In this document: positions 1-43,731 of the stretch, piece after piece
How the letters are laid out: every line of letters begins with the position of its first letter
Position numbering within the stretch: position 1 is the first letter of the stretch
From: a virus
Direction: 5' to 3' (one strand)
Virus record (IMG/VR): IMGVR_UViG_3300010885_048571
Span: 1-43,731 of that record
Length of the DNA: 43,731 nt
Notes under the pieces: generated by a model
The model's database searches: none
What the model saw: only the letters and a program-made list of their open reading frames with translations
What the model was told of the DNA's origin: nothing
Translations under genes and position numbers: made by a program

Positions 1-9
1 GTAATTTAC

Positions 10-579
10 TTATAAATATGTCTCTTTCTGTTCTTTTATCCATTGTTTAACCTCATCATACATCTTAGTTTTATCTACTTCTGACCAACTTTCTACATCT
101 CCTGATTCTGAAACATAGCTATCTCGTTGGTTTAACCAGGTTTCTACTTGTCTTTCTAAGTCTTCTAGGCTAGCATTTTTATTTGCATTTTTTTGTGTCT
201 TAACATAATCTTCCCAATTGCCGGTCTTCTTAATCTCTGCTTCCATATCAATTGTACAATCAAAACATATTTTATGTATTGAATACATCTTCTTATTTAA
301 TTCAGTTACCTTCATTGGTTTATTGCAACTCGGGCAACACAATGGGAGTATCACCATACTCTTCAATCGATCCATCTTTGTTACTGTTTGCTTAATACCG
401 TTTAAGATGGTCCATGATCTCCCATGCTCTTCCCATACGTCTCCTTCATTTCTATCTTGTGTATACTTTTCCCATCCAACTAATAATTGAGTTCTTTCTC
501 CAGACTTATTAGAGATAATATTTCTCATTCTCTGTACATCTTTTTTAGAGAATTCTTTCTTCAAAACTGTTTCTTTCAT
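10..579 (-). CDS. Hypothetical protein with a four-cysteine zinc-ribbon-like motif
   Basis: The 189-residue protein is charged and mostly helical. Near its centre a CPSC pair is followed about 20 residues later by a CFDC pair, which would suit a single structural zinc. The C-terminal third is rich in Trp, Lys and Glu. I do not recognise the family. It is the most distal gene of the leftward block headed by the primase and lies 5 bp from the 80-residue gene upstream. Its stop codon overlaps an ATATTTATAA element (12-19, minus strand) that could drive the next gene outside the window. Real coding is likely given the tight packing; function unknown. Confidence 0.75.
   Translation of the reverse strand: MKETVLKKEFSKKDVQRMRNIISNKSGERTQLLVGWEKYTQDRNEGDVWEEHGRSWTILNGIKQTVTKMDRLKSMVILPLCCPSCNKPMKVTELNKKMYSIHKICFDCTIDMEAEIKKTGNWEDYVKTQKNANKNASLEDLERQVETWLNQRDSYVSESGDVESWSEVDKTKMYDEVKQWIKEQKETYL
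12..19 (-). promoter_or_regulatory. ATATTTAT element (candidate late promoter for a gene left of the window)
   Basis: Minus-strand ATATTTATAA overlapping the stop codon of the Zn-ribbon gene. It is one of 13 copies found at gene boundaries in the orientation of the downstream gene. The gene it would serve lies outside the window. Confidence 0.35.
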
Positions 580-584
580 ATTCT

Positions 585-827
585 TTATTTTTTATTTAAA
601 GTGGTTGAGTTTTTCCAATTATCCGGCACAACTATTTTTTCTTCGTTCATTAGATTAGGAATAACTCTAATTTCTGTATCATTAAAATTTCTTACTCTAC
701 CGTCTTCTTTTAATACAACTTTCCATATTGTATTAGTGTCTACATTATAATCTATCCAACATATACATTTTCCAGTGCCAAATGGTGTTTCTACCCATAT
801 AGGAGTTTTTAACTCATGAATTATCAT
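585..827 (-). CDS. Hypothetical small beta-rich protein
   Basis: An 80-residue protein with alternating hydrophobic and charged residues (IWVETPFGTGKCICWIDY, then WKVVLKEDG), suggestive of a small SH3-like barrel; no family is recognised. Its start overlaps the stop of the metallopeptidase-like gene by 4 bp (ATGA), the usual arrangement of translational coupling, which supports both calls. The C-terminus is a hydrophilic Asn/Lys tail. Function unknown. Confidence 0.65.
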   Translation of the reverse strand: MIIHELKTPIWVETPFGTGKCICWIDYNVDTNTIWKVVLKEDGRVRNFNDTEIRVIPNLMNEEKIVVPDNWKNSTTLNKK

Positions 828-1222
828 TTTACTAATTGCTTTACTAAGTTATTTTTTAATCCTTCGTATATTAATTCATTGCGTTTTCCAAATTCTCTCA
901 TTAAAACTCCAGCTACCGCATTTGCTTCATCTTCTACTGGAGATCCAGTGGTTCCTGATTTTGGCTGAAGTAAATCTAATTCATTTTGTTTATGATGAGT
1001 TAACTCATGACCTAAAGTTCTTAGTACATCCGCTAAATTTCTATTAGCAATATACATTACAATTGTTTTTCCTGAGCCATTATATTCACCAAAGCTATGT
1101 CTAGCTAGTACCCAACTCTTATCATCAATAAATGTAATCTTTGGTAAAGAATCTATTTTAAGCTGATAAGCAGCAAAGTCTATAAAATCTTCAATCAGCT
1201 GTATGCGCTCTTGTGTAGTCAT
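824..1222 (-). CDS. Putative zinc metallopeptidase-like protein (HELTHH motif)
   Basis: In this 132-residue protein GHELTHHKQ provides the HExxH zinc-binding core of gluzincin-type peptidases. About 20 residues later comes SPVEDEANAVAG, where a glutamate could be the third metal ligand. There is no signal peptide, so it should act in the cytoplasm or in the particle. Phage proteins of this size with HExxH are often annotated as putative metallopeptidases of unknown substrate. It lies 5 bp from the large nucleotidyltransferase-like gene upstream and overlaps the next gene by ATGA. The motif is clear; proteolytic activity is inference. Confidence 0.65.
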   Translation of the reverse strand: MTTQERIQLIEDFIDFAAYQLKIDSLPKITFIDDKSWVLARHSFGEYNGSGKTIVMYIANRNLADVLRTLGHELTHHKQNELDLLQPKSGTTGSPVEDEANAVAGVLMREFGKRNELIYEGLKNNLVKQLVK

Positions 1223-1227
1223 TGTTA

Positions 1228-3597
1228 CTATCTTGTAAATGATGTTTGTAATCCTCTAACTATAAATGATCCGGTTATTTTAAATGGATCGCTATCTATT
1301 GCTGGATCTCTTACCACTATTCCTTCTTGTTGATCTACTGGACCTAATGGAGAAGTCATTGATTTTAATAAAGCATCTCCAAGTTCCATTGTAGCTTCGT
1401 AAATTACAAAAGAATCTATCGCTGTTTTTTGATCTTTAGGATTAGCAATTAATTCTGTTATTGGTGTTCCATTTTTAATGGCTAAAAACACTTGTTTACT
1501 TAATGCGTCAACAGTTTTACCGTCTTTTAGCTTTATTCTTAGTCCTTTTGTATTTTTAGCCTCATTTAACCAAGCTTTAAGTGATTTAGTTTGTTTATTA
1601 TTTTTGTCTACTACTACAGTATAGTTTTTAGATAGCGCCGCAGCAAAGTTTGGTGTTTTTTCTATCTTAGCCGGTATAGAAGATAGCACTTCAAATCCAT
1701 ATTTTTTAGCTATTGGCTGTAATTTTTTTATCATATCTTCTAATACATCTTTTGAATAGGGTATTTCGTGGGTAGATCTTGATTGCTTACCAGGATTTTG
1801 AGAAATTTCTATTAAATTGTGTATAGCTAGAAAGTTTTTACCATATTCTTGTACATTTGTTTTTCCTTCTACGTACTCAATGTTAAGAAGTATGTTAGGA
1901 TTTTTAATCATTCCCAATTTAGCTAAATCTCCTTTTATTACTGGATATGCTGTATTGAAAATATCTAGTACTTTGCCGCCTATTTTTATCATGCCATGGC
2001 CAGGAGTCGTAAATCTTGCAGGTAAATCAGCTTTCGTAATGCCTTTAATGTCTATTTCTTTACTAGATCCTCTATCGAGTACAAACTCTCTTTTTCCGTC
2101 TATATTACCGAGTCTTATCGCTGCATTAACTCCATCTATTTTTACTGGTGCGGGGTTTTTTGTAAGAAATTTAGCAGTTTGTTCAAATATTCTAACTAAA
2201 TCATTACCTGTTTTTACCTTATCTAAATCAAATGGATGAGCCATATGGCCACCAGCTCCGCCTTCCTTTAACAATCCTTCATTTAGCGTTAATCCCTTTT
2301 TTTCAAAATCAGATTGCGCTTGAGCTATTAGGTCTTTGTAATCTTTTCTATTTTTTATTATATCTATTATAGATTCTACGTCAGCTAAATCTTTGCCTGT
2401 AGCGTTTTTACTTAGTAGTAGTTTGGCTATTTCGTCAGGATTTTTAGTTAATGTTTTATTTGTTTCTCTATCCACTAATCCATTTAGATAAGACCATTTT
2501 AATCCTTGCGCTTTAGCTATAGACGCCATTAATAATGCTCTGTCAACTCCTTTAAATGTAGAATTTTCTCGTCCTCCTTGCATACTAAATTTTAGCCAAT
2601 CTTGATCTCCAAACATGAAATCAGTTTGAACAAATCCATTTTTTGGATTACCATTAATAGGCGTTTTTAAATGCACATTATTACCACTTTTTTTAATATC
2701 GTTCTTAGAAAATTTATTTAGTAGTAAAGAAACTAATTCATCTTTAGAAATTTCTTTTTCATTTACTCCTAAATCTAAATCACCACTAGTATCTTTTCTA
2801 CCAGTAGTGCCTAGCATATTATCTACTAAGTTTAGCGCAGTTATTTTCTCTAAATATTTTACAGTAGGAATTACGTCAGCTCTATTTATTCTTTTCGTTG
2901 CTTCTTTTCCGTTTTCATCCTTAAATACATTTCCACCTTCCATTAATAAGGCTTTAAAAAGAGAACTTAATATAGTAGTCTCTTTTAAAGGTTGATTAGA
3001 AAACTTTTGTTTCATTAATCTGGCTAGCTTTTCATCCCACCATCCAAATATACCTTCAAAATTTTTCTTATATTGTGCAGCTGTAGTTGGAGATGATAGC
3101 GCTGCTCTTATATTTGTACCACTCATTTCGCCGATTCCAGGAATATTATATGATTTATGAGGAGCTACAATTAAATATCCATGTTGAAGATATGATTTCA
3201 TTGGTTTATCAGGATCATACTTTTGAAAATAAGAATCTGTACCATCTTTTTTCTTTCCTATTACAAATCTAGGATCTTCTTGCATGTCTTTTTTACCAAC
3301 CATAAACACTACTGCTGTAGTCTTAGGATCATATTTAGCAGTAATTTCTTCTGCTTTATATGGATTTTTAACTTGAATTAAGTTATTTCCAAATCCATAT
3401 TTTGATATGATAGCTTGTTTTTCTTTAAAATTTAATGGACTATTAGGCAATTTAACGTTATCTGACGTCGCTATGAATGTATCTTTTGCTCCAAATTTAG
3501 ATTGTAACCATTTAAAAGTATCAGCATGATGCTTACCAAATGGCTGAAAACGACCTGGGTATATTGCTACTACGGTTTTTATCACATTAAATTCCAT
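1228..3597 (-). CDS. Three-module protein: cytidylyltransferase-like, polymerase-beta-type nucleotidyltransferase-like and ATP-grasping ligase-like domains
   Basis: A 789-residue protein with three readable modules. Residues 1-200 look like an HxGH-type nucleotidyltransferase: PGRFQPFGKHH near residues 14-24 and SGTNIRAAL near 160. The classical HxGH is altered to GKHH. Residues about 210-440 contain DTSGDLDLGV (near 269), the acidic pair of the polymerase-beta-like nucleotidyltransferase fold. Residues about 445-789 resemble a covalent nucleotidyl-ligase: KIDGVNAAIR (near 487, KxDGxNxxxR motif I), an EYVEG segment (near 570) and EGIVVRD (near 758). Related T4-like phages carry cytidylyltransferase-like proteins with similar N-terminal motifs. 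RNA or nucleotide end repair, or NAD-type chemistry, is possible but unproven. An ATATTTATT element lies 12 bp upstream. Confidence 0.7.
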   Translation of the reverse strand: MEFNVIKTVVAIYPGRFQPFGKHHADTFKWLQSKFGAKDTFIATSDNVKLPNSPLNFKEKQAIISKYGFGNNLIQVKNPYKAEEITAKYDPKTTAVVFMVGKKDMQEDPRFVIGKKKDGTDSYFQKYDPDKPMKSYLQHGYLIVAPHKSYNIPGIGEMSGTNIRAALSSPTTAAQYKKNFEGIFGWWDEKLARLMKQKFSNQPLKETTILSSLFKALLMEGGNVFKDENGKEATKRINRADVIPTVKYLEKITALNLVDNMLGTTGRKDTSGDLDLGVNEKEISKDELVSLLLNKFSKNDIKKSGNNVHLKTPINGNPKNGFVQTDFMFGDQDWLKFSMQGGRENSTFKGVDRALLMASIAKAQGLKWSYLNGLVDRETNKTLTKNPDEIAKLLLSKNATGKDLADVESIIDIIKNRKDYKDLIAQAQSDFEKKGLTLNEGLLKEGGAGGHMAHPFDLDKVKTGNDLVRIFEQTAKFLTKNPAPVKIDGVNAAIRLGNIDGKREFVLDRGSSKEIDIKGITKADLPARFTTPGHGMIKIGGKVLDIFNTAYPVIKGDLAKLGMIKNPNILLNIEYVEGKTNVQEYGKNFLAIHNLIEISQNPGKQSRSTHEIPYSKDVLEDMIKKLQPIAKKYGFEVLSSIPAKIEKTPNFAAALSKNYTVVVDKNNKQTKSLKAWLNEAKNTKGLRIKLKDGKTVDALSKQVFLAIKNGTPITELIANPKDQKTAIDSFVIYEATMELGDALLKSMTSPLGPVDQQEGIVVRDPAIDSDPFKITGSFIVRGLQTSFTR

Positions 3598-3609
3598 TAA
3601 AGTTTCTTA

Positions 3610-3617
3610 ATAAATAT
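3610..3617 (-). promoter_or_regulatory. ATATTTAT element upstream of the three-module gene
   Basis: Minus-strand ATATTTATTA in the 22-bp gap between the recombination nuclease gene and the next start codon at 3597. It is one of 13 boundary copies of the candidate late promoter. Confidence 0.4.
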
Positions 3618-3619
3618 CA

Positions 3620-6600
3620 CTAAGTGTGTTCTATTTTAGATTTTCCGCTAGTCTTATTGATCTCTACATGACTATCAACAATATCACGCATTGAATCTAT
3701 ATGCGATATTATCATAATAAATTTAAATTGAGTCTTTAGATAATCAAATAACATTACCATAGAGTTTAGATTACTAGAATCTAATGCTCCAAAACCTTCA
3801 TCTATTGCTAAAAAGTTTGGTTTTGGAAGTGAAGATACATTGATTAAAGCAGTTCTTATTGCCAAACTAGCAACAAATTTCTCCATACCAGATGTAAGTT
3901 CTAATGGCCAAAAATCTTCTTCTGAATATGCGATATAAGCGTTGATTGACTTATCTTCGGCTTGTAATACAATTGAAAAGTCTACAATTTGTGATAAGAT
4001 ATTATTAATCTCTTCTTCTACCGAAGGTATAATACTTGCTATTAGCATATGAGGTATACCATCTCTATGCGTAGCGGCTAAATATTGTTGATAGTCTTTA
4101 AATTGAAGTTCTAAATCTTTAACTGCAGCGATTGCTTTTTGATAAGTGCTTTTACTGTTCTCAGCTAATTTATAATCAATCGTAAGATCTGTGATATCTT
4201 TGTTTATTTGGGCTAACTTATTATCTAGTGTTTTCTTTTCTAACTTTAGTTGAGAGATTATATCATTTATTTCGCTATTTTTTTCAATAGAATCTAAATG
4301 TTCATAATATTCAGCTATATCAAGTTTAATTTTTAGTAATGCATCTTTATATTCTTTATGCTTAGTCTTTATTTTATTGATATCCAATTCCAATTTTGAT
4401 TTTTCCATTTCAAATTTGGTTATTTCAGCAGACATATCATCATACGCGGCCTTATCTATTTGAGATGTCGCGAATTCATCTACTTTATCTTGTATTAATT
4501 GTTGATCATTTTTTAATGATTGTACTAATTCGCTCTCTTTATCGTATTGTTTTCTAGTTTCTATAGCGTCTTTAACAAAAACATTATTCATACAAAAAGA
4601 ACAGTTTTCATCATATTTTAATTCATCTAGCTTCTCTAATTTCTTTTTATTATTATGTAAATTGGTAGTTGCCTTAGCTAATTCTAAATTCTTTTTAGTC
4701 AATAGCTCTCTATTTGTTTTCCATATCTCAAGATTATTTTCGATTAATGTTATATTAACTTTAGATAAGTCTGATGCTCTATTGATCAATTTTGATTCTA
4801 TGTCAATTAAAGAATTAGATTTATCTATAAGAAAATTATCAACTTTAGATATAGAATCTATTAAATTATCTTTAGACATAACAAGATTATCTATATCTTT
4901 AATGGAAGAATTAATTTTTATTAACTCTTGAGTTTTTGATAAGATTTTTTCTTCTGTATCTTGAATAGAATTAGTTACTTCTAATAATATTTCATTCTTA
5001 TCTTCTATTTTTATTTCTAAAGTTTCCATATCAAAAGAAGTTTTCTTTAGTTGCTCTTGATAATCACTCTTTTGATGTTGTTTTAATAATACTGATATGT
5101 CTCTAGATTCATCATTAGCTAGTTGATACAATTCTTCGTATACATTTATGTCTAAGAATTGAGATAATAAGTCTTTACGATCGCTCTGAGACATATCAAT
5201 GAAGCCAGTATTGTTGTTTTGAACTGATAACGCTGTTAGTACAAAGTCTTCATAATTGCCTAAAATAGATCTAATATTTGCGTTAGTATCGCTTCTATCT
5301 TTACCATTTAATGATATTTTATCTTCTCCATCTTTATAATAAAAGTCTACATTTACTTTTACATTACCCGTTTTTTGTTTAATGCCTTTTCTTTCTATCG
5401 TATACTCTCTACTATGTAATTCAAACGTAAGTTTGCAGTAAAAATTATCAGATTGATTGTTCATTACTTGACCAGCTTTGGTAGTCTTTGAACACTTATC
5501 AAATATGCAATACGTAATTGAATCTAATAGCGTTGATTTGCCGCTTGCATTTGGTGCAAATATTCCGTATGTGCCATCCATGTTAGAAAAGTCAATTGTA
5601 TTTCCTTTTCCATAAGAAAACATATTGTCAAACTTAAATTTCTTAGGAATCCACATTGAATTTCTAGGAATTTCAGACTTTGTTAATGACTTGTTTAAGT
5701 CTGTGTTTATGTCAACCACTCTTTTGATTGATTCTTGATCTTCACCAAAAGTCTTAGTTAAAAACTCAGCTAATACTAAGTTTTGATAGTTTACATCTCT
5801 AACATCAATGTTATGCAGTCTTTTTTCTGTCCCTTCAATAGCAGAAAAATCATTCATTTTTTGAATAGATGATTCTATAACATTTCTTGTTTGCTTTATA
5901 TCTGCAACAATGTCTTTTATTACTGATTGAGGCGTATTTTTATATCGAATTCTTAAATATAGATTCTCTGGTAAGTAAGATGGAAGAGGATCATAGATTC
6001 CAGTATCTACATTAATTGTATAGAATGCTGTATCATTTGGTATCTCTATGTATTCAGCTTTCTTATTATCTAATCGCCATACATATATGCCTTTGCCTAT
6101 ATTTTCTCCATGATTTTGTTGAATAAAAGATCCTGGATATCCTATTGTTTGCTCAGCGTTTAAGAATTGTCTTGTATGAATATCTCCAAGAAGAGCTAAA
6201 TCGAAGCCTTCGAAGTCACTAATTTTAAGAGCTTGATCCAATAATTGAGAATTCTCTTTTAATAGTACTCCAGTAACTGGTCCATGAAATAAAGCAATTT
6301 TATATTCTCCATCAACTTTATTTGCGGGGATATATTTGTCTTCTTTATCGAAGACCGACCAATGAACAAATGTTTTATCAGCTATTTTAAATTCGCATGT
6401 ATCTTTTACATATTTTAAATTTGGTTCATTTAAAGCCTCAACAATAGGCGTTAAAGCATCCATTCTATGCGCGTTATTTAAATTAGCGTCATGATTTCCA
6501 GGAATCATAAGCACTTTACCAATAGTACATAAGTTTCTTAAAAAGCCTTGCACCATATTAATTAATTCAGGCGTCACATCTGTTTTAGAGTGTACAATAT

Positions 6601-6757
6601 CTCCAGTTAACACAATTAAACTGTCGTTTGTAAAAGTCTCTTTTATGTAAGAATACAATCTATTAAATGATCTATTATACTCTTCATGTCTCTTAAAATT
6701 TCTAATATGAACATCACTAATATGATAGATTTTGTTCAATTGTTTTAATTTACTCAT
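3620..6757 (-). CDS. Single-chain Mre11-Rad50 (SbcD-SbcC / gp47-gp46) fusion recombination nuclease
   Basis: This 1045-residue protein joins two normally separate subunits. Residues 1-340 are the Mre11/SbcD/gp47 phosphoesterase: DVH 15-17, GD 52-53, GNHD 87-90, a histidine at 158 and GDIH 191-194. Residues from about 370 are the Rad50/SbcC/gp46 ATPase: Walker A PNASGKST near 402-409, long coiled coils, a CSFC zinc hook near 718, the signature LTSGMEKF near 955 and Walker B FLAIDEGFGALDS near 985. In T4, gp46 and gp47 are separate proteins that process DNA ends for recombination-dependent replication. All catalytic motifs look intact, and the reading frame is open throughout. It lies 6 bp downstream of the primase. 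Confidence 0.93.
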   Translation of the reverse strand: MSKLKQLNKIYHISDVHIRNFKRHEEYNRSFNRLYSYIKETFTNDSLIVLTGDIVHSKTDVTPELINMVQGFLRNLCTIGKVLMIPGNHDANLNNAHRMDALTPIVEALNEPNLKYVKDTCEFKIADKTFVHWSVFDKEDKYIPANKVDGEYKIALFHGPVTGVLLKENSQLLDQALKISDFEGFDLALLGDIHTRQFLNAEQTIGYPGSFIQQNHGENIGKGIYVWRLDNKKAEYIEIPNDTAFYTINVDTGIYDPLPSYLPENLYLRIRYKNTPQSVIKDIVADIKQTRNVIESSIQKMNDFSAIEGTEKRLHNIDVRDVNYQNLVLAEFLTKTFGEDQESIKRVVDINTDLNKSLTKSEIPRNSMWIPKKFKFDNMFSYGKGNTIDFSNMDGTYGIFAPNASGKSTLLDSITYCIFDKCSKTTKAGQVMNNQSDNFYCKLTFELHSREYTIERKGIKQKTGNVKVNVDFYYKDGEDKISLNGKDRSDTNANIRSILGNYEDFVLTALSVQNNNTGFIDMSQSDRKDLLSQFLDINVYEELYQLANDESRDISVLLKQHQKSDYQEQLKKTSFDMETLEIKIEDKNEILLEVTNSIQDTEEKILSKTQELIKINSSIKDIDNLVMSKDNLIDSISKVDNFLIDKSNSLIDIESKLINRASDLSKVNITLIENNLEIWKTNRELLTKKNLELAKATTNLHNNKKKLEKLDELKYDENCSFCMNNVFVKDAIETRKQYDKESELVQSLKNDQQLIQDKVDEFATSQIDKAAYDDMSAEITKFEMEKSKLELDINKIKTKHKEYKDALLKIKLDIAEYYEHLDSIEKNSEINDIISQLKLEKKTLDNKLAQINKDITDLTIDYKLAENSKSTYQKAIAAVKDLELQFKDYQQYLAATHRDGIPHMLIASIIPSVEEEINNILSQIVDFSIVLQAEDKSINAYIAYSEEDFWPLELTSGMEKFVASLAIRTALINVSSLPKPNFLAIDEGFGALDSSNLNSMVMLFDYLKTQFKFIMIISHIDSMRDIVDSHVEINKTSGKSKIEHT

Positions 6758-6763
6758 ACGGGA

Positions 6764-7690
6764 TTATAATTTTAGTCTTCTTAAGAGAAGATCTGCGAAT
6801 GTTAATGGTTTTGCTTTTTGTAATAGATTAGTCATTTTCTCGAAGCCCAATTCGCTTGGGTCCTTACCTTCTAATTCGATTAAGTATACTTCTTTGCCAT
6901 GATCTAACAGCATCTGTGAGTACGTCAGCGCTTCCTTGAGCGCATCATTATCTAATGCTAGATAAACTGTTTTAACTTGAGATTCAACCAATTTTAGCAT
7001 TAATGCTTTTGGAATTGTTTTACCAAATAAAGGTATTGCGTTTCTTTTAATAGCGATAGCATCGAATGCTCCTTCGCATAATATCACTGGAACTGACCAA
7101 TTGATAAAATACTCCATGCCAATTATTTCTGTCTTAGTAATAGCTGGTGCATCATATTTTAGAAATGGATCTTTCTCGAATGATCGCGCAATAAAATAAT
7201 TTAATTTGCCATTTTTATCATAAGAAGGAACAATAATTTTATTTCTATATCTACCAGCTTTACAATATCCAAGATTATATTTAAGTACATCAGGCTCTTG
7301 AATGCCTCTCATTTTAATATATGACGCAGCTCGTCTATATTCAAGCGATCCATCATTATGGGTAAATGATTCAAATTCTTTAGGCAAAAAAACACTGGTT
7401 TCTCTGCTTTCTTCAATTTTAGTATTATCTCCTTTAAAATAAGATTTCATCTCATTTACACGATCAGTATCTACGCCAAGTTTAACAAACAAAGATACAG
7501 GAGTTTTACCTTTAGTTGGTGGATGACATACCCAACAATTATAATTACCGCTTTGTATATTAACAATTAATTTAGGCTTCTTATGAGTACAGACAGGACA
7601 ATTAAACGCGTAGTCAAATGTATGACGATCTTTCTTGCCTTTGCCGAGAATAGATTCTAATAAGCCCAATACATAATCGTGAGTTTCCAT
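6764..7690 (-). CDS. DnaG-type DNA primase (gp61-like)
   Basis: A 308-residue primase, shorter than bacterial DnaG and close to the size of T4 gp61. An N-terminal zinc-binding domain has CPVC and CWVC pairs (about residues 31-55). A central TOPRIM catalytic core shows VILCEGAFDA (the conserved glutamate) and YLALDND (the DxD metal site). It would make RNA primers for lagging-strand synthesis with a phage helicase not seen here. It is the first gene of the leftward replication/recombination block, transcribed away from the divergent intergenic region at 7691-7835. Confidence 0.9.
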   Translation of the reverse strand: METHDYVLGLLESILGKGKKDRHTFDYAFNCPVCTHKKPKLIVNIQSGNYNCWVCHPPTKGKTPVSLFVKLGVDTDRVNEMKSYFKGDNTKIEESRETSVFLPKEFESFTHNDGSLEYRRAASYIKMRGIQEPDVLKYNLGYCKAGRYRNKIIVPSYDKNGKLNYFIARSFEKDPFLKYDAPAITKTEIIGMEYFINWSVPVILCEGAFDAIAIKRNAIPLFGKTIPKALMLKLVESQVKTVYLALDNDALKEALTYSQMLLDHGKEVYLIELEGKDPSELGFEKMTNLLQKAKPLTFADLLLRRLKL

Positions 7691-7835
7691 ATTATACTAA
7701 TATACCAAATAAAAATCAATTTAATAATAAAAAAGTTATCAGTGAAAATAGTTTAGTAACTAGAAACTTATTCTTTAGTTGAATATCAATAAACATTATA
7801 TTTGATCTATTCTTAGATATTAAAAACCAAAGGGG
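7691..7835. promoter_or_regulatory. Divergent promoter region between the primase block and the rightward late block
   Basis: This 145-bp AT-rich gap separates divergent operons. On the plus strand TATATTTG at 7797-7804 matches the TAnnTTTG -7 box known for Bacteroidetes primary sigma factors, and an AAGGGG run precedes the ATG at 7836. I see no convincing -33 TTTG at ideal spacing. On the minus strand, A/T runs precede the primase start without a clear consensus. Transcription presumably starts here in both directions. Confidence 0.5.
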
Positions 7836-8030
7836 ATGTTAACAGAGGGAGAGAAAATAGAGAGCAGAATAGAGGGGAAGAAAATAGAGGACATAACAGA
7901 GGAAGAGCTAGATGCAATATATATATACCTATCTTTCCATTTTGAAGACATGTCAAATGAAGATAAACTATTCTGGATTGACTTACTTAAAAAATTAGAC
8001 AATGAATTTGATGACACTAGTGACTATTGA
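7836..8030 (+). CDS. Small acidic hypothetical protein
   Basis: A 64-residue, very acidic protein (many Glu, Asp, Ile) ending in DDTSDY. It is the first gene rightward of the divergent region and is preceded by AAAGGGG, one of the few purine-rich ribosome-binding-like sequences here. The minus-strand frame over the same bases is Ser-rich and shadow-like, so I prefer this strand. It overlaps the thioredoxin-like gene by about 20-29 bp. No family is recognised. Confidence 0.6.
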   Translation: MLTEGEKIESRIEGKKIEDITEEELDAIYIYLSFHFEDMSNEDKLFWIDLLKKLDNEFDDTSDY

Positions 8031-8328
8031 TGGTTGTGAAAAATGTAAAAGGGCAAAGGAATTTATATTAAATTCTGGAAAAGAAGCTACTATTGTTTCT
8101 TGTGAGAAGTATCCTTATATATGCGATAAAATAGAATTAGCTACTGGAACTAGCACATATCCTATGTTAATGCTTTATGGAAAAACACATTATTCTCCAA
8201 CTGAATTATATTATGTAGCTGAATCTTACGAGAATCTTAAACCTCAAGATACAGAAATTAATCAGTACATTTTAAAACCATATATGACTCTTGAACAAAT
8301 GATAGAGGCTATAAAACAAAAAATATGA
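8002..8328 (+). CDS. Thioredoxin/glutaredoxin-like protein
   Basis: A 108-residue protein with a CEKC active-site-type CxxC motif near the N-terminus after a short beta strand (LVTIDGCEKCKRAKEF). TSTYPML later supplies the cis-proline position typical of the thioredoxin fold. Phage glutaredoxins commonly feed electrons to ribonucleotide reductase; no reductase gene is visible here. An internal ATG at 8011 would start exactly at the fold and reduce the overlap with the preceding gene, so it is a plausible true start. It overlaps the next gene by ATGA. Confidence 0.75.
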   Translation: MNLMTLVTIDGCEKCKRAKEFILNSGKEATIVSCEKYPYICDKIELATGTSTYPMLMLYGKTHYSPTELYYVAESYENLKPQDTEINQYILKPYMTLEQMIEAIKQKI

Positions 8329-8507
8329 AACATAAACCATTAATCTTAAGAAAGTTGAATGAGCTTAACAACTTAATCTCAGGTCAAGATTCAGCTATTT
8401 CTAGACTAGAATCTCCAGTAATATTGAAAGAGCATATTGAGAAATTTAGACTTAAAATGAATGAAATTGAGATTCTATTAAATAATGAAGAAGAAAGGCA
8501 ATATTAA
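8325..8507 (+). CDS. Small helical hypothetical protein
   Basis: This 60-residue protein is predicted to be almost wholly helical, with heptad-like Leu/Ile spacing consistent with a short coiled coil. Its ATG overlaps the TGA of the thioredoxin-like gene. No recognised family. Tight coupling on the upstream side and a short 18-bp gap to the HD-domain gene support coding. Confidence 0.6.
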   Translation: MKHKPLILRKLNELNNLISGQDSAISRLESPVILKEHIEKFRLKMNEIEILLNNEEERQY

Positions 8508-8525
8508 TAGTAAAATAAATAAGTT

Positions 8526-9161
8526 ATGAAAAAATTAAGCGAAGAACAATTACAAAATAATGTAATTAAATTACTGGAATTTATTGATAAGTACATATCA
8601 AATCCAAGAAAAGAAAAATTATTAGCATTCTATAATACGATAGATTTAAATCTTGCTACTAGTCCTGCATCATCAAAAGCTAGCCATCACAATTGTTTTA
8701 TTGGCGGATATGTAGATCATGTGAATAGGGTAGTTGAAGCTGCACTAGTAATGGATAAAGTATGGGATAGATTTGGACAAAAAAAGAATTATACTATAGA
8801 GGAATTAGTATTTTCTGCAATTAACCACGATCTTGGTAAATTAGGAGAAAGTAATGATGAACCATTCTATATCCCAAATGATTCCCAATGGCACATAGAT
8901 AAGCAAGGCGCGCACTATAAGATTAACCCTAAGTTAACTCATATGAGAATTGCCGATCGCAGCCTATACTATCTACAACGCTATGGAGTATTTGTTACTG
9001 AGAATGAGTTCTTAGCGATTAAACTTCATGATGGATTGTACGAAGAAGCAAATAAACCCTATTACATCACTTATAACTCTGATTCTGAGATAAAGTCAAA
9101 CCTGCCTTATATCTTACATCAAGCCGATCTAATGGCTTCTAGAGTTGAAACACAAATTTAA
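8526..9161 (+). CDS. HD-domain phosphohydrolase-like protein
   Basis: A 211-residue protein with the HD-superfamily layout: a histidine in GGYVDHVNRV, the NHDLGKLG pair and a late aspartate in HQADLMASR. These are the ligands of the divalent-metal site in nucleotide or signalling phosphohydrolases. HD proteins of similar size recur in T4-like phages; the substrate (nucleotides, (p)ppGpp-like or cyclic nucleotides) cannot be read from the sequence. The start at 8526 is preceded by AAATAAGTTATG, the GTTATG context shared with other genes in this window. Confidence 0.8.
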   Translation: MKKLSEEQLQNNVIKLLEFIDKYISNPRKEKLLAFYNTIDLNLATSPASSKASHHNCFIGGYVDHVNRVVEAALVMDKVWDRFGQKKNYTIEELVFSAINHDLGKLGESNDEPFYIPNDSQWHIDKQGAHYKINPKLTHMRIADRSLYYLQRYGVFVTENEFLAIKLHDGLYEEANKPYYITYNSDSEIKSNLPYILHQADLMASRVETQI

Positions 9162-9164
9162 ATT

Positions 9165-9440
9165 ATGATATTTGGAATTATCGCCATTGTCCTATGGATT
9201 GGCTCTCTTATTGGTTTTATTATTTGGAATCTCTTAAAGAAAAATAGGGAATTAGAAAGAATTGTTATTAATCAAAGCGAATTTGTTAATGAAACTGTAG
9301 TTATGCTAGATCAATTTAACGGACTAGTCAATAAAATTGACACAACTATGTGGGTACAATCAGATCCAGAGTTGCTACAATTGTTCGAAACAATTAAACA
9401 AATTCAATATCAGGTTCAACAATTTACAGGGAGAAAATAA
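9165..9440 (+). CDS. Small single-pass membrane protein
   Basis: A 91-residue protein with an N-terminal hydrophobic helix (about residues 2-24, rich in Ile, Trp and Leu) followed by KKNRE and a hydrophilic, probably coiled-coil tail. The topology suggests N-terminal membrane anchoring with a cytoplasmic tail. It sits 4 bp after the HD gene and 3 bp before the sigma-factor gene. A holin or spanin role is conceivable but unsupported. Function unknown. Confidence 0.65.
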   Translation: MIFGIIAIVLWIGSLIGFIIWNLLKKNRELERIVINQSEFVNETVVMLDQFNGLVNKIDTTMWVQSDPELLQLFETIKQIQYQVQQFTGRK

Positions 9441-9442
9441 GT

Positions 9443-10204
9443 ATGGTAGAAGAAGTAGAAGTAGAGTTTTTAGGTCTTACAAAAAAAGGTGATCTTAGAA
9501 AAAGAAAGCCTAAAACAAAAAATAATTATTTTACAACTGATACTGAAGACGCTATCTTAAGATATAGAGCATGTAATATTCAAGCTGAAAAAAATAAAAT
9601 TTATAATGCTGAGATTCATTACGCATTTTATAAATTAACTGAGAATATTATTCATACTTTTAAGTTTTATTATACAGAAGTGGATAATATAGAAGACTTA
9701 AAATACGAAGTAATCTCATTTTTATTACAAAAACTTCATCTGTACGACCAATCAAAAGGTAAAGCTTACTCTTATTTTGGTACAATAGCTAAAAGATACC
9801 TAATCATTTATAATCAAAAAAATTATAAAAAATTAGTATCTAAAATACAGGTAGAGGAAATAGATAATCAAAATGAAACTCATGAAACTTTAGTATTTAA
9901 TCCTGAAAATCAAGAAATTGATAGATTGGATGTAATAGAAGAGTTTATAAAGATTGTTGATGAGAAATTAATGGATCTATTCGAGAAAGATGATGAGATT
10001 AAAGCAGCTGATGCTATTCTCGAAGTGTTTAAAAAACGAGAAAACATAGATATATTCAATAAAAAAGCATTATTTATATATGTTAAAGAAATCGCTGATG
10101 TTCAATCCAATACTATTACAAAGGTGGTAAAAAAGCTAAAAACTGTTTATCTAGAGATTTTAAAGAATAGGATAGAAAATCACGATCATGATATTTATAT
10201 ATAA
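9443..10204 (+). CDS. gp55-like late-transcription sigma factor
   Basis: A 253-residue protein with a sigma-region-2-like segment: DLKYEVISFLLQKLHLYDQSKGKAYSYFGTIAKRYL resembles T4 gp55 and sigma-70 region 2 (helices around 'fd..g..y..y....'). It is larger than T4 gp55 (185 residues) and has a Lys-rich N-terminus and a helical C-terminal extension. Gp55-type factors direct host RNA polymerase to late promoters with only a -10-like element. Its position immediately before the baseplate genes fits that role. Recognition is by motif and context only. Confidence 0.75.
   Translation: MVEEVEVEFLGLTKKGDLRKRKPKTKNNYFTTDTEDAILRYRACNIQAEKNKIYNAEIHYAFYKLTENIIHTFKFYYTEVDNIEDLKYEVISFLLQKLHLYDQSKGKAYSYFGTIAKRYLIIYNQKNYKKLVSKIQVEEIDNQNETHETLVFNPENQEIDRLDVIEEFIKIVDEKLMDLFEKDDEIKAADAILEVFKKRENIDIFNKKALFIYVKEIADVQSNTITKVVKKLKTVYLEILKNRIENHDHDIYI
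10191..10198 (+). promoter_or_regulatory. ATATTTAT element at the end of the sigma-factor gene
   Basis: ATATTTATAT overlaps the last codons of the gp55-like gene, 14 bp before the next ATG (10213). It is a boundary copy of the candidate late promoter, in the orientation of the downstream baseplate genes. Confidence 0.4.
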
Positions 10205-10212
10205 AAATAATA

Positions 10213-10572
10213 ATGGAATTAGAAAAAGAAGTTTTCCCAGGTAAGAAACTTTCTGACCTTGTGAAAGAAGTTTACGATAGACAACATAATCAAGACTCAT
10301 CAATTAGAATTAAAATAGACGAGATTGCTGACATGATCGAGGGACCTGGAGATGCTATAGTTCTTATGCCACAAATAAAAGGCTTAATAGATTCAAGCTT
10401 AAAGAATGACGAAGTACTTGTAAAGCTATTGGGATTATTTCAAAAGGCCAGTCAAGCTGCTCAAAAAGAAAATGAAATGATGTCTGAGCTTTTATCAGAA
10501 AAAGATATTGAGCAATTGATGAAAGAGGTAAATGTGATAAATTCTACAGCAAAAACAATAACTGATAAGTAA
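10213..10572 (+). CDS. Hypothetical helical protein
   Basis: A 119-residue helical protein with an acidic/basic mix and a Met/Glu-rich C-terminal half. It lies between the sigma factor and the first baseplate gene, whose ATG overlaps its stop (TAATG). Proteins of this size at this position occur in other T4-like phages, but I cannot assign a function. The following genes are structural, so an accessory assembly role is possible. Confidence 0.6.
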   Translation: MELEKEVFPGKKLSDLVKEVYDRQHNQDSSIRIKIDEIADMIEGPGDAIVLMPQIKGLIDSSLKNDEVLVKLLGLFQKASQAAQKENEMMSELLSEKDIEQLMKEVNVINSTAKTITDK

Positions 10573-11480
10573 TGTTTGATAATCCTAATGATAAAAATCC
10601 TGGCAATAGTAATCTAGGCTCACCTATAATCATTGGAAGGGTTATTGATATTGTATTAGGCGAATATAAAAGGGGCTCTAGTAATTTAAAAGATGACAGA
10701 TTTCAATCTCATGATGATGTAGGTAAAATATCTTTTGAATTTACATACGGATCAAATTCTATATCGCTTGGAGATTCCTCAAAAGAAGCATGGCCAATGT
10801 TTGGTGTTATTAAACAATTGCCACTAATAGGAGAAATTGTAGCTATTACAAGAGGTCCATCGCCAGACCTTAACGAAGACTATAATAGCCAAAGACTTTA
10901 TTATTTTCTTCCTTTTATGCTATGGAATACTGTTAATCATAATAGTTTTCCTAATTTACAATCATACTCTGACTTTATAAGAGACTATAAACAATCTCCA
11001 GGATATCAAGGAAAATCTCAACCTCAAATGGCAGAGATGCCAAAAGGCTATTATTTTACTGAGAAAGATAATGTTAGACCATTAGTGCCTTTTGAAGGAG
11101 ATACGTTAATTGAAGCTAGATATGGTCAATCAATCAGATTTGGATCTACGGTTCCTGAAATGAAAAACTTTAATCGTTGGTCTGATACAGGAAGTTTTGG
11201 AGATCCCATTACTATTATTAGAAATGGCCAAGGTATGCCATCTAATATAGCTGATAAATTTGCTAGAACAGTCGAGGATATTAATTCTGATGGCGCATCA
11301 ATATATTTAACTCATGGTCAAAAGATAAATATAGATTCAATATCAAGCTATCCTTTAGATTCTTTTCCTGGTTCTAGAGTTTCTATTGGTCAACAAGACA
11401 TTATAAGTTCTTATAAACCAATAATTTCTAACGAAATAAATAGCGCCGCTTTACAAGATAAAAAAACATTAAAATTATAA
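10572..11480 (+). CDS. Baseplate hub protein, gp5-like (OB-fold part)
   Basis: The first half of this 302-residue protein contains beta strands with WPMFGVIKQLPLIGEIVAI followed by YYFLPFMLWNTVNHN. This is the strand pattern I associate with the N-terminal OB-fold of T4 gp5-type hub proteins in environmental T4-like phages. No lysozyme catalytic domain is evident, so the cell-wall-cutting insertion of T4 gp5 seems absent. The C-terminal half continues as beta-rich sequence. The next gene has spike-like repeats, so hub and spike may be split over two genes. Confidence 0.6.
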   Translation: MFDNPNDKNPGNSNLGSPIIIGRVIDIVLGEYKRGSSNLKDDRFQSHDDVGKISFEFTYGSNSISLGDSSKEAWPMFGVIKQLPLIGEIVAITRGPSPDLNEDYNSQRLYYFLPFMLWNTVNHNSFPNLQSYSDFIRDYKQSPGYQGKSQPQMAEMPKGYYFTEKDNVRPLVPFEGDTLIEARYGQSIRFGSTVPEMKNFNRWSDTGSFGDPITIIRNGQGMPSNIADKFARTVEDINSDGASIYLTHGQKINIDSISSYPLDSFPGSRVSIGQQDIISSYKPIISNEINSAALQDKKTLKL

Positions 11481-11481
11481 C

Positions 11482-11916
11482 ATGTATGTACCTGAATTTC
11501 CGTATACTGGCAATCAAGCCATAATAAAATCTGATCGTGTTATTTTAATGGGCGATAAGGACGCTGTGTTTATATTTGGTAATCAAGCTGTAGGTTTATC
11601 TAGTAGGTATACAATTAATTTAGACTCTAGAGAAAAGGTTACTATTAGTTCTCCAAAAATAGAATTAGGAAATAATGCTAAAGCACTAGGAGAGCCAGTT
11701 ATATTAGGTGATGTTTTAGTCTCTCAACTAGTTCTTTTATTAGAAAATTTAACTACTTTTTGTAAAGCAGCTAAAGAAATAAACTATGAAAATTTAAATA
11801 CATTACAACCTTTTAGCTCTGCAGCAGACAAATTAGGCCCAATTATTACAACGATAAAAAACAATATTAAAAACAATGTCAGATCAAACAAGGTGTTTTT
11901 ACAAAAAAACGATTAA
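11482..11916 (+). CDS. Baseplate spike-like structural protein
   Basis: The N-terminal half of this 144-residue protein has short repeated beta segments (IKSDRVILMGDKDAVFIFG; ISSPKIELGNNAKALGEPV) like the turns of gp5-C/VgrG-type spike proteins. The C-terminal half is helical. It begins 2 bp after the hub-like gene, and the pair may correspond to a split gp5. Call based on strand pattern and context. Confidence 0.5.
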   Translation: MYVPEFPYTGNQAIIKSDRVILMGDKDAVFIFGNQAVGLSSRYTINLDSREKVTISSPKIELGNNAKALGEPVILGDVLVSQLVLLLENLTTFCKAAKEINYENLNTLQPFSSAADKLGPIITTIKNNIKNNVRSNKVFLQKND

Positions 11917-11922
11917 TAAAAA

Positions 11923-13608
11923 ATGGCATTTTTATCAATTATAAAGAAGTTAAGCGAAAGTATAAATAAGATAAATTCTAGTTTATATACTGTGTTTGAA
12001 GGAAAGCATATACTATCTGCTGAAGATAGAAAAGACGCTAGCGCAAGTAAAAAAATGCAAGATATTGGCATATCGGGATTATTAGATCTATTTGTGTCTG
12101 TTGATCTATGTAATATATTATCATATGGCGCTAATCAATTAGCTGATCCAAATGGAAATAGCAATTCATTTAATCCAAAAAAAGAGCCTGATAATAATGC
12201 TAGTAATTTAGCAAAAAAGAAGTGGAAATTACAAAAAAAAGCCTATAATATACAAAAACAAATTGACGGATATTATGCACAATATGGAGATATAACTAAT
12301 AAAAAAGATCTATCTAAGCTAATACAAGATCTTGTTACCTCCCTTTCTACTATCTCTTCTGGAGAAGACTCAATCAATGATCCTGAGCTATTGGATGCAT
12401 TTCCTGAGATATCTTTATTAAATAACTTTATTCAAAATTCAGTGGGTTTTTTAACCGCTAATACTGATGTAAGAAATATTCCTATAGCTGAAGTACAAAA
12501 AATAATTAAGTTCATAGATAAAGTAAGAGACGTATGCATTAAAATTCAAGCATTGAGTAATCCTTTGTCTACAGCAATTAATTTTTTAAGTCCAAAACTA
12601 AGAGAGGATCTAAATAAGATACAAAAACTAATAGATCCTGCAAGAATTATACCTGCAATTAAAACTATATCTCAATCTGCAATAGCTGCTAGAAATGCGA
12701 CTAATCAAATTATGTCTATTGTTAGAGTAGCCCAGCTATTCCTAAGATTAGGTGTATTATTAGTAAAAGTATTTTCTGTAATTTTAGCTTTTTTACTTGG
12801 AATTCCAATACCCAGTATTTTTACTACTACTGGAATACAGACTGCAGCTTCAAGCGGATATGAAAAATTATTTAAAAAGTTAAATGATATTCTTACTGAT
12901 CTAAAGGCATTAAGTTCTCTATTAACTACAATAATTGAATTATGTACTACATTATCAATACAGATTGGATTAATCATAGATAAACTAAATATAGTATTAA
13001 TTAATTTAGAAGCGTGCAATAATGCTCCAACTGATCTTGTACTTGAATTAAAAAATGTAAGAGACGATCTTAAGAACTCACAAAATGAATTGAACAATTT
13101 TGTTGATAATTACAACAAAAAGAAAGAGGTATCTAATAATAAATTTGGAAACTATACAATATCTATAGTCACTGAACAGGTCGTGAATCCAGCAATAAAA
13201 CTATTTAGAAGATATGGAGTAGCACTAGATAGTGATGGTAAAATTGCAGTTGAATCAACTCCAACATTTGCATCAGCTGACATTATTATCATACAAGAAG
13301 TTAAATTGTTATTGTCATCAAAAGGATTAATCGCTAATATGCCTAGCTCATTAACAACAGATCAATTGACAATTGTAGAAGACGCTCTTAATTTTTTACA
13401 AGACGATGATATTAATCAAGACTTTAATACAAACATAGATAACGATGTAGATCCGCCTAATAATGAAGATGAAAATAAAGGCTTAGGTCTAAATGCTTTT
13501 GTCAATAAGTTAAGTGGAGGCAAAAAATTAAGAAAAAAAATGCGAGAATCTATGGCAAAATCAACAAGCCAATTAAACTCGAATCTATCCGCGACAAAGG
13601 CGGGGTAA
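11923..13608 (+). CDS. Large helical tail/baseplate-associated protein
   Basis: A 561-residue protein, mostly helical, with long Ile/Leu/Asn-rich stretches. A strongly hydrophobic segment near residues 265-305 (LRLGVLLVKVFSVILAFLLG) could cross or contact a membrane. An acidic, Asn-rich linker precedes a basic C-terminal tail (GGKKLRKKMRES). The location between hub and wedge genes suggests a tail-hub or tape-measure-related role. The hydrophobic helix may act in membrane penetration; both are inferences. No family recognised. Confidence 0.55.
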   Translation: MAFLSIIKKLSESINKINSSLYTVFEGKHILSAEDRKDASASKKMQDIGISGLLDLFVSVDLCNILSYGANQLADPNGNSNSFNPKKEPDNNASNLAKKKWKLQKKAYNIQKQIDGYYAQYGDITNKKDLSKLIQDLVTSLSTISSGEDSINDPELLDAFPEISLLNNFIQNSVGFLTANTDVRNIPIAEVQKIIKFIDKVRDVCIKIQALSNPLSTAINFLSPKLREDLNKIQKLIDPARIIPAIKTISQSAIAARNATNQIMSIVRVAQLFLRLGVLLVKVFSVILAFLLGIPIPSIFTTTGIQTAASSGYEKLFKKLNDILTDLKALSSLLTTIIELCTTLSIQIGLIIDKLNIVLINLEACNNAPTDLVLELKNVRDDLKNSQNELNNFVDNYNKKKEVSNNKFGNYTISIVTEQVVNPAIKLFRRYGVALDSDGKIAVESTPTFASADIIIIQEVKLLLSSKGLIANMPSSLTTDQLTIVEDALNFLQDDDINQDFNTNIDNDVDPPNNEDENKGLGLNAFVNKLSGGKKLRKKMRESMAKSTSQLNSNLSATKAG

Positions 13609-13622
13609 TTTTAAACAATTTG

Positions 13623-13630
13623 ATATTTAT
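13623..13630 (+). promoter_or_regulatory. ATATTTAT element before the 161-residue baseplate-cluster gene
   Basis: ATATTTATACAAT lies 5 bp before the ATG at 13636 in the gap after the helical tail gene. A start this close would leave almost no leader, so if this is a promoter the transcript is nearly leaderless. Confidence 0.35.
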
Positions 13631-13635
13631 ACAAT

Positions 13636-14121
13636 ATGGCAGTTAAAAAAACTAGCGCTTTAGCTAAACTAAGGATTCTTATACGTGAGGAAGTTAAGAA
13701 TGCAATAAGGGAAGAGATGCCGTCATTAATAAAAGAGGCATTAAAATCTCAAGGAAAGTCACAATTAACAGAGACTAAAACAGTTTTTCCTAAAAAACCA
13801 ATTATTCCTGGAACATTGAATACTACTCCATATAAACCTGCTGTTCAAGCTGTTCAGTCTTTTAGAGGAAATGATCCTATAAGCAAGTTATTAAATGAAA
13901 CAGCAGTTAATATGGTTGAAGATGATTCAATGGCATTTACTTCTGAAGACGTACAAGCTGATGGAATGAACTTCTTCCAATCAGGTAACGCGCAAGTTGG
14001 TAGCGTAGATAGCATGTTAGCTACCGCAAGAGCCAGTTCTGATCCATCAATGGTACAGATAAATGAAGTTCCAGACTTCAATGATTTAATGAAAAAAATG
14101 ATAGCAAAAGGAGTAATGTAA
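13636..14121 (+). CDS. Hypothetical baseplate-cluster protein
   Basis: A 161-residue protein. The N-terminal 40 residues form an amphipathic, charged helix (REEVKNAIREEMPSLIKEALK). The middle is Pro/Thr-rich and low in structure, and the C-terminus ends in PDFNDLMKKMIAKGVM. It is 3 bp upstream of the gp25-like gene, and all neighbours are baseplate genes. A short scaffold or linker role is plausible; no recognised family. Confidence 0.6.
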   Translation: MAVKKTSALAKLRILIREEVKNAIREEMPSLIKEALKSQGKSQLTETKTVFPKKPIIPGTLNTTPYKPAVQAVQSFRGNDPISKLLNETAVNMVEDDSMAFTSEDVQADGMNFFQSGNAQVGSVDSMLATARASSDPSMVQINEVPDFNDLMKKMIAKGVM

Positions 14122-14124
14122 TAA

Positions 14125-14538
14125 ATGGCATACGGACTAGTAAACATACCGAGTATTGATTTTAAACCTTCTACAGCTTTAGGTGTAAAAATTCCATTTG
14201 CTGCAAATAATGTATTCACATCAGTCTATACGAGCCAAGAACAAACAAAATATAACATAATAAATTTCTTATTAACTGATAGAGGTGAAAGACCATTTAA
14301 TCCAAATTTTGGTGCTGGTTTAAGATCAAGACTTTTTGAATCTATTACAACATCTACCTTAGATGAGATTAAAATGTCTATCACTAGTCAAATAGAAGCT
14401 TTTTTTCCAAATGTATTAGTTACAGAATTATCATTAGTTGGTGATCCTGATAGATCGTATATCACTATTACACTTAGTTATACCTTAAAAAATACTAATC
14501 AAACAGACTCAGCAGTCATAAACATACAAAATTTATAA
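14125..14538 (+). CDS. gp25-like baseplate wedge protein
   Basis: A 137-residue protein carrying LLTDRGERPFNPNFGAG, the hallmark of the gp25/W family found in contractile phage tails and type VI secretion (TssE). T4 gp25 is 132 residues, so the length matches. It organises the inner baseplate and primes sheath assembly. It sits 2 bp upstream of the gp6/J-like gene, the conserved gp25-gp6 pair. Confidence 0.9.
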   Translation: MAYGLVNIPSIDFKPSTALGVKIPFAANNVFTSVYTSQEQTKYNIINFLLTDRGERPFNPNFGAGLRSRLFESITTSTLDEIKMSITSQIEAFFPNVLVTELSLVGDPDRSYITITLSYTLKNTNQTDSAVINIQNL

Positions 14539-14539
14539 G

Positions 14540-16399
14540 ATGCCTAACCAAATAGACGTCACGTATTTAAATAAAAATTTTACTTCATTTAAATCCGATT
14601 TGATTGATTACGCAAAAGCGTACTATCCTACAGTGTACAATGACTTTAGTCAAGCTTCGCCAGGATCTATGTTTATTGAAATGGCTTCTTATGTAGGAGA
14701 TGTATTATCATTCTACTTAGACAATCAATTACAAGAGACTTTTTTACAATACGCAAAACAAAAGAACAATCTATATACTATGGCTTATATGCTTGGTTAT
14801 AGACCAAAAGTTACTTCTGCAGCAGTAGTAGATTTAGATGTGTATCAACAAGTTCCATCAATAACTCTTGGAAGTCAATCGTATCCTGATTTTAATTACG
14901 CTCTTGTTATAAAACAAGGCATGCAAGTTAGATCTAATGTAAATAATGCCAGTTATTATTTTGTTGGGCAAGAAGTTAATTTTAATGTGTCTTCTTCTTT
15001 AGATCCAACTGATATATCAGTATACCAATTAAACGGTGGAGGGGTACCGCAATCATATCTGTTAAAAAAATCTGTAAAAGCCATATCAGGGCAGATTAAA
15101 ACTCAAGGGTTCTCTTTTGGCACGCCGCAAAGATTTTCTACAGTAACTATTAATGACGCTAATATCATATCGATTATTAGCGCTAAGGACTCTAATGGTA
15201 ATGCCTGGTATGAAGTACCTTATTTAGCTCAAGATTATATTTTAAACCCTGTACAAAATACTTCCGCGAATTTTCCAAGTTTATATCAATTTCAAAATCA
15301 AGTTCCATATATCATACAAAAGATCACAACTCCTAGAAGATTTGTATCTAGATTTAGATCTGATAATACCTTAGAACTAGAATTTGGACCTGGAATTAAT
15401 TCTGTAGCCGATGATTCAATTATACCAAATCCGAACTCAGTTAGCGTTGGATTAACCGGCGGAGGACTTAGTCAATTGTCTAGCTCATGGGATCCAACTA
15501 ATTTTGTTACAACACAAACTTATGGATTAGCTCCGAATAATACTACTATCAGTGTTCAATATTTAGTTGGAGGTGGAGCTGCATCTAATGCAGCTATAGG
15601 AGAATTAACATTGCCAACATCTTTAACTGTAACTGGAAATAATACTGCGTATCAAAATACTATAGTAACAAATAATGTTAGTTCATCTGTTGGAGGAGGA
15701 GATGGAGACACTGTTGAAGAATTAAGATTAAATACGCTGGCTCAATTTCCAAGTCAATTAAGAGCAGTTACTCAACAAGACTATTTAGCAAGAGTATTAT
15801 CGATGCCTCCAATATATGGTAAAGTTTCAAAAGCGTATGTAGTAAAAGAAGATGCAACATTTTCTAACTATACTACAAATGACGTTGCCGCAAGGAATCC
15901 TTTATTAATTACTTTATATACACTTGGATTAGACGCTGTAGGAAATTTAGCAGCCCCAACACCTGCGCTACTTCAAAATATTCAAACTTACGTATCAGAT
16001 TATAGAATGATGACTGATGCTATTAAAATTAAAGCTGCTTATGTTATTGATTTAGGTGTTAATTTTGATGTTATTATAAGATCAAATTATAATGGTCAAG
16101 ATGTTATTGCTAGATGTTTATTAGCGATGCAAAATTTCTTTAATATAGATAATTGGCAGATTAATCAGCCAATAATATTATCAGATGTATATTCATTATT
16201 AGACGCAATTGATGGCGTTCAAACTGTAAAAAATGTACAGGTTATAAATTTATCCGGAGTGCTTAATGGATATTCACAATATAGTTATGACATATCATCA
16301 GCAACTATTGATGACGTAATATATCCTTCAATGGATCCATCAATATTTGAAGTGAAATTTCCACAAACAGACATTAAAGGAAGAGTAGTAACCCACTAA
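14540..16399 (+). CDS. gp6-like (baseplate J family) wedge protein
   Basis: The length (619 residues) is close to T4 gp6. It has the J-like features: an N-terminal MASYVGDVLSFYLDNQLQETFLQYA segment in which members of the wedge bind each other, a central beta-rich domain, and a RAVTQQDYLARVLSMP segment with a C-terminal domain. It follows the gp25-like gene by 2 bp. Gp6 dimers make the inner ring that transmits the contraction signal. The sequence is Asn/Ser/Tyr-rich like its neighbours. Confidence 0.88.
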   Translation: MPNQIDVTYLNKNFTSFKSDLIDYAKAYYPTVYNDFSQASPGSMFIEMASYVGDVLSFYLDNQLQETFLQYAKQKNNLYTMAYMLGYRPKVTSAAVVDLDVYQQVPSITLGSQSYPDFNYALVIKQGMQVRSNVNNASYYFVGQEVNFNVSSSLDPTDISVYQLNGGGVPQSYLLKKSVKAISGQIKTQGFSFGTPQRFSTVTINDANIISIISAKDSNGNAWYEVPYLAQDYILNPVQNTSANFPSLYQFQNQVPYIIQKITTPRRFVSRFRSDNTLELEFGPGINSVADDSIIPNPNSVSVGLTGGGLSQLSSSWDPTNFVTTQTYGLAPNNTTISVQYLVGGGAASNAAIGELTLPTSLTVTGNNTAYQNTIVTNNVSSSVGGGDGDTVEELRLNTLAQFPSQLRAVTQQDYLARVLSMPPIYGKVSKAYVVKEDATFSNYTTNDVAARNPLLITLYTLGLDAVGNLAAPTPALLQNIQTYVSDYRMMTDAIKIKAAYVIDLGVNFDVIIRSNYNGQDVIARCLLAMQNFFNIDNWQINQPIILSDVYSLLDAIDGVQTVKNVQVINLSGVLNGYSQYSYDISSATIDDVIYPSMDPSIFEVKFPQTDIKGRVVTH

Positions 16400-16409
16400 T
16401 ATATAAATT

Positions 16410-17501
16410 ATGGCCGTATATAAAATATTCGCTAACTCAGATGCAACCCTATACTCTGCTTACAAAGGCAAGAATACAGGTTTGGATGAAATATTAGAAG
16501 TTGCTGTTAAAAATAGTAATGCAACCACTAATGGCACATATCTAAGTAATACTCCAGAAGACTTACGTCGTTCAGTTGTAAAGTTTTCCAATTCGGATAT
16601 TCAAAAAATTAAATCATTTACTACTGGATCTTGGAAAACCTATTTAAGATTATATTTAGCTGAGGCTGAAAATTTAACCACTAATTATAATATTGAGATC
16701 CGACAATTATCTCAAAGTTGGGATATGGGAACTGGCAAATTCGCTGATTATCCAGACACAGTAAATGGAGTTAGTTGGTATTCTACTGGATCTTATAAAT
16801 CTTCTAATCCAATGGATTGGATAAACGCTAATTATTATACCGTACCCGGAGGTGGTTCATGGACTAATCTATTGACTACTCAAAGCTTTGATTACGAATC
16901 ATCAAAAGATATTTTTGCTGACGTAACTACAATAAGTAATTCGTGGTTTTCAGGATCAAATCCCAATTACGGATTTTTACTTAAGCATACTGGATCGGTG
17001 GAAAATAACGCATCAAGTTATATTGTTACTAAATTTTTTAGCATAGATACTCATACAATATATCCCCCAACTCTAGAAATTAGATGGGATGATAGCGTAT
17101 ATATAACTGGGTCTTCTATTATTTCTAATAATAATTTTGTAATAAATGCAAATAATAATACGCAAACTTACAAGTATGGTACAGAAAAATATAGAATAAA
17201 ATTAAGCGCAAGAGACAAATATCCAACAAGACAATTTACTACATCATCTATCTATCTTAGTAATAAATTATTACCATCAAGTTCTTATTGGGCAATACAA
17301 GATTTTAAAACAGAAGAAATAATTATTGATTTTGATACAAATTATACAAAGATAAGTTCTGATGGATCTTATAATTACTTTGATTTATACATGAATGGAT
17401 TAGAACCAGAAAGGTATTACAAAATTTTAGTAAAAACAGTTCTTCCGACTCAAGAAACTATAGAAATAGATAGTAACTCGATATTTAAAATCGTAAGATA
17501 A
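16410..17501 (+). CDS. Baseplate-region structural protein with DNRLRE-like beta domain
   Basis: The N-terminal half of this 363-residue protein (SDATLYSAY..., RRSVVKFSNSDI, WKTYLRLYLAEAENLTTNYNIEIRQLSQSWD) reads like the DNRLRE/carbohydrate-binding beta-sandwich found in secreted Bacteroidetes proteins. The C-terminal half resembles an Ig/fibronectin-type strand set ending in DLYMNGLEPERYYKILVKT. It is transcribed right after gp6 and overlaps the next start by 1 bp. It probably forms a peripheral wedge or receptor-contact part. No T4 homologue is evident. Confidence 0.55.
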   Translation: MAVYKIFANSDATLYSAYKGKNTGLDEILEVAVKNSNATTNGTYLSNTPEDLRRSVVKFSNSDIQKIKSFTTGSWKTYLRLYLAEAENLTTNYNIEIRQLSQSWDMGTGKFADYPDTVNGVSWYSTGSYKSSNPMDWINANYYTVPGGGSWTNLLTTQSFDYESSKDIFADVTTISNSWFSGSNPNYGFLLKHTGSVENNASSYIVTKFFSIDTHTIYPPTLEIRWDDSVYITGSSIISNNNFVINANNNTQTYKYGTEKYRIKLSARDKYPTRQFTTSSIYLSNKLLPSSSYWAIQDFKTEEIIIDFDTNYTKISSDGSYNYFDLYMNGLEPERYYKILVKTVLPTQETIEIDSNSIFKIVR

Positions 17502-17845
17502 TGGCAGAAAATGTAAATTTGGTTAAGAAAGTATACGGAGTAAATACATACAATAAAATAATTGATACTAATTTTACAGAATTAGTTACACCTTCACCAG
17601 TTGTGGTAAATAATACGGTAACGGTGCAACAATTTTTTGATTATTACAATACGTTATTTTACGATATTCCAATTTCTGGCGATACTAATTCTCATTTAGA
17701 GCTAGTAACTAGAAGTCAACAATATATTGGAGGATCAGTAATAGACGCAGAAAAACAGGCTTTGATAAACGAGATTAATTCATTAAGACAGCAGATAATA
17801 GACCTTAGTCAAACTTACTTGTCAATAAGCAACATAACTAAATAA
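17501..17845 (+). CDS. Small structural protein in the baseplate cluster
   Basis: The first 75 residues of this 114-residue protein are beta-rich, and a C-terminal helix (DAEKQALINEINSLRQQIIDLSQTYL) has heptad spacing typical of a trimeric coiled coil. It overlaps both neighbours by a single base (TAATG), so it is almost certainly translated together with them. A connector between wedge proteins is plausible. Confidence 0.6.
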   Translation: MAENVNLVKKVYGVNTYNKIIDTNFTELVTPSPVVVNNTVTVQQFFDYYNTLFYDIPISGDTNSHLELVTRSQQYIGGSVIDAEKQALINEINSLRQQIIDLSQTYLSISNITK

Positions 17846-20800
17846 TGGAACTAGTAAAAGTACTATACAACGGAACAGGCGTAGAAGCACAGACTTATAG
17901 TCAAACCGACGATAGGTTAATAACTAGTAATTTTATTAACACATCTTTTGGCAGTACAAATGATTATATAGAGGCATTTTTCTATGATGATAATAATGTA
18001 CTTTTAAATAGTAATTACAATCTAACTAGATATAAACCAAACTATACAAATAATGTTGGTGTCTATGATAATATTCAATTAGACCCAGAATCAGATGCTT
18101 TTGACGCAGGTTATAATCGTGGTAGTGTTAATATACAATACAACTTCTTAAAAAATCTATTTAATTCTGCTTACGGTAATTTTTATTGGATTAAAGAAAT
18201 TTCTACTAGTCGTACAGAAATAAAATTATCATCTCAAACTTTAAGCAACGCTCAGATTAAATCAGGATTTGATTCTTATCAATCCTATATTTCTACTAAA
18301 AACTATTACTCTGATTTCTATTTAAACTTTGGCTCTAATGATCTAGTTATAGCAGTTAACTCAGCGTACACAGAGGATGCTAATGGTGCTTACTTATTAA
18401 TAAAGCTATATGAACCATTGCCAATAGACTTCGACGTGAAGACTACGCTCTGGATAGTCGATAAATTAGCTGAATCTGTTGCTTATAATGTTAATGTACA
18501 AGTAGAATCAGCTAATGAAGCCAATAAATTTCCATTAAGAGGACCAAATTTTAAGATAGATGTTAATCAAAAAATTGGACAAACTACACCATATTACAAT
18601 TATAATAATTTAATCGCTAGTCCGATTAGTTCGTCTTTTCAACAATTAAATAGCTATTACCAAGATAAGTCAGTTGATATTAACGTAGACTACACTGATT
18701 TTAGTAATTTTATTCATTTTTCAAGCGCAACAGAAAGGCTAAATAACTTTACTTATAAGCTTGGGTTAATAGAATCCTATAACGCTCAGATTGCAGCGCA
18801 AAAATCTATCACTGGAGGAAACGCAGTAGCATCATCTTCAATAGGATTTTTAAGTCAATCCATAAATAATATTATCACTAAGTTTGATACTTACGAATAC
18901 TATTTATATTATACATCAGCATCGTTTGCTTGGCCTAAGAGTAATTCTAGGATGCCATATTCTTTGTACTCTATCACTTCTTCTCAAGCGATTAAATGGT
19001 TAGGTTCTAGTGAAACTAAGCCTACTCCAACAGGTAGTTCATTATTATATTCGGCATCTTATTATGATTTGACTAATAAAGATTTATTAGCTAACTCAGT
19101 TCCTTTATTCATACAAGATGATCCAAATAATTCTCCTTATGTGACTTTCTTATACATGATAGGACAGCATTTTGATAACATTTGGATATATTACAAGGAC
19201 GTAACAAACAGATATAACAATACAAATAATCCCTTTACTGGAATTTCTAAAGATTTAGTAGCAGACGCATTAAAGGGATTAGGGGTACAATTGTATACAA
19301 ATAGTAGTATTTCAGATAATCTATATTATTCATTATTTGGTATCAATGCTGATGGAAGTTTATTACCTCCTACTGGATCTGAGAAAATTACTAATTATGT
19401 AACTTCGAGTTTAAATACTTTACCTGGAAATCAAATTCAAGCGGAAATATACAAAAGATTATATCATAATTTACCTTATTTGTTAAAAACTAAAGGCACT
19501 CAGAGAGGATTAAAAGCTTTGATTGCTTGTTTTGGTATACCAAATAGTATACTTACAGTTAATGAATTTGGCGGTTATGACAGATATTTGCAAGATGGTG
19601 TATTAGAAATAAACAATAATAAAGCTTACGTAGTTACAAGTAGTTTACAGATATCGTCTTCTTTACTTTCTCCATTTGTTACTATCCAATATCCACAAAC
19701 AAATAGAAGAATTGACACAGCAAATATCGAAGTTGGATTTTCTCCATCGGATGAAATTAATTCAAATATTACTAGCTCTCTAGGATATTTTAATATCGAT
19801 CAATTAATTGGTAATCCAACAGATCAATACTCTTCATCTTATTCTAGATTAGATTCATATAGAGATACATATTTTCAATCTTATACTAATAATCATACTA
19901 TTTGGGAGTACATTAGATTAATTAAGTTTTTTAACAATAGTTTATTTAAGATGGTAAAAGATTTTGTTCCTGCAAGAGCAAATCTATCTACTGGTATTAT
20001 TGTTAAACCTCACATGTTAGAAAGAAATAAGTACGCTAGACATGAACCAGAATTAAAGATTACCTCATTAAGTCAGTCAATTCACGAGCACTCAATCACT
20101 GGTGGTTTGACTCCATATATGTACAATGACACAACGACTTATAAGTCCTATCCAACACAATTAGGATACGTACAAATGACTTCTAGTGTAGGCTATGAAA
20201 AATTCACCGGTCAATATCAAGGCACAAACTTTTCTGCAAGCAGCTTAAATTCTGTAGGGAACCAAACAGAAAGATCTAATTTTAGTTCAGCTTCTTTTAA
20301 TCCAATTAATATTGCTATTAATGCGCTAAGAAATAATGTGTCTTCATCAGTTAGATCTAAAAGATTCTACGATTTAGACTACACATATAATCAAAATGTG
20401 CCTGTAAATCTTGGCTTAATAACTCAATCAATAATTCAATCACAGACTGATAATTTTGGAACTTATAATAATCCAAATTCACCGTATGCTTATGTACAAG
20501 ACTATAATTATTATACCAATCATTTTACAATCCCAAGATATTATGGGTCTAAGACGATAAGTGCTAATTATAATGTATATGCAGATGGTGATACTTCGTA
20601 TGGACATTCTGCTGCGATAGATAAATATAAAAAACAATTTGCGTATATCTTATCTATATACTCAAAACCATTCCAATTACCGGGAAGATCTAATATACAA
20701 ATAAAATATATAATAGATGATAATCAGAATGTATTAAATTTATCTAAAACCAATACAAACATATTCACTACACAAAATATATTTGCTAGTGGAGAGACCA

Positions 20801-21903
20801 CAGAAGTTGCATTAGATAATTTTGATCCTACAGATCCAAATATTGCATATTTAACAAACAATAAAAAATTTACAATATACGAAGGAGGATTTAATTATAG
20901 TCCAATATTATATAAAACTTCAATTGCTAATACTTTAGACTATAGATATGTTACCCCTTTTGTTACTCAATCTACAGTACAAGTACCTGGAGGGATTACT
21001 CAAAATACCATTCCTCTTTCTAATTTTACGTTTACAGTTGCTTTTGACCAATTCGGAACTAATAGCGCAACAGCAACAATAATATATATTCCAGCAGGAC
21101 CAATACCAAATTATGATATATACGGTGAGATAGGAGGTCGCCGTATATCAGATCCAACTATCTATGATTTTGTTTACTATAAAATGTTCTCTGCAAATTC
21201 AAGTAATCATACTTTTGTACAAACGTTATATGATGTAGATGACATTATTTTTACTAGCGCGTGGTACAATACTAATCTACCTGCAGGAAGTTCAACTACT
21301 TATCAATATATAACTGGTTCTACTGATCTCGATGCTAGATGGTGGGCTGAGGGACAAAATACAATACACATGTCTGCAACACAGTCTTTATATTACGGAG
21401 AGTTTGTACAGACAGGAAGCGTAAGTGGATTGGACACTGCAGTATTTCCATTTGAGTTGGCTCAAGGAGATATGATTAGATTCTACGATAATGTAATAAA
21501 AGACTTTTCTCAAACTAGTGAATATCGCGTATTAGATGTACAAAACATCTTACAAGCATCAGGATCCTTTGGCACATTATATAAATATTTTACATTAGAC
21601 AGACCTTTGAATCTTGTAAACATAGACGGCGCAGACTTTCCAAGCTATATTTCAAAATACATAGTATTAAAACACATTCCTGATGAAACTAATGTTATCG
21701 CAAATTTTAATTTTCCTACTATTAATACTCAACAAAGCTTTTTAATTAACGTGGGATCTCAAACTTATCAGAATCAAAATAACGCGGCTAGTAGTATTGG
21801 TAACCAATTTGGATTATTGATTCCTCAATATTTAAGTAAGTCAGTTGCAGATAACTCAGGCAATATAGTAAAAGCTTTACGAGCACAAAACCTAATTCAA
21901 TAA
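17845..21903 (+). CDS. Very large tail/baseplate structural protein (gp7-position)
   Basis: A 1352-residue protein rich in Tyr, Asn, Ser and Thr, with no signal peptide. Near residue 545 the segment LPYLLKTKGTQRGLKALIACFGIP resembles the 'LPYILKTKGT.RGL..L...G' block of wedge or tail proteins such as the P2 gpI family. By position (after gp25, gp6 and two small wedge genes) and size it could replace T4 gp7/gp10. The C-terminal 350 residues are beta-rich and fibre-like. Assignment to gp7 is inference from position. Confidence 0.6.
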   Translation: MELVKVLYNGTGVEAQTYSQTDDRLITSNFINTSFGSTNDYIEAFFYDDNNVLLNSNYNLTRYKPNYTNNVGVYDNIQLDPESDAFDAGYNRGSVNIQYNFLKNLFNSAYGNFYWIKEISTSRTEIKLSSQTLSNAQIKSGFDSYQSYISTKNYYSDFYLNFGSNDLVIAVNSAYTEDANGAYLLIKLYEPLPIDFDVKTTLWIVDKLAESVAYNVNVQVESANEANKFPLRGPNFKIDVNQKIGQTTPYYNYNNLIASPISSSFQQLNSYYQDKSVDINVDYTDFSNFIHFSSATERLNNFTYKLGLIESYNAQIAAQKSITGGNAVASSSIGFLSQSINNIITKFDTYEYYLYYTSASFAWPKSNSRMPYSLYSITSSQAIKWLGSSETKPTPTGSSLLYSASYYDLTNKDLLANSVPLFIQDDPNNSPYVTFLYMIGQHFDNIWIYYKDVTNRYNNTNNPFTGISKDLVADALKGLGVQLYTNSSISDNLYYSLFGINADGSLLPPTGSEKITNYVTSSLNTLPGNQIQAEIYKRLYHNLPYLLKTKGTQRGLKALIACFGIPNSILTVNEFGGYDRYLQDGVLEINNNKAYVVTSSLQISSSLLSPFVTIQYPQTNRRIDTANIEVGFSPSDEINSNITSSLGYFNIDQLIGNPTDQYSSSYSRLDSYRDTYFQSYTNNHTIWEYIRLIKFFNNSLFKMVKDFVPARANLSTGIIVKPHMLERNKYARHEPELKITSLSQSIHEHSITGGLTPYMYNDTTTYKSYPTQLGYVQMTSSVGYEKFTGQYQGTNFSASSLNSVGNQTERSNFSSASFNPINIAINALRNNVSSSVRSKRFYDLDYTYNQNVPVNLGLITQSIIQSQTDNFGTYNNPNSPYAYVQDYNYYTNHFTIPRYYGSKTISANYNVYADGDTSYGHSAAIDKYKKQFAYILSIYSKPFQLPGRSNIQIKYIIDDNQNVLNLSKTNTNIFTTQNIFASGETTEVALDNFDPTDPNIAYLTNNKKFTIYEGGFNYSPILYKTSIANTLDYRYVTPFVTQSTVQVPGGITQNTIPLSNFTFTVAFDQFGTNSATATIIYIPAGPIPNYDIYGEIGGRRISDPTIYDFVYYKMFSANSSNHTFVQTLYDVDDIIFTSAWYNTNLPAGSSTTYQYITGSTDLDARWWAEGQNTIHMSATQSLYYGEFVQTGSVSGLDTAVFPFELAQGDMIRFYDNVIKDFSQTSEYRVLDVQNILQASGSFGTLYKYFTLDRPLNLVNIDGADFPSYISKYIVLKHIPDETNVIANFNFPTINTQQSFLINVGSQTYQNQNNAASSIGNQFGLLIPQYLSKSVADNSGNIVKALRAQNLIQ

Positions 21904-21910
21904 TATTTAT
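21903..21910 (+). promoter_or_regulatory. ATATTTAT element before the fibre genes
   Basis: ATATTTATTC starts at the last base of the preceding stop codon, 18 bp before the ATG at 21929. It is a boundary copy of the candidate late promoter and could add extra transcription to the fibre/glycosylation segment. Confidence 0.4.
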
Positions 21911-21928
21911 TCATAAAGACTAAAAAAC

Positions 21929-22588
21929 ATGTCATATTTAAACAGCACATCGGTAGTAGTAGATGCCATTCTAACCAAAAAAGGCAGGGAATTATTAGCT
22001 AGGAACGACGGATCCTTCAGAATTTCTCAATTCTCTTTATCAGACGATGAAGTAGATTACACACTATATAATCCCAATCATCCATCTGGATCAGCGTTCT
22101 ACGGAGAAGCTATACAAAATATGCCTGTATTACAAGCATTCCCAGAAGACGTAGAAATTATGAAGTATAAATTAATTACTCTTCCAAGAGGTACTGCTAA
22201 ATTACCGATATTATCTATTGGTCAAACTAGCATTACTCTTGCGCAAGGATCTTCTTTATCTATTACTCCACAAACCCTAAACTATTTAGGAGCTACATCA
22301 ACATACGAACAATCAGGTTACGTAGCTACAATTGGAGATATTAGAACAATGAGTACATTTGTAGGAGTTGGTATTAATACACCTGAAGCGACTAATTTAA
22401 ATGCTACTACAACATTGGGAACAAATGTTAGTAAAACTATTATTGGTACCACTATTAATTTAACAGCAACCACTATTAATACGTTATTTGGCACGAATAC
22501 TACTCTATACACAAATTTAATCATAACTGGTAGAGATTCTGGAGCAAGAGTAACTGTACCTATAAACATTACAAAAACAAATCAATAA
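21929..22588 (+). CDS. Structural protein, probably baseplate/fibre adaptor
   Basis: A 219-residue protein. The N-terminus (SYLNSTSVVVDAILTKKGRELLARNDGSFRISQFSLSDDEVDY) is a compact alpha/beta domain of a kind found in tail proteins of environmental T4-like phages. The C-terminal half is Thr/Asn/Ile-rich beta repeat, suggesting a fibrous shaft. It follows the giant tail protein by 25 bp. Function inferred from neighbours. Confidence 0.55.
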   Translation: MSYLNSTSVVVDAILTKKGRELLARNDGSFRISQFSLSDDEVDYTLYNPNHPSGSAFYGEAIQNMPVLQAFPEDVEIMKYKLITLPRGTAKLPILSIGQTSITLAQGSSLSITPQTLNYLGATSTYEQSGYVATIGDIRTMSTFVGVGINTPEATNLNATTTLGTNVSKTIIGTTINLTATTINTLFGTNTTLYTNLIITGRDSGARVTVPINITKTNQ

Positions 22589-22599
22589 GATAATTAATT

Positions 22600-23643
22600 A
22601 TGTCATATACTCAATTCGATCCATCAGATTTCGTAATATCATCAGATTCTATAACCGCTCCAGCATGGAGTAGTAACACACCAACGCTTACTACTTTTTT
22701 TACAGCTTCTGGACAAATAGCAAGCAACTTTTATTTAGATGTATATAATACTTCTTCTTTATTGACTAATGCTGCGGTTCAATATTCTATAGCGTATGGA
22801 AACGCAATTGGATCAGGATCTATGGCGCTGAATAATTTAGTTCCTGGAAATACTCCAAGCAGAATTACTTACGGTCAATTTAGAAATTTAGTGTACGGAA
22901 ATCCTACAACTTATTTTAATTTCGGAGGATTAAATACAGCGTCTATAGATATTTTAGCGATCTCAGTAGATAGAAATAGATACAAAGAAAGCTTAATGCC
23001 AGGCACATTTAATTTAACTTTATCTAGTTCTGTTGGATCAATTCAATTGACTGATAACTCAAATGATGTAAGTACAATTACTTATTTAGATTGCGGTAGA
23101 GTGTTTAATATTGTATCAGGATCTTATGGTACTTCCAATAATACTACAGCTCCTTTAGGAACTTCTACTCGCGGTTATACAGCATCAGGATCTTATGGAT
23201 TATTTTTACCTGATATTGCTACTTTGGTATTGAATCCAAGGGCATTAGCGCTACCATTTGCTTCTGGAGGATTGAATTTATCGTTTTACTCAGGATCTTC
23301 TGCGTTAAGTACTGCTGCTAGCTCTAGCTTAAATGTTTTAACTACACATAGAGCAATACAATCAGGAAGTAATTTTCAGCTCTTAAGTCAGGAGACAATA
23401 TCTTCTGATTATGTATTTGTTAGAATAAAAAATGCAGAATATAACTATAGCACAAATCCTTCGTTTATTTCTGGATCAGGCGGATTATTATATTCTAATT
23501 TTATTAATAATCCCCAAACTTATATTACTACTGTTGGATTATATAATACAAATAATGATCTATTAGCTGTTGCGAAGTTGTCAATACCATTAGTCAAAGA
23601 TTTTACAAAAGAGGCTTTAATTACTGTTAAATTAGACTGGTAA
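22600..23643 (+). CDS. Fibre-like structural protein with a duplicated C-terminal module
   Basis: A beta-rich, Ser/Thr/Asn-heavy protein of 347 residues with repeated 'SGSYG' turns. The last ~70 residues (AEYNYSTNPSF ... YITTVGLYNTNNDLLAVAKLSIP) are clearly related to the 107-residue protein at 28289-28612. In both, a strand pattern ending in LLAV.KLS.P precedes a C-terminal strand. This module is probably a common attachment or capping domain of tail appendages. It lies 3 bp before the mucin-like gene. Confidence 0.6.
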   Translation: MSYTQFDPSDFVISSDSITAPAWSSNTPTLTTFFTASGQIASNFYLDVYNTSSLLTNAAVQYSIAYGNAIGSGSMALNNLVPGNTPSRITYGQFRNLVYGNPTTYFNFGGLNTASIDILAISVDRNRYKESLMPGTFNLTLSSSVGSIQLTDNSNDVSTITYLDCGRVFNIVSGSYGTSNNTTAPLGTSTRGYTASGSYGLFLPDIATLVLNPRALALPFASGGLNLSFYSGSSALSTAASSSLNVLTTHRAIQSGSNFQLLSQETISSDYVFVRIKNAEYNYSTNPSFISGSGGLLYSNFINNPQTYITTVGLYNTNNDLLAVAKLSIPLVKDFTKEALITVKLDW

Positions 23644-23646
23644 AAT

Positions 23647-25311
23647 ATGAGTAGGTCTAAAAACACAATTAGGTTTTCGGACTTCTCAACGATTCCGATA
23701 AAGCTGAAATATACGTCTTCGTACACTAGCTCATCTTTAAATGCAGCTGGGATTACGATATATTCAGGAAATAATGGTGCAGTTAATATTTCTGGATCAG
23801 TTGAAAAAACTACGGTTAATTATATTACTACTAGACATTTATACTATAGTAATTATTTAACTGGGTCTAATCTTACCACAACTTCTAGTTATGATAATTT
23901 TTTGCAGTCAAGTGCTGCATCTGGATCTAATGACTGGGACAATAGATATTTTCCCACTGAATCTAATTCACAGATTAAAGTAATATCTATTCCAAGACAG
24001 GTTTACGGAGAAAGAATTTCTAGAGGTGGATTTTATATGTCCTCATCAGCTTATCAAATTATAGACGATGGCAATGGAAATGTAATAGATAGTAAAATAT
24101 CAAATACTCACGTAGGAAACATAATATACGGACAAGGAATAGTAGTGGTTACCAACCAAGATTACATCAATATATTTGATTTACCTACAACCACTACAAC
24201 TAGTACAACTAGTACAAGTACAACGATAGTGCCAACCACAACCAGTACGACTACAAGCACTAGTACTGCAGCGCCAACTACTACAAGTACGACAACGTCA
24301 ACTACTACGCCGACGCCTACAACGACGTCTACTACTACCAGTACAACTACGCCTACTCCGACTACTACTAGCACGACAACTAGTACAACTACGCCAGTAC
24401 CAACTACGACGTCTACTACTACCAGTACAACTACGCCAGTACCAACTACTACTAGTACAACGACTTCGACAACAACAATACCTCCAACAACTACTAGTAC
24501 AACGACTTCGACTACGACTCAAGCGTGTACTACATATACATGTACAAACAATGATTCAGGTCCAAGATCATTATCATATATAGATTGTAATGGTACCACA
24601 GTGAGCTATCCAAATGTAGGATCTGGTGTTACAATTGGACCTTTTTGCGCACAAAATGGAACATTGACCTTAGGAGCGCCATCTCAATGGACAGTTAATA
24701 ACCTTGGATCATGTACTACGACTAGTACAACAACATCAACAACAACAACAGTACCTCCAACCACGACGTCTACTACGACTAGTACAACTACATTGACACC
24801 AACCACAACTAGTACAACGACTTCTACTACTACGCCAGTGCCGACTACTACAAGTACGACAACGTCGACTACAACAGTACCTCCAACCACGACGTCTACT
24901 ACTACCAGTACAACTACATTGACACCAACCACAACTAGTACAACGACATCAACAACAACAGTACCTCCAACAACAACGTCGACTACTACTAGTACGACCA
25001 CTCCGGCTCCTACTACGACTAGTACAACAACGTCGACTACAACACCAACACCAACTACTACTAGTACCACAACTAGTACTACTACGGCGGCACCAACATA
25101 TTATTATTATACAGGAAATTATACCCCTGATTGCGCTGGATTTACTGCAATGGGAGTTGTAATTAGAGCAACAGTAAATTCTTTAACAAATGGTAACTAT
25201 ACTAGAGTAATAAACAGCGCAAGTGGATGGTTCTACATTACTGCCCCTAACCCAGGAACTAGTTATACTTACGAATCAGATGACAGTCAAAATGTTTCTT
25301 GTGGATATTAA
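23647..25311 (+). CDS. Mucin-like Thr/Ser/Pro-rich virion protein (likely glycosylated fibre or decoration)
   Basis: A 554-residue protein. Residues 1-178 are a structural N-domain. Residues ~179-290 and ~356-482 are two mucin-like tracts of 14-residue units (two variable residues, P, then TTTSTTTSTTT), seven units in the first and eight in the second. Between them a small cysteine-containing domain has CTTYTC, YIDC, FCA and GSC; a C-terminal domain also has two Cys. Dense Thr/Ser with Pro is the classical O-glycosylation substrate. The next four genes are sugar- and methyl-transferases. Virion location is inferred from the preceding fibre genes. Confidence 0.7.
   Translation: MSRSKNTIRFSDFSTIPIKLKYTSSYTSSSLNAAGITIYSGNNGAVNISGSVEKTTVNYITTRHLYYSNYLTGSNLTTTSSYDNFLQSSAASGSNDWDNRYFPTESNSQIKVISIPRQVYGERISRGGFYMSSSAYQIIDDGNGNVIDSKISNTHVGNIIYGQGIVVVTNQDYINIFDLPTTTTTSTTSTSTTIVPTTTSTTTSTSTAAPTTTSTTTSTTTPTPTTTSTTTSTTTPTPTTTSTTTSTTTPVPTTTSTTTSTTTPVPTTTSTTTSTTTIPPTTTSTTTSTTTQACTTYTCTNNDSGPRSLSYIDCNGTTVSYPNVGSGVTIGPFCAQNGTLTLGAPSQWTVNNLGSCTTTSTTTSTTTTVPPTTTSTTTSTTTLTPTTTSTTTSTTTPVPTTTSTTTSTTTVPPTTTSTTTSTTTLTPTTTSTTTSTTTVPPTTTSTTTSTTTPAPTTTSTTTSTTTPTPTTTSTTTSTTTAAPTYYYYTGNYTPDCAGFTAMGVVIRATVNSLTNGNYTRVINSASGWFYITAPNPGTSYTYESDDSQNVSCGY
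24183..24516 (+). repeat. 42-bp coding minisatellite, first block (about 7 units)
   Basis: Tandem 42-bp units encode x-x-P-TTTSTTTSTTT. The units differ mainly at synonymous third positions (ACT, ACA, ACG and ACC all occur) and at the two residues before the Pro (IV, AA, PT, PV, IP). Unit number could change by slippage or recombination. Confidence 0.9.
24712..25089 (+). repeat. 42-bp coding minisatellite, second block (about 8 units)
   Basis: Same 14-residue unit as the first block, with VP, LT, PV, PA and PT variants; a VPP/LTP pair of units recurs within the block, as if pairs were duplicated. It starts right after the cysteine-containing domain (GSC) and ends at AAPTYYYY. Confidence 0.9.
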
Positions 25312-25340
25312 AATAACTTTATAAAATCAATAATATAGTT

Positions 25341-26300
25341 ATGAAAAATTTACGTTATATTTGTGTTCAACCACGCATATTATATTATGCGTGGCAGGTA
25401 GAAGTTATGATTAATAATTTCATAAAACATGGAATTAATCCTAACAATATAGATATTCTAATTGCGTGGAATTCTAACGATAAAACATCAGACCCTGATA
25501 ATGTAGAAGCATGGAATAAGCTAGCTTCTCACTATAACTCGGTTAGGTTTTTCTTTTATCAGGATACTAGAAAGAAACCTATTCATTACATTTCATCTGT
25601 TAGACCTAACGTTCTAAAGCAACATTTTAAAGCCTATCCAGAATTAAAAAATGAAGCCATCTTTTATCATGACTGTGATATAGTATTTACAAAAAAACCC
25701 GATTTTAATAAATTTTTGCATGATAATATTTGGTATTTAAGCGATACTAATAGTTACATTAATTCAGATTACATTAAATCGAAAGGTCATGATGTATATA
25801 ATAAGATGTGTGAAATAGTAGAAATTGATAAATTGATACCCAAATTGATGAACTCCAACTCAGGAGGTGCTCAATATCTAATGAAAAATGTAGATGATCT
25901 ATATTGGGAAAAAGTAGAAGAAGACTCTGAGCAACTGTTTTACCAAATAACAGAACTAAATAAAGAAAAAAAAGCAAACGATCCTTCATATCATGAACTA
26001 CAGATTTGGTGCGCTGATATGTGGGCAGTATTATGGAATGGCTGGTTAAGAGGAAATGAAACTAAAGTTGTGCCTGAATTGGATTTTAGTTGGGCCACAG
26101 ATGCCGTAGACCAATGGGATAAAACTGCCATATACCATAATGCAGGAGTTACCTGTTCTTGCGGAAGACAATTCTATAAGGCTCAATACATGGATAGTTT
26201 ACCTTATGATATAGATATAGAAAATTTTACTAGCCAAAAAAATGGATATAATTACGTTAACGAAATAAAAGAAACCGCAAAAAAATCATGTTTAATATGA
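25341..26300 (+). CDS. Glycosyltransferase (GT-A type, DxD)
   Basis: A 319-residue protein: a Rossmann-like N-terminus (residues 1-60), then AIFYHDCDIVF near 107-117, a DxD-type site (DCD) for a metal and nucleotide-sugar, and a later SGGAQYLMK and YHNAGV typical of GT-A acceptor-side segments. No transmembrane segment, so it is cytoplasmic. It starts 29 bp after the mucin-like gene and is the first of four genes with overlapping starts. It would transfer a sugar to protein or glycan; acceptance of the Thr-rich tracts is inference. The GTTATG start context (ATAGTTATG) is shared with other genes. Confidence 0.78.
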   Translation: MKNLRYICVQPRILYYAWQVEVMINNFIKHGINPNNIDILIAWNSNDKTSDPDNVEAWNKLASHYNSVRFFFYQDTRKKPIHYISSVRPNVLKQHFKAYPELKNEAIFYHDCDIVFTKKPDFNKFLHDNIWYLSDTNSYINSDYIKSKGHDVYNKMCEIVEIDKLIPKLMNSNSGGAQYLMKNVDDLYWEKVEEDSEQLFYQITELNKEKKANDPSYHELQIWCADMWAVLWNGWLRGNETKVVPELDFSWATDAVDQWDKTAIYHNAGVTCSCGRQFYKAQYMDSLPYDIDIENFTSQKNGYNYVNEIKETAKKSCLI

Positions 26301-26878
26301 TACAAGAAATATACAACAACAAACCAGAGTCGATTCATGATGTTATACCAAGTGAATTTTTTACAAAATATGATTCTTATGATTATGTATGGAGTGGTAA
26401 TTGTTTTGAGTGGTATTGGGCGTTAGGAAAAACACTTAAACCAAAAACTTTTTTAGAAATTGGAATAAGATTTGGGTTTAGTTTTTTACCTACCATTCAA
26501 GCCTCTTCTGATCTAGAATACGCTTTAGGCTGGGATCTAGAAACATATGGTAATAATAATATCGCGAATGAAAACATAGGTAAATACTATACAGGAAATG
26601 CTAAGTGGGAAATATTTCATATAGATTCTCAGTTAGAAACAGAATTACCACAATTTTTTGATTTAATTTCTATTGATGGATGTCATGATTATGACTGTAA
26701 AGTACATGATTTAAAATTATGTATAGATAAATGTAATTACGTTATACTGGATGATTACGATTATCATGTGGATGTAAGAAATGCAACTGATTTTTTCTTA
26801 AATGAATATAAAGATCACCTTGAATGGAATCAATATATTCCAACTTTTAGAGGATCTCAACTTATTAAATTTAAATAA
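26297..26878 (+). CDS. Class I SAM-dependent methyltransferase-like protein
   Basis: TFLEIGIRFGFSF is the SAM-binding motif I, and FDLISIDGCHDYDCKVHDL ... YVILDDYDYH gives the downstream strand and acidic residues of a Methyltransf_24-like fold. I chose the ATG at 26297, which overlaps the previous stop as ATGA like its neighbours (193 residues); an ATG at 26288 is also possible. Sandwiched between glycosyltransferases, it may O-methylate sugars or act on the same substrate. Confidence 0.7.
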   Translation: MIQEIYNNKPESIHDVIPSEFFTKYDSYDYVWSGNCFEWYWALGKTLKPKTFLEIGIRFGFSFLPTIQASSDLEYALGWDLETYGNNNIANENIGKYYTGNAKWEIFHIDSQLETELPQFFDLISIDGCHDYDCKVHDLKLCIDKCNYVILDDYDYHVDVRNATDFFLNEYKDHLEWNQYIPTFRGSQLIKFK

Positions 26879-27501
26879 TGGAGAAAATAATTCATCAGAT
26901 ATGGGTAGGAGATTTTAAAATTCCTCATAGAGAACAAGAATTAAGTAATAGTTTAAAACAACTTCACTCTGATTATAATTATATCTTTTGGACTTCTGCT
27001 CCGGAATTACCTAGCAACATCCAGTATTGGTATGATATATTTTATAAAAATAAAAACTACGTATTTTGCGCAGATTTATTAAGATTATGGGTAGTATACA
27101 AATATGGGGGATTTTATTTAGACATAGATTTTAATATTAAAAATAGATTAGATCCATTATTTGATCACGAATCTGTATTTTTTTATCATAATGATACAGA
27201 CTATACTATTCCAAACAACTTAATTGCGTCAACTAAAGGGTCACCTATCTTAAAATATTGTTTAGATAATGTAAAAACAGATTGTAGTTGGTACGGTCCA
27301 AGTTGGCTAGGGCAAACAATTAAAAACTATTTAGAATTACCTTACGAAATACCGCAACAGCCCGTAATGAAAAAATTAAATTCTTTGAATATTCATTATC
27401 ATGAATACTACGCGTTCGAAAATATATATGGTAAACATTTGTCTCTATATAGTTGGGAACCTAAAACATGGGAAAGATTAAATAAAAATGAACAATTATG
27501 A
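26878..27501 (+). CDS. GT32-type glycosyltransferase
   Basis: This 207-residue protein shows the GT32 (Och1/capsular mannosyl-type) pattern: IIHQIWVGDFKIP at the N-terminus, FCADLLRLWVVYKYGGFYLDIDF near residues 63-85 with the DID metal site, and a later WLGQTIK. This compact family needs no transmembrane helix. It overlaps the preceding stop by one base (TAATG) and the next gene by ATGA, so the cassette is probably translated as one unit. Good confidence for the family; acceptor unknown. Confidence 0.85.
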   Translation: MEKIIHQIWVGDFKIPHREQELSNSLKQLHSDYNYIFWTSAPELPSNIQYWYDIFYKNKNYVFCADLLRLWVVYKYGGFYLDIDFNIKNRLDPLFDHESVFFYHNDTDYTIPNNLIASTKGSPILKYCLDNVKTDCSWYGPSWLGQTIKNYLELPYEIPQQPVMKKLNSLNIHYHEYYAFENIYGKHLSLYSWEPKTWERLNKNEQL

Positions 27502-28286
27502 AAAAAGTAAGTTTTGTCTGCACAACATATAGAAGATTCACGTGTGTGGAAAGAATAGTTGCTCAATACTATGAGCAGACTTATAAGAATAAAGAATTAA
27601 TTATATTCAATACAGATATGGAGTATCCATATTTTACCAATATAGAAGATCCTTCAATTATTATTGTTAACAACAATACAGACTACATCACATCAGAATC
27701 GTATAAGAATCGAGGTCAAATATGTAGAGACGCCATAATCCACGCAACTGGTGATTATTTTATGCTTGCCGATGATGATGATATCTATTTGCCATGGCAT
27801 CTACAACAAGCTGTAGATGGGATAGTTGATAATCAAAAAGACGCATGGAAGCCAGAGAGAAGTTTCTTCGCTACCCAACATAAATTAGAAATGTGTCAAA
27901 ATACTTTAGAAGCCAGTGTTATTGTTAAAATGGATAGGATTAGGGAAATAGGATTTAGAAGTGATTTAACAGGATACGAAGGATTAAGTTGGTATACTAA
28001 ATTAAGAGACGAAGGAAATCTAGATGAACACAATAAAAATTATGTTCCATCCTATTGTTTTAATTGGTCTGATCCATCTGAAGTGGCAGGGCATAAGCAA
28101 AGTGGAGATATAAATAATCCTAATAATTTTGATAATCACAAAGAAGCAAGTAGAGATTATGCAACAAAAGAATTATCATTAGTGTCTATTGGAGATACGT
28201 ACACTAAATATTATGACTATCTAAGAAATAATCTCAATGAATTTAATCAAGCGTATTATACAAAATACGCCAGTCAATATTTATAA
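27498..28286 (+). CDS. GT2-family glycosyltransferase
   Basis: KKVSFVCTTYRRF at the N-terminus of this 262-residue protein is the first strand of the GT2 GT-A fold, followed by the NTD... segment and YFMLADDDDIYLPWHL, the DXD-like metal site. It is a soluble inverting-type enzyme of the sort that builds surface glycans in bacteria and phages. It is the last of four overlapping genes (ATGA with the GT32 gene). Together the cassette could attach a short oligosaccharide to a virion protein. Confidence 0.85.
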   Translation: MKKVSFVCTTYRRFTCVERIVAQYYEQTYKNKELIIFNTDMEYPYFTNIEDPSIIIVNNNTDYITSESYKNRGQICRDAIIHATGDYFMLADDDDIYLPWHLQQAVDGIVDNQKDAWKPERSFFATQHKLEMCQNTLEASVIVKMDRIREIGFRSDLTGYEGLSWYTKLRDEGNLDEHNKNYVPSYCFNWSDPSEVAGHKQSGDINNPNNFDNHKEASRDYATKELSLVSIGDTYTKYYDYLRNNLNEFNQAYYTKYASQYL

Positions 28287-28288
28287 TT

Positions 28289-28612
28289 ATGCCGATATCT
28301 TATGTACCTTATGTAATGACAATAGCTGGAGAATCAACAATCTATCAGAATGAAGTGAGATGTCATGTATCAGAGAACGATTTTAATTATTCTTTAAATC
28401 CAAGTGCTATGAATTGGATGCCAAGTGGTAGTGGATATTCTACAGACGGTACAGTATCACCTCTATTAACTGGATCTGATTTTCTGCCTTACGCAACTAC
28501 AGTAGGATTATTCAATGACGCTGATCAATTATTAGCAGTTGGAAAATTATCTACCCCATATCCAATACCTAGAAATACCGATATGACATTTGTTATCAGA
28601 TACGATAGCTAG
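28289..28612 (+). CDS. Small structural protein sharing a module with the 347-residue fibre protein
   Basis: A 107-residue protein in which NDFNYSLNPSAM ... ATTVGLFNDADQLLAVGKLSTP aligns by eye with the C-terminus of the protein at 22600-23643. It is therefore a stand-alone copy of that module, separated from it by the mucin and glycosylation genes. It starts 2 bp after the GT2 gene, and an ATATTTATT element and the endonuclease gene follow it. Probably a tail or fibre tip component. Confidence 0.6.
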   Translation: MPISYVPYVMTIAGESTIYQNEVRCHVSENDFNYSLNPSAMNWMPSGSGYSTDGTVSPLLTGSDFLPYATTVGLFNDADQLLAVGKLSTPYPIPRNTDMTFVIRYDS

Positions 28613-28613
28613 C

Positions 28614-28621
28614 ATATTTAT
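28614..28621 (+). promoter_or_regulatory. ATATTTAT element before the endonuclease I gene
   Basis: GCATATTTATTATAAATAG contains both ATATTTATT and an overlapping TATAAATA. It lies 12 bp before the ATG at 28634. Confidence 0.45.
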
Positions 28622-28633
28622 TATAAATAGTCT

Positions 28634-29050
28634 ATGGCAAAAAAGAAATACGGTACTAGGTACCACGCAGTAAAAAATGGTTTTAGAAGTGGCTTAGAAG
28701 AAACAGTCTCTACACAATTAACAGAGAGTAAAATAGAATTCGAGTACGAGAGTAAAGCCAACATCGTTAAATACACAGTACCAGCAAGCAATCACACATA
28801 TCTCCCAGATTTTAAACTTCCAAACGGAATTATAGTAGAGACTAAAGGCAGATTAATGTTGGCCGATAAAAAGAAACACATCTTAATTAAAAGTCAACAC
28901 CCAGAATTGGACATTAGATTTGTATTCGGTAATAGTAATGCTAAAATGAGTAAGACTTCAAAGACTACTTACGCAATGTGGGCCGAAAAGAACGGCTTTA
29001 AATGGGCAGATAAACTAATTCCACAGAGTTGGATAGACGAAGTTAAGTAG
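28634..29050 (+). CDS. T7-type endonuclease I (Holliday-junction resolvase)
   Basis: The 138-residue protein closely resembles T7 gp3 endonuclease I throughout: FRSGLEETVS, PASNHTYLPDFKLPNG, VETKG, KKHILIKSQHPELDIRFVF and ADKLIPQSWI. The catalytic set corresponds to E22, D59, E69 and K71 (T7 E20, D55, E65, K67). It resolves branched DNA before packaging and could work with the Mre11-Rad50 fusion. It is the last gene of the rightward block, ahead of a bidirectional terminator. Confidence 0.95.
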   Translation: MAKKKYGTRYHAVKNGFRSGLEETVSTQLTESKIEFEYESKANIVKYTVPASNHTYLPDFKLPNGIIVETKGRLMLADKKKHILIKSQHPELDIRFVFGNSNAKMSKTSKTTYAMWAEKNGFKWADKLIPQSWIDEVK

Positions 29051-29128
29051 ATATATCACCCGAACACACCCCGTATCACAGGTTAAAGCGTAATAGTTTA
29101 ATCGATAGAATATTAAGAGAAAATAAAA

Positions 29129-29148
29129 AGGAGCCCAAATGAGCTCCT
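29129..29148. terminator. Bidirectional terminator between convergent blocks
   Basis: AGGAGC (29129-29134) pairs with GCTCCT (29143-29148) around an 8-nt loop, with an A-run on the left and TATTTAATT on the right. It lies in the 111-bp gap between two convergent genes, so it can end both transcripts. Confidence 0.7.
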
Positions 29149-29161
29149 ATTTAATTAGGTA

Positions 29162-29725
29162 TTACCAATCTCCACTAGCACCACCACCACCTGAGCTACC
29201 ACCACCGAATCCACCAAAGTCACTGCTATTTGAAGATCGGTCATTATAATAATTAGATGTATTTGATAAATTATTTCGTGCTATAAAATCACTTAATCCA
29301 CCGTCAGAAGAATCAGTCTTTGATTTCCTTGATAAAGATCTAGTAGAATTATTTGATGATTTTTCTCCGCCCCTTGCGCTAGCAGTTTTAGCAACTTTAT
29401 CACGGTCAGCCTTGTACTTTGCCCATGATTTTTTACGCTGTACCACTTGTGCGGCCCATTTCTCTCCATTAGGATCTTTATCTACGATAGCCTTAATCGC
29501 CGGCATTAAATGACTATATCTTTCTGGATTCTTTAGCGCAGTACCTATTTTTATTTCTGACCCTCTTTTTGGATCAGCGATAGGCTTTGAATTTATGGGA
29601 TTTTTTGGATCTAAAATTATAGGATCTAATTTTACTGCATCTGGTTGTTTTTTCTTAGATTTTAAGAAATCAAAAACTGATTCTTCTATAGCTTCTTTTA
29701 TAAGATCTGTTAATTTAATTGCCAT
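29162..29725 (-). CDS. Hypothetical protein with capsid-targeting-like N-terminus and Gly/Ser-rich tail
   Basis: A 187-residue protein. MAIKLTDLIKEAIEES resembles the N-terminal peptide shared by four other proteins in this half and could be cut after LIKE. The middle is basic (KKSWAKYKADRDKVAKTASARG), and the last 60 residues are Ser/Asn/Gly-rich low complexity ending in GGGGASGDW. The composition suits an unstructured head-internal, DNA-binding protein. Transcribed leftwards just after an ATATTTATT element. Function inferred only. Confidence 0.6.
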   Translation of the reverse strand: MAIKLTDLIKEAIEESVFDFLKSKKKQPDAVKLDPIILDPKNPINSKPIADPKRGSEIKIGTALKNPERYSHLMPAIKAIVDKDPNGEKWAAQVVQRKKSWAKYKADRDKVAKTASARGGEKSSNNSTRSLSRKSKTDSSDGGLSDFIARNNLSNTSNYYNDRSSNSSDFGGFGGGSSGGGGASGDW

Positions 29726-29741
29726 TATAATTATTTTTCTA

Positions 29742-29749
29742 ATAAATAT
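29742..29749 (-). promoter_or_regulatory. ATATTTAT element before the Gly-rich protein gene
   Basis: Minus-strand ATATTTATTAG, 16 bp before the ATG at 29725, in the gap after the hypermodification cassette. It would give the gene its own late transcript. Confidence 0.45.
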
Positions 29750-29754
29750 GTAAA

Positions 29755-30756
29755 TTAATACATGAGACTTCTGTATTGAATGGTCTCTAAGAACTGGTCT
29801 TTATTATCACCTAAACTAAAGTTATCTGGGAAAATCCATGTGTAAGGAATGTTCTTAGTTGGTTTCTTTTCTCCGTGAGAGATTGCAATATGCTTCCAGA
29901 AAAAACAAGTTTTATCCTCGATGTTTAAATACTTCTGGCTAGTCATTGGGTTCAATGGGTGATTGACTAATAGATCCATCTGATATAACCATTGCTCAGC
30001 CTGTTTGTTATTAGGGATGAAGTCCCCAGACTCATTAATTGTATACTTAACTTTACCATTTAGATTCTGTCCACCGAATACTTGATGTAGACCATCAAAG
30101 TGACCTGTACCACCAAAAAGAATTGTTTCTGGATTCACCAAATGTGGATAACTCATTGCAATGTATCTAGCTGTATTTTTACAAGGATATAAAGGACTTC
30201 TAAAATTTTGATGCTCTTTAAAATACTTCTCAAGAATCTTAGCGAATTCCATCATTGTATACGGCCCACGTTTACCATCTTCTACATCTTGTAAAACGTA
30301 AGCTAAATTTTTAGCAGCAACTGCAGTACCGTGAAGCAGCCAATGTTTAACGTTTGTGCCTTTTGGATAATAAATCTGAAACAGATCGTTTCTTGCGTGG
30401 CGATTATGTTTAAAGTGATCTTCCATTGCTGGAATATTATTACCAACCAATTGCTTGAATGTGCCCCAATGTTCGTTACTAAAACTAAACACTAGGGTAT
30501 AGAACATTCTTAACTCATTGTCTGTAACTTTATCTCGCATAAAATAACAGTACGGATGTTCGTGCCAATGTAAACGATGGGAAAAGATTTGATACTCGTC
30601 CTTTAATAATGTATCCTCTCTTCGATCAAACTTTTGGCAGAATTCAAAGAACTTTTCAATTCTCTGTTCTAAAGGCCATTGTGCCATCCAAGAGTCTTTG
30701 GGTTTTTTACCTTTAAACTCTGGCGTGCATGTGTCATTATAAAAAATATTTTCCAT
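29755..30756 (-). CDS. Putative thymine-hypermodification amino-acid:DNA transferase-like protein (second paralogue)
   Basis: A 333-residue all-helical protein that I read as a distant relative of the alpha-glutamyl/putrescinyl-thymine pyrophosphorylase / amino-acid:DNA transferase group described in phages with hypermodified thymine. Features are WLLHGTAVAAKNLAYVLQD, then RSPLYPCKNTARYIAMSYPHLVNPETILFGGTGHFDGLH. The helix layout parallels the upstream 389-residue protein. It is the third gene of a coupled operon, its ATG overlapping the previous TAA. Family assignment is by eye; the amine substrate and the chemistry cannot be read. Confidence 0.5.
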   Translation of the reverse strand: MENIFYNDTCTPEFKGKKPKDSWMAQWPLEQRIEKFFEFCQKFDRREDTLLKDEYQIFSHRLHWHEHPYCYFMRDKVTDNELRMFYTLVFSFSNEHWGTFKQLVGNNIPAMEDHFKHNRHARNDLFQIYYPKGTNVKHWLLHGTAVAAKNLAYVLQDVEDGKRGPYTMMEFAKILEKYFKEHQNFRSPLYPCKNTARYIAMSYPHLVNPETILFGGTGHFDGLHQVFGGQNLNGKVKYTINESGDFIPNNKQAEQWLYQMDLLVNHPLNPMTSQKYLNIEDKTCFFWKHIAISHGEKKPTKNIPYTWIFPDNFSLGDNKDQFLETIQYRSLMY

Positions 30757-30757
30757 A

Positions 30758-31927
30758 TTAAATGTATAGTGCGTTAACTTTTTCTTTGTATTGCTCTTCT
30801 GTAATTAACAATGATTTAATCACTTTATCATCAGATGGGTGCCCTGACATGCCATTAAAACTTGGAACTAGATTTAAATCTAACATTGCTTTCTGTCTGC
30901 CATAAGGATGGTCTTTAATAGAAGAGCTATTCCAAACGTGGTCAAAATCTAAATGATCATAATCCCCACCGGGCTTGACAAAATTCTCAATCCACCTAAT
31001 AGAGTCACATGCTACGTCCTCAGCATTATAAGGAAATGAACCTGTGTCTTCGTAGATTTTCATCATTACTGAATCTAAGTAGACTTCTTTTTGCATCTTA
31101 GTAGACTTTGTAGCAAGATACCCAATACACTCAATAGCGTTAGTACCGTAATAGAAAGGACTCTCACGGTTAACAAAATCTGGGAACCAATCGGCAATAT
31201 CTGCAATCACTGCTGCGTATTGAAATCTAAACGCTCTAAGTCCTCTGTTTGTATTCCACTTAAACATGAAATCACCAACTTCACGTAAATCTTTTTTATC
31301 TCCATTTTCTAAGAAATAAGCCAGATCGTAAGATAACTGTGGTACATATTCACAAAGAAAATAATCTCCGCCTCTTTTATAACCTTCAATTGGTTTAGGA
31401 AAACTTGGAAACTGATAACCTACAGACGTGTAGAAAGTTCTCTTCGTACCTTTAATTACTTCTACCATTTGATCGATGTTATCTGCCACATGCATATCTG
31501 ACAACAAAGTATTATAATATCCAGAAGGTTTATAAGCATAATTAATTCCAGATCCAGTTAATCTGTGAAATAAGAATAAATACAACCACTCTTTTAAATC
31601 AAATGTCTGTCTTTTACCTACCCAATTTTGAGAAATAGTTTCTCTTTGTTTAGTCATTAAACCCTCCTTCATCTTATTCCAATACGGGTGATCTTCGCTC
31701 CAACCGTAAAATACGTCATTTACTATTTGGGAGAATCCCGCATATTTCCTCTCTACTACATCGTACAATTCAACGTGCTTCATTAGATCGTCTGGTACAC
31801 TGGATTCAGAGTGCTTTAATCTACCCAAGTTACATTCTTCTTGTTGAGTTTTGGCCATTTGGAAATAGCGAAGGAACTCATCGTAATATTTAGTGGTCTT
31901 TATCCACTTTGGATTTGCTGTTACCAT
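30758..31927 (-). CDS. Putative thymine-hypermodification amino-acid:DNA transferase-like protein (first paralogue)
   Basis: A 389-residue helical protein with LFHRLTGSGINYAYKPSGYYN, CEYVPQLSYDLAYFLENG and FRFQYAAVIADIADWFPDFVN ... SPFYYGTNAIECIGYLA. I associate these with the pyrophosphorylase/amino-acid:DNA transferase proteins of hypermodifying phages (families predicted to replace a pyrophosphorylated 5-hydroxymethyluracil substituent with an amine). Its ATG lies inside the last codons of the MBD4-like gene (TGGTAA read as ATGGTAA), so the two are translationally coupled. Alternative: an unrelated helical DNA-binding protein. Confidence 0.55.
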   Translation of the reverse strand: MVTANPKWIKTTKYYDEFLRYFQMAKTQQEECNLGRLKHSESSVPDDLMKHVELYDVVERKYAGFSQIVNDVFYGWSEDHPYWNKMKEGLMTKQRETISQNWVGKRQTFDLKEWLYLFLFHRLTGSGINYAYKPSGYYNTLLSDMHVADNIDQMVEVIKGTKRTFYTSVGYQFPSFPKPIEGYKRGGDYFLCEYVPQLSYDLAYFLENGDKKDLREVGDFMFKWNTNRGLRAFRFQYAAVIADIADWFPDFVNRESPFYYGTNAIECIGYLATKSTKMQKEVYLDSVMMKIYEDTGSFPYNAEDVACDSIRWIENFVKPGGDYDHLDFDHVWNSSSIKDHPYGRQKAMLDLNLVPSFNGMSGHPSDDKVIKSLLITEEQYKEKVNALYI

Positions 31928-32697
31928 GTTGTTTCTAATTGTCTTTTTGCTTCTAGTCTATTTTTTACTAATTGTGCTTGTTCTCTGTAATAATCTGGAT
32001 CAGTTTCCATCCATTTTTCTTCATTAATCCATTCCTCTCTAGCGAATCCTATACCCGCTATCTTGATGTGCTTTGCTCCCGGTTGATTTAGAGCGATCTT
32101 TTTGGTTTTTTCTATTGCTTCTTCTTGAGTTCTAGCGGTTACCACACACACATAATCTTTGTATTTCATCCAATTTGGCTCAGCGAATCTTGCATCTTTA
32201 TAATGCGCGTAATACACTGAATAAGCTTTCGGTGTTCCCTGCTCCCTTAGAAGTCTCTTTTTCTCTTCCCTTGCCCATTCCACATAGAAATTAAGTACAT
32301 GATCTTCTGGATCTACTTCGTATTCAAATAATTGAAATATCTTCCAAGAATCTAGAGCATATTTACCAACGCCTTTCATCTTCTCTATAGCACTTACAGG
32401 AATGTATAAGCCATTACTGTATTTGTCTACTGCGTCTCTCCATTGATAAGCAAATTCTTTCCATGCTTTAACTCTACGGTTATAGAACCCCAAAGGTTTT
32501 ATAATTTGAATGATCTCATCTTCAGGACAATCTATTAGACTTTGAGCATCTGGGCACTTCATAAAGAAATGCTCTCTGACTTCGTCTACTTGCCTGTGGT
32601 GGGTTTGATTCAACATAAAACAGACGATCAACATTTTAAATGGATCATCTCGGTATTCTTCCTGTCTTGTTAAATAAGGCGAAGTAGGTAATCTCAT
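31921..32697 (-). CDS. MBD4-like HhH-GPD DNA glycosylase-type protein
   Basis: Residues 15-150 of this 258-residue protein follow the glycosylase domain of MBD4: DPFKMLIVCFMLNQT, IIKPLGFYNRRVKAW, a helix-hairpin-helix IEKMKGVGKYALDSWKIF and VDPEDHVLNFY. The aspartate at about 132 matches the MBD4 catalytic Asp, so it appears catalytically competent. MBD4-type enzymes remove thymine or modified pyrimidines from mispairs. The C-terminal ~95 residues are an added, unassigned domain. It heads a three-gene coupled operon with the transferase-like genes. GTTATG start context (AAAAGTTATG). Confidence 0.82.
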   Translation of the reverse strand: MRLPTSPYLTRQEEYRDDPFKMLIVCFMLNQTHHRQVDEVREHFFMKCPDAQSLIDCPEDEIIQIIKPLGFYNRRVKAWKEFAYQWRDAVDKYSNGLYIPVSAIEKMKGVGKYALDSWKIFQLFEYEVDPEDHVLNFYVEWAREEKKRLLREQGTPKAYSVYYAHYKDARFAEPNWMKYKDYVCVVTARTQEEAIEKTKKIALNQPGAKHIKIAGIGFAREEWINEEKWMETDPDYYREQAQLVKNRLEAKRQLETTW

Positions 32698-32771
32698 AAC
32701 TTTTATTTATATAAATGTACGAAACTTTTATGACGTAAAACAATATATCTTTCACGTGTTTGCATAAAAAA

Positions 32772-32792
32772 GTCTCACCAAAAAGATGAGAC
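32772..32792 (-). terminator. Rho-independent terminator after the 96-residue gene
   Basis: On the minus strand GTCTCA, a 9-nt loop, TGAGAC and then TTTTTT. It closes the upstream transcription unit before the hypermodification operon, which therefore needs its own promoter in 32698-32771. Confidence 0.8.
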
Positions 32793-32805
32793 CTATTATT
32801 ATTTT

Positions 32806-33096
32806 TTATCTACTTATGTATGGAATTAATGCGTCTTTAACAAATTGCAAAATCTCTTTAGGAGAAAAACCATCATCTATTAAATTTTCTACAGCTCTAG
32901 AAATTGCTAATCCACCCAAGTCCATAAAAAGATCATTATCATCATCTAATTGATCCTGTTCTTTTACTGGAAATTCTTTATCTCCCAATTTAAAAGAGTC
33001 TTTACCTGCTTTCTTCGCTTGTAGTGCTGCGTAATCAAATGCTGATCCTTCTTCCATGTCCTCTAAGAGTCTTACTAGTTTAATGCTTTTTTCCAT
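32806..33096 (-). CDS. Small protein with capsid-targeting-like N-terminus and helical C-terminal module
   Basis: I start the gene at the ATG at 33096 (96 residues), not further upstream: the 13-mer ACACCACAAATAA sits one base before this ATG, exactly as at 33772. The N-terminus, MEKSIKLVRLLEDMEEGS, matches the shared peptide. The C-terminus (LGGLAISRAVENLIDDGFSPKEILQFVKDALI) is related to the end of the 254-residue protein at 34188-34952. Small, acidic, helical. Possibly a head-internal protein; unproven. Confidence 0.65.
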   Translation of the reverse strand: MEKSIKLVRLLEDMEEGSAFDYAALQAKKAGKDSFKLGDKEFPVKEQDQLDDDNDLFMDLGGLAISRAVENLIDDGFSPKEILQFVKDALIPYISR

Positions 33097-33097
33097 G

Positions 33098-33110
33098 TTA
33101 TTTGTGGTGT
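33098..33110 (-). promoter_or_regulatory. ACACCACAAATAA leader element, copy 1
   Basis: Thirteen identical bases, one nucleotide before the ATG at 33096. The second copy precedes the ATG at 33772 at the same spacing. It supports the internal start choices and may be a translation-enhancing leader or a recombination junction. Confidence 0.5.
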
Positions 33111-33112
33111 GT

Positions 33113-33772
33113 TTATTTAATTTTTTTTCTGTATGTATATTCACTTACCGCTATATGAATTTCTCCCTTATAATTATGTCCAAAGTGTAACACTTCATTT
33201 TCATTATCATGAAATAAAGCATCAAATATCGCTTGATTAAAAAAGAAATCATTATCTTGCTTAGTAGTTAGAAGCCCATCATTTGTAAATTCTAAAGCCT
33301 TTTTTTTAGAATTAGTCCAACTTTGAATTGGAGATCTTCCAATATATTCTAATGGAACATTACAATATAAATAATCTTCTCCATCTAGATACATTTTTTT
33401 CCAATTACTCTTATCTAATTTGACTTTTTTTAATTGAGTTATTGTATTATCACTAATGTTTTTAATCCCTCTGTATAGAATTGTTCCATTTGGTGTTTTT
33501 GGTAGAAAAATTTTAGGAAATTTAGATCTTAATTCGATTATATCTTTTTTAATTGCGTCTAATTCATCAGAGGCCCATTTTTGAGAGACAGGATCTCTTG
33601 TCCAAAAATCTAATGCTTTTAATAATCTTTTTTCAAACGCGGTATCTGGTTCAGATCCCAACTTTGCTTTTTGTAGCTTAGCAAATATAGGATCGTCATC
33701 TTTATCACCTAAAATAATATTCCCTACTCTATCATCATAAGTTTCTTTTAGAAGACTAGATAATGTAATCAT
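33113..33772 (-). CDS. Putative head-packaged ADP-ribosyltransferase with R-S-E motif
   Basis: From the ATG at 33772 the protein has 219 residues. Its N-terminus, MITLSSLLKETYDD, fits the shared capsid-targeting-like peptide with a cut after LLKE. The rest carries the three marks of an R-S-E ADP-ribosyltransferase: R101 in ILYRG, S151-W-T in IQSWTNSKKKALEF, and E191-N-E193 in NENEVLHF, with VIP2/ExoS-like spacing. T4 packages the ADP-ribosyltransferase Alt in its head and injects it to modify host RNA polymerase; this could be an unrelated analogue. The upstream frame to 33799 is open, but the 13-mer points to 33772. Confidence 0.68.
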   Translation of the reverse strand: MITLSSLLKETYDDRVGNIILGDKDDDPIFAKLQKAKLGSEPDTAFEKRLLKALDFWTRDPVSQKWASDELDAIKKDIIELRSKFPKIFLPKTPNGTILYRGIKNISDNTITQLKKVKLDKSNWKKMYLDGEDYLYCNVPLEYIGRSPIQSWTNSKKKALEFTNDGLLTTKQDNDFFFNQAIFDALFHDNENEVLHFGHNYKGEIHIAVSEYTYRKKIK

Positions 33773-33773
33773 T

Positions 33774-33786
33774 TTATTTGTGGTGT
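33774..33786 (-). promoter_or_regulatory. ACACCACAAATAA leader element, copy 2
   Basis: Identical to the copy at 33098-33110. Here it also encodes the last codons and stop of the upstream 136-residue gene, and it ends one base before the ATG at 33772. Confidence 0.5.
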
Positions 33787-34184
33787 CTTTGTTTTGCATT
33801 ATTTATGTACATATCTAATAAAGCTTCTGGTCCTGCTTGAAGGTTGCCATCTGCTTTTGGATCTTTTACCAATTTCTCTATAGCATGGACTGTCTCCATA
33901 CAGTGTTTCTTAATTGTTCTATCACTATGGCCAGCGTCTACTAACTTACATATAACATCATACAGTCTTGCACCTCCTTCAGCCCAGAACTCACCTCTGA
34001 TCATTATGTCGGCTTTATCGTAATCTACTCTGTCCCACTCAGGATCAGCCTCTTTTATGAAATACTTCTGTGCATAATTGTTGTCGTAAGTATTACCACC
34101 TTTTTCATCGTATTTGAAAGTCTTGCCCCAAAATTCGTTATTGTTTTCTTTTACGTGTTTTACTATGTCAAAGTTATCTTTCAT
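33774..34184 (-). CDS. Hypothetical protein, helical
   Basis: I start at the ATG at 34184 (136 residues); the frame can be extended one codon to a TTG that abuts the preceding stop. The sequence is acidic and Asn-rich at first, with a C-terminal helical region (YDVICKLVDAGHSDRTIKKHCMETVHAIEK) whose pattern recalls the modules ending the proteins at 32806 and 34188. It ends in KQRHHK, encoded by the 13-mer. Likely translated with the ADP-ribosyltransferase-like gene (1-bp gap). Function unknown. Confidence 0.6.
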   Translation of the reverse strand: MKDNFDIVKHVKENNNEFWGKTFKYDEKGGNTYDNNYAQKYFIKEADPEWDRVDYDKADIMIRGEFWAEGGARLYDVICKLVDAGHSDRTIKKHCMETVHAIEKLVKDPKADGNLQAGPEALLDMYINNAKQRHHK

Positions 34185-34187
34185 CAA

Positions 34188-34952
34188 TTAAAATCTCTCG
34201 CCCAATCCAGCCCTTTTTTCATGTTTTGCATTTCTGATAATCTTCTTACAAAGATCCATAATTTCTATAGGGTCAAAATCATTATCCATTAAACTAATGA
34301 TACCTTTCTCGATATTGTCACCTCCTAAACCCATTATTCTATCATCTTGAGCCTCAATATCTGGATCATCCATACCTTCTTCTTCTTCAAACATCTCGCC
34401 ATGAATGTCTTTTCTTTTACTTTCTAAGTACTTTTTAATGATAGGATAAATAGTTTCCGCGTACTCTTGAAAAGATACAAATTCGTCTTGTTTTTCTACG
34501 TAAATCATGTCTGTATCTGGATCGCCTTCTGCAAAAATGGCTTCAATCGGGGTCCCAGGTTGACCATCCCATTTAGGTGTAGCTGCAAAGAACATGTCTT
34601 GTTCTGCGCCTTGTTTATTCCAAGTTATAATTCCTGGCTCTTCAAAGCTAACGATGAATTCGCCTACTTGTTCTGCGTCTATGTCTTGCATCCAAGCATT
34701 ATCTTGCGCGTACTCTTCATCTCCTTGAGGAGAGTTATATATTTTATTTGGCTCAGGTTTTTTAGGACCTAAGTAGGTTTCATCATCTTCTGTTAATGAA
34801 TTAGTATATCCACTAAAAGGATTTCCACCTCCAACTGGCATTAAATCAATATAGTTTTCTTTTAGGTTAGTTTTTTTCTTAGTGGATTCTTGGATCATTC
34901 CGTAAGGACCTGCTTTTGTATCCTTTAAAAACTTTTTAATGTCAAATGTCAT
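34188..34952 (-). CDS. Acidic hypothetical protein with capsid-targeting-like N-terminus
   Basis: A 254-residue, very acidic protein starting MTFDIKKFLKDTKAGPYG, a weaker version of the shared N-terminal peptide; MIQES and NLKEN further on also fit an (I/L/M)-x-E processing pattern. The middle contains DAEQVGEFIVSFEEPGIITWNK and a beta-rich stretch. The C-terminus (MGLGGDNIEKGIISLMDNDFDPIEIMDLCKKII) matches the small protein at 32806. Preceded by an ATATTTATT element. Head-internal location is inference. Confidence 0.6.
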   Translation of the reverse strand: MTFDIKKFLKDTKAGPYGMIQESTKKKTNLKENYIDLMPVGGGNPFSGYTNSLTEDDETYLGPKKPEPNKIYNSPQGDEEYAQDNAWMQDIDAEQVGEFIVSFEEPGIITWNKQGAEQDMFFAATPKWDGQPGTPIEAIFAEGDPDTDMIYVEKQDEFVSFQEYAETIYPIIKKYLESKRKDIHGEMFEEEEGMDDPDIEAQDDRIMGLGGDNIEKGIISLMDNDFDPIEIMDLCKKIIRNAKHEKRAGLGERF

Positions 34953-34976
34953 AATGATTAATTAATTATATTGGTA

Positions 34977-34984
34977 ATAAATAT
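34977..34984 (-). promoter_or_regulatory. ATATTTAT element before the acidic protein gene
   Basis: Minus-strand CATATTTATTACC, 24 bp before the ATG at 34952 in the gap after the preceding gene; a boundary copy of the candidate late promoter. Confidence 0.45.
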
Positions 34985-34987
34985 GTG

Positions 34988-35239
34988 TTAAAATCCTGCG
35001 TTATTTTTATTTTTTGCTAGAATTTCATTAATTTTTCCTTTTAATCCCTCTAAATTGGTATTAATATCCGCTTTTAATTCGGGTTTAATTTGTGTTATTG
35101 GCATATCCGATAGCTCCCTTTGCATGGCTTCTATATACTCAACACACTGATTAACTATACCAGACATAGAAAAATCTATTGTATCACTAGCGTACTCATT
35201 CATTAACCACCTTTGTAAATCGTAAGATCCTTTCATCAT
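34988..35239 (-). CDS. Small helical hypothetical protein
   Basis: I start at the ATG at 35239 (83 residues), 4 bp after an ATATTTATT element, because the longer frame to 35272 would overlap the neighbour and include the element. An adjacent ATG at 35236 is equally possible. The sequence is helical (GIVNQCVEYIEAMQRELSDM ... INTNLEGLKGKINEILAKNK), suggesting a coiled-coil bundle. No family recognised. Confidence 0.6.
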   Translation of the reverse strand: MMKGSYDLQRWLMNEYASDTIDFSMSGIVNQCVEYIEAMQRELSDMPITQIKPELKADINTNLEGLKGKINEILAKNKNNAGF

Positions 35240-35243
35240 AGCA

Positions 35244-35251
35244 ATAAATAT
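35244..35251 (-). promoter_or_regulatory. ATATTTAT element before the 83-residue gene
   Basis: Minus-strand GCATATTTATTGCT lies inside the end of the longer open frame and 4 bp before the ATG at 35239. If it is a promoter, the message would be nearly leaderless. Confidence 0.4.
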
Positions 35252-35259
35252 GCACACAA

Positions 35260-35424
35260 TTACTTTACCCAATCTTCATAGGCGTAAATATAGGCTTCTA
35301 CAGGGTCTATGTTAGGAACTTCGTTAATGTACTTGATTCCGTACATCTCGACCTCGTCCCTGAGTCCCCATTGATCAGCATCAGCGAGTATTGCTTCTAT
35401 ACTCTTTACTTGTTCTTCTGTCAT
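35260..35424 (-). CDS. Small acidic hypothetical protein
   Basis: Start taken at the ATG at 35424 (54 residues, MTEEQVKSIEAIL...), one base after the stop of the upstream gene (TAACATG). The frame is open to 35445, but that would overlap the neighbour. Acidic, with helical first half and aromatic-rich C-terminus (VEAYIYAYEDWVK). No family recognised. Close packing supports it. Confidence 0.6.
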   Translation of the reverse strand: MTEEQVKSIEAILADADQWGLRDEVEMYGIKYINEVPNIDPVEAYIYAYEDWVK

Positions 35425-35425
35425 G

Positions 35426-35692
35426 TTAGAATGGTAATGAATCATCTTTATCTGTTTTAACTGAATAAATAATTTCGTTTGTCTGTACTACAGTTATACG
35501 CTTAATTTTATCCATATCAGTAAATGTAGACATATATCTTACTGGATATTTAACACACGGCCTAGGTGGAGTATACGTCTTATCGGTTCCGCGTTCTATT
35601 ATAGTTCCGTTTTTATAAACAACTAATAAACTTAGTTTTCCTATTCCTGATTTAGTTAAGTCTGAATACTCGTATTTATTTGTATTTTTCAT
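35426..35692 (-). CDS. Small hypothetical beta-rich protein
   Basis: An 88-residue basic protein with strand-like segments (KLSLLVVYKNGTIIERG; IKRITVVQTNEIIYSVKT) and a Pro-rich loop TPPRP. The next upstream gene starts 2 bp away on the other side. Nothing identifies a function; the compact layout of four genes in 800 bp indicates one transcript. Confidence 0.6.
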   Translation of the reverse strand: MKNTNKYEYSDLTKSGIGKLSLLVVYKNGTIIERGTDKTYTPPRPCVKYPVRYMSTFTDMDKIKRITVVQTNEIIYSVKTDKDDSLPF

Positions 35693-35693
35693 G

Positions 35694-36017
35694 TTATTTT
35701 GATTTAGGTTTTAAATAATTTGGTATTTCTGGGCATGTTTTGTATTGCCACCATTCTGAGCCATCGTACTCGCCTCTTTCAAGCCAATCTCCGTTAACGA
35801 ACCAAATAGTGCCTTCAATATTTTGAGTACCGTAGCCGTTATCGTACTGAAAGTCAAGATGGTTTAGAAATTGATCCCACATCTCTGGTGTATAATCGAT
35901 CGGCAGATTAAGCTTCTTATCAATTGAGTAGCTAGTCTCGCTCAATACATCGATGTGTGCACATAATAGATTCGGCTTCTTGATAATTATCCTAAGTAAT
36001 TCTTCTTTTGCATTCAT
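35694..36017 (-). CDS. Hypothetical protein
   Basis: This 107-residue acidic protein is rich in Trp and Tyr (YDNGYGTQNIEGTIWFVNGDWLERGEYDGSEWW), a pattern of a small beta domain. The N-terminal helix MNAKEELLRIIIKKPN is clear. It starts a short operon after the terminator at 36043-36069. No known family. Confidence 0.6.
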   Translation of the reverse strand: MNAKEELLRIIIKKPNLLCAHIDVLSETSYSIDKKLNLPIDYTPEMWDQFLNHLDFQYDNGYGTQNIEGTIWFVNGDWLERGEYDGSEWWQYKTCPEIPNYLKPKSK

Positions 36018-36042
36018 AATAATTAATTTAATTTACATAAAA

Positions 36043-36069
36043 AGGACCAGCTTTTTAAGGCCAGTCCTT
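36043..36069 (-). terminator. Rho-independent terminator after the DUF1737-like gene
   Basis: On the minus strand AAGGACTGGC pairs with GCTGGTCCTT (10 bp including two G-U pairs) around a 7-nt A-rich loop, followed by TTTTTAT. It lies just downstream of the stop at 36079. Confidence 0.85.
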
Positions 36070-36078
36070 GATTTGGGT

Positions 36079-36258
36079 TTAAGCTGCTTTAACAGCGTAC
36101 TGCACAATCGCTTGCGCGTATACTGTACTTCCATCTTTTAAACTAGTGGTTTGTAGACCACCGAAAGGCTGCCATCCCTGTTTCAAGGCAGTTTGTACAA
36201 GACCTGCTAGACCGTCTCCAGTGTTAGCAGTAAAAACATGGTAAGATAAAATTTCCAT
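36079..36258 (-). CDS. DUF1737-like small protein
   Basis: A 59-residue protein that standard length cut-offs would miss: MEILSYHVFTANTGDG, then LVQTALKQGWQPFGGLQ and VYAQAIVQYAV. The ALKQGWQPFGG block is the mark of DUF1737-type proteins, common in bacteria and their phages. It is followed directly by a strong terminator. Function of the family is not known to me. Confidence 0.75.
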   Translation of the reverse strand: MEILSYHVFTANTGDGLAGLVQTALKQGWQPFGGLQTTSLKDGSTVYAQAIVQYAVKAA

Positions 36259-36356
36259 AACGTATTGGTTTATTTGTAAGGTAAATATAAGTGATTCTAG
36301 CGAAATTAAAAAATTTAAAACTCGTGTAGGGCCCCACTACTGTATATACAAATTTA

Positions 36357-36713
36357 CTATTGGGCACCAGTGCTAGTCATACCTTGATCCAAAAGCCAGT
36401 GATCCAAAATATCCTTGATCATTACGTCCCTGTCCATGGAATCCCGGTATCCGAAAAAGCCTTCAGGGTCAGTGTAAGTAGAGTAGTGCTTAAGCAACCA
36501 ATAGGTATAAGGACCCAGCGTGCTGTACGTGCTCTCTGTGATTTGGACAGCGGTTGGGGCTAGCTCCTGTACTACAGATTCTACCACAGGCACTTCTTGA
36601 CCGATTTTGATCGGCTCGGGCTGAAACCAACCCCACAGGTAACTATAGGTAAAATTATACATAACAGATTCTGGTTTACTATCTGATTCTTTTGTAGAAA
36701 AAGAGCTTATCAT
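36357..36713 (-). CDS. Hypothetical protein overlapping a small lipoprotein gene
   Basis: The frame from the ATG at 36713 gives 118 residues; an internal ATG (MYNFTYSYLWGW) after 17 residues may be the true start, since the first part lies inside the lipoprotein gene in another frame. Trp/Tyr/Pro-rich N-terminal part, acidic middle, C-terminus ending in helices (MIKDILDHWLLDQGM). No signal peptide of its own. It lies in the locally G+C-richer stretch. Function unknown; moderate confidence. Confidence 0.5.
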   Translation of the reverse strand: MISSFSTKESDSKPESVMYNFTYSYLWGWFQPEPIKIGQEVPVVESVVQELAPTAVQITESTYSTLGPYTYWLLKHYSTYTDPEGFFGYRDSMDRDVMIKDILDHWLLDQGMTSTGAQ

Positions 36714-36801
36714 TGGTCGGGCAATTGCTGTAAGAGTAGATTGATACCGAGCAGCTGGATAGCAATACCAGTACTAGGATTAGTTTACACGCAGTTTTCA
36801 T
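36679..36801 (-). CDS. Small lipoprotein (LSSC lipobox)
   Basis: A 40-residue protein below common length limits. MKTACKLILVLVLLSSCSV is a compact lipoprotein signal: basic n-region, Leu/Val core and LSSC lipobox, so the mature chain is about 23 residues anchored by Cys17. An ATATTTATT element lies 19 bp upstream. Its end overlaps the start of the next gene in a different frame, a layout seen with outer-membrane spanins (Rz1), though no Rz partner is identified. Alternative roles include superinfection exclusion. Confidence 0.65.
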   Translation of the reverse strand: MKTACKLILVLVLLSSCSVSIYSYSNCPTNDKLFFYKRIR

Positions 36802-36820
36802 CGTATTTAGCTTTTACCTA

Positions 36821-36828
36821 ATAAATAT
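36821..36828 (-). promoter_or_regulatory. ATATTTAT element before the lipoprotein gene
   Basis: Minus-strand CCATATTTATTAGG, 19 bp before the ATG at 36801, abutting the stop of the upstream membrane-protein gene. Confidence 0.45.
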
Positions 36829-36831
36829 GGG

Positions 36832-37023
36832 TTACCGATTCTCTTTGTTCTCCTTTACGTAGAACTCAGAGATTAGAAATAGGCCTGCGCTAATGAACGG
36901 TATTACGGCCAATGGAAATGCAGCACGATAATTCACGTTTGGCGTAAAAAAGATTAGTATTAAGAGTGTAACTGCCCAAGTGAACAGTAATAGGGTGCCG
37001 GTAAACATTAATCGATTTTTCAT
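36832..37023 (-). CDS. Small two-helix membrane protein
   Basis: A 63-residue protein with two hydrophobic segments, about residues 5-26 (MFTGTLLLFTWAVTLLILIFF) and 35-53 (FPLAVIPFISAGLFLISEF), joined by a short loop, and a charged C-terminus. Such hairpins occur in holins and small phage inner-membrane proteins; the neighbouring lipoprotein makes a lysis role conceivable, not shown. An ATATTTATT element precedes it. Confidence 0.65.
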   Translation of the reverse strand: MKNRLMFTGTLLLFTWAVTLLILIFFTPNVNYRAAFPLAVIPFISAGLFLISEFYVKENKENR

Positions 37024-37048
37024 TTTTTCTTCTTGTTGTTGTATAGTA

Positions 37049-37056
37049 ATAAATAT
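37049..37056 (-). promoter_or_regulatory. ATATTTAT element before the two-helix membrane protein
   Basis: Minus-strand AATATTTATTACT, 25 bp before the ATG at 37023. The leader then contains an A/C-rich stretch ending in GAAGAAAAAATG. Confidence 0.45.
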
Positions 37057-37074
37057 TTGGATATCTAGTTTGGG

Positions 37075-37368
37075 TTAACCCAATTTTAGGCTATTCTCCC
37101 CGGCTACCTGTTTGGCCATGATCTGTTTTATGTCCCCAATGGTATAGATTCCCTGTTGTGTATTGTCCATGGCGTAAACTATTGTCTGATCTGGCAGCAG
37201 TTCTGCTAATGGGTTTAGCCATCTACAATTGCCCATACTTCTGAACCACACCTCTTCAAAATACTCCCTGCTTATGTACTCAAATACTCCGTCCTCGTTT
37301 CCCAATTCAATTTGGCTTAAGTCTTCTAGATTGACCCGTTTTACGGGTACTGCAAATGTTGTGCTCAT
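37075..37368 (-). CDS. Hypothetical protein
   Basis: A 97-residue acidic protein (LEDLSQIELGNEDGVFEYISREYFEEVWFRS) with a C-terminal helix, visibly richer in G+C than the structural genes. Its start context AAATAACCTATG is shared with the genes starting at 42715 and 43044. No family recognised. It lies 17 bp after the zinc-ribbon gene. Confidence 0.6.
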   Translation of the reverse strand: MSTTFAVPVKRVNLEDLSQIELGNEDGVFEYISREYFEEVWFRSMGNCRWLNPLAELLPDQTIVYAMDNTQQGIYTIGDIKQIMAKQVAGENSLKLG

Positions 37369-37385
37369 AGGTTATTTTTTGTTTC

Positions 37386-37634
37386 TTAATTTGATTTCAT
37401 GCCTTTACAAACTCCGTATCCGCTTCTTTGCGATAATCTGTACAAACGAGCTGCATCTTCTGCGGGCATAATCTGTATTTCGTTACCGGTTTTGTGATTT
37501 GCTATTGCCACTCCACCCACTCTTGCAACAGTACTACAGCGGGTACAGGTCTTGTAACCGTATTTTATGAATCGTAATTCTGGCATTTTATCACCGCACT
37601 TTCTGCAATCGATCTGCTTTATTAAATTCATCAT
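37386..37634 (-). CDS. Small zinc-ribbon protein
   Basis: An 82-residue protein with CRKCGDKMPELRFIKYGYKTCTRC (residues 10-33), a CxxC-x18-CxxC zinc ribbon, followed by a basic/neutral tail. The layout recalls small phage zinc-ribbon proteins of the DksA/TraR-like size class but without a coiled coil. It may bind nucleic acid or host RNA polymerase. GTTATG start context (CAGTTATG). Confidence 0.65.
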   Translation of the reverse strand: MMNLIKQIDCRKCGDKMPELRFIKYGYKTCTRCSTVARVGGVAIANHKTGNEIQIMPAEDAARLYRLSQRSGYGVCKGMKSN

Positions 37635-37640
37635 AACTGT

Positions 37641-37802
37641 TTATTTTGGTTCTTCTAATTTATGGTAACTAATAGATTCAATTCTACTACCATGCTCGTA
37701 TGAAAACTCTGCACTCCATTTCTTAATACCTGCCTCATACTCAGTAAAGGGTCCAAAGTAGTATCTACTATTGTCGTGCCATATAACTTCTGCTATCCAC
37801 AT
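37641..37802 (-). CDS. Small hypothetical protein (53 residues)
   Basis: A short open frame below usual cut-offs. It begins MWIAEVIWHDNSRYYFGPFT and contains KKWSAEFSYEHGSRIESISYHKL, an alternating aromatic/polar beta pattern that looks translated. The start context is AAGTTATG, the recurring initiation motif, and the stop lies 6 bp before the next ATG (37634). No family recognised. Confidence 0.6.
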   Translation of the reverse strand: MWIAEVIWHDNSRYYFGPFTEYEAGIKKWSAEFSYEHGSRIESISYHKLEEPK

Positions 37803-38001
37803 AACTTGTATATTTAGATATATTTTTTTGACCTGGTGAAAACCGGGGAATTCTCGGGGTTAAACCAAGAGGATAGGGCCCCGCTAACTAGCTCCTAGCT
37901 CCGATAACCTACCGCTTTGCTGGTCGCTAGCGAAGAGCTAGTTGGTCGTTAGTAACCATTAGCGCAACGCTAGCGTAGCAATGTAGAAAGCCAACCCCAA
38001 T
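37803..38001. other. G+C-rich structured noncoding segment
   Basis: Just 3' of the DUF932 gene lies about 170 bp with no credible open frame and clearly more G+C than its surroundings. It contains many overlapping inverted repeats built from GCTAG/TTAGC words: TAGCG-TTG-CGCTA, CTAGC-TCTTC-GCTAG, CGCTAGCG, and a GGAGCTA direct repeat. It may be a folded 3' UTR, a small RNA or a replication/recombination site; I cannot choose. Confidence 0.4.
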
Positions 38002-38808
38002 TTATGATGCGTAAGCATCGGCTAGGGTCCATAGGCCTTGGTTCAATACCATGTCCTGTATAGGGTTGGTGATCGGCCTTGCAGTCCTGTTGTTCATCTG
38101 ATAACCACCGCGGATAATGTTCTCCTGTACGCGGTTAAAGGTGTGCCATAGGGTGTTTGGTGCATCTGCCTCTCTTCTTGGTGCTAAGATCTCCATGATT
38201 TCGTAGTCCTCTGCTTGTCTGTCTTCTCCAATTCTTAGGGCTAGGGCTTCAATAGCAAAGGCTCTTCTGTCCTTGGCCGACATCTCAATGCCAGTCCAGT
38301 TATTGATCTTGGCTACTGTGTCGTTTAGGCCAAGCATCTTGTCGTTGATCATGTTCTGCACTTCGGCTAAGGTGTACTTGGTGTGTCTCTCTTTGAAACC
38401 GCCAAAGTCCTTGTCCTTAACCATTAGGCCATTACTACATACCAATCTGAACAGTCCCATCTCAAAGTTAATCGGCCTTGATCCGTCATGAGAGTTTAGT
38501 AAGACTACTGTAGGTCTTGCTTCGATGCCACCTGTTGCATCCTTGATGAATAGGTCTGGGTGTTGGAACTCTGTGATGTGTACTCCGTAGTTACGTCTTA
38601 ATGGCACATTGGTTTTGGATTGTTTAGCATTGGTTAGTTTCCAACCCAATGCATCCATGTTGGAGATGATGTCCGTGGTGGGTGTAAACTTGTATCTGTT
38701 AAGATTGATGTAAGATGCAGGCTCAGTAGCGAATATAGCGGGCGCTAATTCCTTTGCCTTGTCTAAACTTAATACTTTAATCGCTGTGGGTTGTTGTACT
38801 TGTGTCAT
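38002..38808 (-). CDS. DUF932 phage/plasmid-like protein
   Basis: A 268-residue protein matching the DUF932 (TIGR03299-like) pattern: NYGVHITEFQHPD, LLNSHDGSRPINFEMGLFRLVCSNGLMV, RRAFAIEALALR and NTLWHTFNRVQENIIRGG. The family is widespread on phages and plasmids; its biochemical role is not established. Base composition is richer in G+C than the phage average, suggesting recent acquisition. Start context AATAAAAGTTATG. A structured segment follows it; an unusual leader precedes it. Confidence 0.82.
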   Translation of the reverse strand: MTQVQQPTAIKVLSLDKAKELAPAIFATEPASYINLNRYKFTPTTDIISNMDALGWKLTNAKQSKTNVPLRRNYGVHITEFQHPDLFIKDATGGIEARPTVVLLNSHDGSRPINFEMGLFRLVCSNGLMVKDKDFGGFKERHTKYTLAEVQNMINDKMLGLNDTVAKINNWTGIEMSAKDRRAFAIEALALRIGEDRQAEDYEIMEILAPRREADAPNTLWHTFNRVQENIIRGGYQMNNRTARPITNPIQDMVLNQGLWTLADAYAS

Positions 38809-38882
38809 AACTTTTATTTTTTATTTTGAGTAACCATAATAGGAGTCGAACCATATTGTATCCACCGTGGATGGTTATAAAA
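38809..38882 (-). other. Structured leader with a tRNA-like T-arm sequence
   Basis: In the 5' leader of the DUF932 gene, TAACCAT (from 38877) can pair with ATGGTTA (ending at 38831). Inside are an ATCCA-CGG-TGGAT hairpin and GGTTCGACTCC (38842-38852), which looks like a tRNA T-arm. The D and anticodon arms are absent and the T-stem pairs poorly, so this is at best a tRNA remnant or mimic. Confidence 0.35.
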
Positions 38883-38909
38883 AAGAAGGGGCGTTTATAT
38901 CCCCTTCTT
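38883..38909 (-). terminator. Strong rho-independent terminator after the HTH gene
   Basis: On the minus strand AAGAAGGGG pairs perfectly with CCCCTTCTT (9 bp, 9-nt loop) and is followed by TTTTTT. It isolates the DUF932 unit from the upstream genes. Confidence 0.9.
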
Positions 38910-38919
38910 ATTGGTTCTA

Positions 38920-39174
38920 CTATGCAGTTGCAAGCTTCTTGGCGTTGCTCATTCTGCCGCGAGTAACATCGTACGCTTCATTGACGATACGCTCGTTAGT
39001 GTACTTGCCGCTGATCACATCAGAGACATGTGTCGTGCTGTAACCTGTAGAGGCTGCTACGTTAGTGATATCTCCTACGCGAAGTTTGCGGTTAATACGG
39101 CTGATCTTCTGTGTGTACGACAACTTGTTGTACGTTGCTGGTCTGTTGCTTTGTGGTGTGAATGTTAGTTTCAT
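38920..39174 (-). CDS. Small helix-turn-helix DNA-binding protein
   Basis: An 84-residue basic protein. ITNVAASTGYSTTHVSDVISGKYTNERIVNEAYDV has the helix-turn-helix spacing of XRE-like repressors (A..TG.S...VS...SGK). It could regulate neighbouring phage genes; three equally spaced palindromes at 41783-41838 are candidate operators. It has its own ATATTTATA element 52 bp upstream with a GGGC/GCCC hairpin in the leader, and a perfect terminator after it, so it looks like a separately controlled unit. Confidence 0.7.
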   Translation of the reverse strand: MKLTFTPQSNRPATYNKLSYTQKISRINRKLRVGDITNVAASTGYSTTHVSDVISGKYTNERIVNEAYDVTRGRMSNAKKLATA

Positions 39175-39226
39175 AACTAAAATTTAAAGTGTGTGGGCAA
39201 TAGCGCCCTTTTCGATTGATTAGGAT

Positions 39227-39234
39227 ATAAATAT
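39227..39234 (-). promoter_or_regulatory. ATATTTAT element before the HTH gene
   Basis: Minus-strand ATATTTATATCC, 52 bp before the ATG at 39174. A small GGGC-GCTATT-GCCC hairpin lies between it and the start, a possible autoregulatory leader. Confidence 0.4.
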
Positions 39235-39268
39235 AACACTTATTTTTGACATGGTAAAATTTATCTTT

Positions 39269-39664
39269 CTAGTCTTCTTCATCGTATACGTCTGAGAATG
39301 GATTGTATTGGTCATCTATAGACTCCTGTTCTGCTAGCATTTCCTGTTCTGCTAGACTAAGCGCTTGGTCCAATGCAGCTTGTACCTGCTTTTTATCTGG
39401 ATACCAATACTCTCTGTACTCTTCTAATGTGATCTGATCATTGTTTAGTTTGATCTCATCCTTTAGCATGTCTAATGGACACATGTGGTAGAAGTTGGTA
39501 TATATGGGCTCCCCTTTTGTATTTACCTTATTCAGATTCACCCAACACTGAGGATATTTGGCTTGAAACTTAGTAGCTGCAGACTCAATACTATTACACA
39601 TGTATGTCTTGCCTAATACTAGAGATCCAAAACGATCTTTAATTGATAACTTAACTAATGGCAT
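39269..39664 (-). CDS. Hypothetical protein with acidic C-terminus
   Basis: A 131-residue protein. The N-terminal half is beta-rich with scattered Cys (TYMCNSIESAATKFQAKYPQCWVNL), and the C-terminus is a long acidic helix ending in VYDEED. Unknown family. Thirteen bp separate it from the upstream gene (start context TTAAATATG); same leftward operon as 39678-40892. Confidence 0.6.
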   Translation of the reverse strand: MPLVKLSIKDRFGSLVLGKTYMCNSIESAATKFQAKYPQCWVNLNKVNTKGEPIYTNFYHMCPLDMLKDEIKLNNDQITLEEYREYWYPDKKQVQAALDQALSLAEQEMLAEQESIDDQYNPFSDVYDEED

Positions 39665-39677
39665 ATTTAAATTGTTT

Positions 39678-40091
39678 TTATTTTAAGCTATATTTAATTA
39701 CTTGGTATTCCCAATCAGAATCAATAATACCTGATTCTACTGCGCGATTAATGGCTCTTGCAGCGCCAACGCCGTGAATAGGATATGCAGCAACACGATA
39801 TTCACCACCATCATCATCGTTAACTGTATCGCAGAATAGTTGAATCCATTTAAAAGCTGCAAACGTCCATTCTTGGTTGGCATTTGGCATTCTAACGAAT
39901 ACATAATCATCGTTGTAGTTAACCGGACGGTCGTAACATCTGTCGCTTACTTGTTCAAGGTATTTTTGAATAGTCTTAGGGAATGCCTCCGGAAATTCTG
40001 ACTTCAGCGACGCGTACAGCGGATTAATAGGATTGATATACGATACCACCTGTTTTAATACTTCAATTTGACTTTCTGTTAATTTACTCAT
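39678..40091 (-). CDS. Hypothetical protein
   Basis: A 137-residue protein with an N-terminal helical part (ESQIEVLKQVVSYINPINPLYASLKSEFPEAFPKTI) and an alpha/beta second half (WTFAAFKWIQLFCDTVNDDDGGEYRVAAYPIHGVGAAR). No motif I can assign. Part of a set of four mid-sized genes of similar codon use, likely co-transcribed. Confidence 0.6.
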   Translation of the reverse strand: MSKLTESQIEVLKQVVSYINPINPLYASLKSEFPEAFPKTIQKYLEQVSDRCYDRPVNYNDDYVFVRMPNANQEWTFAAFKWIQLFCDTVNDDDGGEYRVAAYPIHGVGAARAINRAVESGIIDSDWEYQVIKYSLK

Positions 40092-40109
40092 CGTGATTAT
40101 TTTTTTTAA

Positions 40110-40562
40110 TTAATTATTGTAGTCCACTGTTTCTGTAGTATCTGCTTCTTCTTCTGGATACTTTTTGAATCTCTGTGCCATGGTGATCTTATTCTCTTCT
40201 AATAACTCAACTAAGCCATCAGTAAGTTCGTCTGCGATATTCTCCCAGTTACAGGTATCTATAGACTCCAATTCAAGAGTATTACCGTAATTGATAGTAA
40301 ACTCTGCACTATCATAGTCAACCAATTCATCAGCTGACATATTAGATAAATTTTTACGGATAAACGCTTGAATCACTTCAGCTGCATCTTCTGCATTATG
40401 GAAGAAACCTGCAACTGCTTCATCTGGCTTATCAGCAGCAATCACTTCTTCGGCTGCCACTTTAAACTTCATAAGCACTTGTTCCACATCATCTTTGGTA
40501 TACACAGACGGAAAGGAACTTCTTACTTCTTCAACTGCAAAACTAAATACTCGATCTAACAT
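40110..40562 (-). CDS. Acidic hypothetical protein
   Basis: A strongly acidic 150-residue protein (DDVEQVLMKFKVAAEEVIAADKPDEAVAGFFHN ... ELVDYDSAEFTINYG). Predicted mostly helical, with a low-complexity acidic tail (YPEEEADTTETVDYNN). DNA-mimic proteins share such composition, but nothing more specific supports that. Start context CAATAAAAGTTATG, the recurring GTTATG type. Confidence 0.6.
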   Translation of the reverse strand: MLDRVFSFAVEEVRSSFPSVYTKDDVEQVLMKFKVAAEEVIAADKPDEAVAGFFHNAEDAAEVIQAFIRKNLSNMSADELVDYDSAEFTINYGNTLELESIDTCNWENIADELTDGLVELLEENKITMAQRFKKYPEEEADTTETVDYNN

Positions 40563-40592
40563 AACTTTTATTGTTTTTTATTAATGATTAAA

Positions 40593-40892
40593 TTACTTTG
40601 TGCTTGGATAAAAACCGTAACTTAGATTGTCTTCTACTGGATCTACAGCCCATTCGATATCTTTAATCTTTTGTACTGCATCTACTGCAATTGCATCTGA
40701 TTTCTCTTTCTGTTTAGCTCGTAACTGTTTAATGTCCTCGTCTAATTTATTAATGTACGCTACTAACTCATCAGTCAATTTGTCCTTTACAGACTGCGCG
40801 CGCTCTTTATTAATTCCACCGCCTTCAATGATCGCGATACCTAAAGAGTAGATAATTTCATTTACTTCTAAAACGTCTAATTCTAATTTCAT
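40593..40892 (-). CDS. Small helical hypothetical protein
   Basis: A 99-residue protein, mainly one long charged helix (LVAYINKLDEDIKQLRAKQKEKSDAIAVDAVQKIKDI) likely to form a coiled coil, then a short aromatic tail. No recognised family; lies downstream of a structured intergenic hairpin. Confidence 0.6.
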   Translation of the reverse strand: MKLELDVLEVNEIIYSLGIAIIEGGGINKERAQSVKDKLTDELVAYINKLDEDIKQLRAKQKEKSDAIAVDAVQKIKDIEWAVDPVEDNLSYGFYPSTK

Positions 40893-40933
40893 GCTAACTA
40901 ATTTTTATTTAAATGTGATTGTGATAAATGTAA

Positions 40934-40980
40934 GGTAAGGCGCTTCTTAACAGTATCTTTTGAATACTCTGCGCCCTACC
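40934..40980 (-). terminator. Structured intergenic hairpin, possible terminator
   Basis: GGTAAGGCGC pairs with GCGCCCTACC (10 bp with one mismatch), and an inner AGTAT/ATACT stem fits inside, giving a long bulged hairpin 3' of the gene at 40987-41343. No strong U-run follows, so it may be a processing or attenuation structure instead. Confidence 0.45.
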
Positions 40981-40986
40981 ACGTTG

Positions 40987-41343
40987 CTATTTTAATACAG
41001 TTAGCAACTTAACTGCTTTAGGAGTAAGGCCTGCTTGGATTAGATCAGCTTTCAATCGGCTGATGTTCTGGAATTTACCGTTTTTAACCGCGTACTGCGC
41101 GCAGATCTGATTAATCGTAACAGATTCTTTTTTGAACATGCTAAGGAAAGCGCTGGCCTGCTTGAATTGTGGGCGATTCTTGCAGTGAATCACTTGACGT
41201 TGTCCAAAGAAATTGGTGAACTCTACGTGCAGGCTGCCGCTCTTCTGCTCGTGCATCTTGCTGGGTGCAAATGCGTTATACACTGTTTTCTCGTCGCGAC
41301 TGGTGTTGTATCTTAACTCGTTGAATTCCATTGCTTTGTACAT
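40987..41343 (-). CDS. Basic hypothetical protein
   Basis: A 118-residue, strongly basic protein (LHVEFTNFFGQRQVIHCKNRPQFKQ) with a C-terminal helical half (ISRLKADLIQAGLTPKAVKLLTVLK), possibly nucleic-acid binding. Its ATG is immediately preceded by AAACCAATCAGTT, one arm of a 13-bp inverted repeat (partner 41463-41475) that would bury the start in a hairpin. G+C-richer than the structural genes. Unknown family. Confidence 0.6.
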   Translation of the reverse strand: MYKAMEFNELRYNTSRDEKTVYNAFAPSKMHEQKSGSLHVEFTNFFGQRQVIHCKNRPQFKQASAFLSMFKKESVTINQICAQYAVKNGKFQNISRLKADLIQAGLTPKAVKLLTVLK

Positions 41344-41475
41344 AACTGATTGGTTTTGAGTGACTTAACGGGCGGCTGTCCTATGGTGGATCAGCTGCTA
41401 ATAGGGTAAAAGTACCCCAAATAATTGACAGTAAAAAATATTATTGAAAGATTGTCCCTTGGAAACCAATCAGTT
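41344..41475 (-). promoter_or_regulatory. 13-bp inverted repeat enclosing the start region of the basic protein
   Basis: AACTGATTGGTTT at 41344-41356 and its exact complement AAACCAATCAGTT at 41463-41475, about 106 bp apart. The first arm touches the ATG at 41343; the second lies in the last codons (QLIGF) of the small membrane-protein frame at 41441-41626. The layout suits a translational-coupling switch. Confidence 0.55.
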
Positions 41476-41626
41476 GCAACGCGTTGGTTACCAATACTAG
41501 CAGATCCAAGCCTGCCATGGAGGCTAAATAAACCCACGTAAACTGATCAAATATTTTTAGTTCATCTAATCCCCACCCGTGTCCACTAAACCCGTTCGCG
41601 ACTAAATAGATAAAAAACCAACGTAT
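41441..41626 (-). CDS. Small membrane protein with ATA in place of a start codon (non-canonical start or decayed gene)
   Basis: An open frame of 61 codons reads (from ATA at 41626) RWFFIYLVANGFSGHGWG, then LDELKIFDQFTWVYLASM and AGLDLLVLVTNALQLIGFQ. It is coherent, with two hydrophobic segments and a charged loop, unlike chance translation. No ATG, GTG or TTG occurs in frame between the upstream stop and residue 37, so translation would need the ATA codon, a frameshift from a short ATG frame just upstream, or the gene has lost its start. An internal ATG could give only 25 residues. Confidence 0.5.
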   Translation of the reverse strand: MRWFFIYLVANGFSGHGWGLDELKIFDQFTWVYLASMAGLDLLVLVTNALQLIGFQGTIFQ

Positions 41627-41858
41627 GGGGCGCTGCTGGTCAGCTTATAGCCATTGGGGTTATGTAGTATATGGATTTTTGGATTCTTTTTGGTGGTGAG
41701 ATTTCTGTGATTCCGGGGGTTGGTTCCCTCCTTGGGAGTATGTTTTCCTTCGATATTTCAATTTCTATATATGGGATTCTACAACTATAAATTTAGTTAT
41801 TAAACTATAAATTTAGTTATCCGACTAAAACTTTAGTTAGCATCACTTATGCCCAAAT
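41627..41858. other. Noncoding segment with palindromes
   Basis: About 230 bp with no convincing gene. The left part contains alternating G-rich and C-rich runs; the right part contains the three palindromes described separately. A 50-codon minus-strand frame (Ile/Pro/Lys-rich) has no start codon and was not called. Confidence 0.5.
41783..41838. repeat. Three palindromes at exact 20-bp spacing
   Basis: AACTATAAATTTAGTT at 41783 and 41803 and GACTAAAACTTTAGTT at 41823, each palindromic with 5-6 bp arms and repeated every 20 bp, about two helical turns. A fourth, AACTAAAAGTTTAGTT, is at 42373-42388. They could be operators for a dimeric regulator. Confidence 0.65.
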
Positions 41859-42341
41859 CTATTTAAACTTTACTATTATATCATCATTTCTAGAGCCATT
41901 AGCCTCTCTACTTATCTCTGCATTTGGATAAGCTTGACTAATGTACTTTAAGTAGAGATTCTCTCTTGAGGTATCGTCGCCTTGTTTTTTAGATGGGCTA
42001 AATCTTAGAGTATCTACATTTGGCCTCCTCCTTAATTCTGCGCTTATAATTGAGCTTACAGTTGCCATTACTCTGTACAGCTCTCCTTTATTGGTTACTA
42101 CCGTATCCCCTTCGGGGTGAACGTCATAATTCACAAAGAAAACCACTGTCATTTGATCCACTTCATCTCCTCCTTCAAATGTGGCTAGCCATACTGTATA
42201 AGGGAAGTGCTCTGATTCAAATCCATAGGTAGTTATCTTCGCATAATCTGATTCTTGGTCAGGTGAACTTTTTACTTGAAATGGATATGGTTTAGCGGTT
42301 GAATCCCCTATCTCCTGTAGTATTTTGGTTAGTTTTATCAT
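41859..42341 (-). CDS. Hypothetical protein with capsid-targeting-like N-terminus
   Basis: Start taken at the ATG at 42341 (160 residues), 19 bp downstream of an ATATTTATA element and preceded by AAAGGACAAAGAAG, a purine-rich ribosome-binding-like stretch. The N-terminus, MIKLTKILQEIGDSTAK, matches the shared peptide. The body is alpha/beta (YTVWLATFEGGDEVDQMTVVFFV; LYRVMATVSSIISAELRR). Family unknown. Palindromes occur on both sides of it. Confidence 0.65.
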   Translation of the reverse strand: MIKLTKILQEIGDSTAKPYPFQVKSSPDQESDYAKITTYGFESEHFPYTVWLATFEGGDEVDQMTVVFFVNYDVHPEGDTVVTNKGELYRVMATVSSIISAELRRRPNVDTLRFSPSKKQGDDTSRENLYLKYISQAYPNAEISREANGSRNDDIIVKFK

Positions 42342-42360
42342 CTTCTTTGTCCTTTGATAT

Positions 42361-42368
42361 ATAAATAT
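42361..42368 (-). promoter_or_regulatory. ATATTTAT element before the 160-residue gene
   Basis: Minus-strand GTGATATTTATATATC, 19 bp before the ATG at 42341, next to the isolated palindrome at 42373-42388, so promoter and operator-like sequences are adjacent here. Confidence 0.5.
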
Positions 42369-42372
42369 CACA

Positions 42373-42388
42373 AACTAAAAGTTTAGTT
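42373..42388. repeat. Fourth palindrome of the AACTA...TAGTT family
   Basis: AACTAAAAGTTTAGTT, a near-perfect palindrome overlapping the stop codon of the next gene and lying just upstream of the ATATTTATA element. It could be an operator or a short terminator. Confidence 0.55.
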
Positions 42389-42715
42389 ATAGGTTTGGTT
42401 GTAGTATTCTTCTGTGTATTCCATTTTTGCATCTATATACTTACGATGTAAATAGTTTATTTCATCTATAACATTATTGAGAGTGGCGTGGTCTTTAGCT
42501 AATAGGTCTATATTATTTAAGACATAAGATAGCTTATGAGATGTTGATATTAGCTCATCTTTTATTTCTAATATCTTATCTTTTTGATTTGCAAATTTTT
42601 TAGCTTCTAGCAACATATCATTTAATGCTAATTGATACCCAGATTGAAAATCATTTAAACATTGATGTTGTTTTGATTGAATCTTTTCAATTAAGTCTTG
42701 CATTGCTGTTTTCAT
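42383..42715 (-). CDS. Hypothetical coiled-coil protein
   Basis: A 110-residue protein that is almost entirely helical (AMQDLIEKIQSKQHQCLNDFQSGYQLALNDMLLEAKKFANQKDKI), probably a coiled coil, ending in a Tyr-rich tail. The leader contains AAATAACCTAT twice, the second ending at the ATG. No family recognised; likely early gene of this small-gene cluster. Confidence 0.65.
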   Translation of the reverse strand: MKTAMQDLIEKIQSKQHQCLNDFQSGYQLALNDMLLEAKKFANQKDKILEIKDELISTSHKLSYVLNNIDLLAKDHATLNNVIDEINYLHRKYIDAKMEYTEEYYNQTYN

Positions 42716-42742
42716 AGGTTATTTATTATAGGTTATTTGTTT

Positions 42743-42847
42743 TTAATTTTCTTTATTACATCTTGAACATTTTATATACAAATTGCCATTTAATCTTTTT
42801 TGTATAAAATAATTATGTCCAAACAATTTGCATAATATATGTTTCAT
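42743..42847 (-). CDS. DUF1660-like small zinc-binding protein
   Basis: A 34-residue protein, MKHILCKLFGHNYF...YIKCSRCNKEN, far below the usual length limit. LCKLFGH and CSRC give the Cys-x4-His ... CxxC layout of the DUF1660-type phage proteins. Its ATG overlaps the stop of the gene upstream (ATGA at 42844-42847), strong evidence of coupled translation. Confidence 0.7.
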   Translation of the reverse strand: MKHILCKLFGHNYFIQKRLNGNLYIKCSRCNKEN

Positions 42848-43044
42848 AAGTTATTTATTTCTTGTTTAACTTCTAAATAATAAGCATACGCATTTTGATA
42901 ATTTAAATCTCTATTAATTAACTGTAATATTTCATCTACTGCTATTAATGCACATTGTTGAGCATTGTGTACATAAGGATATTTTGTCCTATCAGGATTA
43001 TTAAATTTATCAAATAATTCTTCTGCTTTTTCTTTTGGTGTCAT
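42844..43044 (-). CDS. Small conserved phage-type protein (MTPKEKAEEL family)
   Basis: A 66-residue protein starting MTPKEKAEELFDKFN and continuing AQQCALIAVDEILQLI ... YYLEVKQEINNL. I recognise this as a recurrent small helical protein of Bacteroidetes phages and prophages; function unknown. It is one of the better clues to the host. Start context AAATAACCTATG. It overlaps the next small gene by ATGA. Confidence 0.75.
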   Translation of the reverse strand: MTPKEKAEELFDKFNNPDRTKYPYVHNAQQCALIAVDEILQLINRDLNYQNAYAYYLEVKQEINNL

Positions 43045-43091
43045 AGGTTATTTGTTTTGGTCTCTTTATATTTTACTATTATAGTAAAGCT

Positions 43092-43505
43092 TTAAATTGG
43101 ATTTTTTCTTGGTCTACCTACTGGTCTTTTTACTATTGAGTCCTCTTGTTTATTTGGGATCTTGTCCTGTATTGAGGTCATTAGATCCGAGTAGAAGTAG
43201 ATGGTAGTGGGTATAATTGGACTGATCACTATCATAGAACAAAACTCTAAAGAGAATCCTATTTTAAACCAATAATATAATAGATTAATTAATGTGGATA
43301 TTACTGCAAAAAATGTGGCAATCTTTAATTTTCCTTTAATTGTAAATATAAAGATCGATAATTCCAAACTAATCGCAAAGATATAGTTCATTATTTGGTC
43401 CAATGTGGCTGATTTAGTCTGTGATATATTGCCAAATACCCAAGCAGCATGACTGACTTGAGTAATTAATGCCAATACTATTACAAATCTAATTAATTTT
43501 TCCAT
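43092..43505 (-). CDS. Multi-pass membrane protein with C-terminal AT-hook
   Basis: A 137-residue protein with about four hydrophobic segments (residues 5-22, 38-58, 63-82 and 88-108) and then a hydrophilic tail ending in KRPVGRPRKNP, a clear AT-hook of the kind that binds the minor groove of AT-rich DNA. The tail would face the cytoplasm if topology follows the positive-inside rule. It might tether phage DNA to the membrane. No known family. Confidence 0.7.
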   Translation of the reverse strand: MEKLIRFVIVLALITQVSHAAWVFGNISQTKSATLDQIMNYIFAISLELSIFIFTIKGKLKIATFFAVISTLINLLYYWFKIGFSLEFCSMIVISPIIPTTIYFYSDLMTSIQDKIPNKQEDSIVKRPVGRPRKNPI

Positions 43506-43522
43506 ATTATACGTTTAATGTT

Positions 43523-43731
43523 TTATAGTCCTAATTCTTTAAGTTGCTCAGGTGTTAATGGCTTAATAGGTTCAGGTTCTACAACTTTAGGAAATGTTCT
43601 TCTAAGTTGTTCTTTTTTAAAGAAATAACCGGTTATGTCTACATATTGAAATAATTCTTTATCACCTTCAATTGTAGTTGTTCCCTTTGCTGCTTTAAGC
43701 ATTACAATTTTGTATCCTAGTTTATTAGCAA
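43523..43731 (-). CDS. Partial hypothetical protein cut by the window edge
   Basis: The C-terminal 68 residues of a gene starting beyond the right edge: ANKLGYKIVMLKAAKGTTT, then YVDITGYFFKKEQLRRTF and PEPIKPLTPEQLKELGL before TAA. The Pro/Glu-rich tail ends in an LTPEQLKELGL motif common at the ends of phage proteins. It is in line with the leftward operon. Confidence 0.55.
   Translation of the reverse strand, partial: ANKLGYKIVMLKAAKGTTTIEGDKELFQYVDITGYFFKKEQLRRTFPKVVEPEPIKPLTPEQLKELGL

Follow-up and report, generated by a model that had tools for sequence, protein, structure and literature searches.

We have evidence which suggests that phages widely sugar-coat parts of their own particles. 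Among the described systems, the glycosylation of mycobacteriophage virions (Che8 and relatives; Freeman et al. 2023) places glycans at the C-termini of capsid and tail tube subunits, according to the accessible parts of the reports (PMC12619734, PMC11256854). As far as these parts go, the glycosyltransferases are phage-encoded there as they are here, and the poly-Thr C-terminal tails in the Firmicutes relatives of our locus are found on the same two kinds of proteins, capsid and tail. In contrast to what these parts describe, the proposed acceptor in the window (the whole stretch of viral DNA analysed, 43,731 nucleotides) is fibre-like with internal tracts, and the cassette next to it contains a methyltransferase. 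The 74 tblastn matches that the first enzyme of the cassette gave at E 1e-5 include no record named as a Mycobacterium phage.

In the glycosylation of serine-rich repeat adhesins (SRRPs), a constant first step is followed by variable extension enzymes. Like the SRRP systems (GtfA/GtfB, accessory Sec), as far as the sources available in part describe them, the locus has a repeat acceptor rich in hydroxyl residues beside a glycosyltransferase cluster, and the first enzyme's structural matches include pneumococcal GlyE. The window locus, however, is a phage locus, and no GtfA/GtfB initiating pair was recognised in it: P0002, P0003 and P0004 were without NCBIfam match and P0005 matched other models weakly. 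With eukaryotic mucins the locus shares tandem Thr/Ser/Pro repeats as presumed acceptors of dense O-glycans, whereas it is set in the bacterial cytoplasm and no GT27 enzyme was recognised in the cassette.

We interpret the locus (Table 1) as a set of phage genes that serves to O-glycosylate a virion protein, with a dedicated enzyme starting the glycan and exchangeable genes extending and capping it, and give this reading a probability of roughly 0.84. Probably a tail-fibre-like accessory, the repeat protein would be anchored to the particle through its N-domain and would offer two long Thr/Ser tracts. Inside the infected cell, the GT-A enzyme would use a host sugar nucleotide to place the first sugar on Thr residues of the tracts, the GT32-like and GT2-like enzymes would lengthen the glycan and the methyltransferase would cap it. 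We infer the tract as acceptor, the order of the reactions, the sugars, the presence on the particle and any benefit, which might be shielding, adhesion or protease resistance.

Table 1. Features of the repeat-protein locus and its glycosylation cassette (positions in the window)
Feature	Position	Strand	Basis
Upstream virion-type protein, 347 aa	22600..23643	+	homologue and neighbour order in loci
Thr-rich repeat protein, proposed glycan acceptor	23647..25311	+	554 aa ORF, 15 TTTSTTTSTTT units
N-domain, residues 1-180	23647..24186	+	alignments A1 and A6; model pLDDT 74; viral matches
Thr tract 1, residues 181-295	24187..24531	+	sequence
Cys-containing spacer between tracts, residues 296-358	24532..24720	+	translation
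Thr tract 2, residues 359-488	24721..25110	+	sequence
C-terminal domain, residues 489-554 and stop	25111..25311	+	translation
GT-A glycosyltransferase (phrog_4417), conserved; proposed first-sugar transfer to Thr	25341..26300	+	
SAM methyltransferase (Methyltransf_24), proposed glycan O-methylation	26288..26878	+	PF13578, 27.8 bits vs cut-off 26.3
GT32-like glycosyltransferase (Gly_transf_sug), proposed glycan extension	26878..27501	+	PF04488, 55.6 bits vs cut-off 23
GT2-like glycosyltransferase (Glycos_transf_2), proposed glycan extension	27498..28286	+	PF00535, 25.6 bits vs cut-off 23.3
107-aa protein, related to C-terminus of 347-aa protein	28289..28612	+	3' edge of variable cassette

A Thr tract of this kind is unique to the repeat-protein ORF in the window (the next highest Thr content is 16%). 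The protein contains 195 Thr, 79 Ser and 38 Pro residues, and its unit is present in exactly 15 copies, confirming the 15-unit Thr/Ser/Pro repeat protein that an earlier note on this DNA had described. From unit to unit the codons agree in 91% of first and second positions vs 37% of third positions, and all four Thr codons are present (75/66/37/17). Thus, the repeat is not a fresh product of DNA slippage and, judged by its codons, is conserved at the protein level. Pfam Mucin gave weak matches, below the cut-off, to two related Thr-rich proteins, and the family scan of the spacer gave no match.

The N-domain recurs in many phage proteins, some with Thr tracts and some without, and among its viral matches are proteins that carry laminin-G and ConA-like lectin annotations. 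Its fold had no match in the PDB at E 0.001; the four viral models matching at the same threshold are each uncharacterised, unnamed or annotated as laminin-G domain, and a search of the phage collection returned no match at E 1e-3. Given these matches, virion anchoring stays an inference, with the modelled N-domain as the probable anchor.

The first enzyme (P0002) belongs to phrog_4417 (E 2e-63; residues 5-312 on profile positions 2-291 of 293, a full-length match), a family of unknown function in PHROGs. Its association with poly-Thr virion proteins comes from the present analysis; a literature search of titles and abstract starts, with few subscription papers covered, found no link between poly-Thr virion proteins and glycosyltransferases. 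The model of the enzyme (pLDDT 96.3) is a single globular domain of GT-A fold with no low-confidence or membrane-like segment. The catalytic motif is D111-x-D113, and D111, D113 and H266 are invariant in 36/36 and 11/11 alignment rows; fold and DxD motif together place the enzyme in the GT-A superfamily. Fold comparison gave Z 13-15 to glycogenin, LgtC, UGGT, GlyE and LARGE1; the nearest folds are GT8/GT24. Pfam and NCBIfam, whose GtfA/GtfB models were covered, had no match to P0002 at E 0.01, and GT27 was absent among the 50 listed fold matches, although the fold comparison is still compatible with GT27. The "mucin-type" chemistry proposed earlier thus lacks support as worded: the nearest folds are those of GT8/GT24 and no GalNAc link is shown. 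Searching solved structures by the sequence of this enzyme returned only ESKIMO 1 (E 0.13), which was of no use.

In the cassette the genes follow in the order glycosyltransferase, methyltransferase, glycosyltransferase, glycosyltransferase, and each start overlaps the preceding stop (by 13, 1 and 4 nt). P0003 is recognised as a class I SAM methyltransferase, P0004 as a GT32 and P0005 as a GT2 protein, all above the curated cut-offs, so that the three glycosyltransferases and the methyltransferase with overlapping starts are as noted before. An alignment of four dissimilar cassette proteins (A3) was uninformative. The locus had also been called self-contained, which is not supported as worded: the PHROGs scan of 30 window proteins recognised no sugar-nucleotide gene, and the record may be a fragment.

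The enzyme family and Thr tracts co-occur strongly, the tracts being carried by virion or virion-type proteins in phages that are unrelated to one another. Among relatives of the enzyme (best 80 of 300; 31 redundant loci and three without upstream sequence dropped before counting), a tract was found in the directly preceding gene in 30/46 non-redundant viral loci vs 20/625 other genes (p 2e-27), and in four more loci one gene lies between tract and enzyme. In a scan by the DNA pattern of Thr codons alone, the enzyme followed 9/26 tract ORFs vs 2/649 others; no such enzyme lay directly downstream of the remaining 17. N-domain relatives were collected whether or not the enzyme was present (best 80 of 281 confirmed; 13 redundant, nine cut ORFs and four without room dropped): 11 had tract and enzyme, two the tract only, two the enzyme only and 39 neither (p 6e-8). 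For N-domain phages whose fetched locus was without the enzyme, the whole records (up to 174 kb) also lacked it in 8/8 cases. Tracts were defined in windows of 20 residues in the Thr-codon scan and the N-domain counts and of 14 residues in the counts of enzyme loci, Firmicutes and window ORFs; gene calls were mechanical.

In Firmicutes prophages, a poly-Thr stretch was present on capsid- or tail-type proteins in 35/35 enzyme loci (29 by threshold, six tails below it taken by eye), and two poly-Thr-tailed proteins that were scanned both match Phage_capsid. Capsid homologues, again collected with or without the enzyme and with a query from which the tails had been removed (best 80 of 497; 48 redundant and 14 without room dropped), had tail and enzyme in four cases and neither in 14, with no discordant case (p 3e-4; non-redundant). 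Co-occurrence along four sampling routes thus links a phage-encoded glycosyltransferase to a presumed virion acceptor and supports the earlier claim that repeat protein and glycosyltransferase belong together. Since the enzyme's relatives go along with Thr tracts on proteins of capsid and tail, virion decoration, also proposed before, is the best reading; the association points to Thr as the probable acceptor, short of proving it.

It might also be that the enzymes alter the host surface (LPS, capsule or wall polymer) against superinfection and that the Thr tracts are mere flexible linkers encoded in adjacent fibre genes. Many surface-polysaccharide enzymes belong to the GT2 and GT32 families, and the GT2-like protein (P0005) shows weak similarity to the PglI and WcaA models of NCBIfam. 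Phage glycosyltransferases altering host surfaces are known or proposed, according to the accessible parts of PMC12619734 and PMC8008677. This explanation would, however, give no reason to expect poly-Thr tails on HK97-type capsid and tail proteins to go with the enzyme and to be absent from enzyme-free capsid homologues, and the one-domain model of the first enzyme without membrane-like segment also argues against it. We therefore regard it as improbable.

The earlier note had taken a cassette without Thr-rich partner in relatives as evidence against the linkage; co-occurrence is strong, but a minority shows this arrangement. In one small clade (L032, L036, L037, L133) the enzyme lies beside a tract-less N-domain protein, and no tract was found on these contigs (11-55 kb). 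In one related group, 18/80 loci before filtering, the enzyme is preceded by unrelated genes; seven of the group's records were searched whole, with a tract elsewhere in three and none in four shorter ones (14-30 kb). Twelve records without adjacent tract had a tract elsewhere in seven cases. Chromosomal relatives of the enzyme in Bacteroidota are mostly longer proteins with no tracts nearby. Isolate records were picked for variety, not at random (12/74 opened, later also 9183 and RQ1). Cultured phages that carry the enzyme include Enterococcus phage phiFL1A, Lactobacillus phage iLp84 (in these two the proteins of interest are those of capsid and tail) and Chryseobacterium phage MA9V-3.

The genes after the enzyme vary among relatives (GT2, GT6, GT32, methyltransferases), and those identified are mostly glycosyltransferase- or methyltransferase-like, suggesting that the identity of the glycan is under changing selection. 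Within the glycosylation reading, and sharing its probability, the tract glycans could be purely structural, providing stiffening or protease resistance with no role in recognition or immune escape. Dense O-glycans stiffen such stretches in mucins and could by analogy do so here, where the tracts of the window protein, like those of many relatives, separate globular domains. Many Firmicutes tracts, however, are free C-terminal tails and not linkers, and the variable extension genes also speak against a structural role only, which we hold to be rather unlikely.

More broadly, we lean towards poly-Thr being a general phage glycosylation tag: one ancient enzyme family (phrog_4417) would read it wherever it stands, be it on a capsid, tail tube, decoration or fibre protein, and would do so in Bacteroidota and Firmicutes phages whose tails may be contractile or non-contractile. 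Each phage could change the sugar of its coat by exchanging the genes downstream, and programmed frameshifting, with predicted sites in Enterococcus phages Planchet and 9183 (capsid) and Staphylococcus phages RQ1 and PT1-4 (tail), would in some phages set the number of tagged capsid or tail subunits. If true, an unannotated phage enzyme family would gain a function, and poly-Thr would be a simple sequence sign predicting glycosylated virions in many cultured phages of lactic acid bacteria, enterococci and staphylococci, so that the question why phages glycosylate themselves becomes testable in tractable laboratory systems. Cytoplasmic enzymes glycosylating Thr repeats in bacteria would also be useful for glycoprotein production.

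The surroundings of the cassette bear on a further explanation, in which the enzymes glycosylate modified bases of the phage DNA, a known role of phage glycosyltransferases as cited in the accessible part of PMC12619734. The cassette, however, sits among virion genes, the association with Thr tracts speaks against this role, and no base-modification gene was recognised among the 30 PHROGs-scanned window proteins; we consider it very improbable. As main role, DNA glycosylation and host-surface glycosylation were both weighed and ranked low. The description of the cassette as surrounded by fibre genes stands in part: homologues of baseplate wedge proteins lie upstream of the repeat-protein locus and relatives of the 347-aa protein occur near fibre and spike genes, but the flanking genes themselves are without family annotation. 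The profiles of the 347-aa and the 107-aa protein merged on iteration (313 hits each) and were therefore used solely as neighbour markers and never for counts. A homologue of the 347-aa protein (47% identical) is encoded in Flavobacterium phage immuto, a myovirus, near genes annotated as tail fibre and tail spike. Relatives of this protein almost always precede the N-domain protein, and in cassette-free loci a relative of the 107-aa protein directly follows the N-domain gene.

The window, a virus record of 43,731 bases, encodes homologues of T4-type baseplate wedge proteins together with primase and SbcCD-like genes. Its repeat protein contains 15 copies of the unit TTTSTTTSTTT, and no other ORF in the window bears such a tract; four genes with overlapping ends, referred to here as the cassette, are located downstream. 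The ORF, the 15 units and the domain matches bear out the description and coordinates of this region in an earlier note. Comparing the repeat units by codon position gave 91% agreement at first and second positions and 37% at the third, which argues that the repeat is old and maintained at the protein level. The endonuclease I gene lies shortly after the cassette, and a similar-sized gene has the same position in relatives.

Features of the repeat protein and its surroundings in the window
Feature	Position (nt)	Strand	Residues	Family or type
Thr-rich repeat protein, 554 aa	23647-25311			ORF
N-domain			1-180	
Thr tract 1			181-295	
Cys-containing spacer				
Thr tract 2			359-488	
C-terminal domain				
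First enzyme, P0002	25341-26300	+		phrog_4417
P0003	26288-26878	+		Methyltransf_24
P0004	26878-27501	+		Gly_transf_sug (GT32-like)
P0005	27498-28286	+		Glycos_transf_2 (GT2-like)
107-aa gene	28289-28612	+		
Phage endonuclease I	28634-29050			PF05367

The first enzyme matched nothing in Pfam or NCBIfam. Its AlphaFold model (36 sequences; pLDDT 96.3, pTM 0.92) has a GT-A fold, for which the top match on a second look was glycogenin (Z 15.4, rmsd 3.4, 226 aligned), the other top matches being LgtC, UGGT, GlyE and LARGE1 (Z 13-15 for the group). D111-x-D113 and H266 are invariant (36/36 and 11/11 aligned relatives). Several of these fold families use proteins or protein-bound glycans as substrates; likeness of the predicted fold alone does not reveal the acceptor of P0002.

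Of 300 viral relatives of the enzyme the best 80 were taken, and 46 loci were left after removal of 31 redundant ones and three without upstream sequence. In 30 of these 46 the gene directly preceding the enzyme contained a Thr tract, compared to 20 of 625 other genes in the loci (p = 2e-27); in the rest the tract was one gene apart (four), elsewhere in the locus (four) or absent from it (eight). Viral contigs scanned for Thr codons by a TTTSTTTSTTT-type DNA pattern gave at least 80 loci with 26 usable tract ORFs, and among the matches listed the enzyme directly followed nine of the 26 versus two of 649 other ORFs. Several of these tract ORFs lack the window's N-domain, thus the pairing is not a single inherited fibre gene. 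Anchoring on the N-domain (80 loci fetched of 281, 54 non-redundant and usable) showed tract and enzyme together in 11 loci, only the tract in two, only the enzyme in two and neither in 39 (p = 6e-8). In L094, one of the two tract-only loci, the enzyme comes a few genes later; in the other, L095, it was not found anywhere in the 55-kb record. Searches of the whole records of eight N-domain phages without the enzyme in the fetched locus (8 to 174 kb, including L095) found it in none (0/8). A relative of the 107-aa gene directly follows the N-domain gene in about ten cassette-less loci (unfiltered), so the cassette occupies a defined slot.

Twelve enzyme records without an adjacent tract were searched for a poly-Thr-type stretch, which was present elsewhere in seven (six of 35-67 kb, one of 28 kb) and not found in five (9-30 kb); the stretch in L078 is weak since the reversed control pattern matches there too. 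L065, one of six further records searched, has the stretch. None was found in L032, L036, L037 and L133 (11-55 kb), which encode the enzyme and an N-domain-only protein and are genuine counter-examples unless the records are incomplete, nor in L121, where the enzyme does not adjoin the same short protein. In L036 (10954-11985) and L037 the enzyme and a radical SAM/SPASM protein stand beside the N-domain protein without Thr tract, possibly reflecting a different peptide modification.

Using tblastn, the enzyme was detected in 74 phage records, chiefly from Lactobacillus, Enterococcus, Staphylococcus and Lactococcus phages, and 12 picked for variety were examined. Ten have a Thr-rich stretch in the next upstream gene (phiFL1A, Semele, PMBT8, iLp84, MA9V-3, 1_EfsPF36, 4995_1, DH5, R3.3 and, as a looser TTVAP repeat, ENFP1); in PT1-4 it lies within 1.5 kb of the enzyme gene, and in Planchet the end of the capsid gene encodes it in an alternative frame. 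In phiFL1A a poly-Thr tail ends the major tail protein, and the last base of the tail gene is the start of the enzyme gene. Bacterial genomes contributed 57 enzyme loci. In all 35 from Firmicutes (L307-L341) capsid- or tail-type proteins bear a poly-Thr stretch; 29 passed the threshold, and six failed it but were accepted by eye. Among the 22 others a tract was present only in L285 and L287. On Sphingobacterium/Pedobacter/Chitinophaga-type chromosomes, L289-L306 encode a longer relative (about 480-590 aa) with no Thr tracts in its vicinity. Three of these were scanned: one matched Glyco_transf_7C above the cut-off and another below it. The family may serve another purpose there.

As a control, capsid homologues were fetched with the tails cut from the query. 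The best 80 of 497 gave 18 non-redundant usable loci, four with both poly-Thr tail and enzyme, 14 with neither and none discordant (p = 3e-4). Several enzyme-less loci have other tags common to capsid and tail protein ends: in L367, L369, L382, L423, L434 and similar ones each phage has the same short ending, e.g. EPEGA or GVEG, on its major capsid protein and its major tail protein, as if their C-terminal tags had been swapped in concert.

The genes 3´ of the enzyme form many clusters, several without Pfam match, and include GT2, GT6, GT32 and Fringe-like families, methyltransferases (Pfam types 11, 21 and 24), a radical SAM/SPASM protein and, both below cut-off, GT61-like and polysialyltransferase-like proteins. 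The constancy of the enzyme beside the tract is built into the locus choice; the remaining genes are exchanged, which would fit a fixed first step and a variable extension. The genes, the motif, the model and the associations are what is shown; in the likely order of events the repeat protein would be made late, P0002 would put the first sugar on Thr, P0004 and P0005 would extend the glycan, P0003 would cap it and the protein would then be assembled into the tail region. The host probably belongs to the Bacteroidota, since relatives occur in Flavobacterium/Chryseobacterium phages and in contigs of Bacteroidota assemblies.

The reading as a glycosylation system is supported in its core; the terms mucin-type and self-contained were over-stated. 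C-terminal glycans on mycobacteriophage capsid and tail tube subunits, described as an antibody shield, are reported in PMC12619734 and PMC11256854. A link between poly-Thr virion proteins and a glycosyltransferase was not found in the literature searched. The system would be a form of the known virion glycosylation, with possibly a general rule behind it.

Lengthening of the major tail protein by frameshifting is described for SPP1 in a review (PMC8718954), in whose text the terms "glycosyl" and "threonine" are both absent. In the Enterococcus phages Planchet (L445 2220-2410) and 9183 (L450 620-900) the capsid gene ends with CCA AAA GCG/GGG TAG preceded by C, giving the slippery heptamer C-CCA-AAA, and the -1 frame runs straight into a poly-Thr tail with the last residues AEG. 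Programmed frameshifting would put the tag on a fraction of the capsid subunits. In the Staphylococcus phages RQ1 (L451 2040-2500) and PT1-4 (L446 1400-1815) the tail protein frame terminates in STTTTTTTP with CCC TAA. In the +1 frame PKPTTTTTT follows and leads into a long poly-Thr extension, making a +1 frameshift that lengthens the tag possible.

Follow-up and report, generated by a model that had tools for sequence, protein, structure and literature searches.

A three-gene viral cassette that probably belongs to a cytosine hypermodification pathway

Three genes lie on the minus strand of an IMG/VR virus record of 43,731 bases (G000), which was analysed over its whole length (hereinafter, the window) and, with its 43.7 kb, may be a fragment. 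The first of these genes, gC (31921..32697, minus strand), encodes a 258-aa MBD4-like HhH-GPD DNA glycosylase with a small C-terminal domain; it is followed by gB (30758..31927, minus strand) and gA (29755..30756, minus strand), which encode helical proteins of 389 and 333 aa, respectively, that both resemble transferases with a glycosylase fold. In the initial annotation, all three genes were described as overlapping. This holds for gC and gB, where the stop of the former and the start of the latter overlap by 7 nt (ATGGTAA, 31921..31927, minus strand), but not for gB and gA, where a single nucleotide separates the TAA stop codon of gB from the ATG of gA. Despite this gap, gC, gB and gA are packed as one unit. 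All three are real, conserved genes, because pN is far below pS, with mostly synonymous substitutions (for gB compared with its counterpart in locus L082, dN is 0.05 and dS is 1.7), and because gA is found downstream of gB, on the same strand and within 1.8 kb, in 73 of the 80 IMG/VR loci with enough downstream DNA. gC precedes gB in 34 of 63 loci. Relatives of gA are present in 222 IMG/VR stretches (407 when searched with a profile), and a pattern search of IMG/VR for gB gives 599 or more matches, of which 458 were confirmed. Neither protein has a relative among 50,697 cultured phage records, and none of the 82 pattern matches to gA in cellular genomes (genome_contigs) was confirmed as a relative.

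The identification of gC as an MBD4-like glycosylase, made at the outset from the sequence of the window, is borne out by profile searches. gC matches the Pfam HhH-GPD family (PF00730) at E=7.7e-8, and the best hits of a 15-member gC profile among solved structures are to MBD4 (E=1.3e-23), followed by EndoIII (6e-11). The glycosylase domain spans about residues 1-148 of the minus-strand product and includes Asp132 (codon 32302..32304, minus strand), which is invariant in 15 relatives and is aligned by HMMER (VDPEDHVLNFY / VHPEDHKLNKY) with the Asp that we take to be the catalytic residue of MBD4. By these sequence features, gC is a predicted MBD4-like DNA glycosylase that retains the catalytic Asp. 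The glycosylase domain of mammalian MBD4 is its closest solved relative, although gC lacks the methyl-CpG-binding domain and carries an extra C-terminal domain (about residues 157-252, also minus strand). The latter domain also occurs alone, as a separate 70-aa ORF in L186/L187, and stands upstream of gB without the glycosylase domain in several loci that keep both gB and gA. The glycosylase domain of gC looks accessory, because many loci lack it; conversely, gC is present without gB or gA in a 170-kb record (G015). Relatives of gC adjoin or lie near genes for DNA alpha-glucosyltransferases in two loci (L184, 1.9e-22; L185, 4.4e-20). One of the best cultured-phage relatives, AXL1_65, adjoins a thymidylate-synthase-family gene, and the product of this AXL_1 gene has Asp at the site equivalent to position 179 of T4 gp42. 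MBD4 acts on T:G and hmU:G mispairs that arise from deaminated 5mC or 5-hmC, and by analogy, the predicted role of gC would be the repair of T:G or hmU:G mispairs produced by deamination of cytosines.

gA and gB had been likened to the group of alpha-glutamyl/putrescinyl-thymine pyrophosphorylases (aGPT-PPlase) and amino acid:DNA transferases, a resemblance that is supported by genomic context and, at moderate scores, by fold, but not by sequence. None of the 19 gA and 26 gB members matches HMUDK_hel (PF18723, aGPT-PPlase1) or ADDT (PF18724) at E<=1, and in 26 records, the HMUDK_hel profile has no match at E<=10 and the ADDT profile no match. Profile-profile comparison of gA and gB (hhalign) yields P of 0.10-0.18 with HMUDK_hel, and 0.06 (gA) and 0.57 (gB) with ADDT, none of which is significant, and significance is not reached either when the C-terminal domain of the 44RR protein described below or a diverged gB paralogue from record G003 is added. 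A search of PDB sequences with the gA and gB profiles gave no match. Near-invariant motifs in gB (FYYGTNAIEC, 31127..31156, minus strand) and gA (FGGTGHFDGL, 30088..30117, minus strand) recall the GPGAxxGL motif of HMUDK_hel, a resemblance by eye only. Distant homology between gA and gB themselves is probable: gB together with the G003 paralogue matches the gA profile at P=0.003, and the structural model of each finds the BFVD homologue of the other with a probability of 1.00.

The AlphaFold2 models of gA and gB have pLDDT values of 88.1 and 83.6, respectively. Among the Foldseek candidates compared with VIA-align, the best PDB chain for both proteins is PUGT (8z2n; Z of 9.3 for gA and 9.4 for gB, moderate values which, as the tool warns, can be common among helical proteins). 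PUGT is PaMx11 gp46, the 5-phosphomethyl-dU (5-PmdU) glycinyltransferase of the ADDT family (PF18724; PDB 8z2m/8z2n), and represents the closest solved fold; it is helical and shares 7-12% identity with gA and gB, with no significant sequence or HMM match. AGOG 8-oxoguanine glycosylases and a DUF2419 queuosine nucleosidase come next, with Z of about 7-8. Plain Foldseek gives no confident PDB match for the gB model; in BFVD, Foldseek weakly matches the models to helical proteins of SP10 and PhiW-14 that are named as 5-hmdU kinases. The nearest BFVD homologues of gA and gB (50% and 59% identity) are named 'Amino acid:DNA transferase domain-containing protein' in UniProt, a naming that the profile search of gA and gB did not reproduce. 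Taken as predictions, the models suggest, by a moderate fold match, that gA and gB are hypermodification-type enzymes.

The window encodes no thymidylate-synthase-family protein and no HMUDK kinase, in accord with the initial annotation, where the hydroxymethylase and kinase expected for such a pathway were stated to be missing from it; genes for the PLP enzyme c7 and for c5 are also absent from the window but are present in relatives. Clustering of the neighbour genes in relatives delineates a recurrent set that includes, among others, c26 (a thymidylate-synthase-family protein), c25 (dCMP deaminase), c7 (PLP enzyme), c5 (a GDSH, SGNH-like protein) and c9 (DUF6378). The order is DUF1599, c26 (hydroxymethylase), c25, gB, gA, c5, c7 and UvsX in locus L125, and c5, c7, c9, a short ORF, c25, c26, gC, gB and gA in L168. 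c7 and the PLP enzyme of the M6-type pathway of phage SN1 belong to the same PHROG, phrog_7093 (SN1_023, E=2e-160; c7 members, E of 5e-59, 6e-42, 8e-37 and 4e-22); judged by this match, an M6-type PLP-dependent enzyme is encoded in relatives, outside the window. Among 26 long records, all 10 gB-bearing ones over 110 kb contain c7, with G003 counted as gB-bearing on its diverged paralogue only, whereas c7 is absent from G015, which has gC and no gB. A hydroxymethylase gene is present in every one of the 51 c7 loci that have over 2.7 kb of DNA downstream. The long record most closely related to the window is G002 (174 kb; 83%, 82% and 68% identity in gA, gB and gC, respectively); its cassette is located at 116-120 kb, and c5, c7, c9 and a truncated dUTPase gene are at the start of the record. 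No hydroxymethylase was found in G002 because the contig ends within the dUTPase gene, just before the place where contigs that are near-identical around c7 run on into dCMP deaminase and hydroxymethylase; its absence from G002 was for this reason rejected as evidence against the pathway.

The hydroxymethylases of the relatives indicate which base is likely to be modified. All 11 cassette-linked hydroxymethylases in one alignment, and all 55 printed from c7 loci, have Asp at the position equivalent to residue 179 of T4 gp42, and the catalytic Cys is retained in the cassette-linked enzymes; Asn occupies this position in thymidylate synthases and in the dUMP hydroxymethylases of SN1, SPO1, PhiW-14 and SFP10. 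We take the position, whose role is established in T4 gp42 and in thymidylate synthase, to decide between dCMP and dUMP. A phylogenetic tree, in which long branches make the deeper joins unsure, places four cassette-linked hydroxymethylases with T4 gp42 (100/98) and sets the dUMP hydroxymethylases off as a clade of their own (100/98). Among cultured phages, c26 from L125 most closely matches T4-like dCMP hydroxymethylases, some of which bear the annotation thymidylate synthase. Three records (G007, G009 and G011) encode, as T4 does, an Asp-type hydroxymethylase along with a canonical thymidylate synthase, whole or as its two end fragments, a combination expected if thymine is normal and cytosine altered. 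The HMUDK 5-hmdU DNA kinase (PF18748) was detected in none of 26 records, which may be incomplete, at E<=1. By sequence, the relatives are predicted to encode a dCMP-specific hydroxymethylase; a dUMP (Asn) hydroxymethylase of the thymidine pathway is neither among the enzymes inspected in them nor encoded in the window. Cytosine is better supported than thymine as the modified base, given the Asp-type enzymes, the clustering with gp42 and the lack of a detected 5-hmdU kinase in the 26 records. Thymine, the base originally proposed, was dropped since every hydroxymethylase inspected is of the Asp type: the first reading of the locus as a DNA-hypermodification cassette appears right, and its choice of base is probably wrong.

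With no 5-hmdU kinase detected in the 26 records, the activation step draws attention to c5, homologues of which are present in Aeromonas T4-like phages. In 44RR2.8t, ORF233c (795 aa) combines a c5 part (residues about 1-340) with an HMUDK_hel-like C-terminal part, and a similar fusion is encoded by phage 31. The 44RR C-terminal domain alone scores E=8.8e-4 against PF18723, below the Pfam cut-off, and P=3.2e-4 against HMUDK_hel in profile comparison. By analogy with this fusion, c5 may act in place of the missing P-loop kinase, an idea that draws on one fusion whose HMUDK_hel score falls below the Pfam cut-off. The same role for c5 is suggested by a protein of SP10, 637 aa long, that bears the name 5-hmdU DNA kinase.

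We propose, with a probability of about 0.58, that the three genes belong to a viral pathway for C5-cytosine hypermodification, in which 5-hmC in DNA receives a further group, probably derived from an amino acid, and gC repairs the damage that deamination causes. In such a pathway, a T4 gp42-like dCMP hydroxymethylase, whose gene is present in relatives and whose predicted substrate follows from the Asp179 equivalent, would make 5-hmdCMP, the source of 5-hydroxymethylcytosine in DNA. The hydroxymethyl group would then be activated, possibly by the GDSH protein c5, as the HMUDK_hel-like fusion suggests; gB and gA, to judge from fold and context, would transfer a group, which is probably an amino acid, onto the methylene carbon of the DNA base; the PLP enzyme c7, as a homologue of the M6 enzyme, might trim the attached group; and gC, in an accessory role, would excise T or hmU opposite G after deamination of the modified cytosine. 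In favour of this scheme we counted the fold of gA and gB, the PLP neighbours, the Asp-type hydroxymethylases, the synteny, the c5 fusion and the proximity of gC to glucosyltransferase genes; against it, the lack of hydroxymethylase, PLP enzyme and c5 in the window, the lack of a sequence match to HMUDK_hel and ADDT, the moderate Z values, the missing kinase and the occurrence of gC alone in G015.

The M6-type thymidine pathway of SN1 consists of HMUDK_hel, a P-loop kinase, a radical SAM enzyme, a PLP enzyme, ADDT and a dUMP hydroxymethylase (PMC9476957 and general knowledge). As in that pathway, a hydroxymethylase, a phrog_7093 PLP enzyme and two helical proteins of predicted glycosylase-like fold are found together in the cassette relatives. 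Unlike it, the relatives have an Asp-type (dCMP) hydroxymethylase instead of the Asn-type enzyme of SN1, no detected HMUDK kinase and helical proteins that are unrecognizable by sequence, and add the MBD4-like glycosylase and c5. The Asp179 equivalent in the hydroxymethylase is shared with the 5-hmC pathway of T4, and the position of L125-type cassettes between hydroxymethylase and uvsX parallels the T4 order 42, b-gt, uvsX; unlike in T4, alpha- and beta-glucosyltransferases were not found in G002 and G003. An amino acid at C5 of cytosine in phage DNA has been described for Synechococcus phage S-B43, in which CmoX/CmoY give rise to 5-carboxymethylcytosine-glycine (PMC12783734). This route differs in employing a methyltransferase and an ATP-dependent amide ligase; in the passages of PMC12783734 consulted, neither a hydroxymethylase nor a PLP enzyme nor a glycosylase-fold transferase is described. 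No published amino-acid-type cytosine modification derived from 5-hmC was found in the literature searched, CmoX/CmoY being a different route.

Several other explanations of the cassette can be considered. gA and gB could be base-releasing DNA N-glycosylases or nucleosidases that cooperate with gC, be it in repair, in base exchange or in an attack on the DNA of the host. The presence in the cassette of gC, itself a glycosylase, and the high ranks of AGOG and the DUF2419 nucleosidase in the fold comparison are compatible with this possibility, which we nevertheless find unlikely: PUGT outranks these enzymes for both proteins, a repair function would not readily account for the tight linkage with the PLP enzyme and hydroxymethylase, and several loci lose the adjacent gC glycosylase domain while keeping gB and gA. 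Thymine hypermodification, whereby 5-hmdU in DNA would be activated and an amino acid attached by gA and gB, agrees with the activity of PUGT on 5-PmdU, with the PLP enzyme held in common with the M6 pathway, and with the dCMP deaminase and dUTPase of the cluster, which would supply dUMP. It is quite unlikely, being at odds with the dCMP type of all hydroxymethylases inspected, with the kinase count of 0 in 26 records, and with the T4-like coexistence of canonical thymidylate synthase and Asp-type hydroxymethylase in G007, G009 and G011.

A further alternative retains cytosine as the target but posits a glycan or another non-amino-acid group, with gA, gB and c5 acting in a glycosylation-like route. 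Glycosylation genes do occur in the vicinity: after the cassette, L133 encodes a GT2 glycosyltransferase and a UDP-galactopyranose mutase, whose gene clusters recur in L124 and L130; in G003, the hydroxymethylase gene precedes those of two group-1 glycosyltransferases; and UDP-galactopyranose mutase is encoded near c5 in Aes508. The glycosyltransferases at the cassette are not conserved, however, whereas the PLP enzyme is, and PLP enzymes work on amino compounds, so that we regard this alternative as very unlikely.

Modification of 5-hmC with an amino-acid-derived group, the preferred reading, would amount to an amino-acid-type decoration of cytosine by thymine-type enzymes with a different activation step, and to a new DNA base chemistry with bearing on evasion of restriction and Cas, on sequencing artefacts and on the repertoire of DNA-modifying enzymes. 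Since the searches did not turn up the enzyme that usually performs activation, the cassette may represent a new branch of known viral DNA camouflage. More tentatively, and as a proposition that could well fail, we suggest a full cytosine counterpart of the thymidine pathways, in which 5-hmC would be activated by c5 without a P-loop kinase, followed by substitution by gB/gA and PLP-dependent processing; amine-bearing cytosines would then exist in abundant uncultured viruses and also in the cultured phages of Aeromonas, 44RR among them, that carry the c5 fusion.

The Aeromonas phages 44RR2.8t and 31 share with the cassette relatives the c5 domain of ORF233c, which is a single fused protein, and have no match to gB or gA. 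Phages 44RR, 31 and 25 possess gene 42 and lack the known glucosyltransferases, and whether T4-like phages of this kind contain plain 5-hmC was left as an open question in 2010 (PMC2993671). The fusion of c5 with an HMUDK_hel-like domain in 44RR and 31 bears on that question, which is testable in cultured phages. In avDM1, a dCMP hydroxymethylase and the c5 fusion are both present.

Shortly past the putative hypermodification cassette, the window has a gene for a T7-type endonuclease I (28634-29050, plus strand; PF05367, E 5e-53). In many relatives, a GIY-YIG gene takes the place of endonuclease I, lying after gA, one of the two glycosylase-fold transferase-like genes, on the opposite strand. 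The long relative G003 retains in its main cassette gC (the MBD4-like glycosylase), gA and the gene for the GDSH protein c5, without a typical gB, the second transferase-like gene. It also encodes a diverged gB paralogue (26% identity; G003 40160-41224, that is, L270 2160-3224), with a PLP gene directly downstream.

Genes for DNA alpha-glucosyltransferases adjoin or lie near gC relatives in two viruses (L184 8388-9605 and L185 925-2151) that lack gB and gA at this site. In L133, genes for a GT2 glycosyltransferase and UDP-galactopyranose mutase (9137-11414) immediately follow gB, gA and c7, the gene for an M6-type PLP enzyme. c7-like PLP sequences of Erythrobacter and Microcystis phages (L255 and L256) are annotated as 'DNA modification methylase', and the one from the Microcystis phage is adjacent to ParB-like genes.

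In Stenotrophomonas phage AXL_1 (L086 11908-14094), the gene for an MBD4-like glycosylase, AXL1_65, is close to AXL1_63, a member of the thymidylate synthase family whose specificity residue is Asp. This combination suggests cytosine modification in Bosavirus. In Aeromonas phage 44RR2.8t, the 795 aa ORF233c (L369 6968-9355) combines a c5 domain with an HMUDK_hel-like domain; its C-terminal part is present in 19 Aeromonas phage records.

Outside the cassette, the window encodes a 1045 aa protein (3620-6757, minus strand) in which, judging from PHROG matches, the SbcD-like (residues 8-300) and SbcC-like (268-1044) subunits are apparently joined.

What the first reader, a model, noticed from the sequence alone, without database searches (positions are those of the whole stretch)
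33113..33772. Possible head-packaged ADP-ribosyltransferase, an analogue of T4 Alt
The protein has R101 (LYRG), S151-W-T and E191-N-E, the R-S-E layout of VIP2/ExoS-type ADP-ribosyltransferases. It also begins with MITLSSLLKE, a peptide shared with other proteins here that fits the (L/I)-x-E processing rule of T4 prohead protease targets. T4 packages Alt in its head and injects it to modify host RNA polymerase. This would be an independent, compact version in a phage of a different host group.
Basis: partly seen in the sequence, partly recalled or inferred. Interest (0 to 1): 0.85.

Follow-up and report, generated by a model that had tools for sequence, protein, structure and literature searches.

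The report
Head-packaged ADP-ribosyltransferase of T4-like phage
The gene very probably encodes a small enzyme of the ADP-ribosyltransferase kind that a T4-like phage packs into its head by a ten-residue address tag and injects into the host, and tags of this kind sit on more than a hundred unrelated phage proteins, among them relatives of known anti-immunity proteins.

Summary
No family library or PDB sequence matches it. Two divergent relatives were found (L162; a six-member group around L345). R, S and both E of ExE are invariant in seven aligned sequences, and a profile of the L345 group ranks the other two next among 32,600 ORFs. A model of the L345 protein (pLDDT 73, pTM 0.70) puts R, S and ExE on core strands; ADP-ribosyltransferases (ARTs) are over-represented among its weak Foldseek hits. 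The window protein's own model failed (pLDDT 42), and a ~25-residue deletion covers a core strand, so activity is unproven.

MITLSSLLKE has the length and spacing of the T4 capsid-targeting sequence; related phages encode the T4-type prohead protease. Two tag types occur on 159 body clusters, seven carrying both; in relatives the ART's slot holds other tagged proteins. Tagged cargo includes Tad3, Acb1-like, Nudix, KptA-like and SET proteins. T4 and published surveys set the precedent for packaged ARTs; this family and the breadth of tagging appear new.

The parts
33113..33772 (-). ADP-ribosyltransferase-like protein, 219 aa (P0001)
33743..33772 (-). N-terminal tag MITLSSLLKE, same spacing as the T4 capsid-targeting sequence (hydrophobic at 4, 7, 8; E10 = L-x-E cleavage site)
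33470..33472 (-). R101 codon, invariant in 7 of 7 aligned sequences
33320..33322 (-). S151 codon, invariant in 7 of 7
33194..33202 (-). E191-N-E193 (ExE), both E invariant in 7 of 7
32806..33096 (-). Neighbouring tagged protein MEKSIKLVRLLEDMEEGS..., resembles the tagged gene MKKTIKLKSLLESMEEGS... in the same slot in L085
33774..34184 (-). Neighbour MKDNFDIVKHVKENN..., conserved next to the cargo slot in relatives (L085, L088, L105); possible further tag variant
34188..34952 (-). Neighbour MTFDIKKFLKDTK..., FD-x-KKFL type N-terminus, seen repeatedly in relatives and in cultured Flavobacterium phage immuto
29162..29725 (-). Tagged protein MAIKLTDLIKEA..., 187 aa
41859..42341 (-). Tagged protein MIKLTKILQEIG..., 160 aa
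31921..32697 (-). HhH-GPD protein bounding the cargo slot (context; conserved anchor used for synteny)

Best explanation
The gene encodes a compact ADP-ribosyltransferase effector. Its first ten residues (MITLSSLLKE) act as a capsid-targeting sequence that docks the protein to the prohead core; the phage's T4-gp21-type protease then cuts after L-K-E10, and the trimmed enzyme is carried in the head and injected with the DNA. In the cell it would use NAD+ to modify a host macromolecule, or strip NAD+, early in infection, before phage genes are expressed. Shown here: the ORF, the conserved R-S-ExE, homology to two other tagged groups, an ART-like model of one homologue, the tag's spread over unrelated proteins, tag swapping, and the protease in relatives. 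Inferred: packaging, cleavage, injection and catalysis. The target is unknown; host RNA polymerase is only a precedent from T4.
For: R101, S151, E191, E193 and V194 are invariant in 7 sequences from three divergent groups. Leave-one-out profile without tags: the L345 group ranks L162 and P0001 as the next best of 32,600 ORFs; with L162 added P0001 scores E=4.7e-6, next other ORF 0.06. BLASTP P0001 vs L345 protein E=2e-5 (single comparison), reaching from before the R through ExE. Model of the L345 protein pLDDT 73, pTM 0.70, with R73, S114 and E178 on core strands. 8 of the top 24 PDB hits are ART toxins (all weak, E>0.4), and BFVD hits include several proteins named ART plus head-morphogenesis proteins. 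Tag: T4 register; enrichment at gene starts; 159 body clusters with two tag types, 7 carrying both; ARTs themselves carry three different N-terminal tags; cargo exchange at the same slot; S77 protease in 7 of 28 records, most of which are fragments, and annotated in cultured relative immuto. Tagged relatives of known counter-defence proteins: Tad3 near an Acb1-like protein, both tagged.
Against: The window protein's own model failed (pLDDT 42), so convergence of R, S and E was not tested in it. Against both homologues it lacks about 25 residues between the S-helix and ExE, including the predicted strand IPVVIGVEY; no other reading frame supplies it. No Pfam, PHROG or PDB-sequence hit. hhalign finds no link to T4 Alt or ModB, with a shallow profile. 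The Foldseek hits for the homologue are weak. No virion proteomics was available, and the prohead protease was not seen in the 43.7 kb window itself, which is a fragment.
Confidence: 0.7

Rival explanations
1. It is an ART-derived protein that is packaged and injected but catalytically dead or altered (a decoy, or a binder of NAD or ADP-ribose signals), because the deletion removed a core strand.
For: About 25 residues with the strand IPVVIGVEY, present in both homologous groups, are missing; the model of P0001 failed.
Against: R, S, both E and the DFF-x-N...NE-x-EV segment are retained, which relaxed selection would not favour; LLTTKQD could be a shortened strand. The ORF is intact.
Confidence: 0.15
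2. It is an ART, but the N-terminal peptide is not a packaging tag; it serves another shared purpose, such as targeting to another phage structure or compartment, a translation-initiation context or a chaperone site.
For: No proteomic proof; MKHIKLFEQF-type and MIKLTDLL-type peptides differ from each other in length by about three residues; no paper was found that prints the MKHIKLFE peptide.
Against: Position-by-position match to the T4 sequence, I/L-x-E ending, S77 protease in relatives, cargo with counter-defence and NAD/ADP-ribose-type enzymes, as expected of injected proteins.
Confidence: 0.12
3. The R-S-E layout is chance and the protein is not an ART.
For: A loose R...S...ExE pattern is found in 52 of 926 proteins; no database family matches.
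Against: The tight pattern is unique in 926 proteins; invariance across three groups; ART-like model and ART-enriched hits for the homologue.
Confidence: 0.06

Closest known systems
T4 Alt (head-packaged RNA polymerase ADP-ribosyltransferase)
   Same: R-S-ExE triad (Alt LYRSQ / FVSTS / EMEV); short N-terminal propeptide with an L/I-x-E rule; T4-like phage group with S77 protease
   Different: 219 aa against 682 aa; no detectable sequence kinship; different genome context; RNA-polymerase targeting not shown
T4 internal proteins IPI, IPII, IPIII with capsid-targeting sequence MKTYQEFIAE
   Same: Same tag length and spacing (hydrophobic 4, 7, 8; E10); unrelated bodies sharing a tag; hypervariable cargo locus
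   Different: T4 IPs inhibit Type IV restriction (PMC12373910); here the body is an ART, and the cargo repertoire of the wider phage group is far larger
Alt/VIP2-type and MuF-fused phage ARTs surveyed in PMC9503650
   Same: Phage ARTs inferred to be packaged and injected
   Different: There inferred from fusions and gene context; the paper's text has no mention of an N-terminal targeting sequence or of Bacteroidetes phages
P1 DarB capsid-targeting signal
   Same: N-terminal peptide that directs proteins into heads (PMC9024508)
   Different: Longer signal (between 9 and 30 residues needed), no consensus shared among the Dar proteins

Membership tests
R-S-E class ADP-ribosyltransferase | Arg on first core strand, Ser(-x-Thr/Ser) motif, Glu-x-Glu, in that order | tested here: met
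   R101, S151, E191, E193 invariant in 7 sequences
R-S-E class ADP-ribosyltransferase | ART fold | tested here: inconclusive
   P0001 model failed; homologue L345 model fairly confident with ART-enriched but weak hits
R-S-E class ADP-ribosyltransferase | R, S and E converge in one NAD pocket | not testable with these tools
R-S-E class ADP-ribosyltransferase | complete core sheet | tested here: inconclusive
   the segment with the strand after the S-helix is missing or much shortened in P0001 relative to both homologues; without a usable model it is open whether LLTTKQD replaces it
R-S-E class ADP-ribosyltransferase | NAD+-dependent transferase activity | not testable with these tools
   needs an assay
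T4 Alt family | detectable sequence or profile homology to Alt | tested here: not met
   hhalign probability 0.1%; shallow profile, so absence is weak evidence
T4-type capsid-targeting sequence | N-terminal 10 residues, key positions 4 and 7, processing at 8 and 10, L/I-x-E | tested here: met
   MITLSSLLKE against MKTYQEFIAE
T4-type capsid-targeting sequence | shared by proteins with unrelated bodies | tested here: met
   159 body clusters, 7 with both tag types
T4-type capsid-targeting sequence | phage encodes a gp21/S77 prohead protease | tested here: met
   in 7 of 28 related records at E<=2e-23, annotated in immuto; not in the window fragment itself
T4-type capsid-targeting sequence | tag removed in mature virions, protein inside the head | not testable with these tools
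   needs virion mass spectrometry

The most novel reading that the evidence does not exclude
A large group of T4-like phages, probably of Bacteroidota, runs a modular head-cargo system: short interchangeable N-terminal tags load many unrelated enzymes (ARTs, KptA-like, Nudix, Acb1-like, Tad3, SET, kinase-like) for injection, so that counter-defence and host takeover start before transcription. Genomes can then be mined for injected effectors by tag alone.
Probability: 0.6. Interest if true: 0.88.

Novelty: new variant of a known kind. Interest (0 to 1): 0.74.

Why it matters
Packaged ARTs are known from T4 and were proposed to be common in contractile-tailed phages, but mostly from fusions and gene order. 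A sequence-readable tag, traced across more than a hundred unrelated protein families in uncultured phages, turns 'which phage proteins are injected?' into a question that can be read from genomes and tested in one cultured phage. Tad3 and an Acb1-like protein both bearing the tag suggests that proteins acting on immune signals are delivered with the DNA.

Tried and rejected
P0001 alone found no relatives in viral contigs, genome contigs or the phage collection. PF03496 search of 28 related records: none. The DUF7798 hit of L162 is below its cut-off and was disregarded. hhalign to T4 Alt and ModB: nothing. PDB sequence profile: nothing. Structure prediction of P0001 failed. A frameshift as the cause of the missing strand was checked in all three frames and rejected. 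Searching 50 large tagged records with the L162 protein returned mainly tag-only matches. Literature search for the peptide MKHIKLFE: no paper. The paper describing phage immuto was not in the held library.

Full report
What is there. Window 33113-33772 on the minus strand encodes 219 aa starting MITLSSLLKE, with LYRG (R101), QSWT (S151) and ENE (E191, E193), exactly as reported. The window is the whole of one IMG/VR virus record of 43.7 kb, a fragment of a T4-like phage with gp6- and gp25-like baseplate proteins and a primase. Its nearest named relative in the phage collection is Flavobacterium phage immuto (44% identity over the gp6-like protein; a Microcystis phage follows at 43%). A Bacteroidota host is therefore likely but not shown.

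Is it more than chance? A loose R...S...ExE layout is common (52 of 926 proteins of this phage group), but the tight form is unique to this protein among 926 and appears in 5 of 20,000 of its own shuffles. The pattern was fitted after the fact, so relatives are the real test.

Relatives. The protein has no Pfam, PHROG or PDB-sequence match. A search of related phage records found one relative, in G021 (L162, 257 aa, MKHIQLFEEFINE...FYRG...FTSLT...EYEVL). The tag survey then gave a third group (L345 and L450-L454, MIKLLDILRE...FWRG...QSFSA...GNEGEVF). In the seven-sequence alignment R101, G102, S151, E191, E193 and V194 are invariant. A profile built from the L345 group alone, tag removed, places L162 and P0001 next among 32,600 ORFs (E = 0.2 and 0.4); with L162 included, P0001 scores 4.7e-6 and the next other ORF 0.06.

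Fold. The L345 protein gave a usable model (pLDDT 73, pTM 0.70), with strand 70-78 bearing R73, strand 113-116 bearing S114, helix 119-129, strand 144-152, and strand 178-181 starting at the second E of ExE. The best PDB hits are weak (E > 0.4), but 8 of the first 24 are ARTs. The viral library gives a Mimivirus protein at 1e-4 and then phage proteins, several named ADP-ribosyltransferase or head-morphogenesis proteins. The window protein itself could not be modelled (pLDDT 42). It also lacks about 25 residues that in both relatives hold the strand before ExE, and no other frame supplies them. I therefore call it an ART-family protein with unproven activity.

The tag. In T4 the first ten residues of IPIII suffice for packaging; residues 4 and 7 matter for targeting, 8 and 10 for processing, and gp21 cuts after L/I-x-E (PMC9026906). 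MITLSSLLKE puts L4, L7, L8 and E10 at those positions. T4 controls read from NC_000866: IPII and IPIII MKTYQEFIAE, gp24 MAKINELLRE, Alt MELITELFDE. Tags of this form are about 27-fold enriched at gene starts over internal Met in the window's relatives (p = 1e-11; related genes are not independent, so the p-value is optimistic). Clustering the bodies of the tagged proteins without the tag gives 159 clusters, of which 7 carry one tag type in one phage and the other type elsewhere. The ART family itself occurs with MKHIQLFEEFINE, with MIKLLDILRE and with MISQLNEVQKLQKIAGILKE. Related records encode the S77 (gp21-type) protease, as does immuto, which also has tagged genes.

Locus. In relatives, the slot between the MKDNFDIVKHV-type gene and the HhH-GPD gene holds different tagged proteins: MKKNIILKSLLEE (L082, and MKKNITLKSLLEE in L117), MKKTIKLKSLLESMEEGS (L085, like window 32806-33096), MAKIKLTDLIKES (L088, L105). 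In the window it holds the ART plus MEKSIKLVRLLEDMEEGS. This is what an exchangeable cargo locus looks like.

Cargo. Of 94 tagged representatives, Pfam recognises single members as Tad3 (5e-20), Nudix, zeta-toxin-like, SET, PAP2, cytidylyltransferase, GNAT and Acb1 (4e-5, below cut-off), and two as KptA-like (the one checked is below cut-off). In G066 and G071 the Tad3 gene (MKTVKLFEEFLAE) lies two genes from an Acb1-like gene (MKHVKLFEEFVTE in G066; likeness read by eye to the Acb1-like protein of L250) in a run of tagged genes. The Tad3-like open frame in G106 shows no tag, so the tag is not part of Tad3 itself.

How it probably works. The tag docks the protein to the prohead core; the protease cuts after E10; the enzyme rides in the head and enters with the DNA; it then spends NAD+ on a host target. 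The first three steps are inferred from T4 and the tag, the last from the catalytic residues. RNA polymerase as target is only a precedent.

What is known and what is new. T4 Alt and the survey PMC9503650 already hold that phage ARTs are often packaged. PMC9026906 suggests the capsid-targeting sequence as a general device of T4-like phages, and PMC12373910 shows T4 IPs as anti-restriction proteins found by their leader. New here, as far as the held library shows, are this ART family, the tag forms, and their breadth outside T-even phages.

Noticed in passing
L459 and L460 (G066, G071): Tagged Tad3 (anti-Thoeris) two genes from a tagged Acb1-like 2H protein in a run of tagged genes: candidate injected counter-defence operon.
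   Followed up: partly
L337:2792-3592 (-): Tagged SET-domain protein (Pfam SET 2.6e-8) with a C-terminal LYHKTSTQRGLDIIKSNLL stretch that looks ART/KptA-like.
   Followed up: no
L085:13950-14330, L093:4166-4546, L277:2516-2896: Clear homologues (YIEDITPxESDxPDYFID) carrying different tag types, a clean tag-swap example.
   Followed up: partly
window 29755-32697: Three conserved adjacent genes (one HhH-GPD) that resemble thymine-hypermodification enzymes by memory only; present in dozens of related contigs.
   Followed up: no
window 1228-3597: 789 aa protein whose N-terminus (VAIYPGRFQPFGKHH) looks like a nucleotide adenylyltransferase; a gene in the like region of immuto is annotated as nicotinamide mononucleotide adenylyltransferase, so NAD metabolism may be linked to the ARTs.
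   Followed up: no
window 23647-25311: Tail-region protein with long TTTST/PTTTST repeats; the other strand reads as a valine-rich ORF.
   Followed up: no
window 25341-28286: Four apparent sugar- or methyl-transferase genes among tail genes, judged by eye.
   Followed up: no
L456 8632-9932, window 34188-34952, L114:6734-7832: A further N-terminal motif, F(D/N)LKKFLxENKLTxNS, and another, QKLAGIxKE, recur on many proteins and may be additional packaging tags.
   Followed up: partly
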